Below, piece by piece: positions 1 through 47,210 of a stretch of 47,210 nt of DNA. Position 1 is the first letter of the stretch. Each line of letters opens with the position of its first letter. The DNA is from Sphingomonas segetis (lineage in GTDB: Bacteria; Pseudomonadota; Alphaproteobacteria; Sphingomonadales; Sphingomonadaceae), in contig NZ_WJSQ01000003.1 of NCBI RefSeq assembly GCF_009720245.1, forward strand, positions 1 to 47,210. The letters run 5' to 3'. The notes below the pieces were generated by a model, which saw only the letters and a program-made list of their open reading frames with translations, made no database searches and was not told the DNA's origin. A program made the translations under genes and the position numbers.

Positions 1-270
1 CTGCATCGTCGGCTGGTCGCCCGTCGCGACCGCGGCGCGAAAGCCGAAGTCGCGCGCCAGCAGCTGCGCGGCGTTCTGAAGCTCGACGGCGCGCGCGTGC
101 CACAGCCGATCGTAGACGGCTCCCGAGGACTGCAGCTGCCCCTCCACTTCGCGCGAAGCCGCGCCGGCAATGAACGTCGAGAGCGCGGCAGACACCGCCA
201 GCATCGCCGCCGCGAAGAGCAAGGCGAACTGCACCGTCAGGCGCGTGCTCAGCGAGCGGAACGGCCGCAC
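1..270 (-). CDS. N-terminus of a membrane sensor protein, probably CACHE-type signalling (partial)
   Basis: The reading frame runs off the left edge of the window, so only about 90 residues are visible. They show a short basic start, one strong membrane helix (roughly residues 9-35) and then the beginning of an extracytoplasmic helical domain rich in Ala, Leu and Arg, ending near the motif DFGFRAAVATGD. This organisation is typical of double-CACHE sensor domains fused to GGDEF/EAL or kinase modules, but no catalytic part is seen. I chose the GTG at 268-270 because an in-frame stop lies just upstream and the GTG is 4 bases past the stop of the preceding cupredoxin gene, which suggests co-transcription. 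The output domain is unknown. Confidence 0.6.
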   Translation of the reverse strand, partial: MRPFRSLSTRLTVQFALLFAAAMLAVSAALSTFIAGAASREVEGQLQSSGAVYDRLWHARAVELQNAAQLLARDFGFRAAVATGDQPTMQ

Positions 271-274
271 CGGC

Positions 275-898
275 TCAATAGTCCATCGGCATTACCGGGG
301 GCGGCGGGCGCAGCCGGACCGAGAAACTGGCACTCCGCTGGCCGGCAGACACCCCCTGCTGCACCGTCCCGCCAGGCGCGCGCAGATAGGGGTGCCAGAC
401 CGTCAGCGTTCCCGGGGCATTGGGTGCGTCACTGAATGAAACGAGCCCCTGGCCGTTGGTGCGTGCCGTCCAGGCGCTGTCTGTGATGACGATGAAGGCG
501 CTCATCTGGTCGTGGATGTTGCAGCCGAGCGCGACCACGCCCGGCTTGTCGAAGTGGACCGTGCGCGACTGGTCCCTGGCGAACAGCTTGAGCTCGAAGC
601 GCTTGGGCGCCGAGAAGGAATAGACGTGGTGCTTGGTGTTGTCGAAGTTGGGAAAGGAAATGTCGGCGCCGACGGGCACGATCGACAGGAAGGGATGGAA
701 CTGGAGGTTATGCTGGGAGACGACATAGCGACCGCCGGATTTCGGCACGCGCGCGGCGCCTCCTGCCGGATGCAGCGTCACGACGGCGTTGCTTACCGGC
801 CGCCCGGCGGAATCGACGACCCGGACCGTCAACGGCGCCGCAGCGACAGGCGCGGTCAGGGCCAGCCCTGCCGCGAAAAACGAGAGTCCACGCACCAT
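275..898 (-). CDS. Cupredoxin-like periplasmic protein (methylamine-utilisation-protein-like)
   Basis: This 207-residue protein has a clear N-terminal signal peptide (about residues 1-20, ending in a run of Ala). The mature part has an Ig-like start (VRVVDSAGRPVSNAVVTLHP) followed by a plastocyanin-like region with a NFDNTKHHVYSF stretch and a GVVALGCNIHDQM motif. His, Cys, His and Met are there in the order of a type 1 copper site. Proteins of this kind are often labelled methylamine utilisation proteins without proof of that role. It lies between a beta-barrel protein and a sensor gene on the same strand, so the three may form one envelope-associated operon. Copper binding is inferred from the residues only. 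Confidence 0.7.
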   Translation of the reverse strand: MVRGLSFFAAGLALTAPVAAAPLTVRVVDSAGRPVSNAVVTLHPAGGAARVPKSGGRYVVSQHNLQFHPFLSIVPVGADISFPNFDNTKHHVYSFSAPKRFELKLFARDQSRTVHFDKPGVVALGCNIHDQMSAFIVITDSAWTARTNGQGLVSFSDAPNAPGTLTVWHPYLRAPGGTVQQGVSAGQRSASFSVRLRPPPPVMPMDY

Positions 899-946
899 GT
901 GGTGAGGTTAAGGCAGGAACGGTAAACGTCGCCCCGCCCGACATGG

Positions 947-2233
947 TTACCAGTCCATTCGCACCTCGGCCTGGAGCTCGGTCTGGCGCTGCCGCGGCGC
1001 GAGGCCGGGGTCTTCGCGATCCTCGCGACGGCTCGACACGTGGAGCAGCTCGACGAGGCCGGTGAAATGCTCCCACTCGCGCCTGGCGACGACCATCGCC
1101 GACCAGCCAGTCTCATCGTAATCCTCGGCGATGAGGCTGCCGCGGTTGCGCGTGTCGAACGCCTCGGCGCGGGCGGCAATGCCAAATGGGCCGAGCGGCT
1201 TGCTCGCGAGCACGAACGCCGAGCGGAAGCGGTTGTCGACCCAGCGCCGGCCGTCCATCGCATAGCCCATTCGGGTGCGCCCCTGCAGCGCCTGCGCCTT
1301 GAGCTCAGCGCCGCCCCCCAGATTGGCGGCAAGGCCGAGGTTCTCGAACGTCGTGCGCCAACCCCATTCCATGTCGTCATTCACGTCGGTCGGGCCGGCG
1401 CGGTTGTCGTAGCGGAAGAGCTCGACACGGACCGGCAGCGGCGGCTGCCAGGCGAGCTTCGCATAATAGCCGGGGCGGTGCGCGAAGCCCTTGTGGAGGT
1501 CGATCAGCGGATGGGTGAACGGCGCCTGCATCGTGCCCATCTCACCATCGATCGGCGGTAGCGGCCAGCGGTTAAAGGCCAGCGTGGTGCGATCGTGAAG
1601 CGCCCAGCCGCGAAAGGTGAGCAGCGTCCCCGATGTGTCGTTCGCGGCGAAGATTGCGGCCGTTGTACGCAGCTTGTGATCGCCCGCCGAAATGCTGACG
1701 GTGCCTTCGAGGGCGACGGGACGCACTTCCTCGCCGATCCAGCTGTTGATCGCCGACGGCGTGATCGTATCCGCGACGTGCCAGTCGGCCCCGGAATGCT
1801 CGAGGCTGACGGGCGGCCACATCAGCCCGGCGCGCGCCGAGAATGCCGTGCCGCTGGCGCTGCGCAGCGGGCGGAAGTTCAGATATGCCTGGCTGAGGCC
1901 GGCCTGGGTGCGCTCGCCGCCCTGGAGCGACCCGACAAATGTGCCCGACAATGCCCAGGTGAGTTGAGGTTGCCAGACGAGGCTCGCATTGCCGAGCTGC
2001 GGCCTGATCCGGAAGTCGCCGTCGCTGCCCGAGCGAAGCTTGCCGAAACCATGCTCGAGCCAGCTCCTCTCGCCGTCGACCGCGACAAGGCGCAGGTCGC
2101 CGCTTAGTTCGAGCGTGTCCGCCGTGAACAGCCGCAGATCCGATGCCGCAGCGGGACTCGCCCATAGTGCAGCGAGCGCGCAGCCACAGGGAAGCGCGCA
2201 GCGGTGAAGCAGGCGTCGAACGGCGCAAGCCAT
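947..2233 (-). CDS. Outer-membrane beta-barrel protein of unknown function
   Basis: This 428-residue protein has a signal peptide (about residues 1-30, ending ASPAAAS). The rest alternates polar and aromatic residues in short strands, and the last residue is Trp (EVRMDW), as in many outer-membrane barrels. No plug, TonB box or enzymatic motif is visible. Its stop is 49 bases before the start of the cupredoxin gene on the same strand. It may be a porin-like partner for that periplasmic protein. The family is not one I can name. Confidence 0.65.
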   Translation of the reverse strand: MACAVRRLLHRCALPCGCALAALWASPAAASDLRLFTADTLELSGDLRLVAVDGERSWLEHGFGKLRSGSDGDFRIRPQLGNASLVWQPQLTWALSGTFVGSLQGGERTQAGLSQAYLNFRPLRSASGTAFSARAGLMWPPVSLEHSGADWHVADTITPSAINSWIGEEVRPVALEGTVSISAGDHKLRTTAAIFAANDTSGTLLTFRGWALHDRTTLAFNRWPLPPIDGEMGTMQAPFTHPLIDLHKGFAHRPGYYAKLAWQPPLPVRVELFRYDNRAGPTDVNDDMEWGWRTTFENLGLAANLGGGAELKAQALQGRTRMGYAMDGRRWVDNRFRSAFVLASKPLGPFGIAARAEAFDTRNRGSLIAEDYDETGWSAMVVARREWEHFTGLVELLHVSSRREDREDPGLAPRQRQTELQAEVRMDW

Positions 2234-2366
2234 GGGCGCCGGGGTAACCGAACGAGGTTAAGATTATGATGAGGATGCGGTGGCTTGCGCTGGCTGCATC
2301 CCCCCTCTATCTAGCCGCGGCCTTGGCTCCCGTCGCGACCCTCCAGTCGCACAAGCGGGTTCCGGT

Positions 2367-2443
2367 CGGGGAGTAGCTCAGCCTGGTAGAGCACTGTCTT
2401 CGGGAGGCAGGGGCCGGAGGTTCGAATCCTCTCTCCCCGACCA
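2367..2443 (+). tRNA. tRNA-Pro (anticodon CGG), prophage integration target
   Basis: The 77-nt gene folds as a complete cloverleaf. The acceptor stem pairs CGGGGAG with CTCCCCG, the D-arm is AGCTCAGCCTGGTAGAGCA, the anticodon loop is TTCGGGA (anticodon CGG, codon CCG), the T-loop is TTCGAAT, and CCA is encoded. A short T-run follows (2446-2450). The 3' 46 nt are repeated exactly at 44621-44666. The prophage therefore entered this gene and restored it with its own copy of the 3' half. Confidence 0.95.
2398..2443 (+). repeat. attL core (46-bp direct repeat)
   Basis: This segment runs from the anticodon stem through the CCA of tRNA-Pro and matches 44621-44666 base for base. Flanking bases differ on both sides (GT before it here against GC; CG after it here against TT), which sets the repeat edges. 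The integrase gene lies just inside, 57 bases away. Confidence 0.95.
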
Positions 2444-2472
2444 CGTTTTTACTAGACAAATCGGCCTAGGAA

Positions 2473-2499
2473 TGCAAGTGAAATAGACAGGGGCCGAAG
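2473..2499 (+). repeat. Candidate integrase arm-type sites, left end
   Basis: TGCAAGTG (2473-2480) is followed directly by AAATAGACAGGGGCCGAAG (2481-2499). Both words recur just inside the right end: AAATAGACAGGGGTCGAGG at 44492-44510 and TGCAAGTG at 44541-44548. They are in the same orientation and lie between the att core and the phage genes, where lambda-type integrases have arm sites. The role is inferred. Confidence 0.5.
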
Positions 2500-3504
2500 T
2501 CACGAAACGAACCCTTCGGCCTGTTCTTTGACCCTTTGAACCTTCGTCGCGACGCCGCGCAGATGCCCCGGCGAGTAGCGGGCATAGTGCGTCGAAGTGG
2601 TCGCGGAATCGTCATGGCCCATGAATTGCGCCAGCTCGTCCATCGACGCCCCGGCCTCTGCTGCCCAGACGGCTCCCGTATGGCGAAGCGTGTAGGGCGT
2701 GACCTTGATCCCTGAGCGCGCTGAGGCGGCCTGAAACGCCTTCTTGATGTTGCCGATGGGCTTTGCGCCGCGCTCGACCACATATTCGCTCTGGCGGCCC
2801 TTATAGGCCTGTTCCAGCGCTTCCATCGCTTCGTCGTTCAGCGCGACCACGGGCCGGCGCTTCTTCGTCTGTCGCCGCCCCTTCGGGTTAAGGTCGATCT
2901 GACGCCGCTCGAAATCAACGCGATCCCAAGTCAGTTCCAGGATCGCAGTCGGGCGGGCCATCGTGTAGAGCCCGAGCAAGGCATAGAGCCTCGCGTGGGG
3001 AGCCTTGACCCCCGCATACCAGCGCTCGAATTGCGCGTGCGTCAGGTGGCGGATTTTCCGCTCTGGCGCTTCCGGCCTCCAAACCTTCTTTGGCTTGTTT
3101 GCGTGGCGTAGTGCCACGGAGAGCATCGACAGCTCATAGCGGAGCGTCGCGGGACCGACCTTGCGCCCTTCGGCATATTTGCGGCACATGGCCTCGTCTA
3201 TCCGCTCGGGGTCCACATTCTCCCAAAAGCTCTTCATCGCCTTCCACGCGTCTTTTTGGCGAGCCGTGGACGCGATCTCCGCTTGTTCGCGGGCGGCGAT
3301 GTAGTCAGTCACGATGCGCCCCACTGTCCACGGATCGTCCCTCAGCCCCGAGAAGACATTGCGTGCTTCAGCCTCTGCGCTGGATCGGTCCTTCGCCGAG
3401 AGACGGATGCGAGTGCGCTTGGGCTTACCCTTGGCGTCGCGCTCGCCGGTTGGAACGACGATTGCGTATCCTCTTCCGAGGCGCTGGACGGTAAACTCTG
3501 GCAT
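2500..3504 (-). CDS. int: Tyrosine recombinase integrase
   Basis: This 334-residue protein joins the attP and chromosomal tRNA-Pro sites. An N-terminal arm-binding part is followed by a SAM-like core-binding domain (about 55-150) and the catalytic domain. Visible catalytic residues are Arg184 (MARPTAI), a beta-hairpin Lys near 208-215, Arg274 in YTLRHT, His297 in MGHDD and the nucleophile Tyr307 in THYARY. The first box-II position is Tyr271 where most family members have His. The ATG has an AGAGG ribosome site 5 bases upstream and overlaps the excisionase gene by 163 bases in another frame. The gene is next to attL and transcribed toward it. Confidence 0.95.
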
Positions 3505-3653
3505 TCGAACCTCTGGACCTCTTCAGCCGGTATGCGGATCAGCGTGCCGAGCCGGAAGCAGCCAAGCTCCCCCGTGGCGATCAGCTTGCGGATCACGCCC
3601 TCCGAACATTCCCACGCATCCGCGAGGGTCGCAACTGTGTAGGCTCGGCTCAC
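3342..3653 (-). CDS. xis: Excisionase-type MerR/HTH_17 DNA-binding protein
   Basis: This 103-residue protein has one recognisable domain, residues 1-52, with the pattern YTVATLADAWECSEGVIRKL then a LGTLIRIPAEEVQRF wing, typical of phage excisionases. The rest (Ser/Ala/Arg-rich) lies over the start of int in another frame and may carry little information. I chose the GTG at 3651-3653: GGAAGG lies 6-9 bases upstream and it forms a GTGA overlap with the upstream 51-residue gene. Longer starts (for example 3686) would override that coupling. It probably directs integrase toward excision and controls int translation by coupling. Confidence 0.8.
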   Translation of the reverse strand: MSRAYTVATLADAWECSEGVIRKLIATGELGCFRLGTLIRIPAEEVQRFECQSLPSSASEEDTQSSFQPASATPRVSPSALASVSRRRTDPAQRLKHAMSSRG

Positions 3654-3805
3654 GCCGCCACCTTCCGACACGCGCGGCATTTGCACGATGCCTCGTGTAA
3701 TCTCCCGTGTATATGCTCTCTCCGGGATGGTTTTTGATGTGCAATCCTGTGCGGAAGCATGGATAGCTTTCTCGGATCGGCGGGGGATTTGGTGAAGAGC
3801 CTCAT
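3650..3805 (-). CDS. Small basic Cys-motif protein (51 residues)
   Basis: This frame joins its neighbours exactly: its ATG forms an ATGA overlap with the stop of the 122-residue gene upstream, and its TGA forms a GTGA overlap with the xis start. The protein is basic, with His/Arg in the middle and a C-terminal CKCRACRKVAA motif that could bind one zinc. No function is known to me. The perfect double coupling makes it likely to be real and supports the GTG start of xis. Confidence 0.65.
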   Translation of the reverse strand: MRLFTKSPADPRKLSMLPHRIAHQKPSRREHIHGRLHEASCKCRACRKVAA

Positions 3806-4170
3806 TGGGCGTCCCCCTTCGGGGCCGGGCTGGCGGGCTTGCGCCCTGAGCCGCTTTGCGTCTCAGCCGTTCCGGCGCTCATCCCTGACGCGCGCTCGTA
3901 TGCGCTCGCCATGTCGCTCAGCCGTTTCGCAGCGGGCTCAGGCATGAACATGCCGTCGCCCATGCCGAGAAAGCGACACCCGTATTCTTGCTCGAGAAGC
4001 TGCTCACCAAGAAGCTGAATGAACTGGTATATACACCGCTCCGCACGTTTGCGCGGCGTCAGGCTTTCGCCCGCCTCCATCCACTCGGCGCACTCATCAA
4101 GCTTCGCCTCCACGCCCATTTCAGACGCCAAATCATATTTGATTGCCTTGTCGGGGATTGCGCGAGTCAT
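3802..4170 (-). CDS. Hypothetical early phage protein (122 residues)
   Basis: An ATGA overlap with the preceding gene fixes the start at 4170. The protein begins MTRAIPDKAIKYDL, has an acidic helical middle part (about 20-65), and a Ser/Gly/Pro-rich C-terminus. I see no catalytic motif or membrane helix. It belongs to the leftward early operon, between a zinc-binding protein and the small Cys-motif protein. Confidence 0.65.
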   Translation of the reverse strand: MTRAIPDKAIKYDLASEMGVEAKLDECAEWMEAGESLTPRKRAERCIYQFIQLLGEQLLEQEYGCRFLGMGDGMFMPEPAAKRLSDMASAYERASGMSAGTAETQSGSGRKPASPAPKGDAQ

Positions 4171-4502
4171 GCCCCAGTCCTTTCGGAATATAGGGCGCAA
4201 TAGAAATCTGGCCGAGTCAGCAGCTCGGCATGGTAGTCGCTGCCATCCTGCACGACCGCCATCTCCTTCTTTAGCGCGGCCAGCCGAACACCCTCCCAAG
4301 TGTTCTCCGGCGGCGGCTGATCGCCGAACTCATCCCAGTCGGTATCGTCTGCCCAGCCAAGCTCGCGGTCCCGCGTGGCGTTGTCGAGAACGCGCCATCG
4401 CTCCTTGACCGCCAAGCATCGCCCCAGCCCGGACCAACGCTCGTAGATCACAAACGAATCCGGTTCGTTGCGCGCCCAATGGCGGCACTGATCGCAGCGC
4501 AT
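4167..4502 (-). CDS. Hypothetical zinc-knuckle phage protein (111 residues)
   Basis: The N-terminus reads MRCDQCRHW, then a second Cys follows in GLGRC; together with Cys near the C-terminus (DFYCAL) these could form a metal site. Small early phage proteins with this CxxCxxW start are common but uncharacterised. The start follows the stop of a 34-residue frame directly (TAA then ATG) and the end overlaps the next gene by 4 bases. Confidence 0.7.
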   Translation of the reverse strand: MRCDQCRHWARNEPDSFVIYERWSGLGRCLAVKERWRVLDNATRDRELGWADDTDWDEFGDQPPPENTWEGVRLAALKKEMAVVQDGSDYHAELLTRPDFYCALYSERTGA

Positions 4503-4607
4503 TTACATGTCTCCCGCGATAGCGATTGAAGCCCGAAGGGCGGCAACCGTGAAACAGGGTGCCGTGCGAAGCACGAAAGCGCGGGCCTGAAAGGCATCGC
4601 CCAACAT
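4503..4607 (-). CDS. Micro-ORF, 34 residues, coupled on both sides
   Basis: The frame starts in a TAATG overlap with the 17-residue frame upstream and ends with TAA directly before the ATG of the zinc-knuckle gene. The peptide (starting MLGDAFQARAFVLR) is hydrophobic in the middle. It may only keep ribosomes moving through the gap, or it may be a functional micro-protein. No homologue is known to me. Confidence 0.4.
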   Translation of the reverse strand: MLGDAFQARAFVLRTAPCFTVAALRASIAIAGDM

Positions 4608-4660
4608 TAGGCAGCATCCTTCCATACATTGTGCCGAGCGCCGTATTCGTTGATGGTCAT
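4607..4660 (-). CDS. Micro-ORF, 17 residues
   Basis: The peptide is MTINEYGARHNVWKDAA. Its ATG forms an ATGA overlap with the stop of the 141-residue gene and its TAA overlaps the next ATG (TAATG). Evidence is limited to the exact coupling. It may be a leader that hands on ribosomes, or the tail of a decayed gene. Confidence 0.4.
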   Translation of the reverse strand: MTINEYGARHNVWKDAA

Positions 4661-5082
4661 GCGGCCCTCGCTTCGTTCGTCAGTTCATCGACGGAGCACC
4701 CAAGCCATTTGCTCAGCGTCGTGAACGCAAAGTCGATGTATGCCGCGCGTTCCGGCTCCGTCATCTTGTGGAAGCTGATCGAGTCATAGTCCTTGATCTG
4801 CTCGCCGCTCGGCAGGGTGACGACCTTGACCAGTCCCGCCCTGTCCTTGAGGACGTTGTGCAAGAGCTGGTCGGTAAGCCCCGGAGCTTGCTCGTCGAGC
4901 ATCGGCGCCGCGATGCCGAGCACAACCCAATAAAGGGCGATCCGCTTGTTATTCCCCTGGGTGCGGGTGATCTTTACCCTGACACGGCCATGGACGGCCG
5001 CCAGAGCTTTCTCGGCGGCGGGGTTCGCAGGGAACAGCCCGCCAAGCCGGCGCTCGAAGATCAGGGGCGCTTCGTCAGCCAC
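4657..5082 (-). CDS. Hypothetical phage protein, weakly like DUF1367 recombination-associated proteins
   Basis: The 141 residues include AVHGRVRVKITRTQGNNKRI followed by ALYWVVLGIAAPML, then a predicted helical half ending KWLGCSVDELTNEARAA. The order (basic strand, Arg/Asn-rich turn, hydrophobic helix) recalls DUF1367-type phage proteins near recombination genes, but the match is too weak to name. It overlaps the 51-residue gene by 8 bases. Confidence 0.6.
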   Translation of the reverse strand: MADEAPLIFERRLGGLFPANPAAEKALAAVHGRVRVKITRTQGNNKRIALYWVVLGIAAPMLDEQAPGLTDQLLHNVLKDRAGLVKVVTLPSGEQIKDYDSISFHKMTEPERAAYIDFAFTTLSKWLGCSVDELTNEARAA

Positions 5083-5230
5083 GGCGTTCTGCCTCCGCTT
5101 GGCATTCGCGCATTAGTCTGCTGGCGGTTGCTTTGGTCGGAGCCGATCCAACTCGCGCGCCGTCGCGCCTGACGACCCAATAAGTGCCGCGCGCCGGGTT
5201 TTGCTCTTTTGTGATCGTCCAATCAGCCAC
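5075..5230 (-). CDS. Small hypothetical protein (51 residues)
   Basis: The GTG at 5228-5230 is preceded by GGAG 8 bases upstream and overlaps the previous stop by 8 bases. The product begins with a beta-rich part (WTITKEQNPARGTYWVVRRD) and ends in a charged helix. Longer frames upstream would run antisense-like through the DUF968-like gene and are rejected. Function unknown. Confidence 0.55.
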   Translation of the reverse strand: MADWTITKEQNPARGTYWVVRRDGARVGSAPTKATASRLMRECQAEAERRG

Positions 5231-5567
5231 CTTCGCGCTCCTTCCTGACCTTCTCGATCTCGAATCGCTTGGGCGATCCCTGAATGAACAGCTCGATGAT
5301 CGCGCCAACGTCCCGGCCCTTCCAGAACGACCGCTCTCCAACCGTATGCTGTTCGGCATGGCAGGATTTGCAGAGGCTAACGGCGTTCCAATCATCCGGG
5401 CGCTGCCCCATTCCCGCGCACGATCCCAGACGCACATGGGCGAACTCGATTCCCGCCATGCTTCCGCAGTTCGTGCAGGCATGGGAGCGGACAAACGCAG
5501 CGTGCGCCTGTGACCGCCAGCGCGAGGCTCGCTTGGCTTTCTTCGGGATGCGGGCAGGCAGGTTCAC
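5223..5567 (-). CDS. DUF968/HNH-like zinc protein of a phage recombination module
   Basis: This 114-residue protein has the pattern HACTNCGSMAGIEFAH ... GMGQRPDDWNAVSLCKSCH ... GERSFW. Two CxxC pairs plus His fit the Cys4/HNH-like fold of DUF968-type proteins found with Red-like recombination genes. It may be a structure-specific nuclease, but no activity can be stated. The GTG at 5565-5567 makes a GTGA overlap with the SSB stop and has GGGAGG about 9 bases upstream. Confidence 0.7.
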   Translation of the reverse strand: MNLPARIPKKAKRASRWRSQAHAAFVRSHACTNCGSMAGIEFAHVRLGSCAGMGQRPDDWNAVSLCKSCHAEQHTVGERSFWKGRDVGAIIELFIQGSPKRFEIEKVRKEREGG

Positions 5568-5974
5568 CGGACGCGCGCCTCCCACGCGGGATCGCAAGAG
5601 ACGAACGGAACGTCGTCCGCCAAATCGTGGTCAAATGCCGCTGCCGGCTGTGCTGTGCGCGGGGCCGTTCCGCCGCCCGATTGCTTGCCCGACATGAACG
5701 GGTCGATCTCGGCCGCCCGGATTTCATACTGGGGTTTGCCGTTGTATTCGCCGATAACCAGCTCGCCGGTAACAGCGACCTTCTCACCCTTCTTGATGTA
5801 TTGAGCGAGCTTCGATCCGCGCTCGCCCCATATGGCGACACGAAACCAGTTGGTCTGCTTGCTGTCGCCCCAGCCCTGATCGACGGCGCAGTTGAAGTTG
5901 GTGACTGTGCCGCTTCCGGCCTGACGGGTTTCGGCATCGCCGCCGACGCGGCCCGTGATTGAAATGAACTGCAT
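5564..5974 (-). CDS. ssb: Single-stranded DNA-binding protein
   Basis: This is a short SSB (136 residues, against about 178 in E. coli). The OB-fold occupies residues 1-95 (SITGRVGGDAETRQ; WFRVAIWGERG; VAVTGELVIGEY). A brief Gly/Pro-rich linker leads to an acidic DDVPF stretch like the SSB protein-interaction tip. Unusually, the tip is followed by about a dozen extra residues (SCDPAWEARVR), partly overlapping the next gene's ribosome site. It probably coats DNA exposed by the neighbouring exonuclease for the ERF protein. Confidence 0.93.
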   Translation of the reverse strand: MQFISITGRVGGDAETRQAGSGTVTNFNCAVDQGWGDSKQTNWFRVAIWGERGSKLAQYIKKGEKVAVTGELVIGEYNGKPQYEIRAAEIDPFMSGKQSGGGTAPRTAQPAAAFDHDLADDVPFVSCDPAWEARVR

Positions 5975-6607
5975 CTAAGCCGCCTCCAATTCCTGTTCAT
6001 ATCTGGCGCGGAGCTGCGCCACGGTTTCATCAATTTCGGCGAGGAACGCGGCCACTTCGCGCTCGACCTCGGCAATCTCCGCGTCGTCGCGAGGGAGCCG
6101 CTGAACGAACAGCCGCATGGTTTCCGGCAATCGCGGATCGAACGACACAAAGTCGCAATACTGCCGCCCGGTGCAGGCCATCTGAAACAGCATTTGCAGC
6201 CGGTATTTGTCGGGAATGGAGCCGCCCAACAGTGTCTCGATGTGCGTTGCCGTGCCGGGACATTTTATCTCGACCAGGCCATCGTCTCCGATCAGCCCGT
6301 CAGGCGATGCGCCGGCCATCGCGATTGTCGGATGATCGACGAACGCGATTTCCTCGACGGCGCATAGCATGTGCTGGCAATAGGCTTCGCGGGCGTGGGG
6401 CTCGGTATCCGTCCCCCATTGCATCGCCGCATTGCAGTAAGACGGCTCGACCGTTCCCGTGAGGCGTTCGGCGACGAGCTGCGCGGCGTAGTTCTTGCGC
6501 CCCGCGCCCCATCCTGATTTGGTCCGCGCCAGCACGTCTGAAATGCGCGAGGCAGTGACCTTTCCGGCCCGCGCGGCGAACCACGCTTCGCTCCGCTGTT
6601 CCATCAT
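5975..6607 (-). CDS. YqaJ/lambda-type exonuclease
   Basis: This 210-residue protein begins QRSEAWFAARAGKVTASRIS, the usual start of YqaJ-type viral recombinases. The PD-(D/E)XK core is visible as AGASPDGLIGDDGLVEIKCP (Asp then Glu-x-Lys) followed by PDKYRLQMLFQMACTG. The C-terminus is a charged helix. The enzyme should degrade 5' strands to leave 3' tails for annealing. The start overlaps the erf stop (ATGA), and the stop is directly before ssb, so exonuclease, annealing protein and SSB are made together. Confidence 0.92.
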   Translation of the reverse strand: MMEQRSEAWFAARAGKVTASRISDVLARTKSGWGAGRKNYAAQLVAERLTGTVEPSYCNAAMQWGTDTEPHAREAYCQHMLCAVEEIAFVDHPTIAMAGASPDGLIGDDGLVEIKCPGTATHIETLLGGSIPDKYRLQMLFQMACTGRQYCDFVSFDPRLPETMRLFVQRLPRDDAEIAEVEREVAAFLAEIDETVAQLRARYEQELEAA

Positions 6608-7260
6608 GCGGGCTCCTTTGCGAGAGATTTCAGCCGCGCGATCGCGGCAGCCGCCTTGGCTTCGGACAGCTCGGCGATTGACGACACGCCGTAAGCCTCG
6701 ACGATATCCTGAACCGTCTTGCCTGCTGCCGGGATCAGCGCGGTCATTAGCGAGCGTTGTTCGTCGGTAATCATGGCCGTCCGACGCGGCGCGGAGGCGA
6801 CCTCGTGTGTCACGGCGTCGGCGTCATTGTCGCCCTCTGTCGGGATCGCGAAGGTCATGAACGCCGCATATTTGTAGGCCGCACTCATGGCCTTGTTCGT
6901 GGCCTTGTCGCCGCTGTCCATTGCCTCGCCAAAGGTCGCCGCCGTGTGCGTCGTTCCGTCGATTGCCGACACAAAGTCGAACTCGGCGTGGACCGTAACG
7001 TAGAACAGCGCGCCACCATTCTTGCTCTGGCGCTCGATCACTTCGCGGGTCAGAACGCGCGGCACCACCACCAGCTTGTGCTTGGCGAGCAATGGCGAAA
7101 GCGCAGCGTAAACGTCGTCGATGCCACGGAAGTTATAGCCGCTGCCTTGAGTGTTGCGGCGCGTCTTGGCGATGCCGACTGTTGCCAGCTCGCCCTGGAC
7201 CGCCGCGATTGCCTGATAGACATGCGGCGTTGCGGCCTCGATCTTCGATTGTGCCGTCAC
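6604..7260 (-). CDS. erf: ERF-family single-strand annealing protein
   Basis: The 218 residues show the ERF hallmarks: YNFRGIDDVYAALSPLLAKH near residue 43, then GEAMDSGDKATNKAMSAAYK and FAIPTEGDNDAD. A low-complexity break is followed by a small C-terminal helical domain (about 165-215). ERF proteins anneal complementary strands and promote phage genome circularisation or recombination. It sits directly upstream of its exonuclease partner. Confidence 0.93.
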   Translation of the reverse strand: MTAQSKIEAATPHVYQAIAAVQGELATVGIAKTRRNTQGSGYNFRGIDDVYAALSPLLAKHKLVVVPRVLTREVIERQSKNGGALFYVTVHAEFDFVSAIDGTTHTAATFGEAMDSGDKATNKAMSAAYKYAAFMTFAIPTEGDNDADAVTHEVASAPRRTAMITDEQRSLMTALIPAAGKTVQDIVEAYGVSSIAELSEAKAAAAIARLKSLAKEPA

Positions 7261-7547
7261 GAATTGCGCGGGAGCGGTTTATTGGACGCGCTCCCGTCCC
7301 TGTGTTGTTCCCTGAAAAGCTCGATTGCCTTCATGGCGATGCGATGTTCGGTATCGCCGTCATAGGAGCCGTGCAGGCGGAGCTGCGCGCAGCGGTCAAA
7401 GCCGTCCTCACGCTCGATCTCGGCAACGGCGCGGCGCGCAATCGCATCTTCCGGCGACGCGGGACCAACATACGGCGAGAGAGAGATCGCCCAGTCGGTC
7501 GCGCCCTTTGAAAGCTGCGCCGGGATTTCATCGACACGGTGCATCAT
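7257..7547 (-). CDS. Hypothetical early phage protein (96 residues)
   Basis: The start at 7545-7547 is in an ATGATG with an ATGA overlap. The product has a SPYVGPASPEDAIARRAVAEI segment and a C-terminal basic helix (HRIAMKAIELFREQ). No known domain is recognised. It overlaps erf by 4 bases and may be an accessory of the recombination pair. Confidence 0.6.
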   Translation of the reverse strand: MMHRVDEIPAQLSKGATDWAISLSPYVGPASPEDAIARRAVAEIEREDGFDRCAQLRLHGSYDGDTEHRIAMKAIELFREQHRDGSASNKPLPRNS

Positions 7548-7963
7548 TTGCTGTCCCCGAGAGCGGCGCGGGCGCGGAGAGCGGCGGCGCAAAGAGCGAG
7601 GGCGGCATGGGAGCTTTCGCCATGAACGGCGTCATAGGTCGGGTGGCCGAGTCCCCACTTCCAGAAAAGCCCCGGCGTGTCGCGGCAGATGTCAGTTTCG
7701 AGGAAGGGCTCCCACCCTTCCGGCACCAGCGTCATCGCGGCGTCGAGGGATGCGGTGGGCGACGGCAACGGCCCGTTCTTCTCGTCACCCTCAAGCGACC
7801 AGTAGCCATCGTTGCCACGATCGAAGAGTCGTCCGTCCTCGAAAACGTCCCGGTATCCGAACGCTGGGTGTGTCAGAATCGCAATGTCCAACTCGCGATC
7901 CGGCCCCGTCGCAGCTTCGCACCGCTCTGCAAGCTCAATCAGCCGTGCGTCAGTGTCAGTCAT
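7544..7963 (-). CDS. Small phage protein of the ABA-sandwich type (139 residues)
   Basis: The sequence includes CEAATGPDRELDIAI near the start and PTASLDAAMTLVPEGWEP in the middle, followed by Ala-rich helices. This combination is typical of the phage ABA-sandwich family, whose role is unknown. An ATGA overlap with the preceding gene fixes the start; a GAGGG ribosome site precedes it. Confidence 0.7.
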   Translation of the reverse strand: MTDTDARLIELAERCEAATGPDRELDIAILTHPAFGYRDVFEDGRLFDRGNDGYWSLEGDEKNGPLPSPTASLDAAMTLVPEGWEPFLETDICRDTPGLFWKWGLGHPTYDAVHGESSHAALALCAAALRARAALGDSK

Positions 7964-8289
7964 GCCACCCTCCTTTTCATCGGATCGCTGTGAACCTCGG
8001 TCAGTGCGGGACAATCGACCCCTTCCGCAGCCCACGCGGAGAGCATTGCCGCGCGCCCTTCCTCGGTCTTGAACTGCGCGAGGATGCGACGGCGCAGCTC
8101 CATCATCTCGATCCTGTGCTGCTGCTCCAGCTCGGCCATGCGGCGGCGCTTGTCGGCTTCGCGCTCGGCCTTCTCGGCTTGTGTAAGCGGGGGCTTGCCT
8201 TGCAGGGCGCGGAGGAAGTCTGCACCAGTGACGCGGGATGCGTCGGCGATGATGATGCCGGTTTCGGCGGTCATGTGGAGGCGGGTCAT
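7960..8289 (-). CDS. Hypothetical coiled-coil protein (109 residues)
   Basis: The first 30 residues form a compact part ending DFLRALQGKPP. Residues 35-75 are a charged helix (AEREADKRRRMAELEQQ, IEMMELRRRILAQF) likely to be a coiled coil. Both ends overlap neighbours by 4 bases. No family is recognised. Confidence 0.6.
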   Translation of the reverse strand: MTRLHMTAETGIIIADASRVTGADFLRALQGKPPLTQAEKAEREADKRRRMAELEQQHRIEMMELRRRILAQFKTEEGRAAMLSAWAAEGVDCPALTEVHSDPMKRRVA

Positions 8290-8549
8290 TGGGCGCGTCC
8301 CTCGGCCCGGAGCGCCGCTTGCAACTCAAGCCCGCGCTCGTTTAGCCGCCAGCAATTATCGGTGCGGTGCTTATGCTCGATGACATAGACTAGCCCGCGC
8401 GTCCGCTTGATGCCGCGCCCACTGATGCCGTACCACATGCGTTTCGCCGCCTGATGGTCAGGGGACGGCCCCCAATCTTCACCGAGCGCGAGGATGACGC
8501 GCCGTTGCGCTGCGCCGAGCTTGGCCGCGAGGTCCGCTAGCTCGCTCAT
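8286..8549 (-). CDS. Winged-helix-like hypothetical protein (87 residues)
   Basis: The pattern LAAKLGAAQRRVILALGEDW followed by basic strands (RGLVYVIEHKHR) and a final helix (NERGLELQAALRAE) resembles a small winged-helix DNA-binding fold. The ATG at 8547-8549 forms an ATGA overlap, so longer upstream starts were not used. Regulatory or DNA-binding function is inferred only. Confidence 0.6.
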   Translation of the reverse strand: MSELADLAAKLGAAQRRVILALGEDWGPSPDHQAAKRMWYGISGRGIKRTRGLVYVIEHKHRTDNCWRLNERGLELQAALRAEGRAQ

Positions 8550-8779
8550 GCCGACCTCCGGTGACGCGGGTCGCGGTGATAGTCTTGTCGGCTGACGATG
8601 AGCGTCCGCCCGAACGGCAGAGGAAACATGTGATGCCATTGGTTGCGGCGGGAGCGGCGCGGCACGATGCTAAGCGGCTGCTTCCGATGAGAAAGGGCAA
8701 GCGACCAAATCCAGCAGTAGCTCTTGCGGCCCGTGTAGGACGCAATAACGAGGTCGCCGTTGCTGGCGCGCGTGAACAT
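8546..8779 (-). CDS. Hypothetical basic protein (77 residues)
   Basis: The product is rich in Arg, Trp and aromatic residues (SYTGRKSYCWIWSLALS; RRSRRNQWHH) and ends in a basic tail. The ATG at 8777-8779 lies just beyond the previous stop. No motif identifies its role. It lies between a membrane protein and a winged-helix-like protein in the early operon. Confidence 0.5.
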   Translation of the reverse strand: MFTRASNGDLVIASYTGRKSYCWIWSLALSHRKQPLSIVPRRSRRNQWHHMFPLPFGRTLIVSRQDYHRDPRHRRSA

Positions 8780-8790
8780 GCGGAGCCCGC

Positions 8791-9099
8791 TCACAGCCCG
8801 AACCCCGCCAGCAGCTCGCGCAGTCCGAAGTAACCCAAGCAGAACGCAGCCACGCACAGAGGAAAAAGCGTTGCAATAAACCAGCCGAGCCGGTCGGCGA
8901 AGGTGCGCTCAAGCCAGTCCGCGACAGGATGCACCGGGCGGATCGTGATGTGCCGAGCCTCGCGGTTCAGCCGGTCGCGGATTGCCTGTAGCGCGGCGTC
9001 ATCGCGTGTTGCTTGCACCATGCGATGCGGAAACATCGGTACAACCGAGCGCGGCGAGGGGTCGTCGGCGTTGGGCGCAGGAATGTCCCAGGGGTTCAT
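8791..9099 (-). CDS. Small membrane protein (102 residues)
   Basis: The first 70 residues are soluble and rich in Pro, Arg and His. One membrane helix follows near the C-terminus (LGWFIATLFPLCVAAFCLGY). The ATG at 9097-9099 overlaps the upstream stop (ATGA). The topology suggests a tail-anchored inner-membrane protein, possibly acting on the host envelope or in exclusion of other phages, but nothing in the sequence proves this. Confidence 0.6.
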   Translation of the reverse strand: MNPWDIPAPNADDPSPRSVVPMFPHRMVQATRDDAALQAIRDRLNREARHITIRPVHPVADWLERTFADRLGWFIATLFPLCVAAFCLGYFGLRELLAGFGL

Positions 9100-9287
9100 G
9101 CCGCCCACCGCTCGGCAACGGCCATCTTGAAGGCCATCAGCCGCTCATCCGGGTGCTTCGTGTAATCGACCAGCGGCACCTTGTTCGGGTGCTTGGCGAT
9201 GATCGCCAGCCAGCCGCCGGGAAGATCGCGGACCACCGAAACGCCATTCGGCGCAGCTTCGATGATCGACTGTTCCAAGGTAGCCAT
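9096..9287 (-). CDS. Hypothetical early protein (63 residues)
   Basis: The ATG has GGAG 5 bases upstream. The peptide has two short strands (GVSVVRDLPGGWLAIIAKHP) and a C-terminal helix (ERLMAFKMAVAERWAA). No family is recognised. Confidence 0.55.
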   Translation of the reverse strand: MATLEQSIIEAAPNGVSVVRDLPGGWLAIIAKHPNKVPLVDYTKHPDERLMAFKMAVAERWAA

Positions 9288-9333
9288 TACTCCAATCCCC
9301 TCTTCAGGTGATGCTGAACTTCATCCTCGCGGG

Positions 9334-9552
9334 TCACGCCGGCACCTGCTCCGCGAGGCAATAGATGCTCTTGAGCGCGCCGATCCCGATGCTCGGATGA
9401 TGCGTGTCCCAATGGCCGCGATACTTGACGATCCGGCCAGCCTTGGCGGCGCGGTTGAGGCGGGCCACCAGTTCACGACTGAACTGGCCGATGTTGACCA
9501 GGCGCTCGCCGTTCAGAAGGGCCGCTTCCGCGCTTTCGATTGTCCAGGGCAT
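9334..9552 (-). CDS. First gene of the leftward early operon, hypothetical (72 residues)
   Basis: This gene starts 35 bases downstream of the 23-bp operator at 9587-9609 and has GGAG about 7 bases before its ATG. The product contains FSRELVARLNRAAKAGRIVK, which could be a helix-turn-helix or winged-helix piece, followed by YRGHWDTHHP. As first gene of the operon it may be a regulator, but no family is recognised. Confidence 0.55.
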   Translation of the reverse strand: MPWTIESAEAALLNGERLVNIGQFSRELVARLNRAAKAGRIVKYRGHWDTHHPSIGIGALKSIYCLAEQVPA

Positions 9553-9562
9553 CTTCGCTCCA

Positions 9563-9586
9563 ATCCCGTTCAGGTGATGGAGCTAG
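9563..9586 (-). promoter_or_regulatory. Leader of the leftward early operon (PL region)
   Basis: Reading leftward, a TTGCAT (plus-strand complement at 9610-9615 region) is followed 16 bases later by TATATC, which ends at the operator edge near 9585. These would be -35 and -10 boxes with the 23-bp operator filling the spacer. Transcription would then start in this short leader before the gene at 9552. The promoter is inferred; the operator itself is much clearer. Confidence 0.35.
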
Positions 9587-9609
9587 ATATACACCTGTCC
9601 GGTGCATAT
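9587..9609. promoter_or_regulatory. Repressor operator, leftward copy (OL-like)
   Basis: A 23-bp palindrome has left arm ATATACACCT, 3-base spacer GTC and right arm CGGTGCATAT. The same design with nearly the same arms recurs at 10435-10457. It stands in front of the leftward early operon, so a dimeric repressor bound here would block it, as OL does in lambda. Confidence 0.75.
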
Positions 9610-9629
9610 GCAAGCACGAAATGCACTCA

Positions 9630-9653
9630 GGCGGTGAAAATATTTTCGCCGCC
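9630..9653. repeat. 24-bp palindrome between the operator and the repressor gene
   Basis: Twelve-base arms GGCGGTGAAAAT and ATTTTCGCCGCC pair with a single mismatch and no spacer. The AT centre and GC ends differ from the repressor operator. There is no T-run after it on either strand, so it is not a standard terminator. It may be a binding site for another dimeric regulator upstream of PL. Confidence 0.6.
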
Positions 9654-9898
9654 CCGCTTGCGCTGTAGGATTTTAGGTGGAACGGAAAGCGAACGCGGTC
9701 ATTTCGCGTTAACGAACTTTACTAAAGATATTATGCGCTTGCATCCAATCTCGACTGACATAGACTCGATGGTTCGCGTTCGATTCCTGAGCTTGGGGGA
9801 GTTCGAACCAAGCGAAGGTGGGGGAATGCAGGCGAGGGTATCTGCGTGGCCGTGTTGCAGCGGCGCATGCAAGGTTCGGGAGTTCAGATCGTCGCTGG
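9654..9898. other. Non-coding stretch downstream of the repressor gene
   Basis: From the first leftward gene (9552) to the end of the repressor gene (9899) there are about 346 bases without a convincing gene. They hold the operator, the 24-bp palindrome and a weak 6-bp hairpin (AACGCG at 9692-9697 with CGCGTT at 9705-9710) that could mark the end of the repressor transcript. A forward open frame from 9734 runs antisense into the repressor gene and has poor protein character. Confidence 0.4.
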
Positions 9899-10405
9899 CT
9901 AGTTCGCTGCGGGGACGTATCGACTGCCTACGACATCTGTTGCAATCCGCGCCAGCGCAGCGTCGCTTGCTGCTTCAGGGCGCCTTGAAAACGTCTGAAG
10001 CAGCTCTTGCAGCGCTAGAGACACAAGTTGCACAGTGTCCTCATCGGGATCGGGGTCTTTCAGAGCCACCGCCGCCAGTGTCCGCGCGGCCTCGGTTGCG
10101 ACTTGTTCACTCAAGCGAGGAACCGACGCGCTAGGCGCTTCCAGCGGGCCGGCGATCAGCTCCATCGGATCGACCTTTAGCGCCTTCGCGATTTTCTCAA
10201 TCCACTCGATTGTGAGCGGGGCCTTACCCTTCTCCAATCGACTGAGGTGCTGATAGCTCGTCGGCGGATTAATCTTCGCCGCAAGCTTCTCCAGGCTCAT
10301 CCTTGGCATCCGGGATTCGCGGGCCGCCGTGATGTTCGCTCCGATGCGTTCCGCCAGCATGGGAGCGCAGTGCGTGAGAAGCGCGATTTGGGCTATGCAC
10401 GCCAT
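9899..10405 (-). CDS. XRE-family phage repressor (CI-like, no protease domain)
   Basis: This 168-residue protein has an XRE helix-turn-helix at about residues 16-82 (IGANITAARESR; MSLEKLAAKI; YQHLSRLEKGKAPLTIEWIE; KALKVDPMELIAG). The remainder is a helical Ala/Leu-rich part, likely for dimerisation. No LexA-type Ser/Lys protease motif is seen, so induction may not depend on RecA self-cleavage. It is divergent from the Cro-like gene with the operator between them. The ATG at 10403-10405 has AGAGGA about 10 bases upstream; the alternative Met16 has none. Confidence 0.85.
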   Translation of the reverse strand: MACIAQIALLTHCAPMLAERIGANITAARESRMPRMSLEKLAAKINPPTSYQHLSRLEKGKAPLTIEWIEKIAKALKVDPMELIAGPLEAPSASVPRLSEQVATEAARTLAAVALKDPDPDEDTVQLVSLALQELLQTFSRRPEAASDAALARIATDVVGSRYVPAAN

Positions 10406-10434
10406 ACGTGAAAAATCCTCTTGAAAGCGTTTCG

Positions 10435-10457
10435 ATATACACCTATGAGGTGCATAT
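10435..10457. promoter_or_regulatory. Repressor operator, rightward copy (OR-like), overlapping the cro start
   Basis: Left arm ATATACACCT, spacer ATG and right arm AGGTGCATAT form a 23-bp palindrome with one mismatch between arms. It matches the 9587-9609 site in 19 of 23 positions. The right arm contains the cro ribosome site (GAGGTG) and the first two bases of the cro start codon. Bound repressor would therefore cover both the promoter region and the translation start. Confidence 0.8.
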
Positions 10458-10650
10458 GCGCCTTCAAGACTATCTCGCTGAAACCGGCATGACTCGGGCA
10501 GAGTTCGCGCGCCGGATCGGCGTGAAGCACATCAGTGTGACGCGTTACGTCAACGAAGGCCGTGTCCCTGAACCCTCGGTGATGGAGAAGATCATCGAGG
10601 CGACTGAGGGGAAAGTTACAGCCAACGACTTTTTCGGTCTGGCGGCATGA
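10456..10650 (+). CDS. Cro-like helix-turn-helix regulator (64 residues)
   Basis: The product is a minimal XRE domain: RLQDYLAETGMTRAEFARRI then GVKHISVTRYVNEGRVPEPS and VMEKIIEATEGKVTANDFFG. I prefer the ATG at 10456 because GAGGTG lies 4-5 bases upstream; an in-frame GTG at 10408 has no ribosome site and would extend the protein through the operator. As the first rightward gene it probably opposes the repressor at the shared operators. Confidence 0.85.
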   Translation: MRLQDYLAETGMTRAEFARRIGVKHISVTRYVNEGRVPEPSVMEKIIEATEGKVTANDFFGLAA

Positions 10651-10805
10651 CGGCGCGTTACATCGGACACCGCTTTCTCGGTGCGCGTCTAGTTCCGATG
10701 TTCAAAGTTTCGCGCGGGGGCGTTCCCCTATTCGCTTTCGCGCCGCCGGCGAGCACGGCCGTAAGCCTCGCCGGCACCCATCCGAACCCACGCGCGGAAG
10801 AATAG
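10647..10805 (+). CDS. Small protein coupled to cro (52 residues)
   Basis: The ATG overlaps the cro stop (ATGA). The peptide begins MTARYIGHRFLGARLVPMFK and has a Pro/Ala-rich second half. No motif is recognised. The coupling argues that it is translated. Confidence 0.45.
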   Translation: MTARYIGHRFLGARLVPMFKVSRGGVPLFAFAPPASTAVSLAGTHPNPRAEE

Positions 10806-10810
10806 CCGCC

Positions 10811-10960
10811 ATGGGGGGTTGTCTCATCTTTGTCGGCATTGTGCTGTTCTTCCTGATGTCGCGCTCGACTACGGGTGTTGAACAGGCAATCTATATCGCG
10901 ATGGAGTGGGTGCTGGTCGGGTTCCACCTGATCCGCTCTGCCATCTTGGAGCGCCGCTAG
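10811..10960 (+). CDS. Small membrane protein (49 residues)
   Basis: One membrane helix is evident at the N-terminus (CLIFVGIVLFFLM) and a second amphipathic helix follows (AIYIAMEWVLVGFHLI). The stop is directly followed by the next ATG (TAGATG). Early phage membrane peptides of this size often act in exclusion or lysis control, but no specific role is visible. Confidence 0.5.
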   Translation: MGGCLIFVGIVLFFLMSRSTTGVEQAIYIAMEWVLVGFHLIRSAILERR

Positions 10961-11149
10961 ATGCGCGTCCTCACCTTCATCGAAAGCCTCCGGCCACCGG
11001 CTTCTCGCTACGGGATACCGATCTACGGGGATTGGCCGTTCGTCTGTGAGGAAATGCGGGCCGCCACCCGGAAAGTCCTGGGGGGAGAGGCTGCGTCGAG
11101 CAGCGGCCCGGTAGGCTGTCATTCGCACCATGACGGGAGCGGCTTCTAA
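10961..11149 (+). CDS. Hypothetical early protein (62 residues)
   Basis: Starts directly after the preceding TAG and ends in a TAATG overlap with the next gene. The peptide begins MRVLTFIESLRPPASRYG and is followed by IYGDWPFVCEEM. No family is recognised. Confidence 0.5.
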   Translation: MRVLTFIESLRPPASRYGIPIYGDWPFVCEEMRAATRKVLGGEAASSSGPVGCHSHHDGSGF

Positions 11150-11523
11150 TGGCTACTCGCGCGAACGTATTCCCTTCCGGCGAAGAAACATTTCCGCGCT
11201 CGCTGTTCGGCGGGCCGTCGCGGCGCAGTTATCGCGCTGCAATCAAAGAAATAATCCTCAACGTCAAGGCGCGTTACGGCCTCTCCGATTGGGACTTGGC
11301 CGAGCGCATCGGAGTTCACAAAGACACGATTGAGAACGCGCAGGAAGAGGTTGCGAACCTCGACGTTGTGACCCTTCTCAACATTGCCTGGACGTTCGGC
11401 GAGGACGCGATTGCGCCCGTCCGCGCGCTCTACCTCTGCGCCGTCCGCGAGCCCGAAACCGCAACCGAGAAGCGCCGCCGTCTGATCCGTGAGCTAGCTG
11501 CATTGGAGGATGGTGATGGGTAA
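11149..11523 (+). CDS. XRE-like regulatory protein (124 residues)
   Basis: The middle of the protein has a helix-turn-helix-like pattern: IILNVKARYGLSDWDLAERI then GVHKDTIENAQEEVANLDVV and TLLNIAWTFGEDAI. The C-terminus is a charged helix. This fits a phage DNA-binding regulator, perhaps of the replication operon. The start is coupled by TAATG. Confidence 0.65.
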   Translation: MATRANVFPSGEETFPRSLFGGPSRRSYRAAIKEIILNVKARYGLSDWDLAERIGVHKDTIENAQEEVANLDVVTLLNIAWTFGEDAIAPVRALYLCAVREPETATEKRRRLIRELAALEDGDG

Positions 11524-12040
11524 GCGCTCAAACTTCGAGCGCATCCCGCGCGACTTCTACCCGACGCCGTATGAGGCCGTCGTTCCGCTGTTGCCGCATT
11601 TAGCTCCGGTCACGCTATTCGACGAGCCTTGCGCTGGCGATGGAGCGCTGATCGGCCATCTTCGCAAGCACGGCCACGTCCTTCTCAAATGTTGCGATAT
11701 AGAGCCACGGGTGCCGTGGATTGCGACCGGCGATGCAACGAAGATTGGGCCGGGATCGGTTGCCGATTGCTACATAACAAATCCGCCGTGGGAGCGAGCG
11801 GCCCTTCACGCGATAATCTCCAATCTCAGCGCTCATTTGCCAACATGGCTGCTGTTCGACGCCGACTGGATGCACACGCGGCAATCGACTCCCTTCATGC
11901 CCTACCTACGCAAGATCGTGAGCGTCGGGCGGGTCAAATGGATTCCCGACAGCAAGATGACCGGCAAGGACAACTGCTGCTGGTATCTGTTCGATCAGGC
12001 GGATGATGCGCCGGCTCAATTCATCGGGAGGGCAGCATGA
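11516..12040 (+). CDS. DNA adenine methyltransferase-like protein
   Basis: This 174-residue protein contains the SAM-binding motif TLFDEPCAGDGALIGHL and the catalytic motif YITNPPWERAALH, typical of amino-methyltransferases acting on adenine N6. It is short, with no clear separate target-recognition domain, and no restriction endonuclease partner is adjacent. It may modify phage DNA against host restriction. GGAGG lies 6 bases before the ATG at 11516, which is preferred over 11510. The target sequence cannot be read from the gene. Confidence 0.8.
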   Translation: MGKRSNFERIPRDFYPTPYEAVVPLLPHLAPVTLFDEPCAGDGALIGHLRKHGHVLLKCCDIEPRVPWIATGDATKIGPGSVADCYITNPPWERAALHAIISNLSAHLPTWLLFDADWMHTRQSTPFMPYLRKIVSVGRVKWIPDSKMTGKDNCCWYLFDQADDAPAQFIGRAA

Positions 12041-12174
12041 TCGCCCGCGTCGGCAAGGCGCTGTGGCGCGCATATCTGAATAGCGTCTTGTGGTTCACCC
12101 TCGGCGCAATCCTCGCGTCTGTGAACGCCTTTATCATCCTGACTGCGGTTTATCATGCGGGGGTTTGCCGATGA
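12037..12174 (+). CDS. Small membrane protein (45 residues)
   Basis: The ATG overlaps the methyltransferase stop (ATGA). A single long hydrophobic stretch spans residues 17-40 (VLWFTLGAILASVNAFIILT). The stop at 12172-12174 overlaps an 8-codon frame (12171-12197) that ends 5 bases before the HNH gene. Function unknown. Confidence 0.5.
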   Translation: MIARVGKALWRAYLNSVLWFTLGAILASVNAFIILTAVYHAGVCR

Positions 12175-12202
12175 ACTTCCGCCACCAGGAGCAATAGAGA
12201 AT

Positions 12203-12781
12203 ATGGCGGGGGAAGATATGGCGCATCCCTTGCGGGACCGGGCTGGCGCTGCGATCGGACAGGCGACGCGGCGCAAGGAATGGCGCACGCTCGATTGGCT
12301 GCCGGGATATGAAATCTCGGAAGATGGCGACATCCGCCACACAACGAAAAAGGCGACTAGGCCAGCGGGCTACGTCGTCAAGGGATGCGTCAACGGGCAA
12401 GGCTATTTAAAGGCCAAGCTGTCCACGCCGACCGGCAAGCGGCAATTGGCGATTCACCGCCTCGTCTGTGAGGCGTTCCACGGTCCGCAACCTAGCCCGG
12501 ACGCCTTCCATGTCGCGCACGGCGACGGCAACCCGCTGAACAACCACTACACCAATCTTCGCTGGGCGACATGCAAGGACAACCTGGCGGATCGTCGGCG
12601 ACATGGGACACATCCAAACGGTGAGCGCAACCCGCGCGCTCGTCTGACGTGGGATGACGTGCGGAGCATCCGCCGGCGCTTCGTCGGGGATCGGGGTGAG
12701 GTTGCGGCATTGGCTCGCGAATACGGCGTTTCTCACGGCGCGATGCAAGCCGTCTGCAACGGGAGCCACTGGCATGAATGA
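12203..12781 (+). CDS. NUMOD4/HNH homing-type endonuclease
   Basis: This protein has an N-terminal NUMOD4-like part (EWRTLDWLPGYEISEDGDIR), then the HNH core IHRLVCEAFHG ... VAHGDGNPLNNHYTNLRW and finally a helix-turn-helix-like C-terminus (VAALAREYGVSHGAMQAVC). Phage-borne HNH enzymes of this type often act as homing nucleases that spread by cutting related phages. The start could be the ATG at 12203 or the ATG at 12218, which has GGGGGA 5 bases upstream. It is inserted between an early membrane protein and replication genes. Confidence 0.82.
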   Translation: MAGEDMAHPLRDRAGAAIGQATRRKEWRTLDWLPGYEISEDGDIRHTTKKATRPAGYVVKGCVNGQGYLKAKLSTPTGKRQLAIHRLVCEAFHGPQPSPDAFHVAHGDGNPLNNHYTNLRWATCKDNLADRRRHGTHPNGERNPRARLTWDDVRSIRRRFVGDRGEVAALAREYGVSHGAMQAVCNGSHWHE

Positions 12782-13097
12782 GCCGAAGAAGCCCCGCAAC
12801 GGCATCTACTGCAAGCGGCGCGGATGGTCGTTCGAGAACGAGTGCCGCCATGCCGCGCTCAACATGGGCTTGTCCGCCCGCCGTGTTCCGCTTTCCGGGG
12901 CCGGCGAGGAAAAGGGCGATCTCTGCATCACCAGCTCATTCGGCAAGGTTTACCGCTGCGAGCTGAAGCGCCGCAAGAACCTCCCCGAGTGGATCGTCAA
13001 AGCCCTCGGGGATCACGACGCGATGATTATGCGCGGCGACCGGGGAGAGGCGCTGGCCGTCATTCCGCTCGATACGCTGCTGGGGCTGCTGCAATGA
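12774..13097 (+). CDS. PD-(D/E)XK nuclease-like protein (Hjc-type resolvase candidate)
   Basis: The 107 residues contain FENECRHAAL, then RVPLSGAGEEKGDLCI and RCELKRRKNLPEWI, matching the Glu ... Gly-Asp ... Glu-x-Lys order of archaeal Hjc-like resolvases. The C-terminus ends in a short helix (LDTLLGLLQ). A phage needs a resolvase to clear branched DNA before packaging, and no RusA or RuvC homologue is seen, so this is the best candidate. GGGAG lies about 9 bases before the ATG. Confidence 0.72.
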   Translation: MNEPKKPRNGIYCKRRGWSFENECRHAALNMGLSARRVPLSGAGEEKGDLCITSSFGKVYRCELKRRKNLPEWIVKALGDHDAMIMRGDRGEALAVIPLDTLLGLLQ

Positions 13098-13333
13098 CCG
13101 ACCCCTGGCCCCTCGAAAACCGTCTCATCAGCCTACGCAACTGTGCCTATCTGATGATCTGTTCCGGCAACAGCTTCGGCGATCTCAACCCGTTGGCGGT
13201 CATCGCATCGCGCGGTCTGGACGGTCGAGTCAGCATCAAGCGCTTTCAGCAGATGTGGAACGAACAGCTTGAGCGGTTCGAGAAAGAACAACTGACGAAG
13301 TGCGTCAACAGCAATCCGGTGGAGGGGAAATGA
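13094..13333 (+). CDS. Hypothetical protein (79 residues)
   Basis: An ATGA overlap fixes the start. The protein begins MTDPWPLENRLISLRNCAYL and has charged helices towards the end (RFQQMWNEQLERFEKEQ). No family is recognised. It lies between the resolvase candidate and the DnaA-domain protein, so a replication accessory role is possible. Confidence 0.6.
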   Translation: MTDPWPLENRLISLRNCAYLMICSGNSFGDLNPLAVIASRGLDGRVSIKRFQQMWNEQLERFEKEQLTKCVNSNPVEGK

Positions 13334-13914
13334 TTAGCGACCTCTCGCCAAGCATGACGAGCGTGCTGGCGAACATTGGGACGGGCTCTGCCTCGGCAAC
13401 CGAGATGGGAGTCAACGGTTCCGTAATGAAGCGCCTTTGGAAGCTTGGTTTCCTCAAGATGGACCTGGAGCCGAGCGGACGCCTAGCGCCATATTACAGC
13501 CTGAGCGAGCGGGGCATCGGGGCCGCAGCCGTCCTCAACGCCGCGTTGCCGGTCCCCGATCATTACGAGCCGCCGATCGCGCGCATCAAGCGCAAAACGG
13601 CAGAGCATTATCGCATTCCGGCGATCGAGATGGTGTCCGCGCGCAGAGCCCGGAAGGTGGCGCGCCCGCGACAAGTCGCCATGTATCTCGCCAAGAAGCT
13701 CACGCCTAAATCGTTGCCAGAGATCGGGCGCAGCTTCGGCAATCGCGACCATACCACAGTCATTCACGCCGTTCGCACCGTCGCGCAGCTTATCGCCGAT
13801 AATGCCGATTTCGGTCACGAGGTTAAAACGCTCCTCGATTCCATTGTTTCCGAAGAAAAGGCTGTGGAAAGCGGGGGAAATTCTATTGTTAACACGCCAT
13901 CGGCGGGAGCATAG
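13330..13914 (+). CDS. DnaA domain IV protein, probable phage replication initiator or regulator
   Basis: Residues 1-70 look like a winged helix ([35 protein letters not shown]). Residues 95-155 are DnaA domain [36 protein letters not shown] and [14 protein letters not shown], including the DHTT signature at 140-143 that reads DnaA boxes. The AAA+ domain of DnaA is absent. The protein may bind DnaA boxes on phage DNA, or compete with host DnaA. It precedes the loader and helicase genes, which supports a replication role. The start at 13330 overlaps the previous stop (ATGA). Confidence 0.85.
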
Positions 13915-13922
13915 AATCTTCG

Positions 13923-14111
13923 ATGGCACTTGCTCTCTTCAAAAGCGAAGTATCGCGCACCGATGTTGAGGTTGCTTGGGCGACCTTGCGCGCACTTACG
14001 CTTGCGGAGAGCGATGACGCATCGCTCGAACATGATCCATCCCACCAGCTCGCAATAGCTACGGCCCGCGCACGGTTCGAGCGCCTTTACAGCGATTGGA
14101 CTTGCTCGTGA
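13923..14111 (+). CDS. Small acidic hypothetical protein (62 residues)
   Basis: This short protein begins MALALFKSEVSRTDVEVAW and is mostly helical. Its stop overlaps the GTG of the next gene (GTGA). No clear ribosome site is seen upstream. No family is recognised. Confidence 0.5.
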   Translation: MALALFKSEVSRTDVEVAWATLRALTLAESDDASLEHDPSHQLAIATARARFERLYSDWTCS

Positions 14112-14584
14112 ACGGCTACACGGAAAAGGCGCTGGATTGGTTGCGCGATTATATTGAATGGGCCGCGCGCGAAGTCGGCGGACAGTGCGAGAGTCCGATT
14201 GAGGACGGCCTTTTGCGTTGCTTTATCGCCATGCGTCTGGCCGATCGTCGGTTCCGCGTGGATGGGCTGCGGTCGGGGCCGATCCTCACCGATTGGGAGG
14301 CGGTTATCTACCCGCAGCACAGGGTCGCGGGATACCGCCTTGATTTCGCCGTCAAGGTAGAAAACGGAACGAATGTGTCGTGGATTGCCGTCGAGTGTGA
14401 CGGGCACGACTTCCACGAACGTACAAAAGAGCAGGCCGCTCGCGACAAGGCGCGCGACCGATTTCTGACGACCGCAGGCTTTCGCATTCTGCGGTTCACC
14501 GGCTCCGAGATTTACGCAAACCCGATGGGCTGCGCTCTCCAGGTGTCGGAGCTTGCTGCGAAGATTGTGGAAGGTTGGGAGTGA
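14108..14584 (+). CDS. PD-(D/E)XK endonuclease-like protein (DUF559/Vsr-like)
   Basis: This 158-residue protein has GQCESPIEDGLLRCF in the N-terminal half, then AGYRLDFAVKV and WIAVECDGHDFHERTKEQ followed by ARDRFLTTAGFRILRFTGSE. The Asp ... Glu-Cys-Asp-Gly-His pattern and the downstream RFTGSEI motif are typical of DUF559/Vsr-fold nucleases. It may nick or repair DNA, or attack competitors; nothing decides which. The GTG at 14108 overlaps the previous stop. Confidence 0.75.
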   Translation: MNGYTEKALDWLRDYIEWAAREVGGQCESPIEDGLLRCFIAMRLADRRFRVDGLRSGPILTDWEAVIYPQHRVAGYRLDFAVKVENGTNVSWIAVECDGHDFHERTKEQAARDKARDRFLTTAGFRILRFTGSEIYANPMGCALQVSELAAKIVEGWE

Positions 14585-15123
14585 GCATTGCAACTCTCAT
14601 CCGACGCATGACGGACGCAGGGGCCCCACCAGAAGCCATCGCGCTCGCTGTCGAGGAAATCGAGGCGCTTCAGCTCGCCCTAGATTCCCGCCGCAATGCG
14701 GATCGGGACAGAAAGCGCGCACAACGGGAGCGGCGGAAATCAGCCAGTGTCACGGGACATTCCGAGGACAGTCACGGGACAGTCACGCCCAACCCTTCCC
14801 CGGATAAAGTTTCCCCCCAGACCCCTCTTCAAAATAACCCCAACCCATCACCCCCCTATAATCCCCCCGCTTCCCAGAGACGCGGCACCCGACTCCCCGA
14901 CAACTTCGAGATGCCGGATGAGTGGATCGTCTGGGCGGCAGGAAAGCGTGGCTGGTCGCGAGCCGATGCCCGGGAGGAAGGCGAGTGCTTCGTCCGGTTT
15001 TGGCAAGCCAAGCCTGGGCGTGAAGCCTGCAAGCTCGATTGGCTCAAGACCTGGCAGAATTGGGTGACCAACTCGCGTCGCAAGCCGAGCGGAATCGACG
15101 AGGGCAGGAGCATGTTGTGCTGA
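14581..15123 (+). CDS. DnaT-like primosomal protein / helicase loader
   Basis: The 180-residue protein has an N-terminal helical part with a basic segment (RDRKRAQRERRKSA), a long Pro/Asn/Ser-rich linker, and a C-terminal domain with EWIVWAAGKRGWSRADA, ECFVRFWQAK and LDWLKTWQNWVTN. The spaced aromatic pattern W...FW...DW..tW.nWV is that of the DnaT DNA-binding domain found in phage replication proteins. It directly precedes the primase-helicase, which it may load. GTGA overlap fixes the start at 14581. Confidence 0.78.
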   Translation: MSIATLIRRMTDAGAPPEAIALAVEEIEALQLALDSRRNADRDRKRAQRERRKSASVTGHSEDSHGTVTPNPSPDKVSPQTPLQNNPNPSPPYNPPASQRRGTRLPDNFEMPDEWIVWAAGKRGWSRADAREEGECFVRFWQAKPGREACKLDWLKTWQNWVTNSRRKPSGIDEGRSMLC

Positions 15124-15605
15124 AGCCGGGGAAGTTCGTCTGTCCCGTCTGCACGCCAACGCGGAAGCACAAGCGGGACAGGAGTTTGAGCGTCAGTCGA
15201 GTGGAGGGCGGATATGCATGGAAATGCCACAATGCCGGATGCACCAATCAAGGATTTGAAAGCGACGGCGTTGCACGACCGGCACCGCGCGTGGATCGAA
15301 GCGCGCGGGATTTCCGCCGACCTCGCTCAGAAGTTCGGGCTGGAAACGGTGCGCCGGGACGGCAAGGCGTGGTTGGCGGTTCCCTACGTCGAGCGCGGCC
15401 TGACGGTGAACCACAAGTATCGGCTGACCTCCGAAAAGCGGCACCAGATGGACCAGGGCGGCAAGCTGACCCTGTGGAACCACGACTGCCTGCTTCAGGA
15501 TTCGGACAAGCCGGTGGTGATTTGCGAGGGCGAATGGGATGCGCTGACCGCCCTTCAGTTGGGCTACAGGGCAGTCTCCGTTCCGAACGGGGCGTCGGGC
15601 GGTGA
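15117..15605 (+). CDS. Primase zinc-finger frame, out of frame with the helicase (split or frameshifted gene)
   Basis: A GTG at 15117 has AGGAG 6 bases upstream. Its first 45 codons encode a T7 gp4-like zinc domain: KFVCPVC, a basic loop, then YAWKCHNAGC. In T7 this domain is fused to the Toprim-helicase part, but here that part is in the +1 frame. After about 15270 this frame merely reads across the Toprim region, giving an Arg/Pro-rich tail up to 15605. Joining the two would need +1 frameshifting between about 15245 and 15290, or loss of one base. The case for a real zinc module is good; the 117-residue tail is probably meaningless. Confidence 0.65.
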   Translation: MLKPGKFVCPVCTPTRKHKRDRSLSVSRVEGGYAWKCHNAGCTNQGFESDGVARPAPRVDRSARDFRRPRSEVRAGNGAPGRQGVVGGSLRRARPDGEPQVSADLRKAAPDGPGRQADPVEPRLPASGFGQAGGDLRGRMGCADRPSVGLQGSLRSERGVGR

Positions 15606-16659
15606 AGGCAAGCTCGAATACCTCTGGGAAGCGCGCGACCTCCTGAACCGCGTCCAGACGTTCATCCTCGCGACCGACAATGACGAAGCGGGGTTGAAGC
15701 TTAGAGCCAACCTCGTCGCTCACCTTGGGGCGGATCGCTGCAAGTTCGTCGATTACGGGCCGGAGTGCAAAGACCTCAATGAAACGCTGCTCGGATACGG
15801 CGCGGACTATGCGCGGCTCGTTCTCGACAATGCCAAGCCGATGCCGGTCAAGGGGCTCTACACGATCGACGATTTCCCCGAGCGGCCCGAGCTGACCGCA
15901 TGGCAGACGGGGATCGAGCCGCTGAACGATACCGGGGACACGTCGCGGCCCGCGCTCTACATCGTGCCGGGGACACTTACCGTTTTCACCGGCCACGCCA
16001 ACATGGGCAAGACGACGGTGATGGACAGCGTTGTCGCGCACCTGCTCAAGGTCGGGGTTCCTACCCTCGTCGCATCATTCGAGACGGACGTGAAGCCGAT
16101 CCTGCGCGATGGAATCAGGGCGGCGATGCTCGGCTGCGGTTCTCACGAATTGCGGAACGCGGACCTCTCGGCGTGCGACGCGCTCATTCGCGAGCGGCTT
16201 CGGATCATCACGCAATCGGTTGACGAGGACCAGGAGATGGACCTCGATTATTTCCTCGACCTGTGCCGCGTGTCGGTCCAGCGCGACGGCACCCGCGTCA
16301 TCATCCTCGATCCGTGGAACGAGCTTGAGCACAAGATGCGCCACGGCGAGCCGGAGACGGTCTACATCGGCCGCGCGCTTCGGGCGATCAAGCGGTTTGC
16401 CAAGGTCCACGACGTGGCGTTCTGGATCGTCGCGCATCCAACAAAGCCATTCGAGGGCAAGGTGAGGATGCCCCGCCTGCTGGATATTTCCGGCTCCGCG
16501 AATTGGGCGAACAAGGCTGATTTCGGGCTCAGCTATCACCGCGGCGAGCATGACGCGGACCTGTGCGTGACGAAGGTTCGCAAGGGCTATCCGGGGCGTC
16601 GGGGCAACGTGAAGGTCAATTACGACTTCCGCATCTCGCGGTTCGTCGAGGCAGCATAA
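15214..16659 (+). CDS. T7 gp4/Twinkle-type primase-helicase (Toprim plus DnaB-like helicase)
   Basis: This 481-residue protein has a Toprim domain (VVICEGEWDALTALQLGY with Glu105; ILATDNDEAG with the Asp pair at 155/157) and a ring helicase domain with Walker A GHANMGKTT (260-268) and Walker B VIILDPWNE. A SGSANWANKADFGL motif follows. It should unwind DNA and synthesise primers at the phage fork. The ATG at 15214 lies inside the zinc-finger frame and has GGAGGG about 10 bases upstream, so it would give a protein like T7 gp4B, which lacks the zinc domain. No phage DNA polymerase is seen, so host polymerase is probably used. Confidence 0.9.
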   Translation: MHGNATMPDAPIKDLKATALHDRHRAWIEARGISADLAQKFGLETVRRDGKAWLAVPYVERGLTVNHKYRLTSEKRHQMDQGGKLTLWNHDCLLQDSDKPVVICEGEWDALTALQLGYRAVSVPNGASGGEGKLEYLWEARDLLNRVQTFILATDNDEAGLKLRANLVAHLGADRCKFVDYGPECKDLNETLLGYGADYARLVLDNAKPMPVKGLYTIDDFPERPELTAWQTGIEPLNDTGDTSRPALYIVPGTLTVFTGHANMGKTTVMDSVVAHLLKVGVPTLVASFETDVKPILRDGIRAAMLGCGSHELRNADLSACDALIRERLRIITQSVDEDQEMDLDYFLDLCRVSVQRDGTRVIILDPWNELEHKMRHGEPETVYIGRALRAIKRFAKVHDVAFWIVAHPTKPFEGKVRMPRLLDISGSANWANKADFGLSYHRGEHDADLCVTKVRKGYPGRRGNVKVNYDFRISRFVEAA

Positions 16660-16681
16660 CCGGGAAAGGGCGGGGGGAGAG

Positions 16682-16870
16682 ATGGCAAAGAAGCGGCCTC
16701 GGCTTTTCGGGGACGGCACGGGAGCGGGGGGATGGCTCCTCACGGGTCCGTTACTTCGCCGAGGCCATAACCGAGCTTCCGCGCTTCTCGTAAAATCCAC
16801 GCGGCCACAGGCACCGTCTCATAACCGTTGCGGGACGCTCAACGCGTCAAGTTTCGTCCGGTTCCATTGA
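16682..16870 (+). CDS. Small basic protein (62 residues), uncertain
   Basis: A very strong ribosome site (GGGGGGAGAG) stands directly before this ATG, which is the main evidence. The peptide begins MAKKRPRLFGDGTGAGGWLL and is rich in Arg and Ser. Composition is not clearly that of a conserved protein. It fills most of the gap between the helicase and the LexA-like gene. Confidence 0.4.
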   Translation: MAKKRPRLFGDGTGAGGWLLTGPLLRRGHNRASALLVKSTRPQAPSHNRCGTLNASSFVRFH

Positions 16871-16888
16871 CTAGGAAGGGTGGGGGAA

Positions 16889-17191
16889 ATGTTCATCGGC
16901 AGCGGAGACGAGTTCGAGATTCGCAAGGCGGCGAAGACCAGCGACCGCCCACCCATCAAGGATCGGGTGCTGGGCTATCGGGCCAGCCAAGTGCTGGCGT
17001 TCATTCGGCAGCAGATCGAATTGCACGGGATCAGCCCAAGCTATGCCGAGATCATGGAGGAGCTGGGATTGTGCTCGAAGGGCGACGTTCACCGGATCAT
17101 GGTGAGCCTTGAGGCGAGAAAGCTGGTGAGCCGCGACGTGAACCGCTGGGGCCGCAAGGGTGTTCGCGTCATTCGGTTGGTGAGCCGTTAA
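16889..17191 (+). CDS. LexA-DNA-binding-domain-like regulator (100 residues)
   Basis: The core reads RASQVLAFIRQQIELHGISP, SYAEIMEELGLCSKGDVHRI and MVSLEARKLVSRDVNR, which is the winged-helix of LexA without the protease domain. It may act as a transcription regulator at the junction of early and late genes. GGTGGGGGAA is next to the ATG at 16889. The first late-type promoter motif begins 2 bases past its stop. Confidence 0.78.
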   Translation: MFIGSGDEFEIRKAAKTSDRPPIKDRVLGYRASQVLAFIRQQIELHGISPSYAEIMEELGLCSKGDVHRIMVSLEARKLVSRDVNRWGRKGVRVIRLVSR

Positions 17192-17192
17192 A

Positions 17193-17229
17193 TCACTAAC
17201 CTTCCTTCGCTCTTCAACTCGCTACAAGC
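17193..17229 (+). promoter_or_regulatory. Candidate phage late promoter 1 (before the terminase module)
   Basis: TCACTAACCTTCC (17193-17205) is separated by exactly 15 bases from GCTACAAGC (17221-17229). The same bipartite motif with the same spacing occurs at 23896-23932 and 32454-32490. It lies 7 bases before the first gene of the late block, which is consistent with a start of transcription nearby. Confidence 0.7.
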
Positions 17230-17235
17230 GTGACA

Positions 17236-17475
17236 ATGGACCGGGGGGTTCACGTCACGCAACATGCGGTCGAGAGATTCGCCGAGCGTGTCGTCGCGTG
17301 CTCGCCAGCCGAAGCCACGGCGGCAATCCTCTCACACAGCAAGATCATTCGTGTTGCAGCCGAGTTCGGAGCGCGCACGGTCAAGCTGGCGAGCAAGCAC
17401 CGCCTGGTCCTCGAAGGTCTGAACGTGGTCACGGTTCTGCCGGCGCGCATCATCGATCCGGCGAGCGGACGATGA
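17236..17475 (+). CDS. Hypothetical phage protein with HAVERFAERV motif (79 residues)
   Basis: The protein starts MDRGVHVTQHAVERFAERV and continues with IRVAAEFGARTVKLASKHRL and LEGLNVVTVLP. The layout resembles small BrnT/DUF4258-like proteins, which have a helix followed by a beta sheet, but the catalytic logic of those families cannot be shown here. ATG 17236 is used; a GTG at 17230 is possible. It is the first gene downstream of late promoter 1. Confidence 0.55.
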   Translation: MDRGVHVTQHAVERFAERVVACSPAEATAAILSHSKIIRVAAEFGARTVKLASKHRLVLEGLNVVTVLPARIIDPASGR

Positions 17476-17654
17476 CCCTGCACAACCTCTACCAGACAAG
17501 CAGAGGCGAGCAATTCATGGGCGACGCTTGCGGAACGAGGGACGCGGCCGATCGCGTTGCCGCAGCAGCATCAACATTGCCGGTTGTCCGCAGGATCGCA
17601 GTGGTTCGCGTTCACCCGAAGATGATGCTTGAAGCCACGGTGACGAAGCTGTGA
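17472..17654 (+). CDS. Small hypothetical protein (60 residues)
   Basis: The ATG overlaps the previous stop (ATGA) and the end overlaps the next gene (GTGA). The peptide contains DAADRVAAAASTLPVVRRIA and a short C-terminal strand. No family is recognised. Confidence 0.5.
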   Translation: MTLHNLYQTSRGEQFMGDACGTRDAADRVAAAASTLPVVRRIAVVRVHPKMMLEATVTKL

Positions 17655-17947
17655 GCGATGGGCGTAAAATAGGCGAGAATAGGGGCAACGCAGGCAAGGG
17701 CCGCCCGAAAGGCGCTGTCAACAAAACGACCGCGCTGATGAAGGAGGCTATCTCGGCGGTCTATGCCGACCTTCAGGCGAAACAGCAGGAGGAAAGCGGC
17801 GAGGACAATCCTAACGCGCACTTCCTGCAATGGGCCATCGACAATGCGACCGAGTTCTACAAGCTCGCGGCCAAGCTGCTTCCACTCCAGATCAATGGCG
17901 ACCTGAACATCAGCTCCCACGAGCAGGCGCTTGATGCTCTGCGCTGA
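17651..17947 (+). CDS. Terminase small subunit-like protein (98 residues)
   Basis: The N-terminus has NRGNAGKGRPKGAVNKTTAL, a basic GRPKGAxNK-type motif seen at the start of many phage small terminases. A helical body follows (LMKEAISAVYADLQAKQQEE). Its position directly before the large terminase supports DNA recognition for packaging. The protein is shorter than P22 gp3 (162). The GTG start overlaps the previous stop. Confidence 0.7.
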   Translation: MSDGRKIGENRGNAGKGRPKGAVNKTTALMKEAISAVYADLQAKQQEESGEDNPNAHFLQWAIDNATEFYKLAAKLLPLQINGDLNISSHEQALDALR

Positions 17948-19520
17948 GATGATCGACCCCGAAGAGATCGCCGTTCGGCAGAAGCTCAAGGATGACTTCG
18001 AGCACTATGCCTCGCGCTGCCTGCATATTCGGACAAAGGCAGGAAAGGTCGAACCGCTCACGCTGAACAAGGCGCAGCTCCATATCCACGAGAAGCTTGA
18101 GGAACAGCGGCGCGCCACGGGGAAGGTTCGAGCGCTCGTCCTAAAGGGCCGGCAGATGGGCGCTTCGACCTACATCGGCGGGCGCTTCTACTGGCGCACT
18201 ACGCACAGCAAGGGCAACAAGACCTTCATCCTCACGCATGAGCAGAAGGCAACCGACAATCTGTTCGAGATGGTCGAACGCTACCACGAGCATTGTCCGG
18301 CACTGGTCCGGCCGCAAACGGGCGCATCGAACGCCAAGGAATTGAACTTCCCGATCCTCGATAGCGGCTATCATGTCGGGACGGCGGGATCGAAGGCAGT
18401 TGGCCGATCAAGCACGTTGCAGATGTTCCACGGTTCTGAGGTTGCGTTCTGGCCGAATGCGTCGGCGCACTTTGCGGGAGTTGTCCAAGCGGTCGCCGAT
18501 GAGCCTGAAACCGAGATCATACTTGAGTCCACCGCAAACGGCGTTGGCGGCGAGTTTCATGCGCGCTGGCAGCAGGCGGAAGCGGGGATTGGCGACTATC
18601 AGGCGATATTCGTGCCTTGGTATTGGGACAGCGGATATTCGCGGGATGCGATGGGCTTTGTCCCCGAGGAGGCAGAAAGCGAACTGGCGCAGATCTATGG
18701 CCTGACGAACGAACAGCTCGCATGGCGGCGAAACAAGATCGCCGAACTTGGTGACGAGACGCTGTTCAAGCAGGAATATCCGTCATCGGCGTCCGAGGCG
18801 TTCCAGATGACGGGCCACGACGGGTTTATTCGGCCCGAGGACGTGGTTCGCGCCCGCAAGAACAGCATTGATGGCATTGGGCCGCTCATCATCGGCGTCG
18901 ATCCGAAGCGCGAGGGATCGGATCGCTTCTCGATTGCATGGCGGCGCGGGCGTCAGGTGTCGAAGGTCGAGAGCGACTCCTCGCCGATCGAGACGCTCGC
19001 CGCCGCATCGAAGCTCAAAGACATCATCGACCGCGACAATCCGGAGCGCGTGTTCATTGACGTTGGCGGCAACGGTGCTGGCATCCACGATGTTCTGGCC
19101 GGATGGGATGAGCGCTACCGCAAGATCGTTCGACTGGTGAACTTCGGCTCAGCTCCGTTCAACCCGCCGCCACGCGACAAGGACGGCAAGGAAATGGCGG
19201 GCTACCTGAACCGCCGCGCAGAGATGTGGGGGCTATCGCGCGACTGGCTCAAGCAGGAAGGCGGCGCGGACATTCCCGACCTGGATAGCCTTCAGACAGA
19301 CGCCTGCGCCCCGGAGTATCACTATCACCCGGTCAGTCAGAAGCTCGTGCTGGAAAGCAAGGAGCACATGGCGAAGGTCCGCAAGGTTCGTTCGCCTGAC
19401 GAATGGGACGCGATTGCGCTGACGTTCGCCGAGCCCGTGCGTGAGCGACCTATCGAAACGGCGCGACCGGCTACGCCGCAGTTCGCCGGTCGCCCTGGTG
19501 GATGGATGGCTGGGCGATGA
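17934..19520 (+). CDS. Terminase large subunit
   Basis: This protein of about 528 residues is the packaging motor. The ATPase part contains ALVLKGRQMGASTYIGGRFY (Walker A-like), FHGSEVAFW (Walker B region) and ILESTANGVGGEFH (coupling motif). The nuclease part contains LIIGVDPKREGSDRFSIAWR, VFIDVGGNGAG and a late DEWDAIALTF, giving the RNase H-like Asp residues that cut concatemers. The start could be ATG 17934 or ATG 17949. A P22-like partner set suggests headful packaging, which is inference. Confidence 0.93.
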   Translation: MLCAEMIDPEEIAVRQKLKDDFEHYASRCLHIRTKAGKVEPLTLNKAQLHIHEKLEEQRRATGKVRALVLKGRQMGASTYIGGRFYWRTTHSKGNKTFILTHEQKATDNLFEMVERYHEHCPALVRPQTGASNAKELNFPILDSGYHVGTAGSKAVGRSSTLQMFHGSEVAFWPNASAHFAGVVQAVADEPETEIILESTANGVGGEFHARWQQAEAGIGDYQAIFVPWYWDSGYSRDAMGFVPEEAESELAQIYGLTNEQLAWRRNKIAELGDETLFKQEYPSSASEAFQMTGHDGFIRPEDVVRARKNSIDGIGPLIIGVDPKREGSDRFSIAWRRGRQVSKVESDSSPIETLAAASKLKDIIDRDNPERVFIDVGGNGAGIHDVLAGWDERYRKIVRLVNFGSAPFNPPPRDKDGKEMAGYLNRRAEMWGLSRDWLKQEGGADIPDLDSLQTDACAPEYHYHPVSQKLVLESKEHMAKVRKVRSPDEWDAIALTFAEPVRERPIETARPATPQFAGRPGGWMAGR

Positions 19521-19765
19521 CGCAGCTCACATATTTCGACGGCGAGACGCTGCGCGATGCGGTGACGCGGGAGCCTGTCAAAATACTCAAGCCCGATATG
19601 TGCGGAAGCTTGAGCGATCACACTTGGTCAGACGGTTTCAGGCAAGGCGTCTCGGCGGCGATAGCTATAATTGAGGAGCGCGAGCGCCGTGTTCATCATG
19701 GCGCGGGCGGCGCGCTTCAGCCTGACCGCACGATCGCTGAGATCAAGGGCAAGCTGCTAGCATGA
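19517..19765 (+). CDS. Hypothetical protein (82 residues)
   Basis: ATGA overlap with the terminase sets the start. The protein begins MTQLTYFDGETLRDAVTREP and ends in a charged helix with IAEIKGKLLA. Proteins between terminase and portal in podophages are often accessory head proteins, but no family is recognised. Confidence 0.55.
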   Translation: MTQLTYFDGETLRDAVTREPVKILKPDMCGSLSDHTWSDGFRQGVSAAIAIIEERERRVHHGAGGALQPDRTIAEIKGKLLA

Positions 19766-19875
19766 TCGCGCTCCGCAATCCCGCCCGCGCGCATCTGCTG
19801 TCATCGGCATCGCGCAAGGTCATCGGCATGTGCCTTTACGGCGCGCTGTTCGCGGTTGGGTTCAGCGTTCGATGA
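19762..19875 (+). CDS. Micro-protein with one membrane helix (37 residues)
   Basis: The frame is coupled at both ends by ATGA. After a basic start it has a hydrophobic stretch (VIGMCLYGALFAVGFSV) that could cross the membrane. Function unknown. Confidence 0.4.
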   Translation: MIALRNPARAHLLSSASRKVIGMCLYGALFAVGFSVR

Positions 19876-20096
19876 ACGTCACCGCCGAATATATCCATGC
19901 CGGTGAGTCCCCGCGCGTTCGCCTGAGCGCCGGGGAGCATCACGTCACATTCAACGCATCCGATCCCGACGCTTTCGACGCGGCATCCGAAATGCTGCTC
20001 GAACGCTGCGCGGGTTTTTCCAAACATGACATGCTTCTGGCGACGGTGAGCGTCGTCGAGGGCGTTGCAAGAAGGATGAAGCGCCGTGGCAACTGA
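19872..20096 (+). CDS. Hypothetical protein (74 residues)
   Basis: The ATGA overlap fixes the start. The peptide begins with beta strands (YIHAGESPRVRLSAGEHHVT) and ends with a helix (VVEGVARRMKRRGN). It overlaps the portal gene by 11 bases. No family is recognised. Confidence 0.5.
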   Translation: MNVTAEYIHAGESPRVRLSAGEHHVTFNASDPDAFDAASEMLLERCAGFSKHDMLLATVSVVEGVARRMKRRGN

Positions 20097-22302
20097 CTTC
20101 GCCAAGGACGTTCGCGAGCGCTGGGAAGCTGCGGAGCGCGCCGATCACGACAACCGAGAGGAAGCCGTGACCGACCTCAAGTTCGCGGCGGGCGAACAGT
20201 GGGACGAGCGGGTCCGCGCCTATCGCGAAGGGACTGGCGACGGCCCAAGTGCGGGTCCATTCCCGCTCCCGTGCCTCACCATCAACACCATTCCGCAGTT
20301 CGTCGGGCAGATCGTTGGCGACCGCCGCGCAAACCAGACTTCGATCAAGGTTCTTCCCCGCGAAGATGGCGATGTGAAGATCGCGGACGTGCGCTCCGAA
20401 CTGATCCGTTCGATAGAGCTTCAGTCACGCGCTGACCGGGTTTACGCAAACACCTTCGAGGCGATGGTCACTTGCGGGCTCAGCAACTTCCGCATCGACC
20501 TGGATTACGCTTACGACGACGCATTCGAGCGCGACTTGTTCATTCGCGCAATCCCGAACCCGTTGGCTGTCCAGTGGGATCCATTTGCTGGCGACCCAAC
20601 TGCGCGCGACGCGGAATGGTGTTTCGTGTCGGACATGATCCCAAAGGACGAGTTCAAGCGGCGCTTCAAGGACGCCAAGGAATCATCGCTCGACAGCGCC
20701 GACATGAAGGAGTCTGGCTGGATCAACGAAAACGGCGTGCGCGTCTCCGAATACTGGACGATGACAGAAAAGCCCGTGACCATCGCCCTGATGAACGACG
20801 GCAAGACGCTCGACATCTCGAAGATGAAGGAGCGCGAATACAAGGGGCGGATGTTCCTCGACCAATCCGGCAATCCGCGCATCCGCGAGACCAAGTGCAA
20901 ATATGCTTCAATGGTGCTGACCAACGGGTTCGAGGAGTTGTCGGACCCGTTCGAGCTGAAGCTTCACCGCATTCCGATCATTCGCTGCTCGGGACGTGAG
21001 GTGTGGATCGGCGACAAGCGCGTGCGCTTCGGCCTGGTGCGCTTTGCCCGCGATCCGCAGCAGCTCAAGAACTTTTGGCGCTCGGTCGTTGCCGAGATGC
21101 TCCTGAAGGCTCCGAGGGCGAACTTCATCGCGCCAGCAGGAGCTATTGCAGGGCGTCAGGGCGATTGGACTGACGTTCTCGAATATAATCCCTTCGATGC
21201 CAGCGGCGCGCCGCTTCCGCCGCCGTCCGCCGTCACGAACAGCAATCTCGCCGCTTACATCAACGAAGCGCAGATGTGCTCGAACGACATGAAGGAAACC
21301 ACCGGCATTCACGAGGCCGAGCTGGGCATGAGGTCGAACGAGACGAGCGGAGTGGCAATTCGTCAACGCCAGCAGCAGGGCGACCTCGCGACGATCATCT
21401 ATCACGACAACATGAACGCGGCGATGCAGGAAGCCGGCGAGGTTCTCAACGCGCTCATCCCGATCGTTTACGATACAGCGCGCACGGTTCGCACGGTCGG
21501 TTCCGACGACGCGGTGAAGCTGGTCCGTGTCAACGATCCCAATGCTGACGAGCATATCGACCTTTCGGTTGGGCGGTATGACGTAACGGTTTCGACCGGC
21601 CCGACCTATGCGACGCGGCGGCAGGAGGCCGGGGCTCAGTTGATGGAGCTTTCGTCACGCGCGCCGCAGCTCCTCGAAGTGGCCGGCGACCTGATCGTGG
21701 ATACGCTGGACATTCCGAACGGGGACAAGATCGCGGAGCGGGTGAAGCGCGGCATGGACCCATCCATCCTGGGGGACGACGCGAACGACAACCTGACCGA
21801 CGAGGAAAAGGCGCAGAAGCAGCAGGCGGCGCAGCAGGCGCAACAGATGCAGCAGATGCAGGCCGCGCTGGCGATGCGCGCCGCGACGGCTGAGACGGAA
21901 CTGAAGGAAGCGCAGACGGAAGAGGCGAAGGCGAGAGCCATGCTTTCCGCAGCGCAGGCCCGTCAGGCAATGATGGGCGGCGACACTGGCCCCGATCCCG
22001 TTGCGATCCGCAAGCTGGAGATCGACGGCTACAACGCTGAGACCAATCGCATCAAGGCGGTGACGGCCAAGGACTTCCCGCTTCCGCCCGAAGCGACGGC
22101 AATCCTCGCGCCGATCGTCACCCAGGCCGTCATCAACGCGCTGTCGTCGCCCGATGTTCTCCCGGCGCATGTCGCGGATCACATCTCGAAGGCCGCGCTG
22201 CGCGATGGCGTTGTGGACCGCGCACAGGCCGATGCGAATGTGCAGGGCGCAATCGACGCCGCGAACCAACCAGATGAACCCGAAGGGGAAATTGCAGCAT
22301 GA
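20086..22302 (+). CDS. P22-like portal protein
   Basis: The 738-residue protein forms the vertex ring through which DNA enters and leaves the head. The N-terminus (LKFAAGEQWDERVRAY; PCLTINTIPQFVGQIVGDRR) and ETTGIHEAELGMRSNETSGV in the middle are typical of P22-type portals. The C-terminal 170 residues are Gln/Ala-rich helices (AQKQQAAQQAQQMQQMQAAL), matching the long barrel of this family. Size is close to P22 gp1 (725). The GTG at 20086 has AAGGA upstream. Confidence 0.92.
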   Translation: MATDFAKDVRERWEAAERADHDNREEAVTDLKFAAGEQWDERVRAYREGTGDGPSAGPFPLPCLTINTIPQFVGQIVGDRRANQTSIKVLPREDGDVKIADVRSELIRSIELQSRADRVYANTFEAMVTCGLSNFRIDLDYAYDDAFERDLFIRAIPNPLAVQWDPFAGDPTARDAEWCFVSDMIPKDEFKRRFKDAKESSLDSADMKESGWINENGVRVSEYWTMTEKPVTIALMNDGKTLDISKMKEREYKGRMFLDQSGNPRIRETKCKYASMVLTNGFEELSDPFELKLHRIPIIRCSGREVWIGDKRVRFGLVRFARDPQQLKNFWRSVVAEMLLKAPRANFIAPAGAIAGRQGDWTDVLEYNPFDASGAPLPPPSAVTNSNLAAYINEAQMCSNDMKETTGIHEAELGMRSNETSGVAIRQRQQQGDLATIIYHDNMNAAMQEAGEVLNALIPIVYDTARTVRTVGSDDAVKLVRVNDPNADEHIDLSVGRYDVTVSTGPTYATRRQEAGAQLMELSSRAPQLLEVAGDLIVDTLDIPNGDKIAERVKRGMDPSILGDDANDNLTDEEKAQKQQAAQQAQQMQQMQAALAMRAATAETELKEAQTEEAKARAMLSAAQARQAMMGGDTGPDPVAIRKLEIDGYNAETNRIKAVTAKDFPLPPEATAILAPIVTQAVINALSSPDVLPAHVADHISKAALRDGVVDRAQADANVQGAIDAANQPDEPEGEIAA

Positions 22303-23279
22303 CCGACGCACAGCAGCCGATTCCCGAAGAGTCGCTTGAAGGCATCGAATATGTCGGAATGACCGACGAGCCGAAGCCCGATCCGAAGCCGGAAGATGAC
22401 GACACGCTCGAACTCACTGAAGAGGACGAGGTTGCGGCACCGGATGAGGGCGAGCCGGAAGAGGCCAAGAAGCGCCACAAGTCGGCCAAGGAACGCATCG
22501 GCGAGCTGACGGCCAAGGCGCGTAGTGCCGAGCGTGAGCTTGAGACGGAGCGGGCACAGCGCGCCGAACTCGAACGCAGGATCGCCGCACTGGAAAGCGG
22601 CCACAAGCCCGACGTGCAGCAGCCCGCCGCATTACAACCGCCGAACCCGAACGACTATGAGTTCGGCGAGGATGATCCGAAATATGATCGCGACCTGATT
22701 CGTTACGAGCTGAAAAAGGAAATTGCCGACGAGCGGGCTGCGGCGACCGAAAAGGAAACCGAGGCAGCGAAGAAAGCCCGTGCCAAGGAAGTCGGCGACA
22801 AGCTCGATGCCGACTGGCAAACGATGCAGGCACGAGGCGCGGAGAAATATGAGGACTTCACCGACAAGGTAGGGTCGCTCAAGGTTGCCGAGCCGATCCT
22901 TGCGTTCGCAATTCAAGCCTCACCCGTTGGCGACGAGGCGGCTTACTATCTCGCCAGCAACCCGCACGAGGCTGAGCTGATCCAGGCACAGATTGCGGCC
23001 GGTGATGTTATCGGGGCCGCAAAGGCGTTCGGCGAGATCGAGGGCGCATCACTCGACGCGGCTCCCGTTCGTCCGACCAACGGCAATCCGCTTGATCTCG
23101 CATTGTATGCGGGCCGTCTCAAGGCGTTCAAGTCCAAGGAGGCCAAGCCCAAGGGCAAGCTCGCCACGGACGCGCCAGAACCGCCGTCGCAGCGCGTTCG
23201 CGGGGCGTCGGGACAGTTCGAGCCGGATTGGTCGGACGAGAACGCGGACTTGAGCAAGCTCGGGAAGCTGCTCGGGTGA
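22299..23279 (+). CDS. Capsid scaffolding protein
   Basis: The 326-residue protein is very acidic at the N-terminus, then rich in charged helices (ERELETERAQRAELERRIAA), with a C-terminal basic helix-rich end (RVRGASGQFEPDWSDENADL). The position between portal and coat, and the size near P22 gp8 (303), support an internal scaffold that is released after assembly. The start overlaps the portal stop (ATGA). Confidence 0.85.
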   Translation: MTDAQQPIPEESLEGIEYVGMTDEPKPDPKPEDDDTLELTEEDEVAAPDEGEPEEAKKRHKSAKERIGELTAKARSAERELETERAQRAELERRIAALESGHKPDVQQPAALQPPNPNDYEFGEDDPKYDRDLIRYELKKEIADERAAATEKETEAAKKARAKEVGDKLDADWQTMQARGAEKYEDFTDKVGSLKVAEPILAFAIQASPVGDEAAYYLASNPHEAELIQAQIAAGDVIGAAKAFGEIEGASLDAAPVRPTNGNPLDLALYAGRLKAFKSKEAKPKGKLATDAPEPPSQRVRGASGQFEPDWSDENADLSKLGKLLG

Positions 23280-23620
23280 ACGAGTTCCGCGCCCGCATTC
23301 GCCGCGTTCGCATGAAGGGCGGCGGTGCGGACGTGCATATCGTTGAAGGCTTCACACCGCCACCGGACGGCGATGAGAGTGTTGAGGCCACGCTTTGCAG
23401 GACAGCTCGCGAGTATGTCGAGGACGGCTCGCTCGCCGCATTCATGCTTATCGGCTTTGCGCCTGACGGGCGCGTTCTCTTCAACTGGCGCTACACCGAC
23501 GACTGCCCAATGGCGCGAACGCTGATGCCGTCATACATGGCCGAACTTGCGCGCCGCTATGTCGTCACGCGCGAAGAGGCGAGTGCTCGGTTTAAAGACA
23601 TGTTCGAGTGGGTCGAGTGA
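23276..23620 (+). CDS. Hypothetical protein (114 residues)
   Basis: The GTG makes a GTGA overlap with the scaffold stop. The protein has a beta-rich N-terminus (IRRVRMKGGGADVHIVEGF) and helical C-terminus (VVTREEASARFKDMFEWVE). No family is recognised. It lies in the head block before the coat gene. Confidence 0.6.
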   Translation: MNEFRARIRRVRMKGGGADVHIVEGFTPPPDGDESVEATLCRTAREYVEDGSLAAFMLIGFAPDGRVLFNWRYTDDCPMARTLMPSYMAELARRYVVTREEASARFKDMFEWVE

Positions 23621-23883
23621 CTGACCATATCCGCCTTGTGACCGAAAACGGGCAACCGGCGCTTACAGTCGGCCCGCTCGCCGATGTTGGGAGCGAGGCG
23701 CGAGCATTTGCCGACGAAGTGGATGACGGACAGCTAGGCCGTGTGGATTCGGCAATCGTGATTACGGCGGGCACGCAGCTCGCAACCCATTATTGGGGCC
23801 ACGGGATGGACCTGATTACCGCGATTGGCGTGCTTGAGGCGGCGAAACAGCACATCGTGCGGAAGATATTGGGCGAGGATTAG
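23617..23883 (+). CDS. Hypothetical protein (88 residues)
   Basis: GTGA overlap fixes the start. The peptide includes ADEVDDGQLGRVDSAIVITA and a final helix ALEAAKQHIVRKILGED-like end. No family is recognised. It is the last gene before the second late-type promoter. Confidence 0.55.
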   Translation: MTDHIRLVTENGQPALTVGPLADVGSEARAFADEVDDGQLGRVDSAIVITAGTQLATHYWGHGMDLITAIGVLEAAKQHIVRKILGED

Positions 23884-23895
23884 CCCCGCCGCATT

Positions 23896-23932
23896 TCACT
23901 AACCTTCCAGAGCCCCGTCCCCTGCTATAACC
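23896..23932 (+). promoter_or_regulatory. Candidate phage late promoter 2 (before the coat gene)
   Basis: TCACTAACCTTCC (23896-23908), 15 bases, then GCTATAACC (23924-23932). The 13-base left box is identical to those at 17193 and 32454. It sits in a true intergenic region before the coat gene, the most strongly expressed structural gene, which favours a promoter. Confidence 0.8.
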
Positions 23933-24091
23933 ACGCCCACGCGGCGGCGAGCCTTACGGGAAGGCAACCCGCGAACCGCGCTTGAGAACCAGGGCAGCGC
24001 ACCCCGCACCCGCGCCCCGGTGAGAACCGCCCTTCGAGGCGCTTTCGCTCAACAATCGGGCCTCTGAGCCCTGACGTGGGGATTTTCTTCA
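23933..24091 (+). promoter_or_regulatory. Long structured leader of the coat gene
   Basis: About 150 bases separate the promoter motif from the coat ATG. They hold no open frame of note but contain hairpins, such as GCCTT with AAGGC around 23951-23965 and GCGCC-type pairs near 24030-24045. The sequence GTGGGGATTTTCTTC precedes the ATG as a spaced ribosome site. The leader may stabilise or time coat mRNA translation. Confidence 0.4.
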
Positions 24092-25396
24092 ATGGCAACC
24101 GTAACCGTCAAGCAGTCGGCGCTTGTCCTCAACACCTTCATGGCGAAGCTCCAGAACGAGCTGGTCGCCGCCGATGTCGTGACTTGGAAAGAGCACGACG
24201 CGGAGATGGATGACCGCAACGGAATGCAGGTCATCGAGCAGGTCGGCCCGAAATACAAGATCACCCAGACCTCGAACGGCGTGAAGGACTTGTCCTCGGG
24301 CGTCGATGACAGCGTGTTCGGCTCGGAAATCTTCAAGATCACCGAGACCTTCAACGCGAACATGGGCTGGGGCGATTTCGTCAAGATTCGCGACGTTGGC
24401 GAGGCTCGTGAGAGCGAGGCGCTGATGGGTGCTGCGGCCGACATGGCGAACGCGATCGACGCCTACGTTCTCGGCGTCGCGGTCAAATGCTCGAACTCCT
24501 GGGTCGGCACGCTCGGCAACAACATCGACGACACTGACGAGGTTGTGACCGCCTACACTCGCCTCCGCGAGCAGGGCGTTCCCGACAGCGATCTTCGCGC
24601 CGTGATGAACTTCAAGGACCGTCAGGGCCTTGGCGATCAGGTGTTGAACCTTGCGGGTCCGGGCGAAGAGGCGGGCAAGGCGCTCCGCACCGGCTTCTCG
24701 GGCAATGTCGGCGGGGTTCCGACGCTGTTTACGCAGCAGCTCCCGTCGCTCACGATGGGCAGCCGCGCCGGCACCATCCTCGTCAACGGCGCGTCGCAGA
24801 ACGTCAACTACAAGGACGTGGCGACTTCGGCGGCTCCGGGCCAGTATATGACCCAGACCATCGCGATCGACGGCCTCACCGGGGCCACCGACACGATCAA
24901 GGCCGGCGAAGTGTTCACCATCGCGGGCGTCTATGCCTACGACAACCGCAAGCAGGCTGCTCTGGACTACCTTCAGCAGTTCACGGTGGTTTCGGACGCG
25001 ACTGCCGCGACCAACGCGGTTGCCGCTCTCCGCATCTTCCCGGCGATCATCGTTGCTGGTTCGGGATCGGGCGGCGACGTGAACGTGAACACCGCTCACG
25101 CGACTGTCTCGGCGGCTCCTGCCGACAATGCGGCGATCACCTTCCTCGGAACGGCGTCCACGGCTTACACGCCGCGCGCCATCATCCAGAAGCAGGCGGT
25201 CGTCGTGGATACTGCCCCGCTGATCCTCCCGGCGACCGGGACGGCAATGCGGCGCAAGCTCCAGAAGGTGCCGCTCTCGGTTCGCATGTGGCAGCACAGC
25301 GACTTTGCGACGGGCGCTCACAGCATCCGCTTCGACTGCGCGCTCACGGCCAACGTCCGCGACCGTATGCGCGTCTGCCGCTTCAACGGCTCGTAA
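24092..25396 (+). CDS. Major coat protein, P22 gp5-like
   Basis: The 434-residue length matches P22 gp5 (430). The N-terminal part (FMAKLQNELVAADVVTWKEH; GDFVKIRDVGEARESEAL) and the middle Gly-rich strands (GFSGNVGGVPTLFTQQLPS) fit a P22-type HK97 fold with inserted I-domain. The C-terminus ends in the strand-rich VRDRMRVCRFNGS. It forms the head shell around the scaffold. The gene follows its own promoter motif and leader. Confidence 0.9.
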   Translation: MATVTVKQSALVLNTFMAKLQNELVAADVVTWKEHDAEMDDRNGMQVIEQVGPKYKITQTSNGVKDLSSGVDDSVFGSEIFKITETFNANMGWGDFVKIRDVGEARESEALMGAAADMANAIDAYVLGVAVKCSNSWVGTLGNNIDDTDEVVTAYTRLREQGVPDSDLRAVMNFKDRQGLGDQVLNLAGPGEEAGKALRTGFSGNVGGVPTLFTQQLPSLTMGSRAGTILVNGASQNVNYKDVATSAAPGQYMTQTIAIDGLTGATDTIKAGEVFTIAGVYAYDNRKQAALDYLQQFTVVSDATAATNAVAALRIFPAIIVAGSGSGGDVNVNTAHATVSAAPADNAAITFLGTASTAYTPRAIIQKQAVVVDTAPLILPATGTAMRRKLQKVPLSVRMWQHSDFATGAHSIRFDCALTANVRDRMRVCRFNGS

Positions 25397-25402
25397 CGAC
25401 AA

Positions 25403-25428
25403 GGCGGGGCGGCTTCGGTCGCCCCGTC
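25403..25428 (+). other. Strong hairpin after the coat gene
   Basis: A 9-bp stem pairs GGCGGGGCG with CGCCCCGTC (one G-U pair) around an 8-base loop. No T-run follows. It may protect the 3' end of coat mRNA or partly terminate transcription, so that coat is made in excess over the genes behind. Confidence 0.5.
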
Positions 25429-25458
25429 GCTTCCCCATCAACATAAGGAACAGCGGGA

Positions 25459-25725
25459 ATGCACACACGCGAAGTCTGGTCCCCGAAGGCGATGGACGCC
25501 AGCGGCGTTCTCATCGGGGAAACGGGAGGCGCGGTCGGCGGCTTCCTCTGCACCAGCTCTACCTCTGGCACGCTCCAGATCATCGCCGGCATCGCATCGG
25601 ACGGCACGATCGACATCGTTGCGGAAATGTCGGTTACGGCGGGGACATACTACCGCCTCGGCTATTATTGTTCGGGCGGGGCTTACGCGGTCCTGACTTC
25701 CGCCGCCGGCACGTTCCAGGTCTAA
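25459..25725 (+). CDS. Small head protein, possible decoration protein (88 residues)
   Basis: This beta-rich protein starts MHTREVWSPKAMDASGVLIG and is rich in Gly, Ser and Thr with short strands throughout. Small proteins directly behind coat genes are often capsid decoration proteins, which is the inference here. A GGAA ribosome site precedes the ATG. No family is recognised. Confidence 0.55.
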   Translation: MHTREVWSPKAMDASGVLIGETGGAVGGFLCTSSTSGTLQIIAGIASDGTIDIVAEMSVTAGTYYRLGYYCSGGAYAVLTSAAGTFQV

Positions 25726-25729
25726 GCCT

Positions 25730-26446
25730 GTGACGCTTGCCAGCGCGATCATCACCCGCGCATATCGGCGGACGAACATCATCCCTTTGGTCGCCACTCC
25801 ATCAACGGCGCAGCAGACCGAAGCGCTCGACATGCTCAACCCGATCATCCTCTCGACGATCGGCTATGAGGCGGGGCAGGAGCTGCGCGACCTCAACATC
25901 GGCGGCGACTACGATCAGTCGCAATCCGTCGCGACGTGGGTTCCGGAGAATAGCCGGCTGATCCTCAATCTGTCGTCGGCGGAAACGCTCAACCTCGATC
26001 CTCAACCATATGAGGGTCAGCGGCTCGCCTTTGCCGACGCCGGAAACAATCTCGCTACCTATAACCTGACGCTAGACGGCAACGGACGCACCATCGAAGG
26101 CTCGGCAACCCTAACCCTTTCGACCGATGGCGACACGCGGCAATGGCTTTACCGCGCCGACACCGCGAATTGGGTGAAGATCAACACGCTCGCTGAGTCG
26201 GACGAGATGCCGCTGCCGAGTGAGTTCGATCCCTATTTCGTGGCGATGCTCGCGATGGAGCTGAACCCTTCATATGGGCTCGGGATGACGGCGGAATCGC
26301 AGGCCGTTCTCAGCCGCACGCGGGCGCAAATCCAGGCGCGCTACCGCAAGCCGATGCGCCGGAACGAGCCGATGCTTGGCCTGTTCCATCAGAGGCGGGG
26401 TTATTATTCCGAGACCAGCACGGCCTTCAACTTCGGGAGGCCGTAA
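25730..26446 (+). CDS. gp4-like tail accessory (DNA stabilisation) protein
   Basis: The N-terminus (AIITRAYRRTNIIPLVATPS followed by QQTEALDMLNPIIL) is typical of P22 gp4-type adaptor proteins. A beta-rich insert of about 80 residues follows (TYNLTLDGNGRTIEGSATLT), then the helical C-terminus (RAQIQARYRKPMRRN). At 238 residues it is longer than P22 gp4 (166) because of the insert. It should plug the portal to hold DNA after packaging. The GTG at 25730 follows the previous stop by 4 bases. Confidence 0.82.
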   Translation: MTLASAIITRAYRRTNIIPLVATPSTAQQTEALDMLNPIILSTIGYEAGQELRDLNIGGDYDQSQSVATWVPENSRLILNLSSAETLNLDPQPYEGQRLAFADAGNNLATYNLTLDGNGRTIEGSATLTLSTDGDTRQWLYRADTANWVKINTLAESDEMPLPSEFDPYFVAMLAMELNPSYGLGMTAESQAVLSRTRAQIQARYRKPMRRNEPMLGLFHQRRGYYSETSTAFNFGRP

Positions 26447-27307
26447 GTGGCCCTGACCAGCATCCCGCTCGGCATCCGCTCATGGGTCCGCAATCGCGGC
26501 GACGAGCCCGCTTGGGTGCTCACCAACCTGTTCTTCGAAACCAACCCCGGCAACGGCTCGGAGCATAGCGCGCTGATCGAACGGCCAGCATTGGTCAACT
26601 TCCTCGAAGCCGGGGATGGACCGGGGCGGCGGCTCTATCGCCAACCGGGCTTTTCCAATGGCGACCTGTTCCACGTCTCGGGGACCGAACTTTACAATCA
26701 TCACATGGAAGTGAACCGCACGGTCACTTCGACGCAGATCGTCGGCCTGATCGACGGCGACGGAACACCCGACATGGCCGCGACCTATGATTACCTGTTC
26801 ATCACGGATGGGGTGACGCTGCAATACACCGATGGTTCGTCCGACCTGGTTGCAATCGACACGCCTGACGACATTCCAATGGTCAGCCTCGACGTGTTCG
26901 ACACTTATGTGATGTGCGTCCAGAACAACTCGGATCGCTTCTACTGGATCAATCCCGGCGAGCTGACGATCGACCCTCTGAACTTCGCCACCGCCGAGAG
27001 ACTACCGGATGCTGTGTTGCAGGTCCGCGCGGTCGGCGATGAGTTTTGGCTGTTGGGTGAAAAAAGCATCGAGCCGTGGCGGGCTACGGGAGACCCTGAC
27101 GCGCCGTTCCAGCGGATCGAGGGACGCCGGTTCGACTTCGGCATCTTCGACGGGACCGCCGTTCGCCTTCCCGATAGCAGCGTCATCGCGGTTTCGGATC
27201 AGGGCACGGTTTACAATATCGCGGGACAGCCCGTGCCGATCAGCGATCCCTCGGTCGCCGAGTCCGTGCGCGACGCGATTTTCGCGGCAATCGAGGCGGG
27301 GGCGTAA
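26447..27307 (+). CDS. gp10-like tail hub protein, N-terminal portion
   Basis: The 286 residues begin ALTSIPLGIRSWVRNRGDEP and have beta-propeller-like repeats (YDYLFITDGVTLQYTDGSSD; LDVFDTYVMCVQNNSDRFYW; AVGDEFWLLGEKSIEPWRAT; VIAVSDQGTVYNI). This matches the front of P22 gp10-type hub proteins (P22 gp10 is 472 residues), but the end of the family is missing. A matching end piece is encoded at 28452-29192 behind an intervening gene. The two parts probably act together. Confidence 0.75.
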   Translation: MALTSIPLGIRSWVRNRGDEPAWVLTNLFFETNPGNGSEHSALIERPALVNFLEAGDGPGRRLYRQPGFSNGDLFHVSGTELYNHHMEVNRTVTSTQIVGLIDGDGTPDMAATYDYLFITDGVTLQYTDGSSDLVAIDTPDDIPMVSLDVFDTYVMCVQNNSDRFYWINPGELTIDPLNFATAERLPDAVLQVRAVGDEFWLLGEKSIEPWRATGDPDAPFQRIEGRRFDFGIFDGTAVRLPDSSVIAVSDQGTVYNIAGQPVPISDPSVAESVRDAIFAAIEAGA

Positions 27308-27308
27308 C

Positions 27309-28442
27309 ATGAGACTTTGGGAGGACGGGTTCGATCATTACGGGACGGACCCCGACAATCTGCTCGACGGCTCGTATGCTGCGAGCGGTAGCGCCATATC
27401 GATCCTCCCCTCGACAGCCCAAGCGGCAACGGGGACGCACTCATTCTTCTTCGGCGGCACGGCGTTCAATGATTTTGGCGCGGGCACGCTTCGCAAGGTG
27501 CTGACCAATTCGGTAACGGGCCTCGGCAAAACATGCCGGGTTTACATGCCCGCCTTGCCGACGAGCACGGTATGTTTTCCCGTCATCATGGCGACCCCGA
27601 CGGCGGCGACCAATCGCTACCACATTGCGGTCGGCATCGATACCAACGGAGCATTCAAGGTCTATCGCGGAATGTTCCTCGGCGGGTCGAGTTCTAGCCC
27701 CGGAACCCTGCTCTACACTAGCGATCCGCTCCTCGTCGCGGGCGCATGGAACCACATCGAAATCCAGATCGGCTACAGCGACACCGCAGGCTTCATCCGC
27801 ATTGCCGTCAATGGAGTTCACAGGGTCGAGCAGACGGGATTGGACACGCTTTACAACGCCGACCCTGTGCTAAGCGATTCGACGTTCATCTACAGTTCTT
27901 CGAGCGCGACCTCGGGGACGTTCTACTTCGACGATTATATTCTTTACGATTTCACCGGGGACAGCGCGGTCGATACCGATTTCTGCCCGCAAATGGATGG
28001 GTCGAAGCCCACCAACTATATCGGCGAACTTCAAGTGTGGCCGCTGTTTCCCAATGGCGACACAGCGGAAGCCGATTGGGCAAAATCGACCGGGACAAGC
28101 GGCTACGCGCTGATCGACGAACCTTCGCCAGACGATGCCGATTACATCTCCTCTTCGGCCGCCGCCGACCTTTCCGAGTTCGACCTTGAGGACTTGCCGG
28201 AAGAGATCACATACATTCGCGGGCTCGGCATCCACCAAAGGCTGAGCAAGTCGGATTCCGGCGCGGCGTTCACCAAGGCGGGCATGAAGTCCGTTGCCGC
28301 CACGACTGATGCCGACGAGCGGCCCATCACGGTAGCGCCGACCTACTGGCGCGACACTGTTGACGTTGACCCCAATTCATCGGCGCGATGGACGCGCGAC
28401 AGTCTAAACGCGGCGTGGCTGCGTATGACGCGGAGTGTGTGA
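27309..28442 (+). CDS. Phage structural protein with LamG/concanavalin-like part (377 residues)
   Basis: The start (MRLWEDGFDHYG) and the middle (GTHSFFFGG; GAWNHIEIQIGYSDTAGFIR; GTFYFDDYILYDF) follow the pattern of LamG-like virion proteins in which a shell of strands may bind a host glycan. The C-terminus is more polar and ends LNAAWLRMTRSV. It starts 1 base after the gp10-like N-part and separates it from the C-part, so it may be an inserted tail module. Confidence 0.65.
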   Translation: MRLWEDGFDHYGTDPDNLLDGSYAASGSAISILPSTAQAATGTHSFFFGGTAFNDFGAGTLRKVLTNSVTGLGKTCRVYMPALPTSTVCFPVIMATPTAATNRYHIAVGIDTNGAFKVYRGMFLGGSSSSPGTLLYTSDPLLVAGAWNHIEIQIGYSDTAGFIRIAVNGVHRVEQTGLDTLYNADPVLSDSTFIYSSSSATSGTFYFDDYILYDFTGDSAVDTDFCPQMDGSKPTNYIGELQVWPLFPNGDTAEADWAKSTGTSGYALIDEPSPDDADYISSSAAADLSEFDLEDLPEEITYIRGLGIHQRLSKSDSGAAFTKAGMKSVAATTDADERPITVAPTYWRDTVDVDPNSSARWTRDSLNAAWLRMTRSV

Positions 28443-28451
28443 GGTTGTGCC

Positions 28452-29192
28452 GTGACCGACGCCCGACTGACCCAGGCGGTCGTTTATGCGCTGGCCGCCC
28501 AGCCGGCGGCGGAAGCGCGCCTATCGCAAGCGCCCGTGCTCGCCGTCTCGGCTGGCGAAACCTCGACCGGACTTCCGGTCTATGTGCATCAGGTCGTCGC
28601 CTATGCCCTGGTCAGGAGCAATCGTGACCGCATGGACCTGAGAGCATGGCCTTTGCTGCAAGACGATCATGTGTTCTACGGCCTCCAGCTCGGGAGCGCC
28701 GGCACCATCGTCGTTGACCGCCTCACCGGGCAATGGACGCGGTGGAAGTCGCCTGACCAGGCATATCTCCGCGTCAACGATGCCGTGGATTGGGAGGGCT
28801 ACAACCTCGGCTGCGATACCGAAAGCGGGATCGTGTGGAAGTTCGACCCCACGGGGCGGCTCGACAATGGCGATACGCCAATCACTTCGCAGGTGACGGG
28901 GCAGGTGACGGTAAGGATGCGACAGGCTCGCCCCTGCTACATGGCCGAGCTTGCGGTGAGTGAAGCCGAGCCCTCGGCTGCGGGAACGACGATCAGCTTG
29001 AGGACGAGCGATGACGGCGGCGCGAGCTATGTGAACCACGGTTCGGTCACGGCGGAAGCGACCGGCACATCAACGCTGTTCCGCTGGTATGGGCTTGGGC
29101 TGATGACCGCGCCGGGGCGGATATTCGAGATAATTTCAACTGGATATTGCCGTCGCATTGACGGATTCGATTGCGAGCTTGGCGATGGCTAG
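28452..29192 (+). CDS. gp10-like tail hub protein, C-terminal portion
   Basis: After a short segment of RLTQAVVYAL-type repeats, the protein has QDDHVFYGLQLGSAGTIVVD, RLTGQWTRWKSPDQAYLR and ESGIVWKFDPTGRLDNGDTP, then a beta-sandwich end. These are features of the last propeller blade and C-terminal domain of gp10-type hubs. With the 286-residue N-part the sum is 532 residues, near the family size plus the extra segment. The GTG start has GAGG upstream. Confidence 0.65.
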   Translation: MTDARLTQAVVYALAAQPAAEARLSQAPVLAVSAGETSTGLPVYVHQVVAYALVRSNRDRMDLRAWPLLQDDHVFYGLQLGSAGTIVVDRLTGQWTRWKSPDQAYLRVNDAVDWEGYNLGCDTESGIVWKFDPTGRLDNGDTPITSQVTGQVTVRMRQARPCYMAELAVSEAEPSAAGTTISLRTSDDGGASYVNHGSVTAEATGTSTLFRWYGLGLMTAPGRIFEIISTGYCRRIDGFDCELGDG

Positions 29193-30054
29193 CACGCAAC
29201 TTTCGCCGCTTCATCACAACGTCCCGATTGTCGATCCCGAGACCGGCAACCCGACGCCGTTTTTCCAGCAGATGATCCAGCAGCTCCTGAATGAAAAAGG
29301 GGTGACGGACGATCTTGCCGATGGCGCGATACAGCCTGGAACGGTGACGACAAGCGGCCTCACAGCGGCGGCACAACGGCTGCTCGGTAACAAGGAATCG
29401 ACGGCCGGCGCAATCGAGGAGCTGACGCTTTCACAGGCGCTCGACCTGATCGGCTCGGCCGCTCGGGGTGATCTTCTGTTTCGCGGAGCAGCGGGGTGGC
29501 AGAGGCTTGCGGCGGGGACCAGCGGACAGTTCCTCAAGACGCTAGGCGCCGGGGCTGACCCGGCATGGGATACGGCGGGAGGGGGGAGCGGTTGGGAGCT
29601 CGCCGGCTCGTGGGACCAGTCGATCGACGGCAACAAGACGAATATCGACTTCACGGGGCTCGGGGGCGCCCAAGACATCCTGCTGATCGTCCGCAACGTG
29701 ACTCAATCGGTGTCAGGGCAGGTGGCTGCCCGCGTCAGCGTGGACGACGGGGCGTCGTTCTTCAGCACTTCCGGCAACTATGTGATCCCGACCACTGCCG
29801 GTGTCGAATCCAACAGCTCGGCGATGCTCGAATTCTTCACACCAGGGGCGACGGCGGCCAGGACGGGCGCGGCCATGATCCAGGCGGCCAATGTGAACGG
29901 CAGCCTGAAGGCGGGGCTTAACATCACGTCTTGCGCCAACCATCGCATCTTCGTCGGGTCAACCTCACCCATCAACGCGGTGCGGGTTTACTCCTCCGGC
30001 GACGGCACGATCGGCGGTGCCGGAGGGAAGATTTATTGCCTGGTCAGAAGGTAG
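29185..30054 (+). CDS. Tail fibre-like protein (289 residues)
   Basis: The N-terminus includes PETGNPTPFFQQMIQQLLNE and the middle has LTLSQALDLIGSAARGDLLF and GWQRLAAGTSGQFLKTLGAG, a repeat type common in phage fibres. The C-terminal part is beta-rich with Gly and Ser. It probably contributes to host binding. The 3' end overlaps by 11 bases with the reverse-strand methyltransferase remnant, which suggests a recombination joint here. Confidence 0.72.
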   Translation: MASTQLSPLHHNVPIVDPETGNPTPFFQQMIQQLLNEKGVTDDLADGAIQPGTVTTSGLTAAAQRLLGNKESTAGAIEELTLSQALDLIGSAARGDLLFRGAAGWQRLAAGTSGQFLKTLGAGADPAWDTAGGGSGWELAGSWDQSIDGNKTNIDFTGLGGAQDILLIVRNVTQSVSGQVAARVSVDDGASFFSTSGNYVIPTTAGVESNSSAMLEFFTPGATAARTGAAMIQAANVNGSLKAGLNITSCANHRIFVGSTSPINAVRVYSSGDGTIGGAGGKIYCLVRR

Positions 30055-30295
30055 CGGTCGTCCGGATGAGTCCGACGCGGCGCTCGATGACGGCGCGCCG
30101 AGGAAAGCGCTCTGCGATCGCTTGCCAGCATCGCTCCATGTCATCCGAGAAATTGATGTCGTCGAACAGGATATATCCGCCCGGTTTCATCGTCGGGAGC
30201 AATGTCGAGAGTTGCTTGAACACCCATTCGGAACGGTGGACGCCGTCCACGAATGCGATGTCAGCCTTTACGGACGTATGTAATTGATAACCCGT
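30044..30295 (-). pseudogene. C-terminal remnant of a class I SAM methyltransferase
   Basis: The open frame encodes ADIAFVDGVHRSEWVFKQLS and then PTMKPGGYILFDDINFSDDM, which is the end of a Methyltransf_24-type domain (D-H/V motif, PGG turn, LFDD strand). The SAM-binding N-terminal half is missing; the frame is cut by a stop at 30296-30298 and the sequence beyond is unrelated. It is convergent with the fibre gene and lies behind the GT-C-like gene, so it may be what is left of a glycan-modifying cargo gene. Confidence 0.65.
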
Positions 30296-30329
30296 TCATT
30301 TGATATCGAGACTGCAAGAAATGCAGCGG

Positions 30330-30452
30330 CTAATGAAAGGCAATCCAGATAATCACCGCCCATAGGGGGATGCTCAGGATCACGCCGAGGACGTAGCCCT
30401 TGAAGAAGCGTGAGCCGACATGCTCCTGACGGGGGACAAAGGACTTGGGCAT
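30330..30452 (-). CDS. Small membrane peptide behind the GT-C-like gene (40 residues)
   Basis: The peptide begins MPKSFVPRQEHVGSRFFKGY and ends with one membrane helix (VLGVILSIPLWAVIIWIAF). The ATG is 2 bases beyond the stop of the GT-C-like gene, so it is co-transcribed and probably coupled. It may be a partner or stabiliser of that membrane enzyme. Confidence 0.5.
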   Translation of the reverse strand: MPKSFVPRQEHVGSRFFKGYVLGVILSIPLWAVIIWIAFH

Positions 30453-30454
30453 GG

Positions 30455-31783
30455 TCAGCAGACTCTCCTGTAGGAGCGGAGACGGGTGCTCTGACGCCAC
30501 AAGCCGTAGCAACGGAGATACCCCGGCGGCATAAGAGCGGCGGCCGTGGAGCCGAGGACGGGGCGATGATCGACGATCAGCAGGTCAGGCCGCTTCGCCA
30601 GATCGGGTGCGACGATCCGGCGGGCATCAGGAAGAAGCGCGGGGTTCCTGATGACGGCATTGACCTGCCAGGTGGAGAACTGGTGCAAGCCCCATCGAAA
30701 GCCATGCTCCTCGACCATCGGCCATGCCGCCGATGGGTTGGAAGCGAGGACGATCACCGACGAACCGCGAGGGATGCCGGCGAAGTGGAACTCGGCTTCC
30801 GCGCGCCACGGGTTCACATAGAAGCCGAACGGCCAGCAGCAGAGGACCACCGTGCCGACGAGCAGCCCGTCCGCCCAGGGAGAGTCCCGAAGGCGCACGA
30901 GTTCGACGATGGCGGCCAAGGCAAGCAACCCGCGCGCCGGCAAGGAATGATAGGCAAAGCCCTTGTCCTGGATCAGCACGGCAGGGACGAACGCGAGCGA
31001 GGCGAGCACGAGCGCCCGCGTCTCGATTGATCCCTTTCGCCGTCCGCCCCACGCGCCGGCAGCGGCAAGGACGAAGGCGGCGGCGAGCATGATATAGTTC
31101 GGATGGGCCTGCCCGAATGCGCCGTAGAAGCGCATGACGATCGGTAGCGCGACCATGAAGTAGGCGGGTGCGAAGATTGGGATGGCGGCGGCATAGGCCA
31201 GCCCGCCAAGGGCCAGCGTCACGGTCTCAGCGCGGACGTGGCCGCCACGGTGGACGAGCAGCTCCAGCGCGAGCGGCACGAGCAGGAAGTGCGGCTTGAG
31301 GCAGATGCCGAGTGCGGCGAGCAGTCCAACCAGGACCGGGAAGCGCGGAGTTTCGCGGCGGGCGCGCGTGGCGACAGCGAAAACATACGGGATGGTGGCA
31401 AGAAGGGTGAAGTGCTCGCGCTGGCCGAAGTCATGGAGCGGGACCAGAAGTATAACGGCGGCGGCTGGCAGCCTGAACCGTGGCGGGGTCAGGAACAGAG
31501 AGACAGCCATCGTCGCAATGAAGAAGCCGATGACGGTCAGGCGCGGGTCTGCCCCAAGCGCGGCGAGCGGCTCGGCTATCCAGAACCACAGCGGCGGATT
31601 GACCTCGATGATATCGAGGTAAAGCTCGGCACCGCCAAGCATCTGTCGCCCTAGCCATATCTGCCAGATAGCATCGTGGGTGATGGGAAGCAGGAAGAGT
31701 GCCGGAGCGCCGAGTGCCAACACAACCCACGGCAGCCAGAACGCACGAACCGGCGGTGCGCTGACGATCGGTTCGTGCTTCAC
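30455..31783 (-). CDS. Polytopic GT-C-like glycosyltransferase, probable lysogenic conversion gene
   Basis: This 442-residue membrane protein has about ten hydrophobic helices. After the first helix comes PITHDAIWQIWLGRQMLGG and YLDIIEVNPPLWFWIAE, a loop with acidic residues as in GT-C enzymes that use lipid-linked sugars. A soluble C-terminal part (about 340-442) follows. It is on the strand opposite to the late genes, with its own upstream region, which fits a gene expressed in the lysogen. By analogy with P22 gtr genes it may alter surface glycans and block related phages. The start is a GTG at 31781-31783. Confidence 0.68.
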   Translation of the reverse strand: MKHEPIVSAPPVRAFWLPWVVLALGAPALFLLPITHDAIWQIWLGRQMLGGAELYLDIIEVNPPLWFWIAEPLAALGADPRLTVIGFFIATMAVSLFLTPPRFRLPAAAVILLVPLHDFGQREHFTLLATIPYVFAVATRARRETPRFPVLVGLLAALGICLKPHFLLVPLALELLVHRGGHVRAETVTLALGGLAYAAAIPIFAPAYFMVALPIVMRFYGAFGQAHPNYIMLAAAFVLAAAGAWGGRRKGSIETRALVLASLAFVPAVLIQDKGFAYHSLPARGLLALAAIVELVRLRDSPWADGLLVGTVVLCCWPFGFYVNPWRAEAEFHFAGIPRGSSVIVLASNPSAAWPMVEEHGFRWGLHQFSTWQVNAVIRNPALLPDARRIVAPDLAKRPDLLIVDHRPVLGSTAAALMPPGYLRCYGLWRQSTRLRSYRRVC

Positions 31784-31890
31784 TCTGCCCCCAACTCCAG
31801 AACGCCGAGCGAGCCTAACGACAATTTAATGCTGCTGCAAAGGCATAAGCGCGAACCTAAATCACTTCATCGCCGTGCTACCGTGCCGGA
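31784..31890. promoter_or_regulatory. Divergent intergenic region with a degenerate late-promoter-like site
   Basis: This 107-base region separates the leftward GT-C-like gene from the rightward 59-residue gene. It holds CTAAC (31815-31819) and GGCATAAGC (31842-31850). The latter matches the right box of late promoter 3, but the spacing from CTAAC is 27 rather than 25 and the CTTCC part is missing. It may be a decayed late promoter. Confidence 0.3.
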
Positions 31891-32070
31891 ATGAGCCATT
31901 TCGACCCGCAAACACCGGAAGAGACCGCTGCCCGTCTTGCAGACATTCGGACGAAGCTCGCCACGCGCACCAACCGCGACGGCACGCCCAAGGCGGGCTT
32001 CAAGGCCAATGTCGAAGCGGTCAAAGCGGAAATCGCACGGCTGGAAGCGCTACAGGGTGACGCCGCTTAG
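31891..32070 (+). CDS. Small helical virion-region protein (59 residues)
   Basis: The peptide begins MSHFDPQTPEETAARLADIR and continues through a basic loop (ATRTNRDGTPKAGFKANVEA) to a C-terminal helix. Such two-helix proteins occur in tail blocks of short-tailed phages of alphaproteobacteria. The end overlaps the next gene by 14 bases. Function unknown. Confidence 0.6.
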   Translation: MSHFDPQTPEETAARLADIRTKLATRTNRDGTPKAGFKANVEAVKAEIARLEALQGDAA

Positions 32071-32488
32071 GGTCACTGAGCCGATAGAGCTTGCATCGCT
32101 CCTAGCGGCAAATGTCCCGAAGGAATGGCGTGACAAGCCTTTCTCAGCGACACACTGGCTTAGCGATCCGCGCAACATCGCATTACGCATCGGTCCCGAC
32201 CTGAGCATGTTCGACCATCTCGGGCCGAATATCTACATGGGTCATAGCTGGTTTGCGACGCGAGGAAGAACGGCACTGGCGCACGGGCGGGCAATGCTTG
32301 ACGCGATGTTCCATGATTACGGGGCCGAGCTGATCCGAGGGGAAACACCGGAAACGAAACCCGCCGCGCTGATGTTCGCGAAGCTGTTGGGATTCACCGT
32401 CACCGGAGAGGCAATCCGACCCATCGGGAAAGTGACGCTGAGCGAGCTGCGTTTCACTAACCTTCCTGCCCTCAAGTCTGTGGCATAA
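32057..32488 (+). CDS. GNAT-like protein of the DUF2824 or T7 gp13 type
   Basis: The 143-residue protein has LRIGPDLSMFDHLGPNIYMG in the middle and ELIRGETPETKPAALMFAKL followed by LGFTVTGEAIRPIG, the final motif of a GNAT acetyltransferase fold. Related proteins occur before ejection genes in P22- and T7-like phages and may assist virion assembly. Catalytic residues are not evident. The third late promoter lies at the end of this gene. Confidence 0.65.
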   Translation: MTPLRVTEPIELASLLAANVPKEWRDKPFSATHWLSDPRNIALRIGPDLSMFDHLGPNIYMGHSWFATRGRTALAHGRAMLDAMFHDYGAELIRGETPETKPAALMFAKLLGFTVTGEAIRPIGKVTLSELRFTNLPALKSVA

Positions 32489-32490
32489 GC
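32454..32490 (+). promoter_or_regulatory. Candidate phage late promoter 3 (before the ejection genes)
   Basis: TCACTAACCTTCC (32454-32466), 15 bases, then GGCATAAGC (32482-32490). It overlaps the last 35 bases of the GNAT-like gene, so the identical left box is kept in spite of coding constraint. The next gene starts at 32553, leaving a leader of about 60 bases with a GCCTC/GAGGC hairpin near 32502-32515. Confidence 0.75.
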
Positions 32491-32552
32491 AGATATTCGC
32501 TCGCCTCGCCCGAGGCTTCTGAGCGCTCCACCGTTGGCATTCGGAGCGACCC

Positions 32553-33275
32553 TTGGGCGACATCTTCCACAAGATTTTCGGCGGTTCCAGCTCGAAGCAA
32601 AAGAGCGAAAGCGGCAACCTCGCTTATCCGCAGATCACACAGGATTTCGGCAGTTCGTCGGGACAGTTCGGCGACGTTACCGGAAGCCTCGGCAATATCC
32701 TCGGTCTCGGCACCGACGATCCGCTCCAGTCCTTTTACGACAAGGGCGGCGGCGACTTCCTTCTGAACCAGGGGCTCGACGGGCTCACCAACCGCTACGC
32801 TTCTCTAGGATTGTCGCGTTCCGGCGCGGCGATGAAGGGGATGGAGAAGTTTCGCGAGGGGCTCGCGTCCACTTACCTCAACGATTATCTCGGGCATCTG
32901 TCTGACCTCGCCAAGCTCGACCTCGGCGCGGGCGGCCTCATTTCCGACGCCGGCCAATACTCGAAGGGTTCGGGCAAGAGCGACAGCGAGACCGGCAACT
33001 TCGGCAAGTTCCTCGGCGCGCTGATGGCGTGCGACCGCCGCCTCAAGACGAACGTGGAACGGGTGGCGACGCTTCCCGATGGGCTCCCGATTTACGCCTT
33101 CGGTTATGTTGAAGGGCACGGACTTCCCGAAGGCCGTCACGCTGGCCCGATGGCGGATGAAGTCGCCGAATACCAGCCTTGGGCGCTCGGCCCCGAAATC
33201 GAGGGGTATCAGACGATCATCCCCGCGCTTCTCAACGTCGAGCCCGATCCAGCTCAAGTCGCGAGGTTCATGTAA
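32553..33275 (+). CDS. Ejection-block protein with C-terminal S74-like chaperone domain
   Basis: The 240-residue protein has a Gly/Ser-rich N-terminal half. The C-terminus from about 158 reads ACDRRLKTNVERVATLPDGL, PIYAFGYVEGHG and HAGPMADEVAEYQPWAL, the pattern of intramolecular chaperones (peptidase S74). In that family a Ser-Lys pair spaced by five residues cuts the domain off; here it would be Cys160 and Lys165. The TTG start has GGAG 6 bases upstream. By position it may replace P22 gp7. Confidence 0.72.
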   Translation: MGDIFHKIFGGSSSKQKSESGNLAYPQITQDFGSSSGQFGDVTGSLGNILGLGTDDPLQSFYDKGGGDFLLNQGLDGLTNRYASLGLSRSGAAMKGMEKFREGLASTYLNDYLGHLSDLAKLDLGAGGLISDAGQYSKGSGKSDSETGNFGKFLGALMACDRRLKTNVERVATLPDGLPIYAFGYVEGHGLPEGRHAGPMADEVAEYQPWALGPEIEGYQTIIPALLNVEPDPAQVARFM

Positions 33276-33499
33276 TGGGCGATATCTTCAGCAGCCTCGG
33301 AACCGCAATGCAGGCGGGCGGCGCACCGACGCCTTCTGACGGCAGCACGATGGGCAATGTCGGCTCTGCTCTCCAGCAGGCGATGAACCAGGCTCCCCCG
33401 CCTCCCCAGGCACAGCAGTTCGATCCCAATTACGGCATTCAGCAGCGCCCGCGAACCTTCGGCGAGTTCATTCAGGCCATGCTTCAGAGCATCCGCTAG
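33275..33499 (+). CDS. Small ejection-block protein (74 residues)
   Basis: The start is coupled by TAATG. It begins MGDIFSSLGTAMQAG, echoing MGDIFHKIFGG of the gene before it, then has a Pro/Gln-rich middle and ends RTFGEFIQAMLQSIR. The shared start may be a common internal-virion signal or a duplication trace. Function unknown. Confidence 0.6.
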   Translation: MGDIFSSLGTAMQAGGAPTPSDGSTMGNVGSALQQAMNQAPPPPQAQQFDPNYGIQQRPRTFGEFIQAMLQSIR

Positions 33500-34270
33500 A
33501 TGTTCTCGCTTTCGGACGCATTCTCTGCGTTTCAACCCGAAGCGCCGAACGTTCCCGATGGAAGCGGGATTGCGGACGCACTCGCGCGCAACGCACAGCT
33601 CGGGCAAATTCGCAGCGTCATCGGCGAGGCGATGCAGCAGGCCGCGCCTGTCCAGATAGCGCAGCAGCAATCTCCACAGCGGCGCGGCGGGCTCGGCAAC
33701 ATTCTCGGCCGCATTGGCGATGCGCTGCTTGTCGCGAACGGCGGCGAGCCGGCTTACGCCAACAAGCTCAAGGCTCGCGAGATGGGCGGGGCCGTCGCCA
33801 ACTATCTCGGCAACACCGACGCGATCCTCGCATCCATTTTCCAGCAAGACCCGCAAGCCGGTCTCGCGCTCTACAAGATGAAGCACCCGGAAGCCGCGCA
33901 GGCTCCCGACATCATCCGTGAGATGACGGCGGCTGGCATTGATCCCGCTTCCGACGAGGGCAAGGCGATCATTCGCGGGCATCTCACCAAGGACGGGGCC
34001 GCAGAGCCCAACTTCGTTCGTGAATTGCAGGCGCTCGGTATCGATCCACACTCTCCGCAGGCATTGGAGCTTTACTACGGCCGCAATTCCCCGGCGGGCT
34101 ATCTGCTGAAACCGCCTTCGGTCGGCGCAACCCCGGCTCAGTCGGTTCCCGTGGTCAACACCGAGGAAGAGTATAACGCGCTTCCCGCCGGCACGCGCTA
34201 CCGGGATTCGCAGGGCAACATCGGCATCAAGGGAGGTGCGACGGCTTCAACCCCGTCGCATGGCTTTTGA
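33500..34270 (+). CDS. Ejection protein, gp20-like by position (256 residues)
   Basis: The protein starts directly after the previous stop. It is rich in Ala, Gln and Gly with helices (IGEAMQQAAPVQIAQQQSPQ) and has a NTEEEYNALPAGTRYRDSQG motif near the C-terminus that recurs in phage virion proteins. By place in the block it corresponds to one of the P22 injected proteins. No enzymatic motif is visible. Confidence 0.65.
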   Translation: MFSLSDAFSAFQPEAPNVPDGSGIADALARNAQLGQIRSVIGEAMQQAAPVQIAQQQSPQRRGGLGNILGRIGDALLVANGGEPAYANKLKAREMGGAVANYLGNTDAILASIFQQDPQAGLALYKMKHPEAAQAPDIIREMTAAGIDPASDEGKAIIRGHLTKDGAAEPNFVRELQALGIDPHSPQALELYYGRNSPAGYLLKPPSVGATPAQSVPVVNTEEEYNALPAGTRYRDSQGNIGIKGGATASTPSHGF

Positions 34271-34607
34271 TAGTCTGATGGACGCTGTGATCCAGCAGGA
34301 AAGCCACGGCAACGGAACCGCCGTGAGCCCGAAAGGCGCATTGGGCTCGACGCAGCTCATGCCGGGAACCGCGAAGGAAATGGCGACCAAGCTGGGCTTG
34401 CCGTTTCGGCCCGACATGCTGCGCTCGAACGATCCCGGCGCTCTGAAATACCAGCGGGCGTTGGCCTCAGCCTATCTCCGCGAAGGGCTGGAAAGGACCG
34501 GCAACATCACTGACGCGCTGCATTACTACCACGGCGGGCCTGACCGCTCGCAGTGGGGGCCGCTGACCCGCGCCTACGCCAACGAAGTCCTTGCGAGGCT
34601 CCAGTAA
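34260..34607 (+). CDS. Virion-associated lytic transglycosylase (SLT domain)
   Basis: The 115 residues are a bare SLT domain: AVIQQESHGNGTAVSPKGAL with the catalytic Glu, then GSTQLMPGTAKEMATKLG and ALHYYHGGPDRSQWGP. It should open peptidoglycan locally during DNA entry. The ATG at 34260 overlaps the previous gene by 11 bases; the alternative at 34278 would remove six residues. In some podophages this domain is fused to a large internal protein; here it is separate. Confidence 0.88.
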   Translation: MAFDSLMDAVIQQESHGNGTAVSPKGALGSTQLMPGTAKEMATKLGLPFRPDMLRSNDPGALKYQRALASAYLREGLERTGNITDALHYYHGGPDRSQWGPLTRAYANEVLARLQ

Positions 34608-37084
34608 TGGCCGGCCCGTTCACCGTCCCCGACAGCGACCGGATCGACCTCACTCCCCCTACGGGAATGACAATCGAGCCGTTGCCCGAAAAGCCCAGGC
34701 AGCCGACGCCGCAAACCCCGGCACAGGCGGCCAAGGACGAGCTTGAAGTCGAGAAGCTGCGGCGTGACCTCGCAAAGACACCCGAAACCGATCCGGCGCT
34801 GGCGCAGTCGATCAAGGGCCTCGGCCTCGACGAATGGCTTACCAACGTCACTCGCGCCCGCAAGCAGATCGACACGGGCTTTGCGACGGGCGTTCTCGGC
34901 TCGCTCGCCGGTCATTTCCCCGGCACGCCGCGCAAGGACTTCCTCGGCGCGCTTGAGGGCATCAAGGGCGCGTCCATTCTCGAAAAGCTCCAGGCGCTGC
35001 GCGAGCAAAGCAAGACCGGCGCATCTGGAATGGGGTCGCTGACCGAGCAGGAAGGCGAGCGGCTCGCCAACTCCATCGCGTCTCTCAGCCCCGACATGAG
35101 CGCCGACGAACTCAAGACGAGCCTCGATATTGTCGAGCGCCACGCGAAGGCGCTGAAGGCGATTGGCGAGGGCAAGAACCCGACCGATCCGGAAGTGCAA
35201 AAGGAATACGGGATTGCCCCGCTTCCCGATGCAAAACCGGCCATCGATCCGAACCCGATCGCACGCGGTGGCGACGGCGAGCAGGGACCGACGCTCACCC
35301 CGTCTGCCGGTCAAACCCGCGCTGTCATCGATCCCAAACAGCAGGAGCTTGGCAACAAGATTGCCTCCCTGATGAGCAAGGGAGCGGATCGCAACACGAT
35401 CCTTGGCTTTGCGGTTCGCGCGTCTCCCAAGCTCCGCACCGATCCGAAGTTCCGCGCTTGGGTCGATCAGGCTTTGGCGTATCGGCAAAAGCACCCCGGC
35501 GCGAAGTTCGGTGTCGATCCGACATTCTACACGACAGACGTTCCGCTTTCCGCTGGCGAGCAGGTTGCGAACGACATCGCCCAGAGCGCTCCCGGCGCGG
35601 CGATCATGGAAGCCGGCAACGCGGCGACCGCTGGATTGGTCGGGCCGCTTACCGGCAAGACGGACGAGATCAACCGCGCACTTGGCGTTGCGGAACAGCA
35701 GCACCCCAACGCCTCTCTTGCGGGAACGCTTGCCGGCGGCGCGACCGCTGCCCTTGGCCTCGAAAGCGTCCTTGGCAAGCTCGGCATGGCACCGGGGCTT
35801 CTGAGAGGCGCTCTTGCCGACAGCGCTTACGGTGGAGCCGCCGGTGGCGCGACGGGCGACCAAAGCACGGCAGCGAATATCCTCAACGGAGCACTCGTCG
35901 GGGCTGGCGGAAGTCTCGCCGGCCAAGCCTTGCTGAAGGTTCCCGGCGCACTCGCCAGGGGGGTGACTTCGCCGACGATCAACGCGGTCGCAAAGGAAGA
36001 AGTGCCGCTCACCATCGGGCAGGCGCTTAGTCAGTCGGGAACGGCGGGCAAGGCCCTGAAGAGCGCCGAGGACCGTCTGAGCGGAATCCCCATCGTCGGC
36101 GATGCGATCAACGCTCGCCGAATCGAGGGATTGCAGAAGATGAACAGCCGCGCGTTCGACCGCGCGCTTGAGCCGATCAAGGGCAATGCCGGCGGCAAGT
36201 TCGGCGAAGAGGCTGTCGCGGACGCACAGGCGCAAGTCGGGCAGGCGTTCCAGAAAGCGTTGGGCGGCAAGGTCGCGTCGGTCGATCATCCGTTCATCGC
36301 GGAAGCGACGCAGGCGCAGCGGGCGATCCAGAAGCTCCCACCGAGCGTCGCACCTGACGTTCAGAACCTCGTGGACTCCGCGATCAACGATTATGTCGAT
36401 CCCGCCACGCTCAGCGTTCGCGGCGAGGACGTTCAGCCGCTTCTTCAAGAGCTGGAGGGCATCAAGTCCTCCTACTATTCACAGAAGCACCCGGCTCAGA
36501 AGCGCATCGGCGATGCCGTCGATAAGATGATCGATGCGGTCGAGGGCATTTTCCAGCGCCAGCACCCCGGAACCATCGCCGATTATGACGCGGCCAAAAA
36601 GGCGTTCAAGCGCGTCTCGACGCTGGAGAATGCGGTCCTTGCCGCCAAGAACACGTCACAGGACGGCAACGCGCTGTTCACGTCCGCGCAGCTCGGCACC
36701 GCCGACAAGGCGAACACGATCAAATATGGCGGGCGGCACGCGGCTGCGGCCGGCAAGAGCGAGTTCCACGATTTCCAGCGCAACATGCAGGAAGTCTTGC
36801 CGAGCAAGGTTCCCGACAGCGGCACGGCGGGGCGGCTTGTGCTCCCGGCGCTCGCCATCGGAGCCGGAACCGGAGCGGGCGCGGGAAGCGGATATACCGG
36901 CACTGGCCTGACGCTCGGCGGGCTGATCGCGCTTGCCTATACCAAGGCGGGCCAACGGGCGCTTGTCGGAAGCATCACGGGGCGCGGGCCGGCAGCTCAG
37001 GCGGTCGGCAAGGCGCTCGGCAAGGCTGGCAGGGTTACGGGCGCGGTAGGCGCTCAGGCGGCTTTGGCGAAGCCCCATGACTAG
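34607..37084 (+). CDS. Large ejection protein (825 residues), gp16-like by position
   Basis: The start is coupled by TAATG. The first 250 residues are charged and Pro-rich, then there are Gly/Ala-rich hydrophobic segments (AGTLAGGATAALGLESVLG; GALVGAGGSLAGQALLKVPG) and another near the C-terminus (LVLPALAIGAGTGAGAGSGY; GLTLGGLIALAYTKAG). Such segments may insert into the membrane during DNA ejection. The middle is helical. No enzyme motif is seen. Confidence 0.78.
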   Translation: MAGPFTVPDSDRIDLTPPTGMTIEPLPEKPRQPTPQTPAQAAKDELEVEKLRRDLAKTPETDPALAQSIKGLGLDEWLTNVTRARKQIDTGFATGVLGSLAGHFPGTPRKDFLGALEGIKGASILEKLQALREQSKTGASGMGSLTEQEGERLANSIASLSPDMSADELKTSLDIVERHAKALKAIGEGKNPTDPEVQKEYGIAPLPDAKPAIDPNPIARGGDGEQGPTLTPSAGQTRAVIDPKQQELGNKIASLMSKGADRNTILGFAVRASPKLRTDPKFRAWVDQALAYRQKHPGAKFGVDPTFYTTDVPLSAGEQVANDIAQSAPGAAIMEAGNAATAGLVGPLTGKTDEINRALGVAEQQHPNASLAGTLAGGATAALGLESVLGKLGMAPGLLRGALADSAYGGAAGGATGDQSTAANILNGALVGAGGSLAGQALLKVPGALARGVTSPTINAVAKEEVPLTIGQALSQSGTAGKALKSAEDRLSGIPIVGDAINARRIEGLQKMNSRAFDRALEPIKGNAGGKFGEEAVADAQAQVGQAFQKALGGKVASVDHPFIAEATQAQRAIQKLPPSVAPDVQNLVDSAINDYVDPATLSVRGEDVQPLLQELEGIKSSYYSQKHPAQKRIGDAVDKMIDAVEGIFQRQHPGTIADYDAAKKAFKRVSTLENAVLAAKNTSQDGNALFTSAQLGTADKANTIKYGGRHAAAAGKSEFHDFQRNMQEVLPSKVPDSGTAGRLVLPALAIGAGTGAGAGSGYTGTGLTLGGLIALAYTKAGQRALVGSITGRGPAAQAVGKALGKAGRVTGAVGAQAALAKPHD

Positions 37085-37226
37085 ATTTCCCGAACCACTT
37101 GTAGAGCGGTCCATTGGGGTTAGCGGGGATCAGGTCTTTGCCGGTGACGAGCTTGTAACCGCCCTGGATAGCCGCTGCCAAAGCGGTGCTCAGGAATATC
37201 TCAAGGGAAGTCATCGCGCCCTTCAT
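37035..37226 (-). CDS. Small reverse-strand membrane-associated protein (63 residues)
   Basis: The frame is antisense to the 3' end of the ejection gene by 50 bases. The ATG at 37224-37226 has GGAG 4 bases upstream. The peptide has a hydrophobic N-terminal helix (SLEIFLSTALAAAIQGG) and a second part YKLVTGKDLIPANPNGPLYK that looks like a real protein. The region contains no sense-strand gene. It is an unexpected reverse gene within the late block and remains uncertain. Confidence 0.45.
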   Translation of the reverse strand: MKGAMTSLEIFLSTALAAAIQGGYKLVTGKDLIPANPNGPLYKWFGKSSHGASPKPPERLPRP

Positions 37227-37277
37227 ACCACTCCGATCCGCGAAGTGGAACCATAACCATGAGCGGGGGGAAGTTGC

Positions 37278-37448
37278 GTGCATGACCATCGCATCCTTGA
37301 TACGGGGGCGGCGGCTTTTGCCGTAATCGCCGGGATCAGTTTCTGGCAGGGCATCGCCTTGGCGGTGACAATCCTTGCCGGCCTGATCTCGATTACGCTC
37401 GGCGCAATCCGCATCCACGACCGCCTCAGATACGGGCCTTCGCGATGA
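37278..37448 (+). CDS. Small membrane protein, holin candidate (56 residues)
   Basis: The GTG has a strong GGGGGGAAG 4 bases upstream. Residues 11-46 contain two closely spaced hydrophobic stretches (AAAFAVIAGISFWQGIALAV then TILAGLISITLGAI), followed by a basic C-terminus (RIHDRLRYGPSR). This layout suits a small holin and the gene opens the lysis block. It is coupled to the next gene (ATGA). Confidence 0.55.
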   Translation: MHDHRILDTGAAAFAVIAGISFWQGIALAVTILAGLISITLGAIRIHDRLRYGPSR

Positions 37449-37615
37449 GCCGCGAAGAGGCAATCCGCGATGCCGTGCTCCGGTTTCAGGAGCGTTACTC
37501 ACCGCAGTTCCCGCTCGCAGTCGAAGCGCTCCGCAATGCCGAGCGCGTGTGGAACGAGGCGATTGCCGAGCCGATCCCCGAAAAGATTGCAAGCGTGCTG
37601 CGGAGGCTCGCGTGA
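37445..37615 (+). CDS. Small soluble protein of the lysis block (56 residues)
   Basis: ATGA overlap fixes the start. The peptide is helical and charged (MSREEAIRDAVLRFQERYSP; EALRNAERVWNEAIAEPIPE). No family is recognised. It lies between a holin candidate and the endolysin. Confidence 0.55.
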   Translation: MSREEAIRDAVLRFQERYSPQFPLAVEALRNAERVWNEAIAEPIPEKIASVLRRLA

Positions 37616-38227
37616 ATGGGGTGGATCGGCGCGCTTCTGGCTCCACGCGCCTACACGCCAAGGCCGGGGGGCGCTGTGAGCGCCGTTGACGACATGCTCG
37701 ACGCACTCCTGAAGCGCGAGGGGGGCTATGTTAATTCTCCCTACGACAAGGGCGGCCCCACCAATTTCGGCATTACGCAGCAGACCGCGAAAGCCTTTGG
37801 CTACACCGGGGATATGCGCCTGCTCACCCGCGACAAGGCGCTGGAAATCTATCGCCAGCAATACTGGATCGATCCCAAGTTCTACGATGTGAGCCTTCGC
37901 TACCAGAGGCTCGCCGAAAAGCTGTTCGACTGCGGCGTCAACATGGGGCCGAAGGTCGCAACGCGGTTCCTGCAAAGGGCATTGAACGGCCTTAACCGTG
38001 GGGCCTCGGGCTATCCCGACATGATCGAGGACGGCCAGATCGGGCATCTCACGCTGTCGGCTTTGGACGCATACAAGCAGCAGCGCGGGGACGCCGGGGA
38101 GCAGGTTCTTCTCAAGCTCGTCAACGGCCAGCAGGCGGTGCGCTACCTGGAGATTTGCGAGCGCGACCATAACCAAGAGCAGTTTCTTTATGGCTGGGCG
38201 GCAAACCGGCTGGAGCTGGTGCATTGA
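37616..38227 (+). CDS. GH108 endolysin
   Basis: The 203-residue enzyme has the GH108 signature LLKREGGYVNSPYDKGGPTN with catalytic Glu35, then FGITQQTAKAFGY and KLFDCGVNMGPKVATRFLQR, and a C-terminal helical part like the PG_binding_3 domain. It should cleave peptidoglycan at lysis. No signal peptide is evident, so it depends on a holin. The ATG at 37616 has GGAGG 9 bases upstream; a GTG at 37676-37678 is an alternative that would remove a 20-residue extension. Confidence 0.9.
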   Translation: MGWIGALLAPRAYTPRPGGAVSAVDDMLDALLKREGGYVNSPYDKGGPTNFGITQQTAKAFGYTGDMRLLTRDKALEIYRQQYWIDPKFYDVSLRYQRLAEKLFDCGVNMGPKVATRFLQRALNGLNRGASGYPDMIEDGQIGHLTLSALDAYKQQRGDAGEQVLLKLVNGQQAVRYLEICERDHNQEQFLYGWAANRLELVH

Positions 38228-38529
38228 TCCCGCCCTCCACCTTCGCGGAGAGCGAGCGCCGCTATTTCGGGCGGTGGATGATCGGGGCCGGGGTTTGTTA
38301 CGGCATCGCCGCAATCGCCGCCGGCTCCCTGATCGTGTGGGGCAACTGGCCTCCTGAACTCGCCAAGCTGCGTCTCATCGCTTTGTGGAGCGCGATGGGC
38401 GGGGCCGTGCTCGGCTCAATAGCGGTCACGATTGCGATGGCTGTCGGCGGGCCGGTGGGGCGGTTCTCAGTTCGAGCGGGAAAAGACGGAGCCGAGCTTT
38501 CGGCAGAAGGGGACGGCAATGCTGCGTAG
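38224..38529 (+). CDS. Two-helix membrane protein, holin-like (101 residues)
   Basis: The TTG start makes a TTGA overlap with the endolysin stop. Two membrane helices are visible (MIGAGVCYGIAAIAAGSLIV and LIALWSAMGGAVLGSIAVTI), the second followed by a soluble tail. It is the second holin candidate in the block and could be a holin, or an antiholin for the smaller gene at 37278. Confidence 0.65.
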   Translation: MIPPSTFAESERRYFGRWMIGAGVCYGIAAIAAGSLIVWGNWPPELAKLRLIALWSAMGGAVLGSIAVTIAMAVGGPVGRFSVRAGKDGAELSAEGDGNAA

Positions 38530-39085
38530 TGGAATCCTCGCGCTGGCATTGGCCGCGCCGCAACCTGTCTATTCACCTATCTCGTTCGTCCAGTATCCGA
38601 TGGTGCACCGGGTCGATTGCGCGGAAGGGCGGGGCACAGCGTTCCGGGCCGGGGCAAACCACTGGATCAGTGTCGCACATGTAACCGCGATGCACAATTG
38701 CAGGATCGACGGCGCACCGATCACCGTGACCGAGCAGGACGGGGTGAACGACTTCTCCCGCCTCGACACGGCAACCGGCGCTCCCAACGGGTTCAGGATC
38801 AACTGTCACGGCTTCGTTCCGGGGCAATGGTATTGGGCGGTCGGCCATGCGGGGGGCGCACCGTGGCAGACCGCGCTCGCGGTTTATGCGACCTATGCCA
38901 AGGCCCCTGATGGCAAGCGCGTCCTGATCGGCCCCAACGATTTCATTCCGGGAATGAGCGGCGGGCCTGTGATGAACGAGGCCGGCGAGGTTGTCGGCAC
39001 GGTCAATGCCTATGTGCCGGGGACGCCGATCAGCCTTTCGAGGGAATTAAAGGACACAAGCGCTTGCGGGGCGGACATTGCTTAG
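38519..39085 (+). CDS. Exported trypsin-like serine protease
   Basis: The 188-residue protein begins with a probable signal peptide (MLRSGILALALAAPQPVYS). The chymotrypsin-type triad is visible as His54 (WISVAHVTAM), Asp78 (GVNDFSRLD) and Ser147 (FIPGMSGGPVMNE). Four Cys residues may form disulphides, which fits a periplasmic place. It lies between a holin and the i-spanin in translation-coupled order. It may help disrupt the envelope during lysis or process envelope or virion proteins. Such a protease is unusual in a lysis cassette. Confidence 0.75.
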   Translation: MLRSGILALALAAPQPVYSPISFVQYPMVHRVDCAEGRGTAFRAGANHWISVAHVTAMHNCRIDGAPITVTEQDGVNDFSRLDTATGAPNGFRINCHGFVPGQWYWAVGHAGGAPWQTALAVYATYAKAPDGKRVLIGPNDFIPGMSGGPVMNEAGEVVGTVNAYVPGTPISLSRELKDTSACGADIA

Positions 39086-39446
39086 CGCGCTCTGGCTTCT
39101 GGCGGGGCGAGCAGGTTCAGCCGCGCTCACCTGGTTATCGCACCGGAGCTTCTGGCAGCTCGTCTGTATCGGGCTCTGCGCCATACTTGTATTGCAGCGC
39201 TTTCAGCTCGCCGACGCACGCCACGACCGCGATGCATGGCACCGGCAATATGACACGGTGCACGCGCAGCTTGAGGCGATCTCGTCAAAGCGGAACGAAC
39301 AGAAGGTCGAGACGCAAGAGCGGATCAAGGTGGTCACGCGCACCATCCATGACGCGGACGGGAAAGCGAAAGAGGTAGAGACACAGCCTCTACCGGAACA
39401 GTGCCACGGGGTTACGCCGAGCGGGGTAAGGGGCGCGGACCTGTGA
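39078..39446 (+). CDS. i-spanin (Rz-like)
   Basis: The TTG start overlaps the protease gene by 8 bases. The 122-residue protein has one N-terminal membrane helix (FWQLVCIGLCAILVLQ) and then a charged periplasmic coiled coil (DARHDRDAWHRQYDTVHAQL; QEKVETQER-type region) with a Pro-containing end. This is the topology of Rz. It should pair with the lipoprotein encoded at 39601. Confidence 0.78.
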   Translation: MLSALWLLAGRAGSAALTWLSHRSFWQLVCIGLCAILVLQRFQLADARHDRDAWHRQYDTVHAQLEAISSKRNEQKVETQERIKVVTRTIHDADGKAKEVETQPLPEQCHGVTPSGVRGADL

Positions 39447-39604
39447 GTGGTTGCGGCACCGACTTTGAGACGCCCGCCGCTCGTGAAGCTTCGCCGCCAG
39501 CGGGACACGTATTCGGCTCACTCGAAGCGCGTTCCTCAGAACCGCCGCAACCAACTACTGCGCTACCACAAAAAGCTGCCAATAACAAGCGGATTGCGCT
39601 ATGA
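39443..39604 (+). CDS. Small hypothetical protein between the spanins (53 residues)
   Basis: The frame is coupled at both ends (GTGA at its start, ATGA at its end). It begins VSGCGTDFETPAAREASPPA and is rich in Pro, Ala and Ser. A second open frame starting at 39447 overlaps it; the exact joints favour this one. Function unknown. Confidence 0.42.
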   Translation: MSGCGTDFETPAAREASPPAGHVFGSLEARSSEPPQPTTALPQKAANNKRIAL

Positions 39605-39933
39605 GGATGCCTGCAGAAAACACGCTTCCGCGGCCGGGGGAAAACCTGAAAAAAGCGCGGATTTGCGCCAATTTGAAGCCTGCAGGAATTGTTCTCGCGG
39701 CCGCTCTCGCCCTAACCGGCTGCGCTCACACGCGGTTCGTGCAAACTTACTGCCTGACCCGCGCTCAATACGAGCAGCTCAAGGCGCAACAGCCGCCCAA
39801 GGTTCACGGGTCACTCACCGGCCAAGCCGACCGCGACACGCAAATCCTCGCGGGAAGTCTGATTAGAGTTCGCGCCTATAGCGACGGCCTTTTGACCATT
39901 CTCGCCGGCTGCGTCGAGAGCAGTCCGAAGTGA
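39601..39933 (+). CDS. o-spanin-like lipoprotein (Rz1-type)
   Basis: The 110-residue protein has a hydrophobic segment and lipobox (GIVLAAALALTGCAHT) at about residues 29-42, then YCLTRAQYEQLKAQQPPKVH and GQADRDTQILAGSLIRVRAY. The sequence after the lipobox resembles Rz1-like proteins of alphaproteobacterial phages. The 27 residues before the hydrophobic segment are long for a signal peptide, so the real start may be inside. With the i-spanin it would join inner and outer membranes at lysis. Confidence 0.72.
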   Translation: MRMPAENTLPRPGENLKKARICANLKPAGIVLAAALALTGCAHTRFVQTYCLTRAQYEQLKAQQPPKVHGSLTGQADRDTQILAGSLIRVRAYSDGLLTILAGCVESSPK

Positions 39934-40151
39934 ACATCTTCGCCGAGCTTCAACTGCCCCATGCCGATGAGCTCAAGGCGTTGGCCGAGATGAAGCTGCG
40001 CGGCCTGTTCCCGCACGTCTCATGGCCGGAACTGTGCGCGTTGCTCACAGGCCACTGCAAGCGCTGCAAGGGATGGGGCGAACAAGACCCGCACACCTAT
40101 CGGGTCAGTCCATGCCCTGAATGTGCGAATACGGAAGCTGCGCCTCAATAG
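39930..40151 (+). CDS. Zinc-ribbon protein (73 residues)
   Basis: GTGA overlap sets the start. The C-terminal half contains HCKRCKGWGEQ and PCPECANTE, two CxxC knuckles that could bind one zinc. The N-terminus is helical (HADELKALAEMKLRGLF). No specific role is known. Confidence 0.65.
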   Translation: MNIFAELQLPHADELKALAEMKLRGLFPHVSWPELCALLTGHCKRCKGWGEQDPHTYRVSPCPECANTEAAPQ

Positions 40152-40172
40152 GGCGCGAGCGGGGGACTTCAT

Positions 40173-41261
40173 GTGCTTTCAGCCGAACAGCTCAAGCCGG
40201 TATATGAGCGCAACGGGCGCAACGCCCAGCGCACCGCCGACGAACTCGGCATCGCCGCCAGCACGCTAAAGGGCTGGCCATCATACCGGGAAATCCGAAG
40301 CCCGTTCATCGTCACCGGGCGAACCACCCTCACCAATCTACAGACCGGCGAGCAGGTTCTTCAGTGGGAGCGCGAAAGCCTAGACCGGGAGCGGGAAGAG
40401 GAAGCCCGCCGCGCCGCCTTTGAAGCGCTCGCCGCCGAGCTTCCCCGAGTTCCCCCCTCGCAAGCGCCCCGCGCATCTGAGGCGCTCTTGGCGACCGTCT
40501 ACACCCTGACGGACTGCCATGTCGGCGCACTCGCCTGGAAACAGGAAGGCGGCGACGATTGGGATTTGACGATCGCCGAAGAAACGCTGCTCGGCTGCTT
40601 CCTTCATATGATTCAGACCTCGCCGGCCTCTGAGCTAGCCGTTGTCAACCAGCTCGGCGACTTCCTGCACTTCGATGGCTTGAGCGCAGTCACCCCAACA
40701 TCGGGTCATTTGCTCGACGCAGACAGCCGGTTCGACAAGGTTGTTCAGGTCGCGATCCGCATTTTGCGGCGAGTGGTCGATATGGCGCTCGCAAAGCACT
40801 CCCGCGTTCATGTGATTCTCGCGGAAGGCAACCACGATCTCGCTTCATCGGTGTGGCTGCGTCAGATGTTCGCAGCCCTCTATGAGAAAGAGCCTCGGGT
40901 TACGGTCGATCAGTCGCCGCTTCCATATTACGCTGTGGAGTGGGGCAAGACGCTGCTCTGCTTTCACCACGGCCACCTGAAAAAGAACGATCAACTGCCG
41001 TTGCTGTTCGCGGCTCAGTTCGCTCCGCAATGGGGTCGAACGACGAAGCGTTACTGCCACACCGGCCACCGTCACCACCTGGAGGAGAAAGAGCACTCCG
41101 GGATGATCGTTCTCCAGCATCCGACATTGGCAGCCCGTGACGCTTACGCGGCGCGCGGGGGGTGGCATTCCCTCCGGTCAGCAACAGCCGTGACCTATCA
41201 TAAGGCTTTCGGCGAAGTCTGGCGGACGAACGCCTCACCGGACATGTTGCAAGCGGCCTGA
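40173..41261 (+). CDS. Phage metallophosphoesterase with N-terminal HTH
   Basis: The 362-residue protein begins with a helix-turn-helix-like part (NAQRTADELGIAASTLKGWP) and then has calcineurin-type motifs in order: TLTDCHVGAL, NQLGDFLHFD, LAEGNHDLAS, LLCFHHGHLK and CHTGHRHH. All metal ligands of the fold are there. It could act on nucleotides, DNA ends or a modified phosphate; the substrate is unknown. The GTG at 40173 has GGGGGA 7-8 bases upstream. Confidence 0.82.
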   Translation: MLSAEQLKPVYERNGRNAQRTADELGIAASTLKGWPSYREIRSPFIVTGRTTLTNLQTGEQVLQWERESLDREREEEARRAAFEALAAELPRVPPSQAPRASEALLATVYTLTDCHVGALAWKQEGGDDWDLTIAEETLLGCFLHMIQTSPASELAVVNQLGDFLHFDGLSAVTPTSGHLLDADSRFDKVVQVAIRILRRVVDMALAKHSRVHVILAEGNHDLASSVWLRQMFAALYEKEPRVTVDQSPLPYYAVEWGKTLLCFHHGHLKKNDQLPLLFAAQFAPQWGRTTKRYCHTGHRHHLEEKEHSGMIVLQHPTLAARDAYAARGGWHSLRSATAVTYHKAFGEVWRTNASPDMLQAA

Positions 41262-41379
41262 AATCATGCTACGCAGTGCCATGTTTGCGGGTGTCGGTCA
41301 AGCGGCGTGGTGGCCTAACCCGCACCCGCTTTCGGGCGATCCAATCGAAATGCTGACCTTCACGCCGCTGGAGAAACCT

Positions 41380-41640
41380 GTGAGCGACATTCAGGCCACC
41401 TTGAACGAGCGCGGCTCTCGCTACGGCAGCTTCGCCGACCAGGGGCGGATCGAGCAGAACATCAAGAGGGCAATGCAGGATAGTCCGAATTGGGAAGCGC
41501 TGCCCGACGACAGCAAAAGTGCGCTGGAGATGATCGCGACCAAGGTTTCGCGCATCCTGAAGGGCGATCCCGAATATGACGATAGCTGGCGGGACATCGC
41601 CGGTTACGCCGCGCTGATCGTCAATCGCCTAGCCGCGTGA
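41380..41640 (+). CDS. DUF6378-like phage protein (86 residues)
   Basis: The protein begins SDIQATLNERGSRYGSFADQ and continues with KSALEMIATKVSRILKGDPE and DDSWRDIAGYAALIVNRLAA, the signature of a widespread small phage family of unknown function. I chose the GTG at 41380 since GGAG lies 7 bases upstream and family members start here; a longer frame from 41266 adds an unlikely 38 residues. It is coupled to the next gene. Confidence 0.75.
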   Translation: MSDIQATLNERGSRYGSFADQGRIEQNIKRAMQDSPNWEALPDDSKSALEMIATKVSRILKGDPEYDDSWRDIAGYAALIVNRLAA

Positions 41641-41903
41641 TGCACCTAGCTCTGATCTTCGGAGCCGGTTATGCCAGCGTGTTTCTGCTCGGCTTTCAGA
41701 GCCGTTGTGTGAACCACGGGAACTTCGCGCTGGCTGCCGGCGGGAGCTTCCTGATAGCCATGATGCAGACGACGCTTTGGGGCGCGCTGTTCCGCGATTT
41801 GAGCTGGAGCGCGGCGCTCACCTATGGGCTAAGCGGGGCGGCGGGAATCACATCCTCTATGTATGTCCACAAGCGGCTCACGAAGAAGCCGGCTATCTCC
41901 TGA
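41637..41903 (+). CDS. Membrane protein (87-88 residues)
   Basis: The start is either the GTG at 41637 (GTGA overlap) or the ATG at 41640. Two or three hydrophobic helices are seen (LALIFGAGYASVFLLGF; FLIAMMQTTLWGALF; LTYGLSGAAGITSSM), with a basic C-terminus. It is the last rightward gene of the prophage. Function unknown. Confidence 0.65.
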   Translation: MMHLALIFGAGYASVFLLGFQSRCVNHGNFALAAGGSFLIAMMQTTLWGALFRDLSWSAALTYGLSGAAGITSSMYVHKRLTKKPAIS

Positions 41904-41920
41904 ACAAGCGGAAGAGATAG
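41893..41920. terminator. Weak hairpin at the convergence point
   Basis: CTATCTC (41893-41899) pairs with GAGATAG (41914-41920) around a 14-base loop, between convergent genes ending at 41903 and 41924. No T-run is seen. It may contribute to ending transcription from either side but is not a clear terminator. Confidence 0.25.
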
Positions 41921-41923
41921 GGC

Positions 41924-42139
41924 TTATACTGTGGCAGATGGGGCGGAGGGCCAAGAGGGGTTAGCGCGATCATCGTCAGCTTCGGGATTGCGGAGGGCGG
42001 CGAGCAATTCGCGCACATCTGGCCGTAGCTGCTCCGCTCGGATCATGTAGCTGTTCGTCTCATTGGCGAAGATCGTGAGACGGCCAAGCGCGGTGCTTTC
42101 GTCCAGCACCCTCTCTCGCGATAATTTGTCATGGGGCAT
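41924..42139 (-). CDS. Hypothetical protein, last gene of the right-end accessory operon (71 residues)
   Basis: The ATG at 42137-42139 has GGAAGG about 8 bases upstream. The protein begins MPHDKLSRERVLDESTALGR and has RAEQLRPDVRELLAALRNPE as its main helix. No family is recognised. Confidence 0.55.
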   Translation of the reverse strand: MPHDKLSRERVLDESTALGRLTIFANETNSYMIRAEQLRPDVRELLAALRNPEADDDRANPSWPSAPSATV

Positions 42140-42218
42140 CAGGACTGTCCTTCCCACTGAGGGCTGCGCGGGCTATTTGCGTCGTTCAAACTGCATTGCG
42201 TTTAGCCCGGAGGGGCCG

Positions 42219-42362
42219 TCACCGCCGCTGGCGGGAACGCCGAACAACATACAGACGATCTCGTTCCTCCTCGGGAGTGTCCTCATTCACCTCAACGCCG
42301 CGCGCATTGACAACTTTGCGCTTGATCCGCTCCACCAGCTCCTCATCTTTCCCGAGATGCAA
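42219..42362 (-). CDS. Small charged protein with TTG start (47 residues)
   Basis: The frame starts with TTG at 42360-42362, 20 bases inside the upstream gene, with an AGGCGA ribosome site. The peptide begins HLGKDEELVERIKRKVVNAR and ends RLYVVRRSRQRR, a helix with alternating charges and a basic tail. Its composition suggests a real protein. Between it and 42139 is only a 7-codon frame. Confidence 0.5.
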   Translation of the reverse strand: MHLGKDEELVERIKRKVVNARGVEVNEDTPEEERDRLYVVRRSRQRR

Positions 42363-42555
42363 TCGCCTCGCGAAGAAACTTGCGCCACCAATAGGGCCGG
42401 CCAGAATCTCCTTCGCCGAACCATTTGCCGTCGATTGATCCGGTGCCGAGCAGGAAAGCGTGAACCTCTTCCAGTGTCGGCAGCTCTGTCACGCTCGGGG
42501 GCCGCTCTCTGTCAGGCACAAGTCCCGCGAGCCGCGCCTGGGGAATACTCATCAT
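42343..42555 (-). CDS. Hypothetical phage protein with IDGKWFGE motif (70 residues)
   Basis: The C-terminal part reads EEVHAFLLGTGSIDGKWFGE then RPYWWRKFLREAIA, a recognisable small phage protein type without known role. The start is an ATGATG overlapping the upstream micro-frame. Codons for PDRERPPSVTEL lie in a 38-bp direct repeat shared with that micro-frame. Confidence 0.6.
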   Translation of the reverse strand: MMSIPQARLAGLVPDRERPPSVTELPTLEEVHAFLLGTGSIDGKWFGEGDSGRPYWWRKFLREAIASRER

Positions 42556-42604
42556 CGCTTCTCCTTCAGCTCCGTCACGCTCGGGGATTGCTCTTTGTCA
42601 GGCA
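42481..42604. repeat. Tandem 38-bp direct repeat spanning two adjacent gene starts
   Basis: Segments 42481-42518 and 42567-42604 agree at 33 of 38 positions, both ending GTCAGGCA on the plus strand. On the minus strand they encode VPDRERPPSVTEL inside the 70-residue gene and MPDKEQSPSVTEL at the start of the 17-residue frame. This looks like a local duplication of a gene start. Confidence 0.7.
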
Positions 42605-42605
42605 T
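42552..42605 (-). CDS. Micro-ORF, 17 residues, with strong ribosome site
   Basis: The peptide is MPDKEQSPSVTELKEKR. GGAGG lies 7-8 bases before its ATG and its TGA overlaps the next ATG. It derives from the 38-bp duplication, so it may be a translated remnant that now feeds ribosomes to the 70-residue gene. Confidence 0.45.
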   Translation of the reverse strand: MPDKEQSPSVTELKEKR

Positions 42606-42607
42606 GG

Positions 42608-42772
42608 TTATGCCTCCATGAAACGCGGACGGGGGCAGTGACCGAGAATATCGTGCGCCTGATATTCGTTGCCGCAAATACGGCAGCGACGCCGCGCATC
42701 ATCTTCCGACATACTACATAGCGGGCATTCGCAATCTTCGCTGTGACCCGCGAGTGAACGCCTTTTCATCAT
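42608..42772 (-). CDS. Small zinc-binding protein (54 residues)
   Basis: The peptide contains EDCECPLCS and RRCRICGNEYQAHDILGHC, giving five or six Cys/His ligands for one or two zinc ions. The ATG at 42770-42772 has GGAGAGG upstream and makes an ATGA overlap. Function unknown; nucleic acid binding is plausible. Confidence 0.62.
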   Translation of the reverse strand: MMKRRSLAGHSEDCECPLCSMSEDDARRRCRICGNEYQAHDILGHCPRPRFMEA

Positions 42773-43113
42773 TCCTCTCCCTGCTCTCGGTCGCCTCGAA
42801 GGGCGGTGCGGTCCTCTAGGTGGTTCCGAATTGCGTCGCGCATGATGAACAACGGTTCGGACCGCCGGCTGTCGATCGCTTCGAGCGCCTGTTTCAGAAG
42901 CGAGGCTTGCCGCGCATTCTCCGCCACCAGTCCAGCGCATCCCGCTTCGAGAGCGGCGACCGTGTGGCAAACGAGCGCTTTTTCGTGCGTGGCGAGCGAA
43001 GTCCATGGCACCCGCGTCGGCAAGTTCGTCCAGACCATTTCGGCACGCGCTACTGTCTCGCCGCTCATCCCGCTGTCGCAAGGCTTCAGCGCATCTTCGG
43101 ATCGTTCAGTCAT
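42769..43113 (-). CDS. Hypothetical protein (114 residues)
   Basis: The protein has WTNLPTRVPWTSLATHEKAL in the first half and long helices after it (ENARQASLLKQALEAIDSRR; RDAIRNHLEDRTALRGDREQ). The start is 1 base beyond the stop of the upstream gene. No family is recognised. Confidence 0.58.
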   Translation of the reverse strand: MTERSEDALKPCDSGMSGETVARAEMVWTNLPTRVPWTSLATHEKALVCHTVAALEAGCAGLVAENARQASLLKQALEAIDSRRSEPLFIMRDAIRNHLEDRTALRGDREQGEE

Positions 43114-43114
43114 G

Positions 43115-43594
43115 TTAGGAGTCTCCCGATGGAGGTTGGGCGATGCCGTTCCGGCCCGCGCTGTCGTCCTTCGGATCGGGCCGCTCTTCGGCGTCCCGCC
43201 CCTGTCGGGCTTCCATCGCTATCGCGCCAACCAGCGCATCGAGCGATGAAGCGTGCAGGCGGCAGAAGCCGACCGGCGTGTCGGGATACCATTGGATACT
43301 CCACACGCTGTTGGTCGCCAGCGCCTTATCGCGCTCAGCCTCAGAAACCCAATCTTCGGCGGGGTAGTCGCCGTCGTGCGCCCATTGCTGGGCGGTCATA
43401 TAGTTGCAAGCGTGGTCATCGTTGAAGCTGATCGTGAGTGATGAAAACAGACCGCGCAGGAGCGATCGTAGTAAAGCCTCAATGCGCGCCGGATCGAAAC
43501 CCAAAGGGCCATCGACGCCAGAGGCGGCGTGGCGCGAAGCGTGAGAGCCGGTTTCCGCGACAGCGGACGCGCCCATATCCTGTCGTTCACTCAC
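43115..43594 (-). CDS. Hypothetical protein (159 residues)
   Basis: The GTG at 43592-43594 overlaps the upstream gene by 8 bases. A central domain is seen around SLTISFNDDHACNYMTAQQW and EDWVSEAERDKALATNSVWS, ending with HASSLDALVGAIAMEARQGR; the last 25 residues are polar. The family is unknown to me. It belongs to the leftward right-end operon. Confidence 0.6.
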   Translation of the reverse strand: MSERQDMGASAVAETGSHASRHAASGVDGPLGFDPARIEALLRSLLRGLFSSLTISFNDDHACNYMTAQQWAHDGDYPAEDWVSEAERDKALATNSVWSIQWYPDTPVGFCRLHASSLDALVGAIAMEARQGRDAEERPDPKDDSAGRNGIAQPPSGDS

Positions 43595-43946
43595 TATTAG
43601 TCTCCTGAGTAGCGCGAGCGCGGGAGAGGGCTGCGTCGTTCTTCATCCGCTCCAAATCTTCGAGAGCTTCGAGGATCGACGAATAGCCAAGCTCTACGGC
43701 GTCCTCATGCATTTGGCGGTAGGTTTCCGCCTGAACTACCAGCTCCCCGATCCCTGAGGCATCAAGGGCGGCGCGGGTGTTCCATGCCCGAGCGGCACCG
43801 CGCTTGCTATCGTCGCCGTGGGCTGACGGACCTTCGGTTAGGCATGAACGGCACTGCACGAACCACGGCGCGGGCGGGTCGGTAAACCCCACGTCCTCCG
43901 ACCCGCAAAATGGACACGGTGCCACCATGTCACTATCGGCGCTCAT
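43587..43946 (-). CDS. Lar-like zinc protein 2 (restriction alleviation-like, 119 residues)
   Basis: The N-terminal 60 residues contain VAPCPFCGSEDVGF, then VQCRSCLTEG and AARAWNTRA, the CPFCG ... CxxC ... AWNxR pattern of Lar-family proteins. A helical C-terminal part follows (VVQAETYRQMHEDAVELGYS). Rac-prophage Lar lowers type I restriction; whether this protein does so is not shown. It follows a second Lar-like gene with an ATGA overlap. Confidence 0.72.
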   Translation of the reverse strand: MSADSDMVAPCPFCGSEDVGFTDPPAPWFVQCRSCLTEGPSAHGDDSKRGAARAWNTRAALDASGIGELVVQAETYRQMHEDAVELGYSSILEALEDLERMKNDAALSRARATQETNSE

Positions 43947-44161
43947 CGTGTGGTCTCCTGGGATGCGCGGGTATTCCACGCGGCGACGGCTTCGGTTGGC
44001 GAGCGCTTATATGGCTGCTCGACTCCGCATGTATCGCAGCCGATGTAGGCATTTCCGGCATCGGCCCTGTCGTCTGTGAACCCCCGCACGAAAAGTTCTC
44101 CATCGCTTCCGCAGAATGGGCATGGCAACAGCACCCGCTCGGCAAGTTCCTTCATCGTCAT
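43943..44161 (-). CDS. Lar-like zinc protein 1 (72 residues)
   Basis: The sequence has VLLPCPFCGSDGELFVR, then YIGCDTCGVEQPY and SPTEAVAAWNTRA, the complete Lar-family pattern without extension. The ATG at 44159-44161 overlaps the stop of the basic protein gene. Two Lar-like genes in a row may target different host systems or one may be a duplication. Confidence 0.75.
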   Translation of the reverse strand: MTMKELAERVLLPCPFCGSDGELFVRGFTDDRADAGNAYIGCDTCGVEQPYKRSPTEAVAAWNTRASQETTR

Positions 44162-44412
44162 GGGGTGGGCTCCTTTGACTGGTTCTGGGCGCATTCCTTC
44201 GGAACCGGGCTCTCGTGAACCACGCCCTGCTGCGCGGTCGTGGCCCTACGGGCTTCGATCCCTTGCGCGGCGTGCTTACCGTGGGTCCGCTTCTTCCAAA
44301 TGCCGCCAGTTCGACCGCTTTTCCGCATGTGCTTCCGAACGGCTGTCTTGCCGTGCTTCAAAACAGCCTTCGCGCGGTGGCGCTGCTTGCGAGTGCGAAA
44401 CTTGCTAGCCAT
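44158..44412 (-). CDS. Highly basic small protein fused directly behind tRNA-Lys (84 residues)
   Basis: The first 50 residues are extremely rich in Lys, Arg and His (FRTRKQRHRAKAVLKHGKTA; VRKHMRKSGRTGGIWKKRTH), suggesting nucleic acid binding. The rest is polar. The ATG at 44410-44412 follows the CCA end of tRNA-Lys with no base between. The mRNA would therefore be leaderless if the tRNA is cut off at its 3' end, or the ribosome site would lie within the T-arm. It heads the accessory operon. Confidence 0.6.
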   Translation of the reverse strand: MASKFRTRKQRHRAKAVLKHGKTAVRKHMRKSGRTGGIWKKRTHGKHAAQGIEARRATTAQQGVVHESPVPKECAQNQSKEPTP

Positions 44413-44488
44413 TGGTGGGTCGGGCAGGGTTCGAACCTGCGGCCCTCTGATTAAAAGTCAGTTGCTCTACCAACTGAGCTACCAACCC
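44413..44488 (-). tRNA. Phage-borne tRNA-Lys (anticodon TTT)
   Basis: The 76-nt gene on the minus strand folds as a cloverleaf: acceptor GGGTTGG with CCGACCC (one G-U), D-arm AGCTCAGTTGGTAGAGC, anticodon loop CTTTTAA, T-loop TTCGAAC and encoded CCA. One A-A mismatch closes the anticodon stem. It lies inside attR, so it belongs to the prophage. It would read AAA codons, which are rarer than AAG in this GC-rich genome. Confidence 0.92.
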
Positions 44489-44491
44489 TCC

Positions 44492-44548
44492 AAATAGACA
44501 GGGGTCGAGGTTCACCTTGAACCTTGTTCCCGAAAATCAGTGCAAGTG
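44492..44548 (+). repeat. Candidate integrase arm-type sites, right end
   Basis: AAATAGACAGGGGTCGAGG (44492-44510) and TGCAAGTG (44541-44548) match the two words at 2481-2499 and 2473-2480 inside the left end. Here they are 30 bases apart instead of adjacent. Between them lies a 15-base palindrome, GGTTCA CCT TGAACC (44509-44523). Confidence 0.48.
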
Positions 44549-44620
44549 TTCACCATCTGACCGCAGCAACCTCCGAAGGGAAACCGCCGTTCGCTATCAC
44601 GCGACAGCGAGGGGAAACGC

Positions 44621-44666
44621 CTTCGGGAGGCAGGGGCCGGAGGTTCGAATCCTCTCTCCCCGACCA
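44621..44666 (+). repeat. attR core (46-bp direct repeat)
   Basis: This copy of the tRNA-Pro 3' half is identical to 2398-2443 but has no 5' half before it, so it is not a functional tRNA. It is followed after 10 bases by the 3' end of the reductase gene. It marks the chromosome-prophage joint. Confidence 0.95.
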
Positions 44667-44676
44667 TTGTTGCCGC

Positions 44677-45975
44677 CTAGCGCCCGAGCGTTCGCAGCCA
44701 GTCCTCGTGCCGCACGAACTTCTCGCGCGGGCTGCCGGGGCGCGCGCGGGCGATTTCCGTCTCTTCGATCTTGCGCCAGTCGTCGTAATCGGTTGGCATC
44801 ATGCCGCGCGTCTCGAGGAGGCGCTTGAGGCCTGTAGCGCCTTCCCGCTCGCCACCGCTTCCGGCCGGCATTGCCGCCGCGATCAGGTCGGCGACTTCAT
44901 ACCCATCGGGGCGGTTGGTACCGATGGTGCCGCTGGGGCCGCGGCGAGCCCAGCCGACGGCGTAGAGCCGATCCGAGATACGGCCTCGCTGGTTGACGAA
45001 CTTGCCGCTTTCGAACGGCACGTCGGGGATCGGAGAGGTCGAATAGCCGATCGCGGTGATCACCAGCGAAGCCGGCACCTGATAGGTCTCGCCGGTGCCG
45101 CGCGCGCCGCCCTTGTCGTCGAGTTCGGTGCGTTCGACGATTACGCGCTCGACCCTTCCGTCACCTTCGACCCGAAGCGGCTTGGCGAAGAAGTCGAAGA
45201 CCATGTGCTTGGCCTTGTCCTGCCGCAGGTCGGCGAAGCCGCGCAGCAGGGTCACGGACTTGCGCAGCCCCGGGTCGAGGGCGTCGTCCGCTTCGACGGG
45301 CGGGAAGTCGGCGGCATCGACGACCGGCACCGCCTCCTCGAGGTGGCCAAGCTCGCCGAGCTCCTTGGGAGTCATGGCGATCTGGTGCGGGCCGCGGCGA
45401 CCGAGGATGGTGATGGTGCGGATTGCCGATGTGTCGAGCGCATCGAGCGCGTGGCCGACGATGTCCGATCCTTCGAACTCGTGGCGCGTCTTGGAGAGGA
45501 TGCGCGCGCAGTCGAGCGCGACATTACCGTTGCCGACGACGACCGCGTGGCTGCCGCCGAACGGCGGGTCGAGGTCGGCGAACTCGGGATGGCCATTGTA
45601 CCAGCCGACGAACTCGGCCGAGCCGACCACGCCGGGAAGGTCTTCGCCCGGAACGCCGAGCTTGCGGTCGTGCGGCGCGCCAGTGGCGAGGATCACGGCA
45701 TCATAGAGATCGAGGAGCTCGGCGATCGACAGGTCGCGGCCGACGGTCACATTGCCGATGAAGTCGACTCCATCGCTTTCGGCCACCTTGTCGTAGCGCT
45801 TGCTGACGGCCTTGAGCGACTGGTGGTCGGGGGCGACGCCGAAGCGGATCAGGCCGTAGGGGACGGGATAGCGGTCGAGGAGGTCGATGCGCGCGGCCCC
45901 GCCAAAGGCCTTCTCCAGCGCCTCGGCGGTGTAGAAGCCCGCCGGACCCGAACCGACTATGGCGAAATGGCGCAT
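44677..45975 (-). CDS. Ferredoxin/adrenodoxin-NADP+ reductase-like flavoprotein (FprA-type)
   Basis: The 432-residue host enzyme begins HFAIVGSGPAGFYTAEAL (FAD dinucleotide fold), then YGLIRFGVAPDHQ, VILATGAPHDRKL, AVVVGNGNVALDCARIL (NADP site), ILGRRGPHQIAMTPKELGEL and near the C-terminus YAVGWARRGPSGTIGTNRPD. These match adrenodoxin reductase-like enzymes that pass electrons between NADPH and ferredoxin. I chose the ATG at 45973-45975 because the longer frame runs through the REP-like repeat. Confidence 0.9.
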   Translation of the reverse strand: MRHFAIVGSGPAGFYTAEALEKAFGGAARIDLLDRYPVPYGLIRFGVAPDHQSLKAVSKRYDKVAESDGVDFIGNVTVGRDLSIAELLDLYDAVILATGAPHDRKLGVPGEDLPGVVGSAEFVGWYNGHPEFADLDPPFGGSHAVVVGNGNVALDCARILSKTRHEFEGSDIVGHALDALDTSAIRTITILGRRGPHQIAMTPKELGELGHLEEAVPVVDAADFPPVEADDALDPGLRKSVTLLRGFADLRQDKAKHMVFDFFAKPLRVEGDGRVERVIVERTELDDKGGARGTGETYQVPASLVITAIGYSTSPIPDVPFESGKFVNQRGRISDRLYAVGWARRGPSGTIGTNRPDGYEVADLIAAAMPAGSGGEREGATGLKRLLETRGMMPTDYDDWRKIEETEIARARPGSPREKFVRHEDWLRTLGR

Positions 45976-45992
45976 GATCTCTCCCGCTGTGC

Positions 45993-46067
45993 CGTCATTG
46001 CGAGCGTAGCGAAGCAATCCAGTGGCGGGAACTGGATTGCTTCGTCGCTGCACTCCTCGCAATGACG
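45993..46067. repeat. REP-like intergenic palindrome
   Basis: The 75-bp element has arms CGTCATTGCGAGCG-type and CTCGCAATGACG-type at its ends and GAAGCAATCCAG with CTGGATTGCTTC in the middle, around a short loop. Repeats of this TCATTGCGAG / GAAGCAATCC type are scattered in many proteobacterial chromosomes, including sphingomonads. It lies between two leftward host genes. Confidence 0.75.
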
Positions 46068-46069
46068 AG

Positions 46070-46384
46070 TTACTTGCTGTGATCCTCCAGAAGCACGCCG
46101 CCCCGCTTCTGAAGCGCGCCCTGGATCAGGCCGGCGAACATGCCGAGCATCGGCGGGAGCAGCACTTTCAGGCGGACCTTGTCGTCCATCACGTCGATCG
46201 TCGCGGTCACCGACTGACCCATCGCCGCGACGTCGAGGTTGAGCTGATCGCCGGTCCAGCCGGTCTGCACCTGAGCGCCGCCGGGAATATGCTCCTGGAG
46301 CTTGTGGATGTTGTTCGCGATGCGGCGCCGCGCCTCGTCCTTGCCGAGCTTGTGGGGCAGGTCGACTTCGATGGGCTGAGTCAT
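46070..46384 (-). CDS. Polyhydroxyalkanoic acid system family protein
   Basis: This 104-residue protein (IEVDLPHKLGKDEARRRIAN; NLDVAAMGQSVTATIDVMDD; LKVLLPPMLGMFAGLIQGAL) matches the small family found with polyhydroxyalkanoate genes. Its biochemical role is unclear. It is divergent from the peptidase gene and upstream of the reductase. Confidence 0.75.
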   Translation of the reverse strand: MTQPIEVDLPHKLGKDEARRRIANNIHKLQEHIPGGAQVQTGWTGDQLNLDVAAMGQSVTATIDVMDDKVRLKVLLPPMLGMFAGLIQGALQKRGGVLLEDHSK

Positions 46385-46446
46385 CGATGCGATGTCGCGC
46401 GGCGTTCAGCGCTTTTCAAGCCGCGGCATGCGAGTATGATTTTGCC

Positions 46447-47210
46447 GATGAAGCTGATCGCCCTGTTCATGGCTGCCGGGATTGCGGCGCAGCCCACGCA
46501 AGTCACTGCGCCGGTCGCGCAAGCGCCTGCGGTACCTGCCGTCTGGAACCCCGCGGCACCCTATATCACCGCCGGGCAGGACGAGCCGGGTTATCGTTCC
46601 TGGTATCTCGCGGCGCCGTGGCGCGCGGGGCAGGTCAAGGCGTTCAACGATTATCTCGAAGCTAATCAGGTCGGGGGCGTGCTTCCCACGTGGCAGCTGC
46701 TGCGCACCGCGACATCGTGGTCGGATTGCGGCCAGCAACCGTTCGAGGTGCCCCCGGCCGCGGAATGGCCGCACATGGTGCAGACGCTGCGCTACGTGCG
46801 CGATTATGTGGTTCCCGCGATCGGACCGGTCGAGGCGGTGTCGGTATACCGCAACCCGGTGCTCAACAAATGCGCCGGCGGCGCCCCCGAAAGCGCGCAC
46901 AAGCTCGATTCCGCGATCGACATGGTGCCGCTGCGCCCGATCGACCGCGTAACACTGATGCGCAGGCTGTGCGGCGTCCATACCGAACACGGCGCCGCCT
47001 ACAGCGCCGGGCTGGGCTTCTACGCCTACCTCCGGTTCCACGTCGACAGCACCAAGTTCCGGCGCTGGAACATGGACCCGGCGGTCGCCGCGGAATGCCC
47101 GCCGATCGTCCATCCCGAGGACATCGCCAGCGTCGGCCAGCCCCTGCCGCCCTCCGCCCCGGTGTTGGCTCCGGCGGCGGCACCTGCCGCGGCCTCCCCC
47201 GCCTTCGTCG
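46447..47210 (+). CDS. Exported M15-type peptidase-like protein (partial)
   Basis: The frame is open to the right window edge. It has a signal peptide (MKLIALFMAAGIAAQP), a Pro/Ala-rich start and a central domain with VEAVSVYRNPVLNKCAGGAP then ESAHKLDSAIDMVPLRPIDR and later YAYLRFHVDS. His, Asp and His in these positions are the zinc ligands of Peptidase_M15_3-type D-Ala-D-Ala carboxypeptidases. The visible C-terminus is Ala/Pro-rich. It probably acts on peptidoglycan in the periplasm. Confidence 0.75.

Follow-up and report, generated by a model that had tools for sequence, protein, structure and literature searches.

Two plus-strand genes that overlap by 392 bases lie at the locus under study, within a window (the whole stretch of DNA that was analyzed) of 47,210 nucleotides, which makes up one entire contig of a bacterial assembly. 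The first is a zinc-ribbon gene of 162 aa at 15117-15605, running from a GTG start to a TGA at 15603-15605 and preceded by a Shine-Dalgarno-like AGGAG at 15106-15110, 6 bases 5′ of the GTG as read from the sequence; the frame is open, and in relatives it is under selection. Its product combines a C4 zinc ribbon at approximately residues 1-50 (core at 15141-15242, with Cys codons at 15141, 15150, 15225 and 15240) with a tail of approximately 111 residues, all of it encoded in the -1 frame of the second gene, a T7 gp4B-like Toprim-helicase gene of 481 aa at 15214-16659 whose exact start is uncertain. Within this second gene the Toprim domain occupies approximately 15517-15789 and the DnaB-like helicase domain approximately 15967-16647, and a Shine-Dalgarno-like GGAGGG (15203-15208) stands 5 bases 5′ of the ATG at 15214. 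The layout is as the earlier note on this DNA had described it, with the zinc finger in a GTG frame led by a ribosome site and the Toprim-helicase in the +1 frame from an internal ATG with a ribosome site of its own. What that note did not contain is that the zinc frame runs on past the joint to its TGA. The joint is the first main-frame codon that is clearly conserved in relatives, the Leu/Ile of a [LI]H..H..W motif, and is TTG at 15271-15273 in the window. Since the zinc frame is open as far as this TGA, the two genes overlap at 15214-15605, with 335 of the bases past the joint; dual coding of this region was tested in relatives.

Directly 5′ lies a primosomal or replication-initiation-like gene (14575-15123, plus strand; phrog_3992, 9.1e-15), whose last 7 bases are shared with the start of the zinc gene, such that the gene order is initiator, zinc protein, Toprim-helicase. 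The phage gene content of the window includes integrase, terminase and portal genes. At 11510-12040 and 12155-12781 a DNA methyltransferase-like gene with a partial family-profile match adjoins an HNH endonuclease, and a 624-codon open frame on the minus strand (34574-36448) runs antisense to a large plus-strand gene (34553-37084); this antisense frame may be a by-product of GC-rich coding.

The +1 frame is recognized by Pfam as Toprim_2 and DnaB_C, with the Toprim domain preceding the DnaB-like helicase within one protein as in T7 gp4-type enzymes, and the top PHROGs match is DNA primase/helicase (6.4e-68). T7 gp4 is the sole relative of solved structure at E < 0.01; the match covers 417 residues of the second gene product, 27-443 here against 80-504 in T7. 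As this alignment begins at T7 residue 80, the second gene begins about where gp4B begins, which is presumably Met64 in T7. In the product, a predicted primase-helicase, neither the Toprim E-G-E and D-x-D residues nor the nucleotide-binding G/K residues vary across 25 aligned relatives. The N-terminal zinc ribbon of a T7 gp4-type enzyme is not part of this polypeptide; it is found in a different frame in the window and in most relatives. The best start candidate in the window, ATG 15214, is 19 codons upstream of the joint and has a Shine-Dalgarno pairing of -9.8 kcal/mol, compared to a median of -2.7 at random positions; as the nearest relatives (L003-L005, 83–85% identity) have an ATG closer to the joint, the N-terminus of the window's Toprim-helicase is less certain than its frame.

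In the zinc frame the cysteines follow the pattern C9-x2-C12 ... C37-x4-C42 of a C4 zinc ribbon, and C9, C12, C37 and C42 are invariant in 56 aligned sequences. AlphaFold (56 aligned sequences) models residues 1-50 as a confident small beta zinc ribbon with block-mean pLDDT of 91–96, and the tail without secondary structure, at a block-mean pLDDT of 69 and then 50–60 after residue 60. This tail, predicted by the model to be disordered and termed Arg-rich from its letters rather than from a computed charge, has modest conservation that is largely a shadow of the main frame. The median length of the zinc protein among relatives is approximately 170 residues, with starts set by a nearest-start rule. 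Pfam returned nothing above the curated cut-off for codons 1-94 of the zinc frame in the window, PHROGs returned just a weak family of unknown function for the whole zinc ORF (0.0088), and a profile search of solved structures with the zinc protein had a top E of 0.054. The top Foldseek match is the zinc ribbon of ELOF1, at only E 0.45, a further fold comparison gave Z 3.7, and T7 gp4 is absent among the matches listed for the zinc part in the fold and structure-profile searches. As T7 gp4 is not among these matches, the kinship of the zinc part to the T7 zinc domain rests on its position, its Cys pattern and the continuous relatives, in which zinc ribbon and Toprim-helicase share one frame. 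The zinc ribbon is regarded as a displaced primase zinc domain because the ribbon of one split relative (L089) resembles the in-frame N-terminus of the continuous L220, with 53% identity over 59 residues. In the T7 enzyme, according to an excerpt of PMC5517523, the zinc-binding domain recognizes the template sequence.

Relatives were drawn from viral contigs, genomes, phage records and plasmids, and the alignment-led scans covered the best 80 of 320 and the best 80 of at least 587 relatives. Among the matches listed, a -1 position of the zinc motif with respect to the Toprim-helicase frame is seen in 89 of the 92 anchored loci of a first set, which includes near-duplicates and the window's own IMG/VR copy, and in 52 of the 54 anchored loci of a more distant set; other arrangements may exist beyond the matches listed. 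The same -1 zinc frame is carried by Bradyrhizobium phage BDU-MI-1 (L163) and by a Microvirga plasmid. The exceptions include one continuous locus in each set (L058 and L220, respectively). The first set also holds L143, which is one contig with L191 and has a DnaG-type finger of the CHC2 type (PF01807, 1.2e-29) in the same -1 slot (L143:1230-1898); to judge by the sequence, this looks like a domain swap in which the frame relation was kept. The third exception of this set is L050, from a metagenome-assembled Rhodospirillales genome, in which the finger sequence itself is divided between frames, probably as the result of an assembly fault or indel. The other exception of the distant set, the prophage copy L190, has a further frame change: near position 1501 the Toprim-helicase match begins from residue 43, and the conserved domain start is just upstream in another frame. 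This second change is put down to error or decay.

After removal of near-duplicates (>93–95% identity) and exceptions, 127 non-redundant -1 loci were kept; L050, L058, L190, L220, L246 and the near-duplicates are thereby left out. The 127 comprise 90 long-tail sequences (46–85% identity to the window, which is among them) and 37 short-tail sequences (34–42% identity). The strict zinc motif is present in 127/127, a count that is no test of the -1 relation because the loci were selected for that relation. The distance between the last Cys and the joint differs among them, and the tree requires at least 48 changes in it. In the same tree the long-tail rows form one side of a branch (100% SH-aLRT), seven continuous rows form one side of another (98% SH-aLRT), and the short-tail rows form no single group and are placed between these two; an eighth continuous record is L249. 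The three states need only two changes, and the tree is compatible with a single origin of the split and a single origin of the long tail. As the frame break is conserved across relatives, with the continuous ones in a separate group, it is old and has been maintained.

No anchor was found in eight loci (L099, L100, L101, L102, L163, L147, L148 and L149): four of them (L099, L101, L163 and L147) were retained after manual anchoring, L100 and L102 were left out, and L148 and L149 were later dropped. The last Cys of L148 is likewise in the -1 frame, and in L149 the zinc part was not located. The hand-anchored L163 and L147 are out of the region-shuffle and third-base tests. L030 is out of the fourfold-site, region-shuffle and third-base analyses and of the 89-sequence long-tail set, and was cut short in the tree, joint-conservation and strict-motif analyses; its match to the window stops at residue 274, yet its frame continues to 815 codons, which suggests a different or fused C-terminus. 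Loci cut at the 5′ end (L026-L029, L031, L032) and weak genome matches (L059-L065, L150-L162) were left unclassified. Sixteen far loci (L033-L048) are single long frames, with a CHC2-like finger in frame in 5 and no finger found in 11; these are other lineages and enter no count.

A zinc frame needed for nothing beyond the ribbon would be expected to acquire stops shortly after the joint. Among the 127 relatives, no zinc-frame stop occurs between the last Cys and the joint, nor in the first 25 codons past the joint. Under a whole-gene synonymous shuffle the zinc frame of 81 sequences is open for 112 codons past the joint on average, compared to 27 expected; for the window alone, the values are 110 and 37 (p 0.09). 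Codons 1-75 past the joint contain 1 stop against 227 expected in 89 long-tail sequences by this shuffle, and 1 against 121 in 78 long-tail sequences when shuffling is confined to the region, which keeps local composition; 77 of these 78 are stop-free over the 75 codons, where 14 would be expected. In relatives, the zinc frame is thus open for longer than the protein and codon usage of the Toprim-helicase gene would predict. The other sense frame of the long-tail clade has 233 stops over codons 1-75 (203 expected), and the zinc frame has 197 over codons 106-160 (208 expected). A weaker deficit is seen elsewhere in the gene, at codons 161-250 (142 against 209) and 351-450 (245 against 340), and in the continuous relatives, with 9 stops against 18.3 expected, summed over 8 records. 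As this milder depletion occurs elsewhere in the gene and in continuous relatives, part of the stop deficit is sequence bias; judged by these counts, the deficit in the overlap is of a different order from the general mild bias. The sequences are related and z-scores therefore overstate their independence, although fourfold third bases agree in only 32–48% of compared cases.

In 35 non-redundant short-tail sequences, codons 1-25 contain 0 stops where 27 are expected, and codons 31-34 then contain 23 where 7 are expected, and the frame ends 26–37 codons past the joint in 33 of them and at 46 in two. The two sequences that complete the 37, L163 and L147, end 40 and 32 codons past the joint. The stop is TGA in 26, TAG in 8 and TAA in 3, and the codon before it varies as well; it is on these grounds an ordinary stop, and a frameshift at the end of the short-tail zinc frame was rejected. 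A zinc frame that is kept open, and in short-tail relatives ends with an excess of stops and Trp codons, is the pattern that marks dual coding of a second protein.

The earlier note had offered three readings of the break: a +1 frameshift, a zinc part working in trans, or a newly broken primase. Evidence favors the second and neither of the others. A programmed +1 frameshift at the joint would yield a fused gp4A-like zinc-Toprim-helicase, with internal initiation giving a gp4B-like short form; the earlier note suggested it by analogy with T7, and it is unlikely. It would accommodate the -1 relation retained throughout the split lineages, the relatives that lack a start at the joint, and the AGGAG-like sequences just 5′ of the joint in many relatives, which could also stimulate a +1 slip. 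In prfB, an AGGAG-like sequence upstream stimulates such a slip, and the locus resembles this gene in having a ribosome-site-like sequence ahead of a +1 change of frame; it differs in that the joint has neither a stop nor a conserved slip codon, and in that the second frame has a separate start in most relatives. Per-base conservation in 90 + 37 sequences and the codon table reveal no conserved slip site at the joint, and no conserved stop is found there in the 127 relatives; the near-invariant bases are instead the central T of the main-frame Leu/Ile codon and, in the long-tail clade, also main-frame His codons. A slip at the joint would moreover give no reason to keep 25 to >75 further codons open, after which the short-tail frame ends with its excess of stops.

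Start signals bear on the same question, as the second frame is not start-less in the manner of a frameshift gene. An ATG or GTG lies at most 5 codons before the first conserved main-frame residue in 103 of the 127 non-redundant relatives, and 101 of these 103 starts have an anti-Shine-Dalgarno pairing of -4 kcal/mol or stronger, compared to 27% of random sites. In the long-tail clade this ribosome site is often formed by zinc-frame Gly codons just 5′ of the joint. The remaining 24, including the window with its ATG at 15214, have no ATG or GTG within 5 codons of the joint; 4 of them are without any start in the scanned stretch, perhaps owing to the choice of anchor. A programmed frameshift at the joint was rejected on the absence of a conserved slip codon and stop and the presence of these starts; it is not needed and gains no positive support. 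The earlier note had counted conservation of the break among homologues as support for a programmed event. The break is indeed conserved, but this cannot tell the readings apart, since the frame relation would be kept by an overlapping gene as well. Low-level frameshifting on top of two separate products is possible.

Residues encoded by the zinc frame past the joint are also biased. In the 37 short-tail sequences, TGG occurs 38 times in codons 25-38 compared to 15.4 expected (sd 3.2) and at the expected level further along the gene (32 against 29, 64 against 57); Trp is within the last six residues in 30/37 and within the last two in 21/37. The long-tail clade avoids Trp over the same codons 25-38 (4 against 21.6) and over codons 1-75 (34 against 70, with 73 against 59 and 48 against 55 in two control regions), and avoids Cys over codons 1-75 (73 against 125; controls 185 against 174 and 213 against 180). 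In codons 1-25 of the short-tail group, for which no control region was computed, Lys is in excess (41 against 12 expected), and Cys (2 against 18) and His (18 against 48) are rare. Gln and Ala are also biased in control regions, with long-tail codons 201-275 containing 358 Gln where 229 are expected; as control regions show residue biases too, only stops and Trp, plus Cys among the long-tail sequences, are cleanly controlled. Within the overlap, conserved codons have a third-base choice that is modestly more site-specific than further along the gene (p 6e-5). Residue-level selection in the second frame, as expected of overlapping genes, is thus seen in Trp, Cys and third bases, at modest size.

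These biases weigh against a reading that is very unlikely, in which there are two separate genes and the zinc-frame tail is not a functional protein, its frame being open for, e.g., ribosome traffic or codon composition. A tail predicted to be disordered would suit such a reading, as would the milder stop depletion and the residue biases elsewhere in the gene. The depletion in the overlap is, however, sharply bounded and differs between the groups, and composition is controlled for by the region-specific shuffle. Selection on residues is indicated by the excess of stops and Trp codons at the end of the short-tail frame and by the long-tail avoidance of Trp and Cys, which is confined to the overlap. 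The last reading, a sequencing error or a primase freshly broken in this one phage, has the break itself in its favor and nothing further, and its probability is negligible: both error and recent pseudogene are ruled out by conservation of the break, found in other isolates and metagenomes and in the 89/92 and 52/54 relatives, with the Cys residues intact and selection in both frames.

The arrangement is therefore best described, with high confidence, as a T7-type primase-helicase divided between two overlapping genes, of which the first would encode a zinc protein that works in trans with a separately started gp4B-like Toprim-helicase. The first gene (15117-15605) would be translated to a small protein with a C4 zinc ribbon of the type by which primases recognize their template and an Arg-rich, probably disordered tail, and the second (15214-16659, start uncertain) would be initiated independently at its internal, ribosome-site-led start to give the equivalent of T7 gp4B. 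The two together in trans would provide primase activity, and the tail may stand in for the covalent linker, serving in docking or in DNA binding. At the level of sequence, the comparison of relatives demonstrates the conserved frame relation, the dual coding and the independent start signals, and from these we infer that both proteins are translated, that they act in trans and that the tail has such a role. Of the readings in the earlier note, the zinc part in trans appears to be the right one; in addition, the zinc gene extends further than first seen and, by the patterns described above, is dual-coded with the Toprim region.

In phage T7, gp4 is the textbook single-chain primase-helicase, and gp4B is made from an internal start between zinc ribbon and Toprim. 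The locus shares with T7 gene 4 (gp4A/gp4B) the order of zinc ribbon, Toprim RNA-polymerase domain and DnaB-like helicase, as well as the internal start between the first two; unlike T7, the zinc ribbon here is in another frame, there is no single-frame full-length protein, and the zinc gene encodes a tail of its own that reaches into the Toprim gene. The continuous relatives (Synechococcus phage MinM2, L166; phage vB_RanS_PJN03, L167; L164, L165, L168, L220, L058 and L249) likewise have a zinc ribbon and a Toprim-helicase, but in one frame and with a longer linker from zinc ribbon to Toprim. The zinc domain of DnaG can act on a neighboring subunit. Template recognition by a zinc domain that is able to work in trans would be a likeness to DnaG, and the DnaG-type finger of L143 is another; DnaG differs in being one polypeptide with no fused helicase.

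No report of a split zinc and Toprim-helicase arrangement was found in the titles or abstract beginnings of the literature searched, and the excerpts of PMC9198812, PMC5517523 and PMC8008677 do not describe it. In BDU-MI-1, a 95-codon zinc-ribbon gene (L163:1838-2125) overlaps the annotated primase/helicase and is missing from the GenBank annotation. For the Microvirga plasmid, the PLSDB table, which is incomplete by its own statement, has only the Toprim-helicase and leaves the zinc gene unlisted. As the zinc gene is unlisted in both annotated split records compared, it may be missing from annotations more widely.

A broader form of the two-gene reading, toward which the evidence leans by a little, is that this is an old and widespread overlapping gene, unnamed as far as was searched, which encodes a zinc protein with a disordered Arg-rich tail in the -1 frame of its partner's Toprim region. 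The two halves of the enzyme would then be co-encoded and have to evolve together, and the tail would replace the covalent linker and accept another zinc domain, as with the DnaG-type finger of L143. For double-stranded DNA phages, the locus offers a clear candidate case of extended dual coding across a catalytic domain. The zinc domain of a T7 gp4-type enzyme appears to have been untethered in nature, which would open the need for the tether to direct testing.
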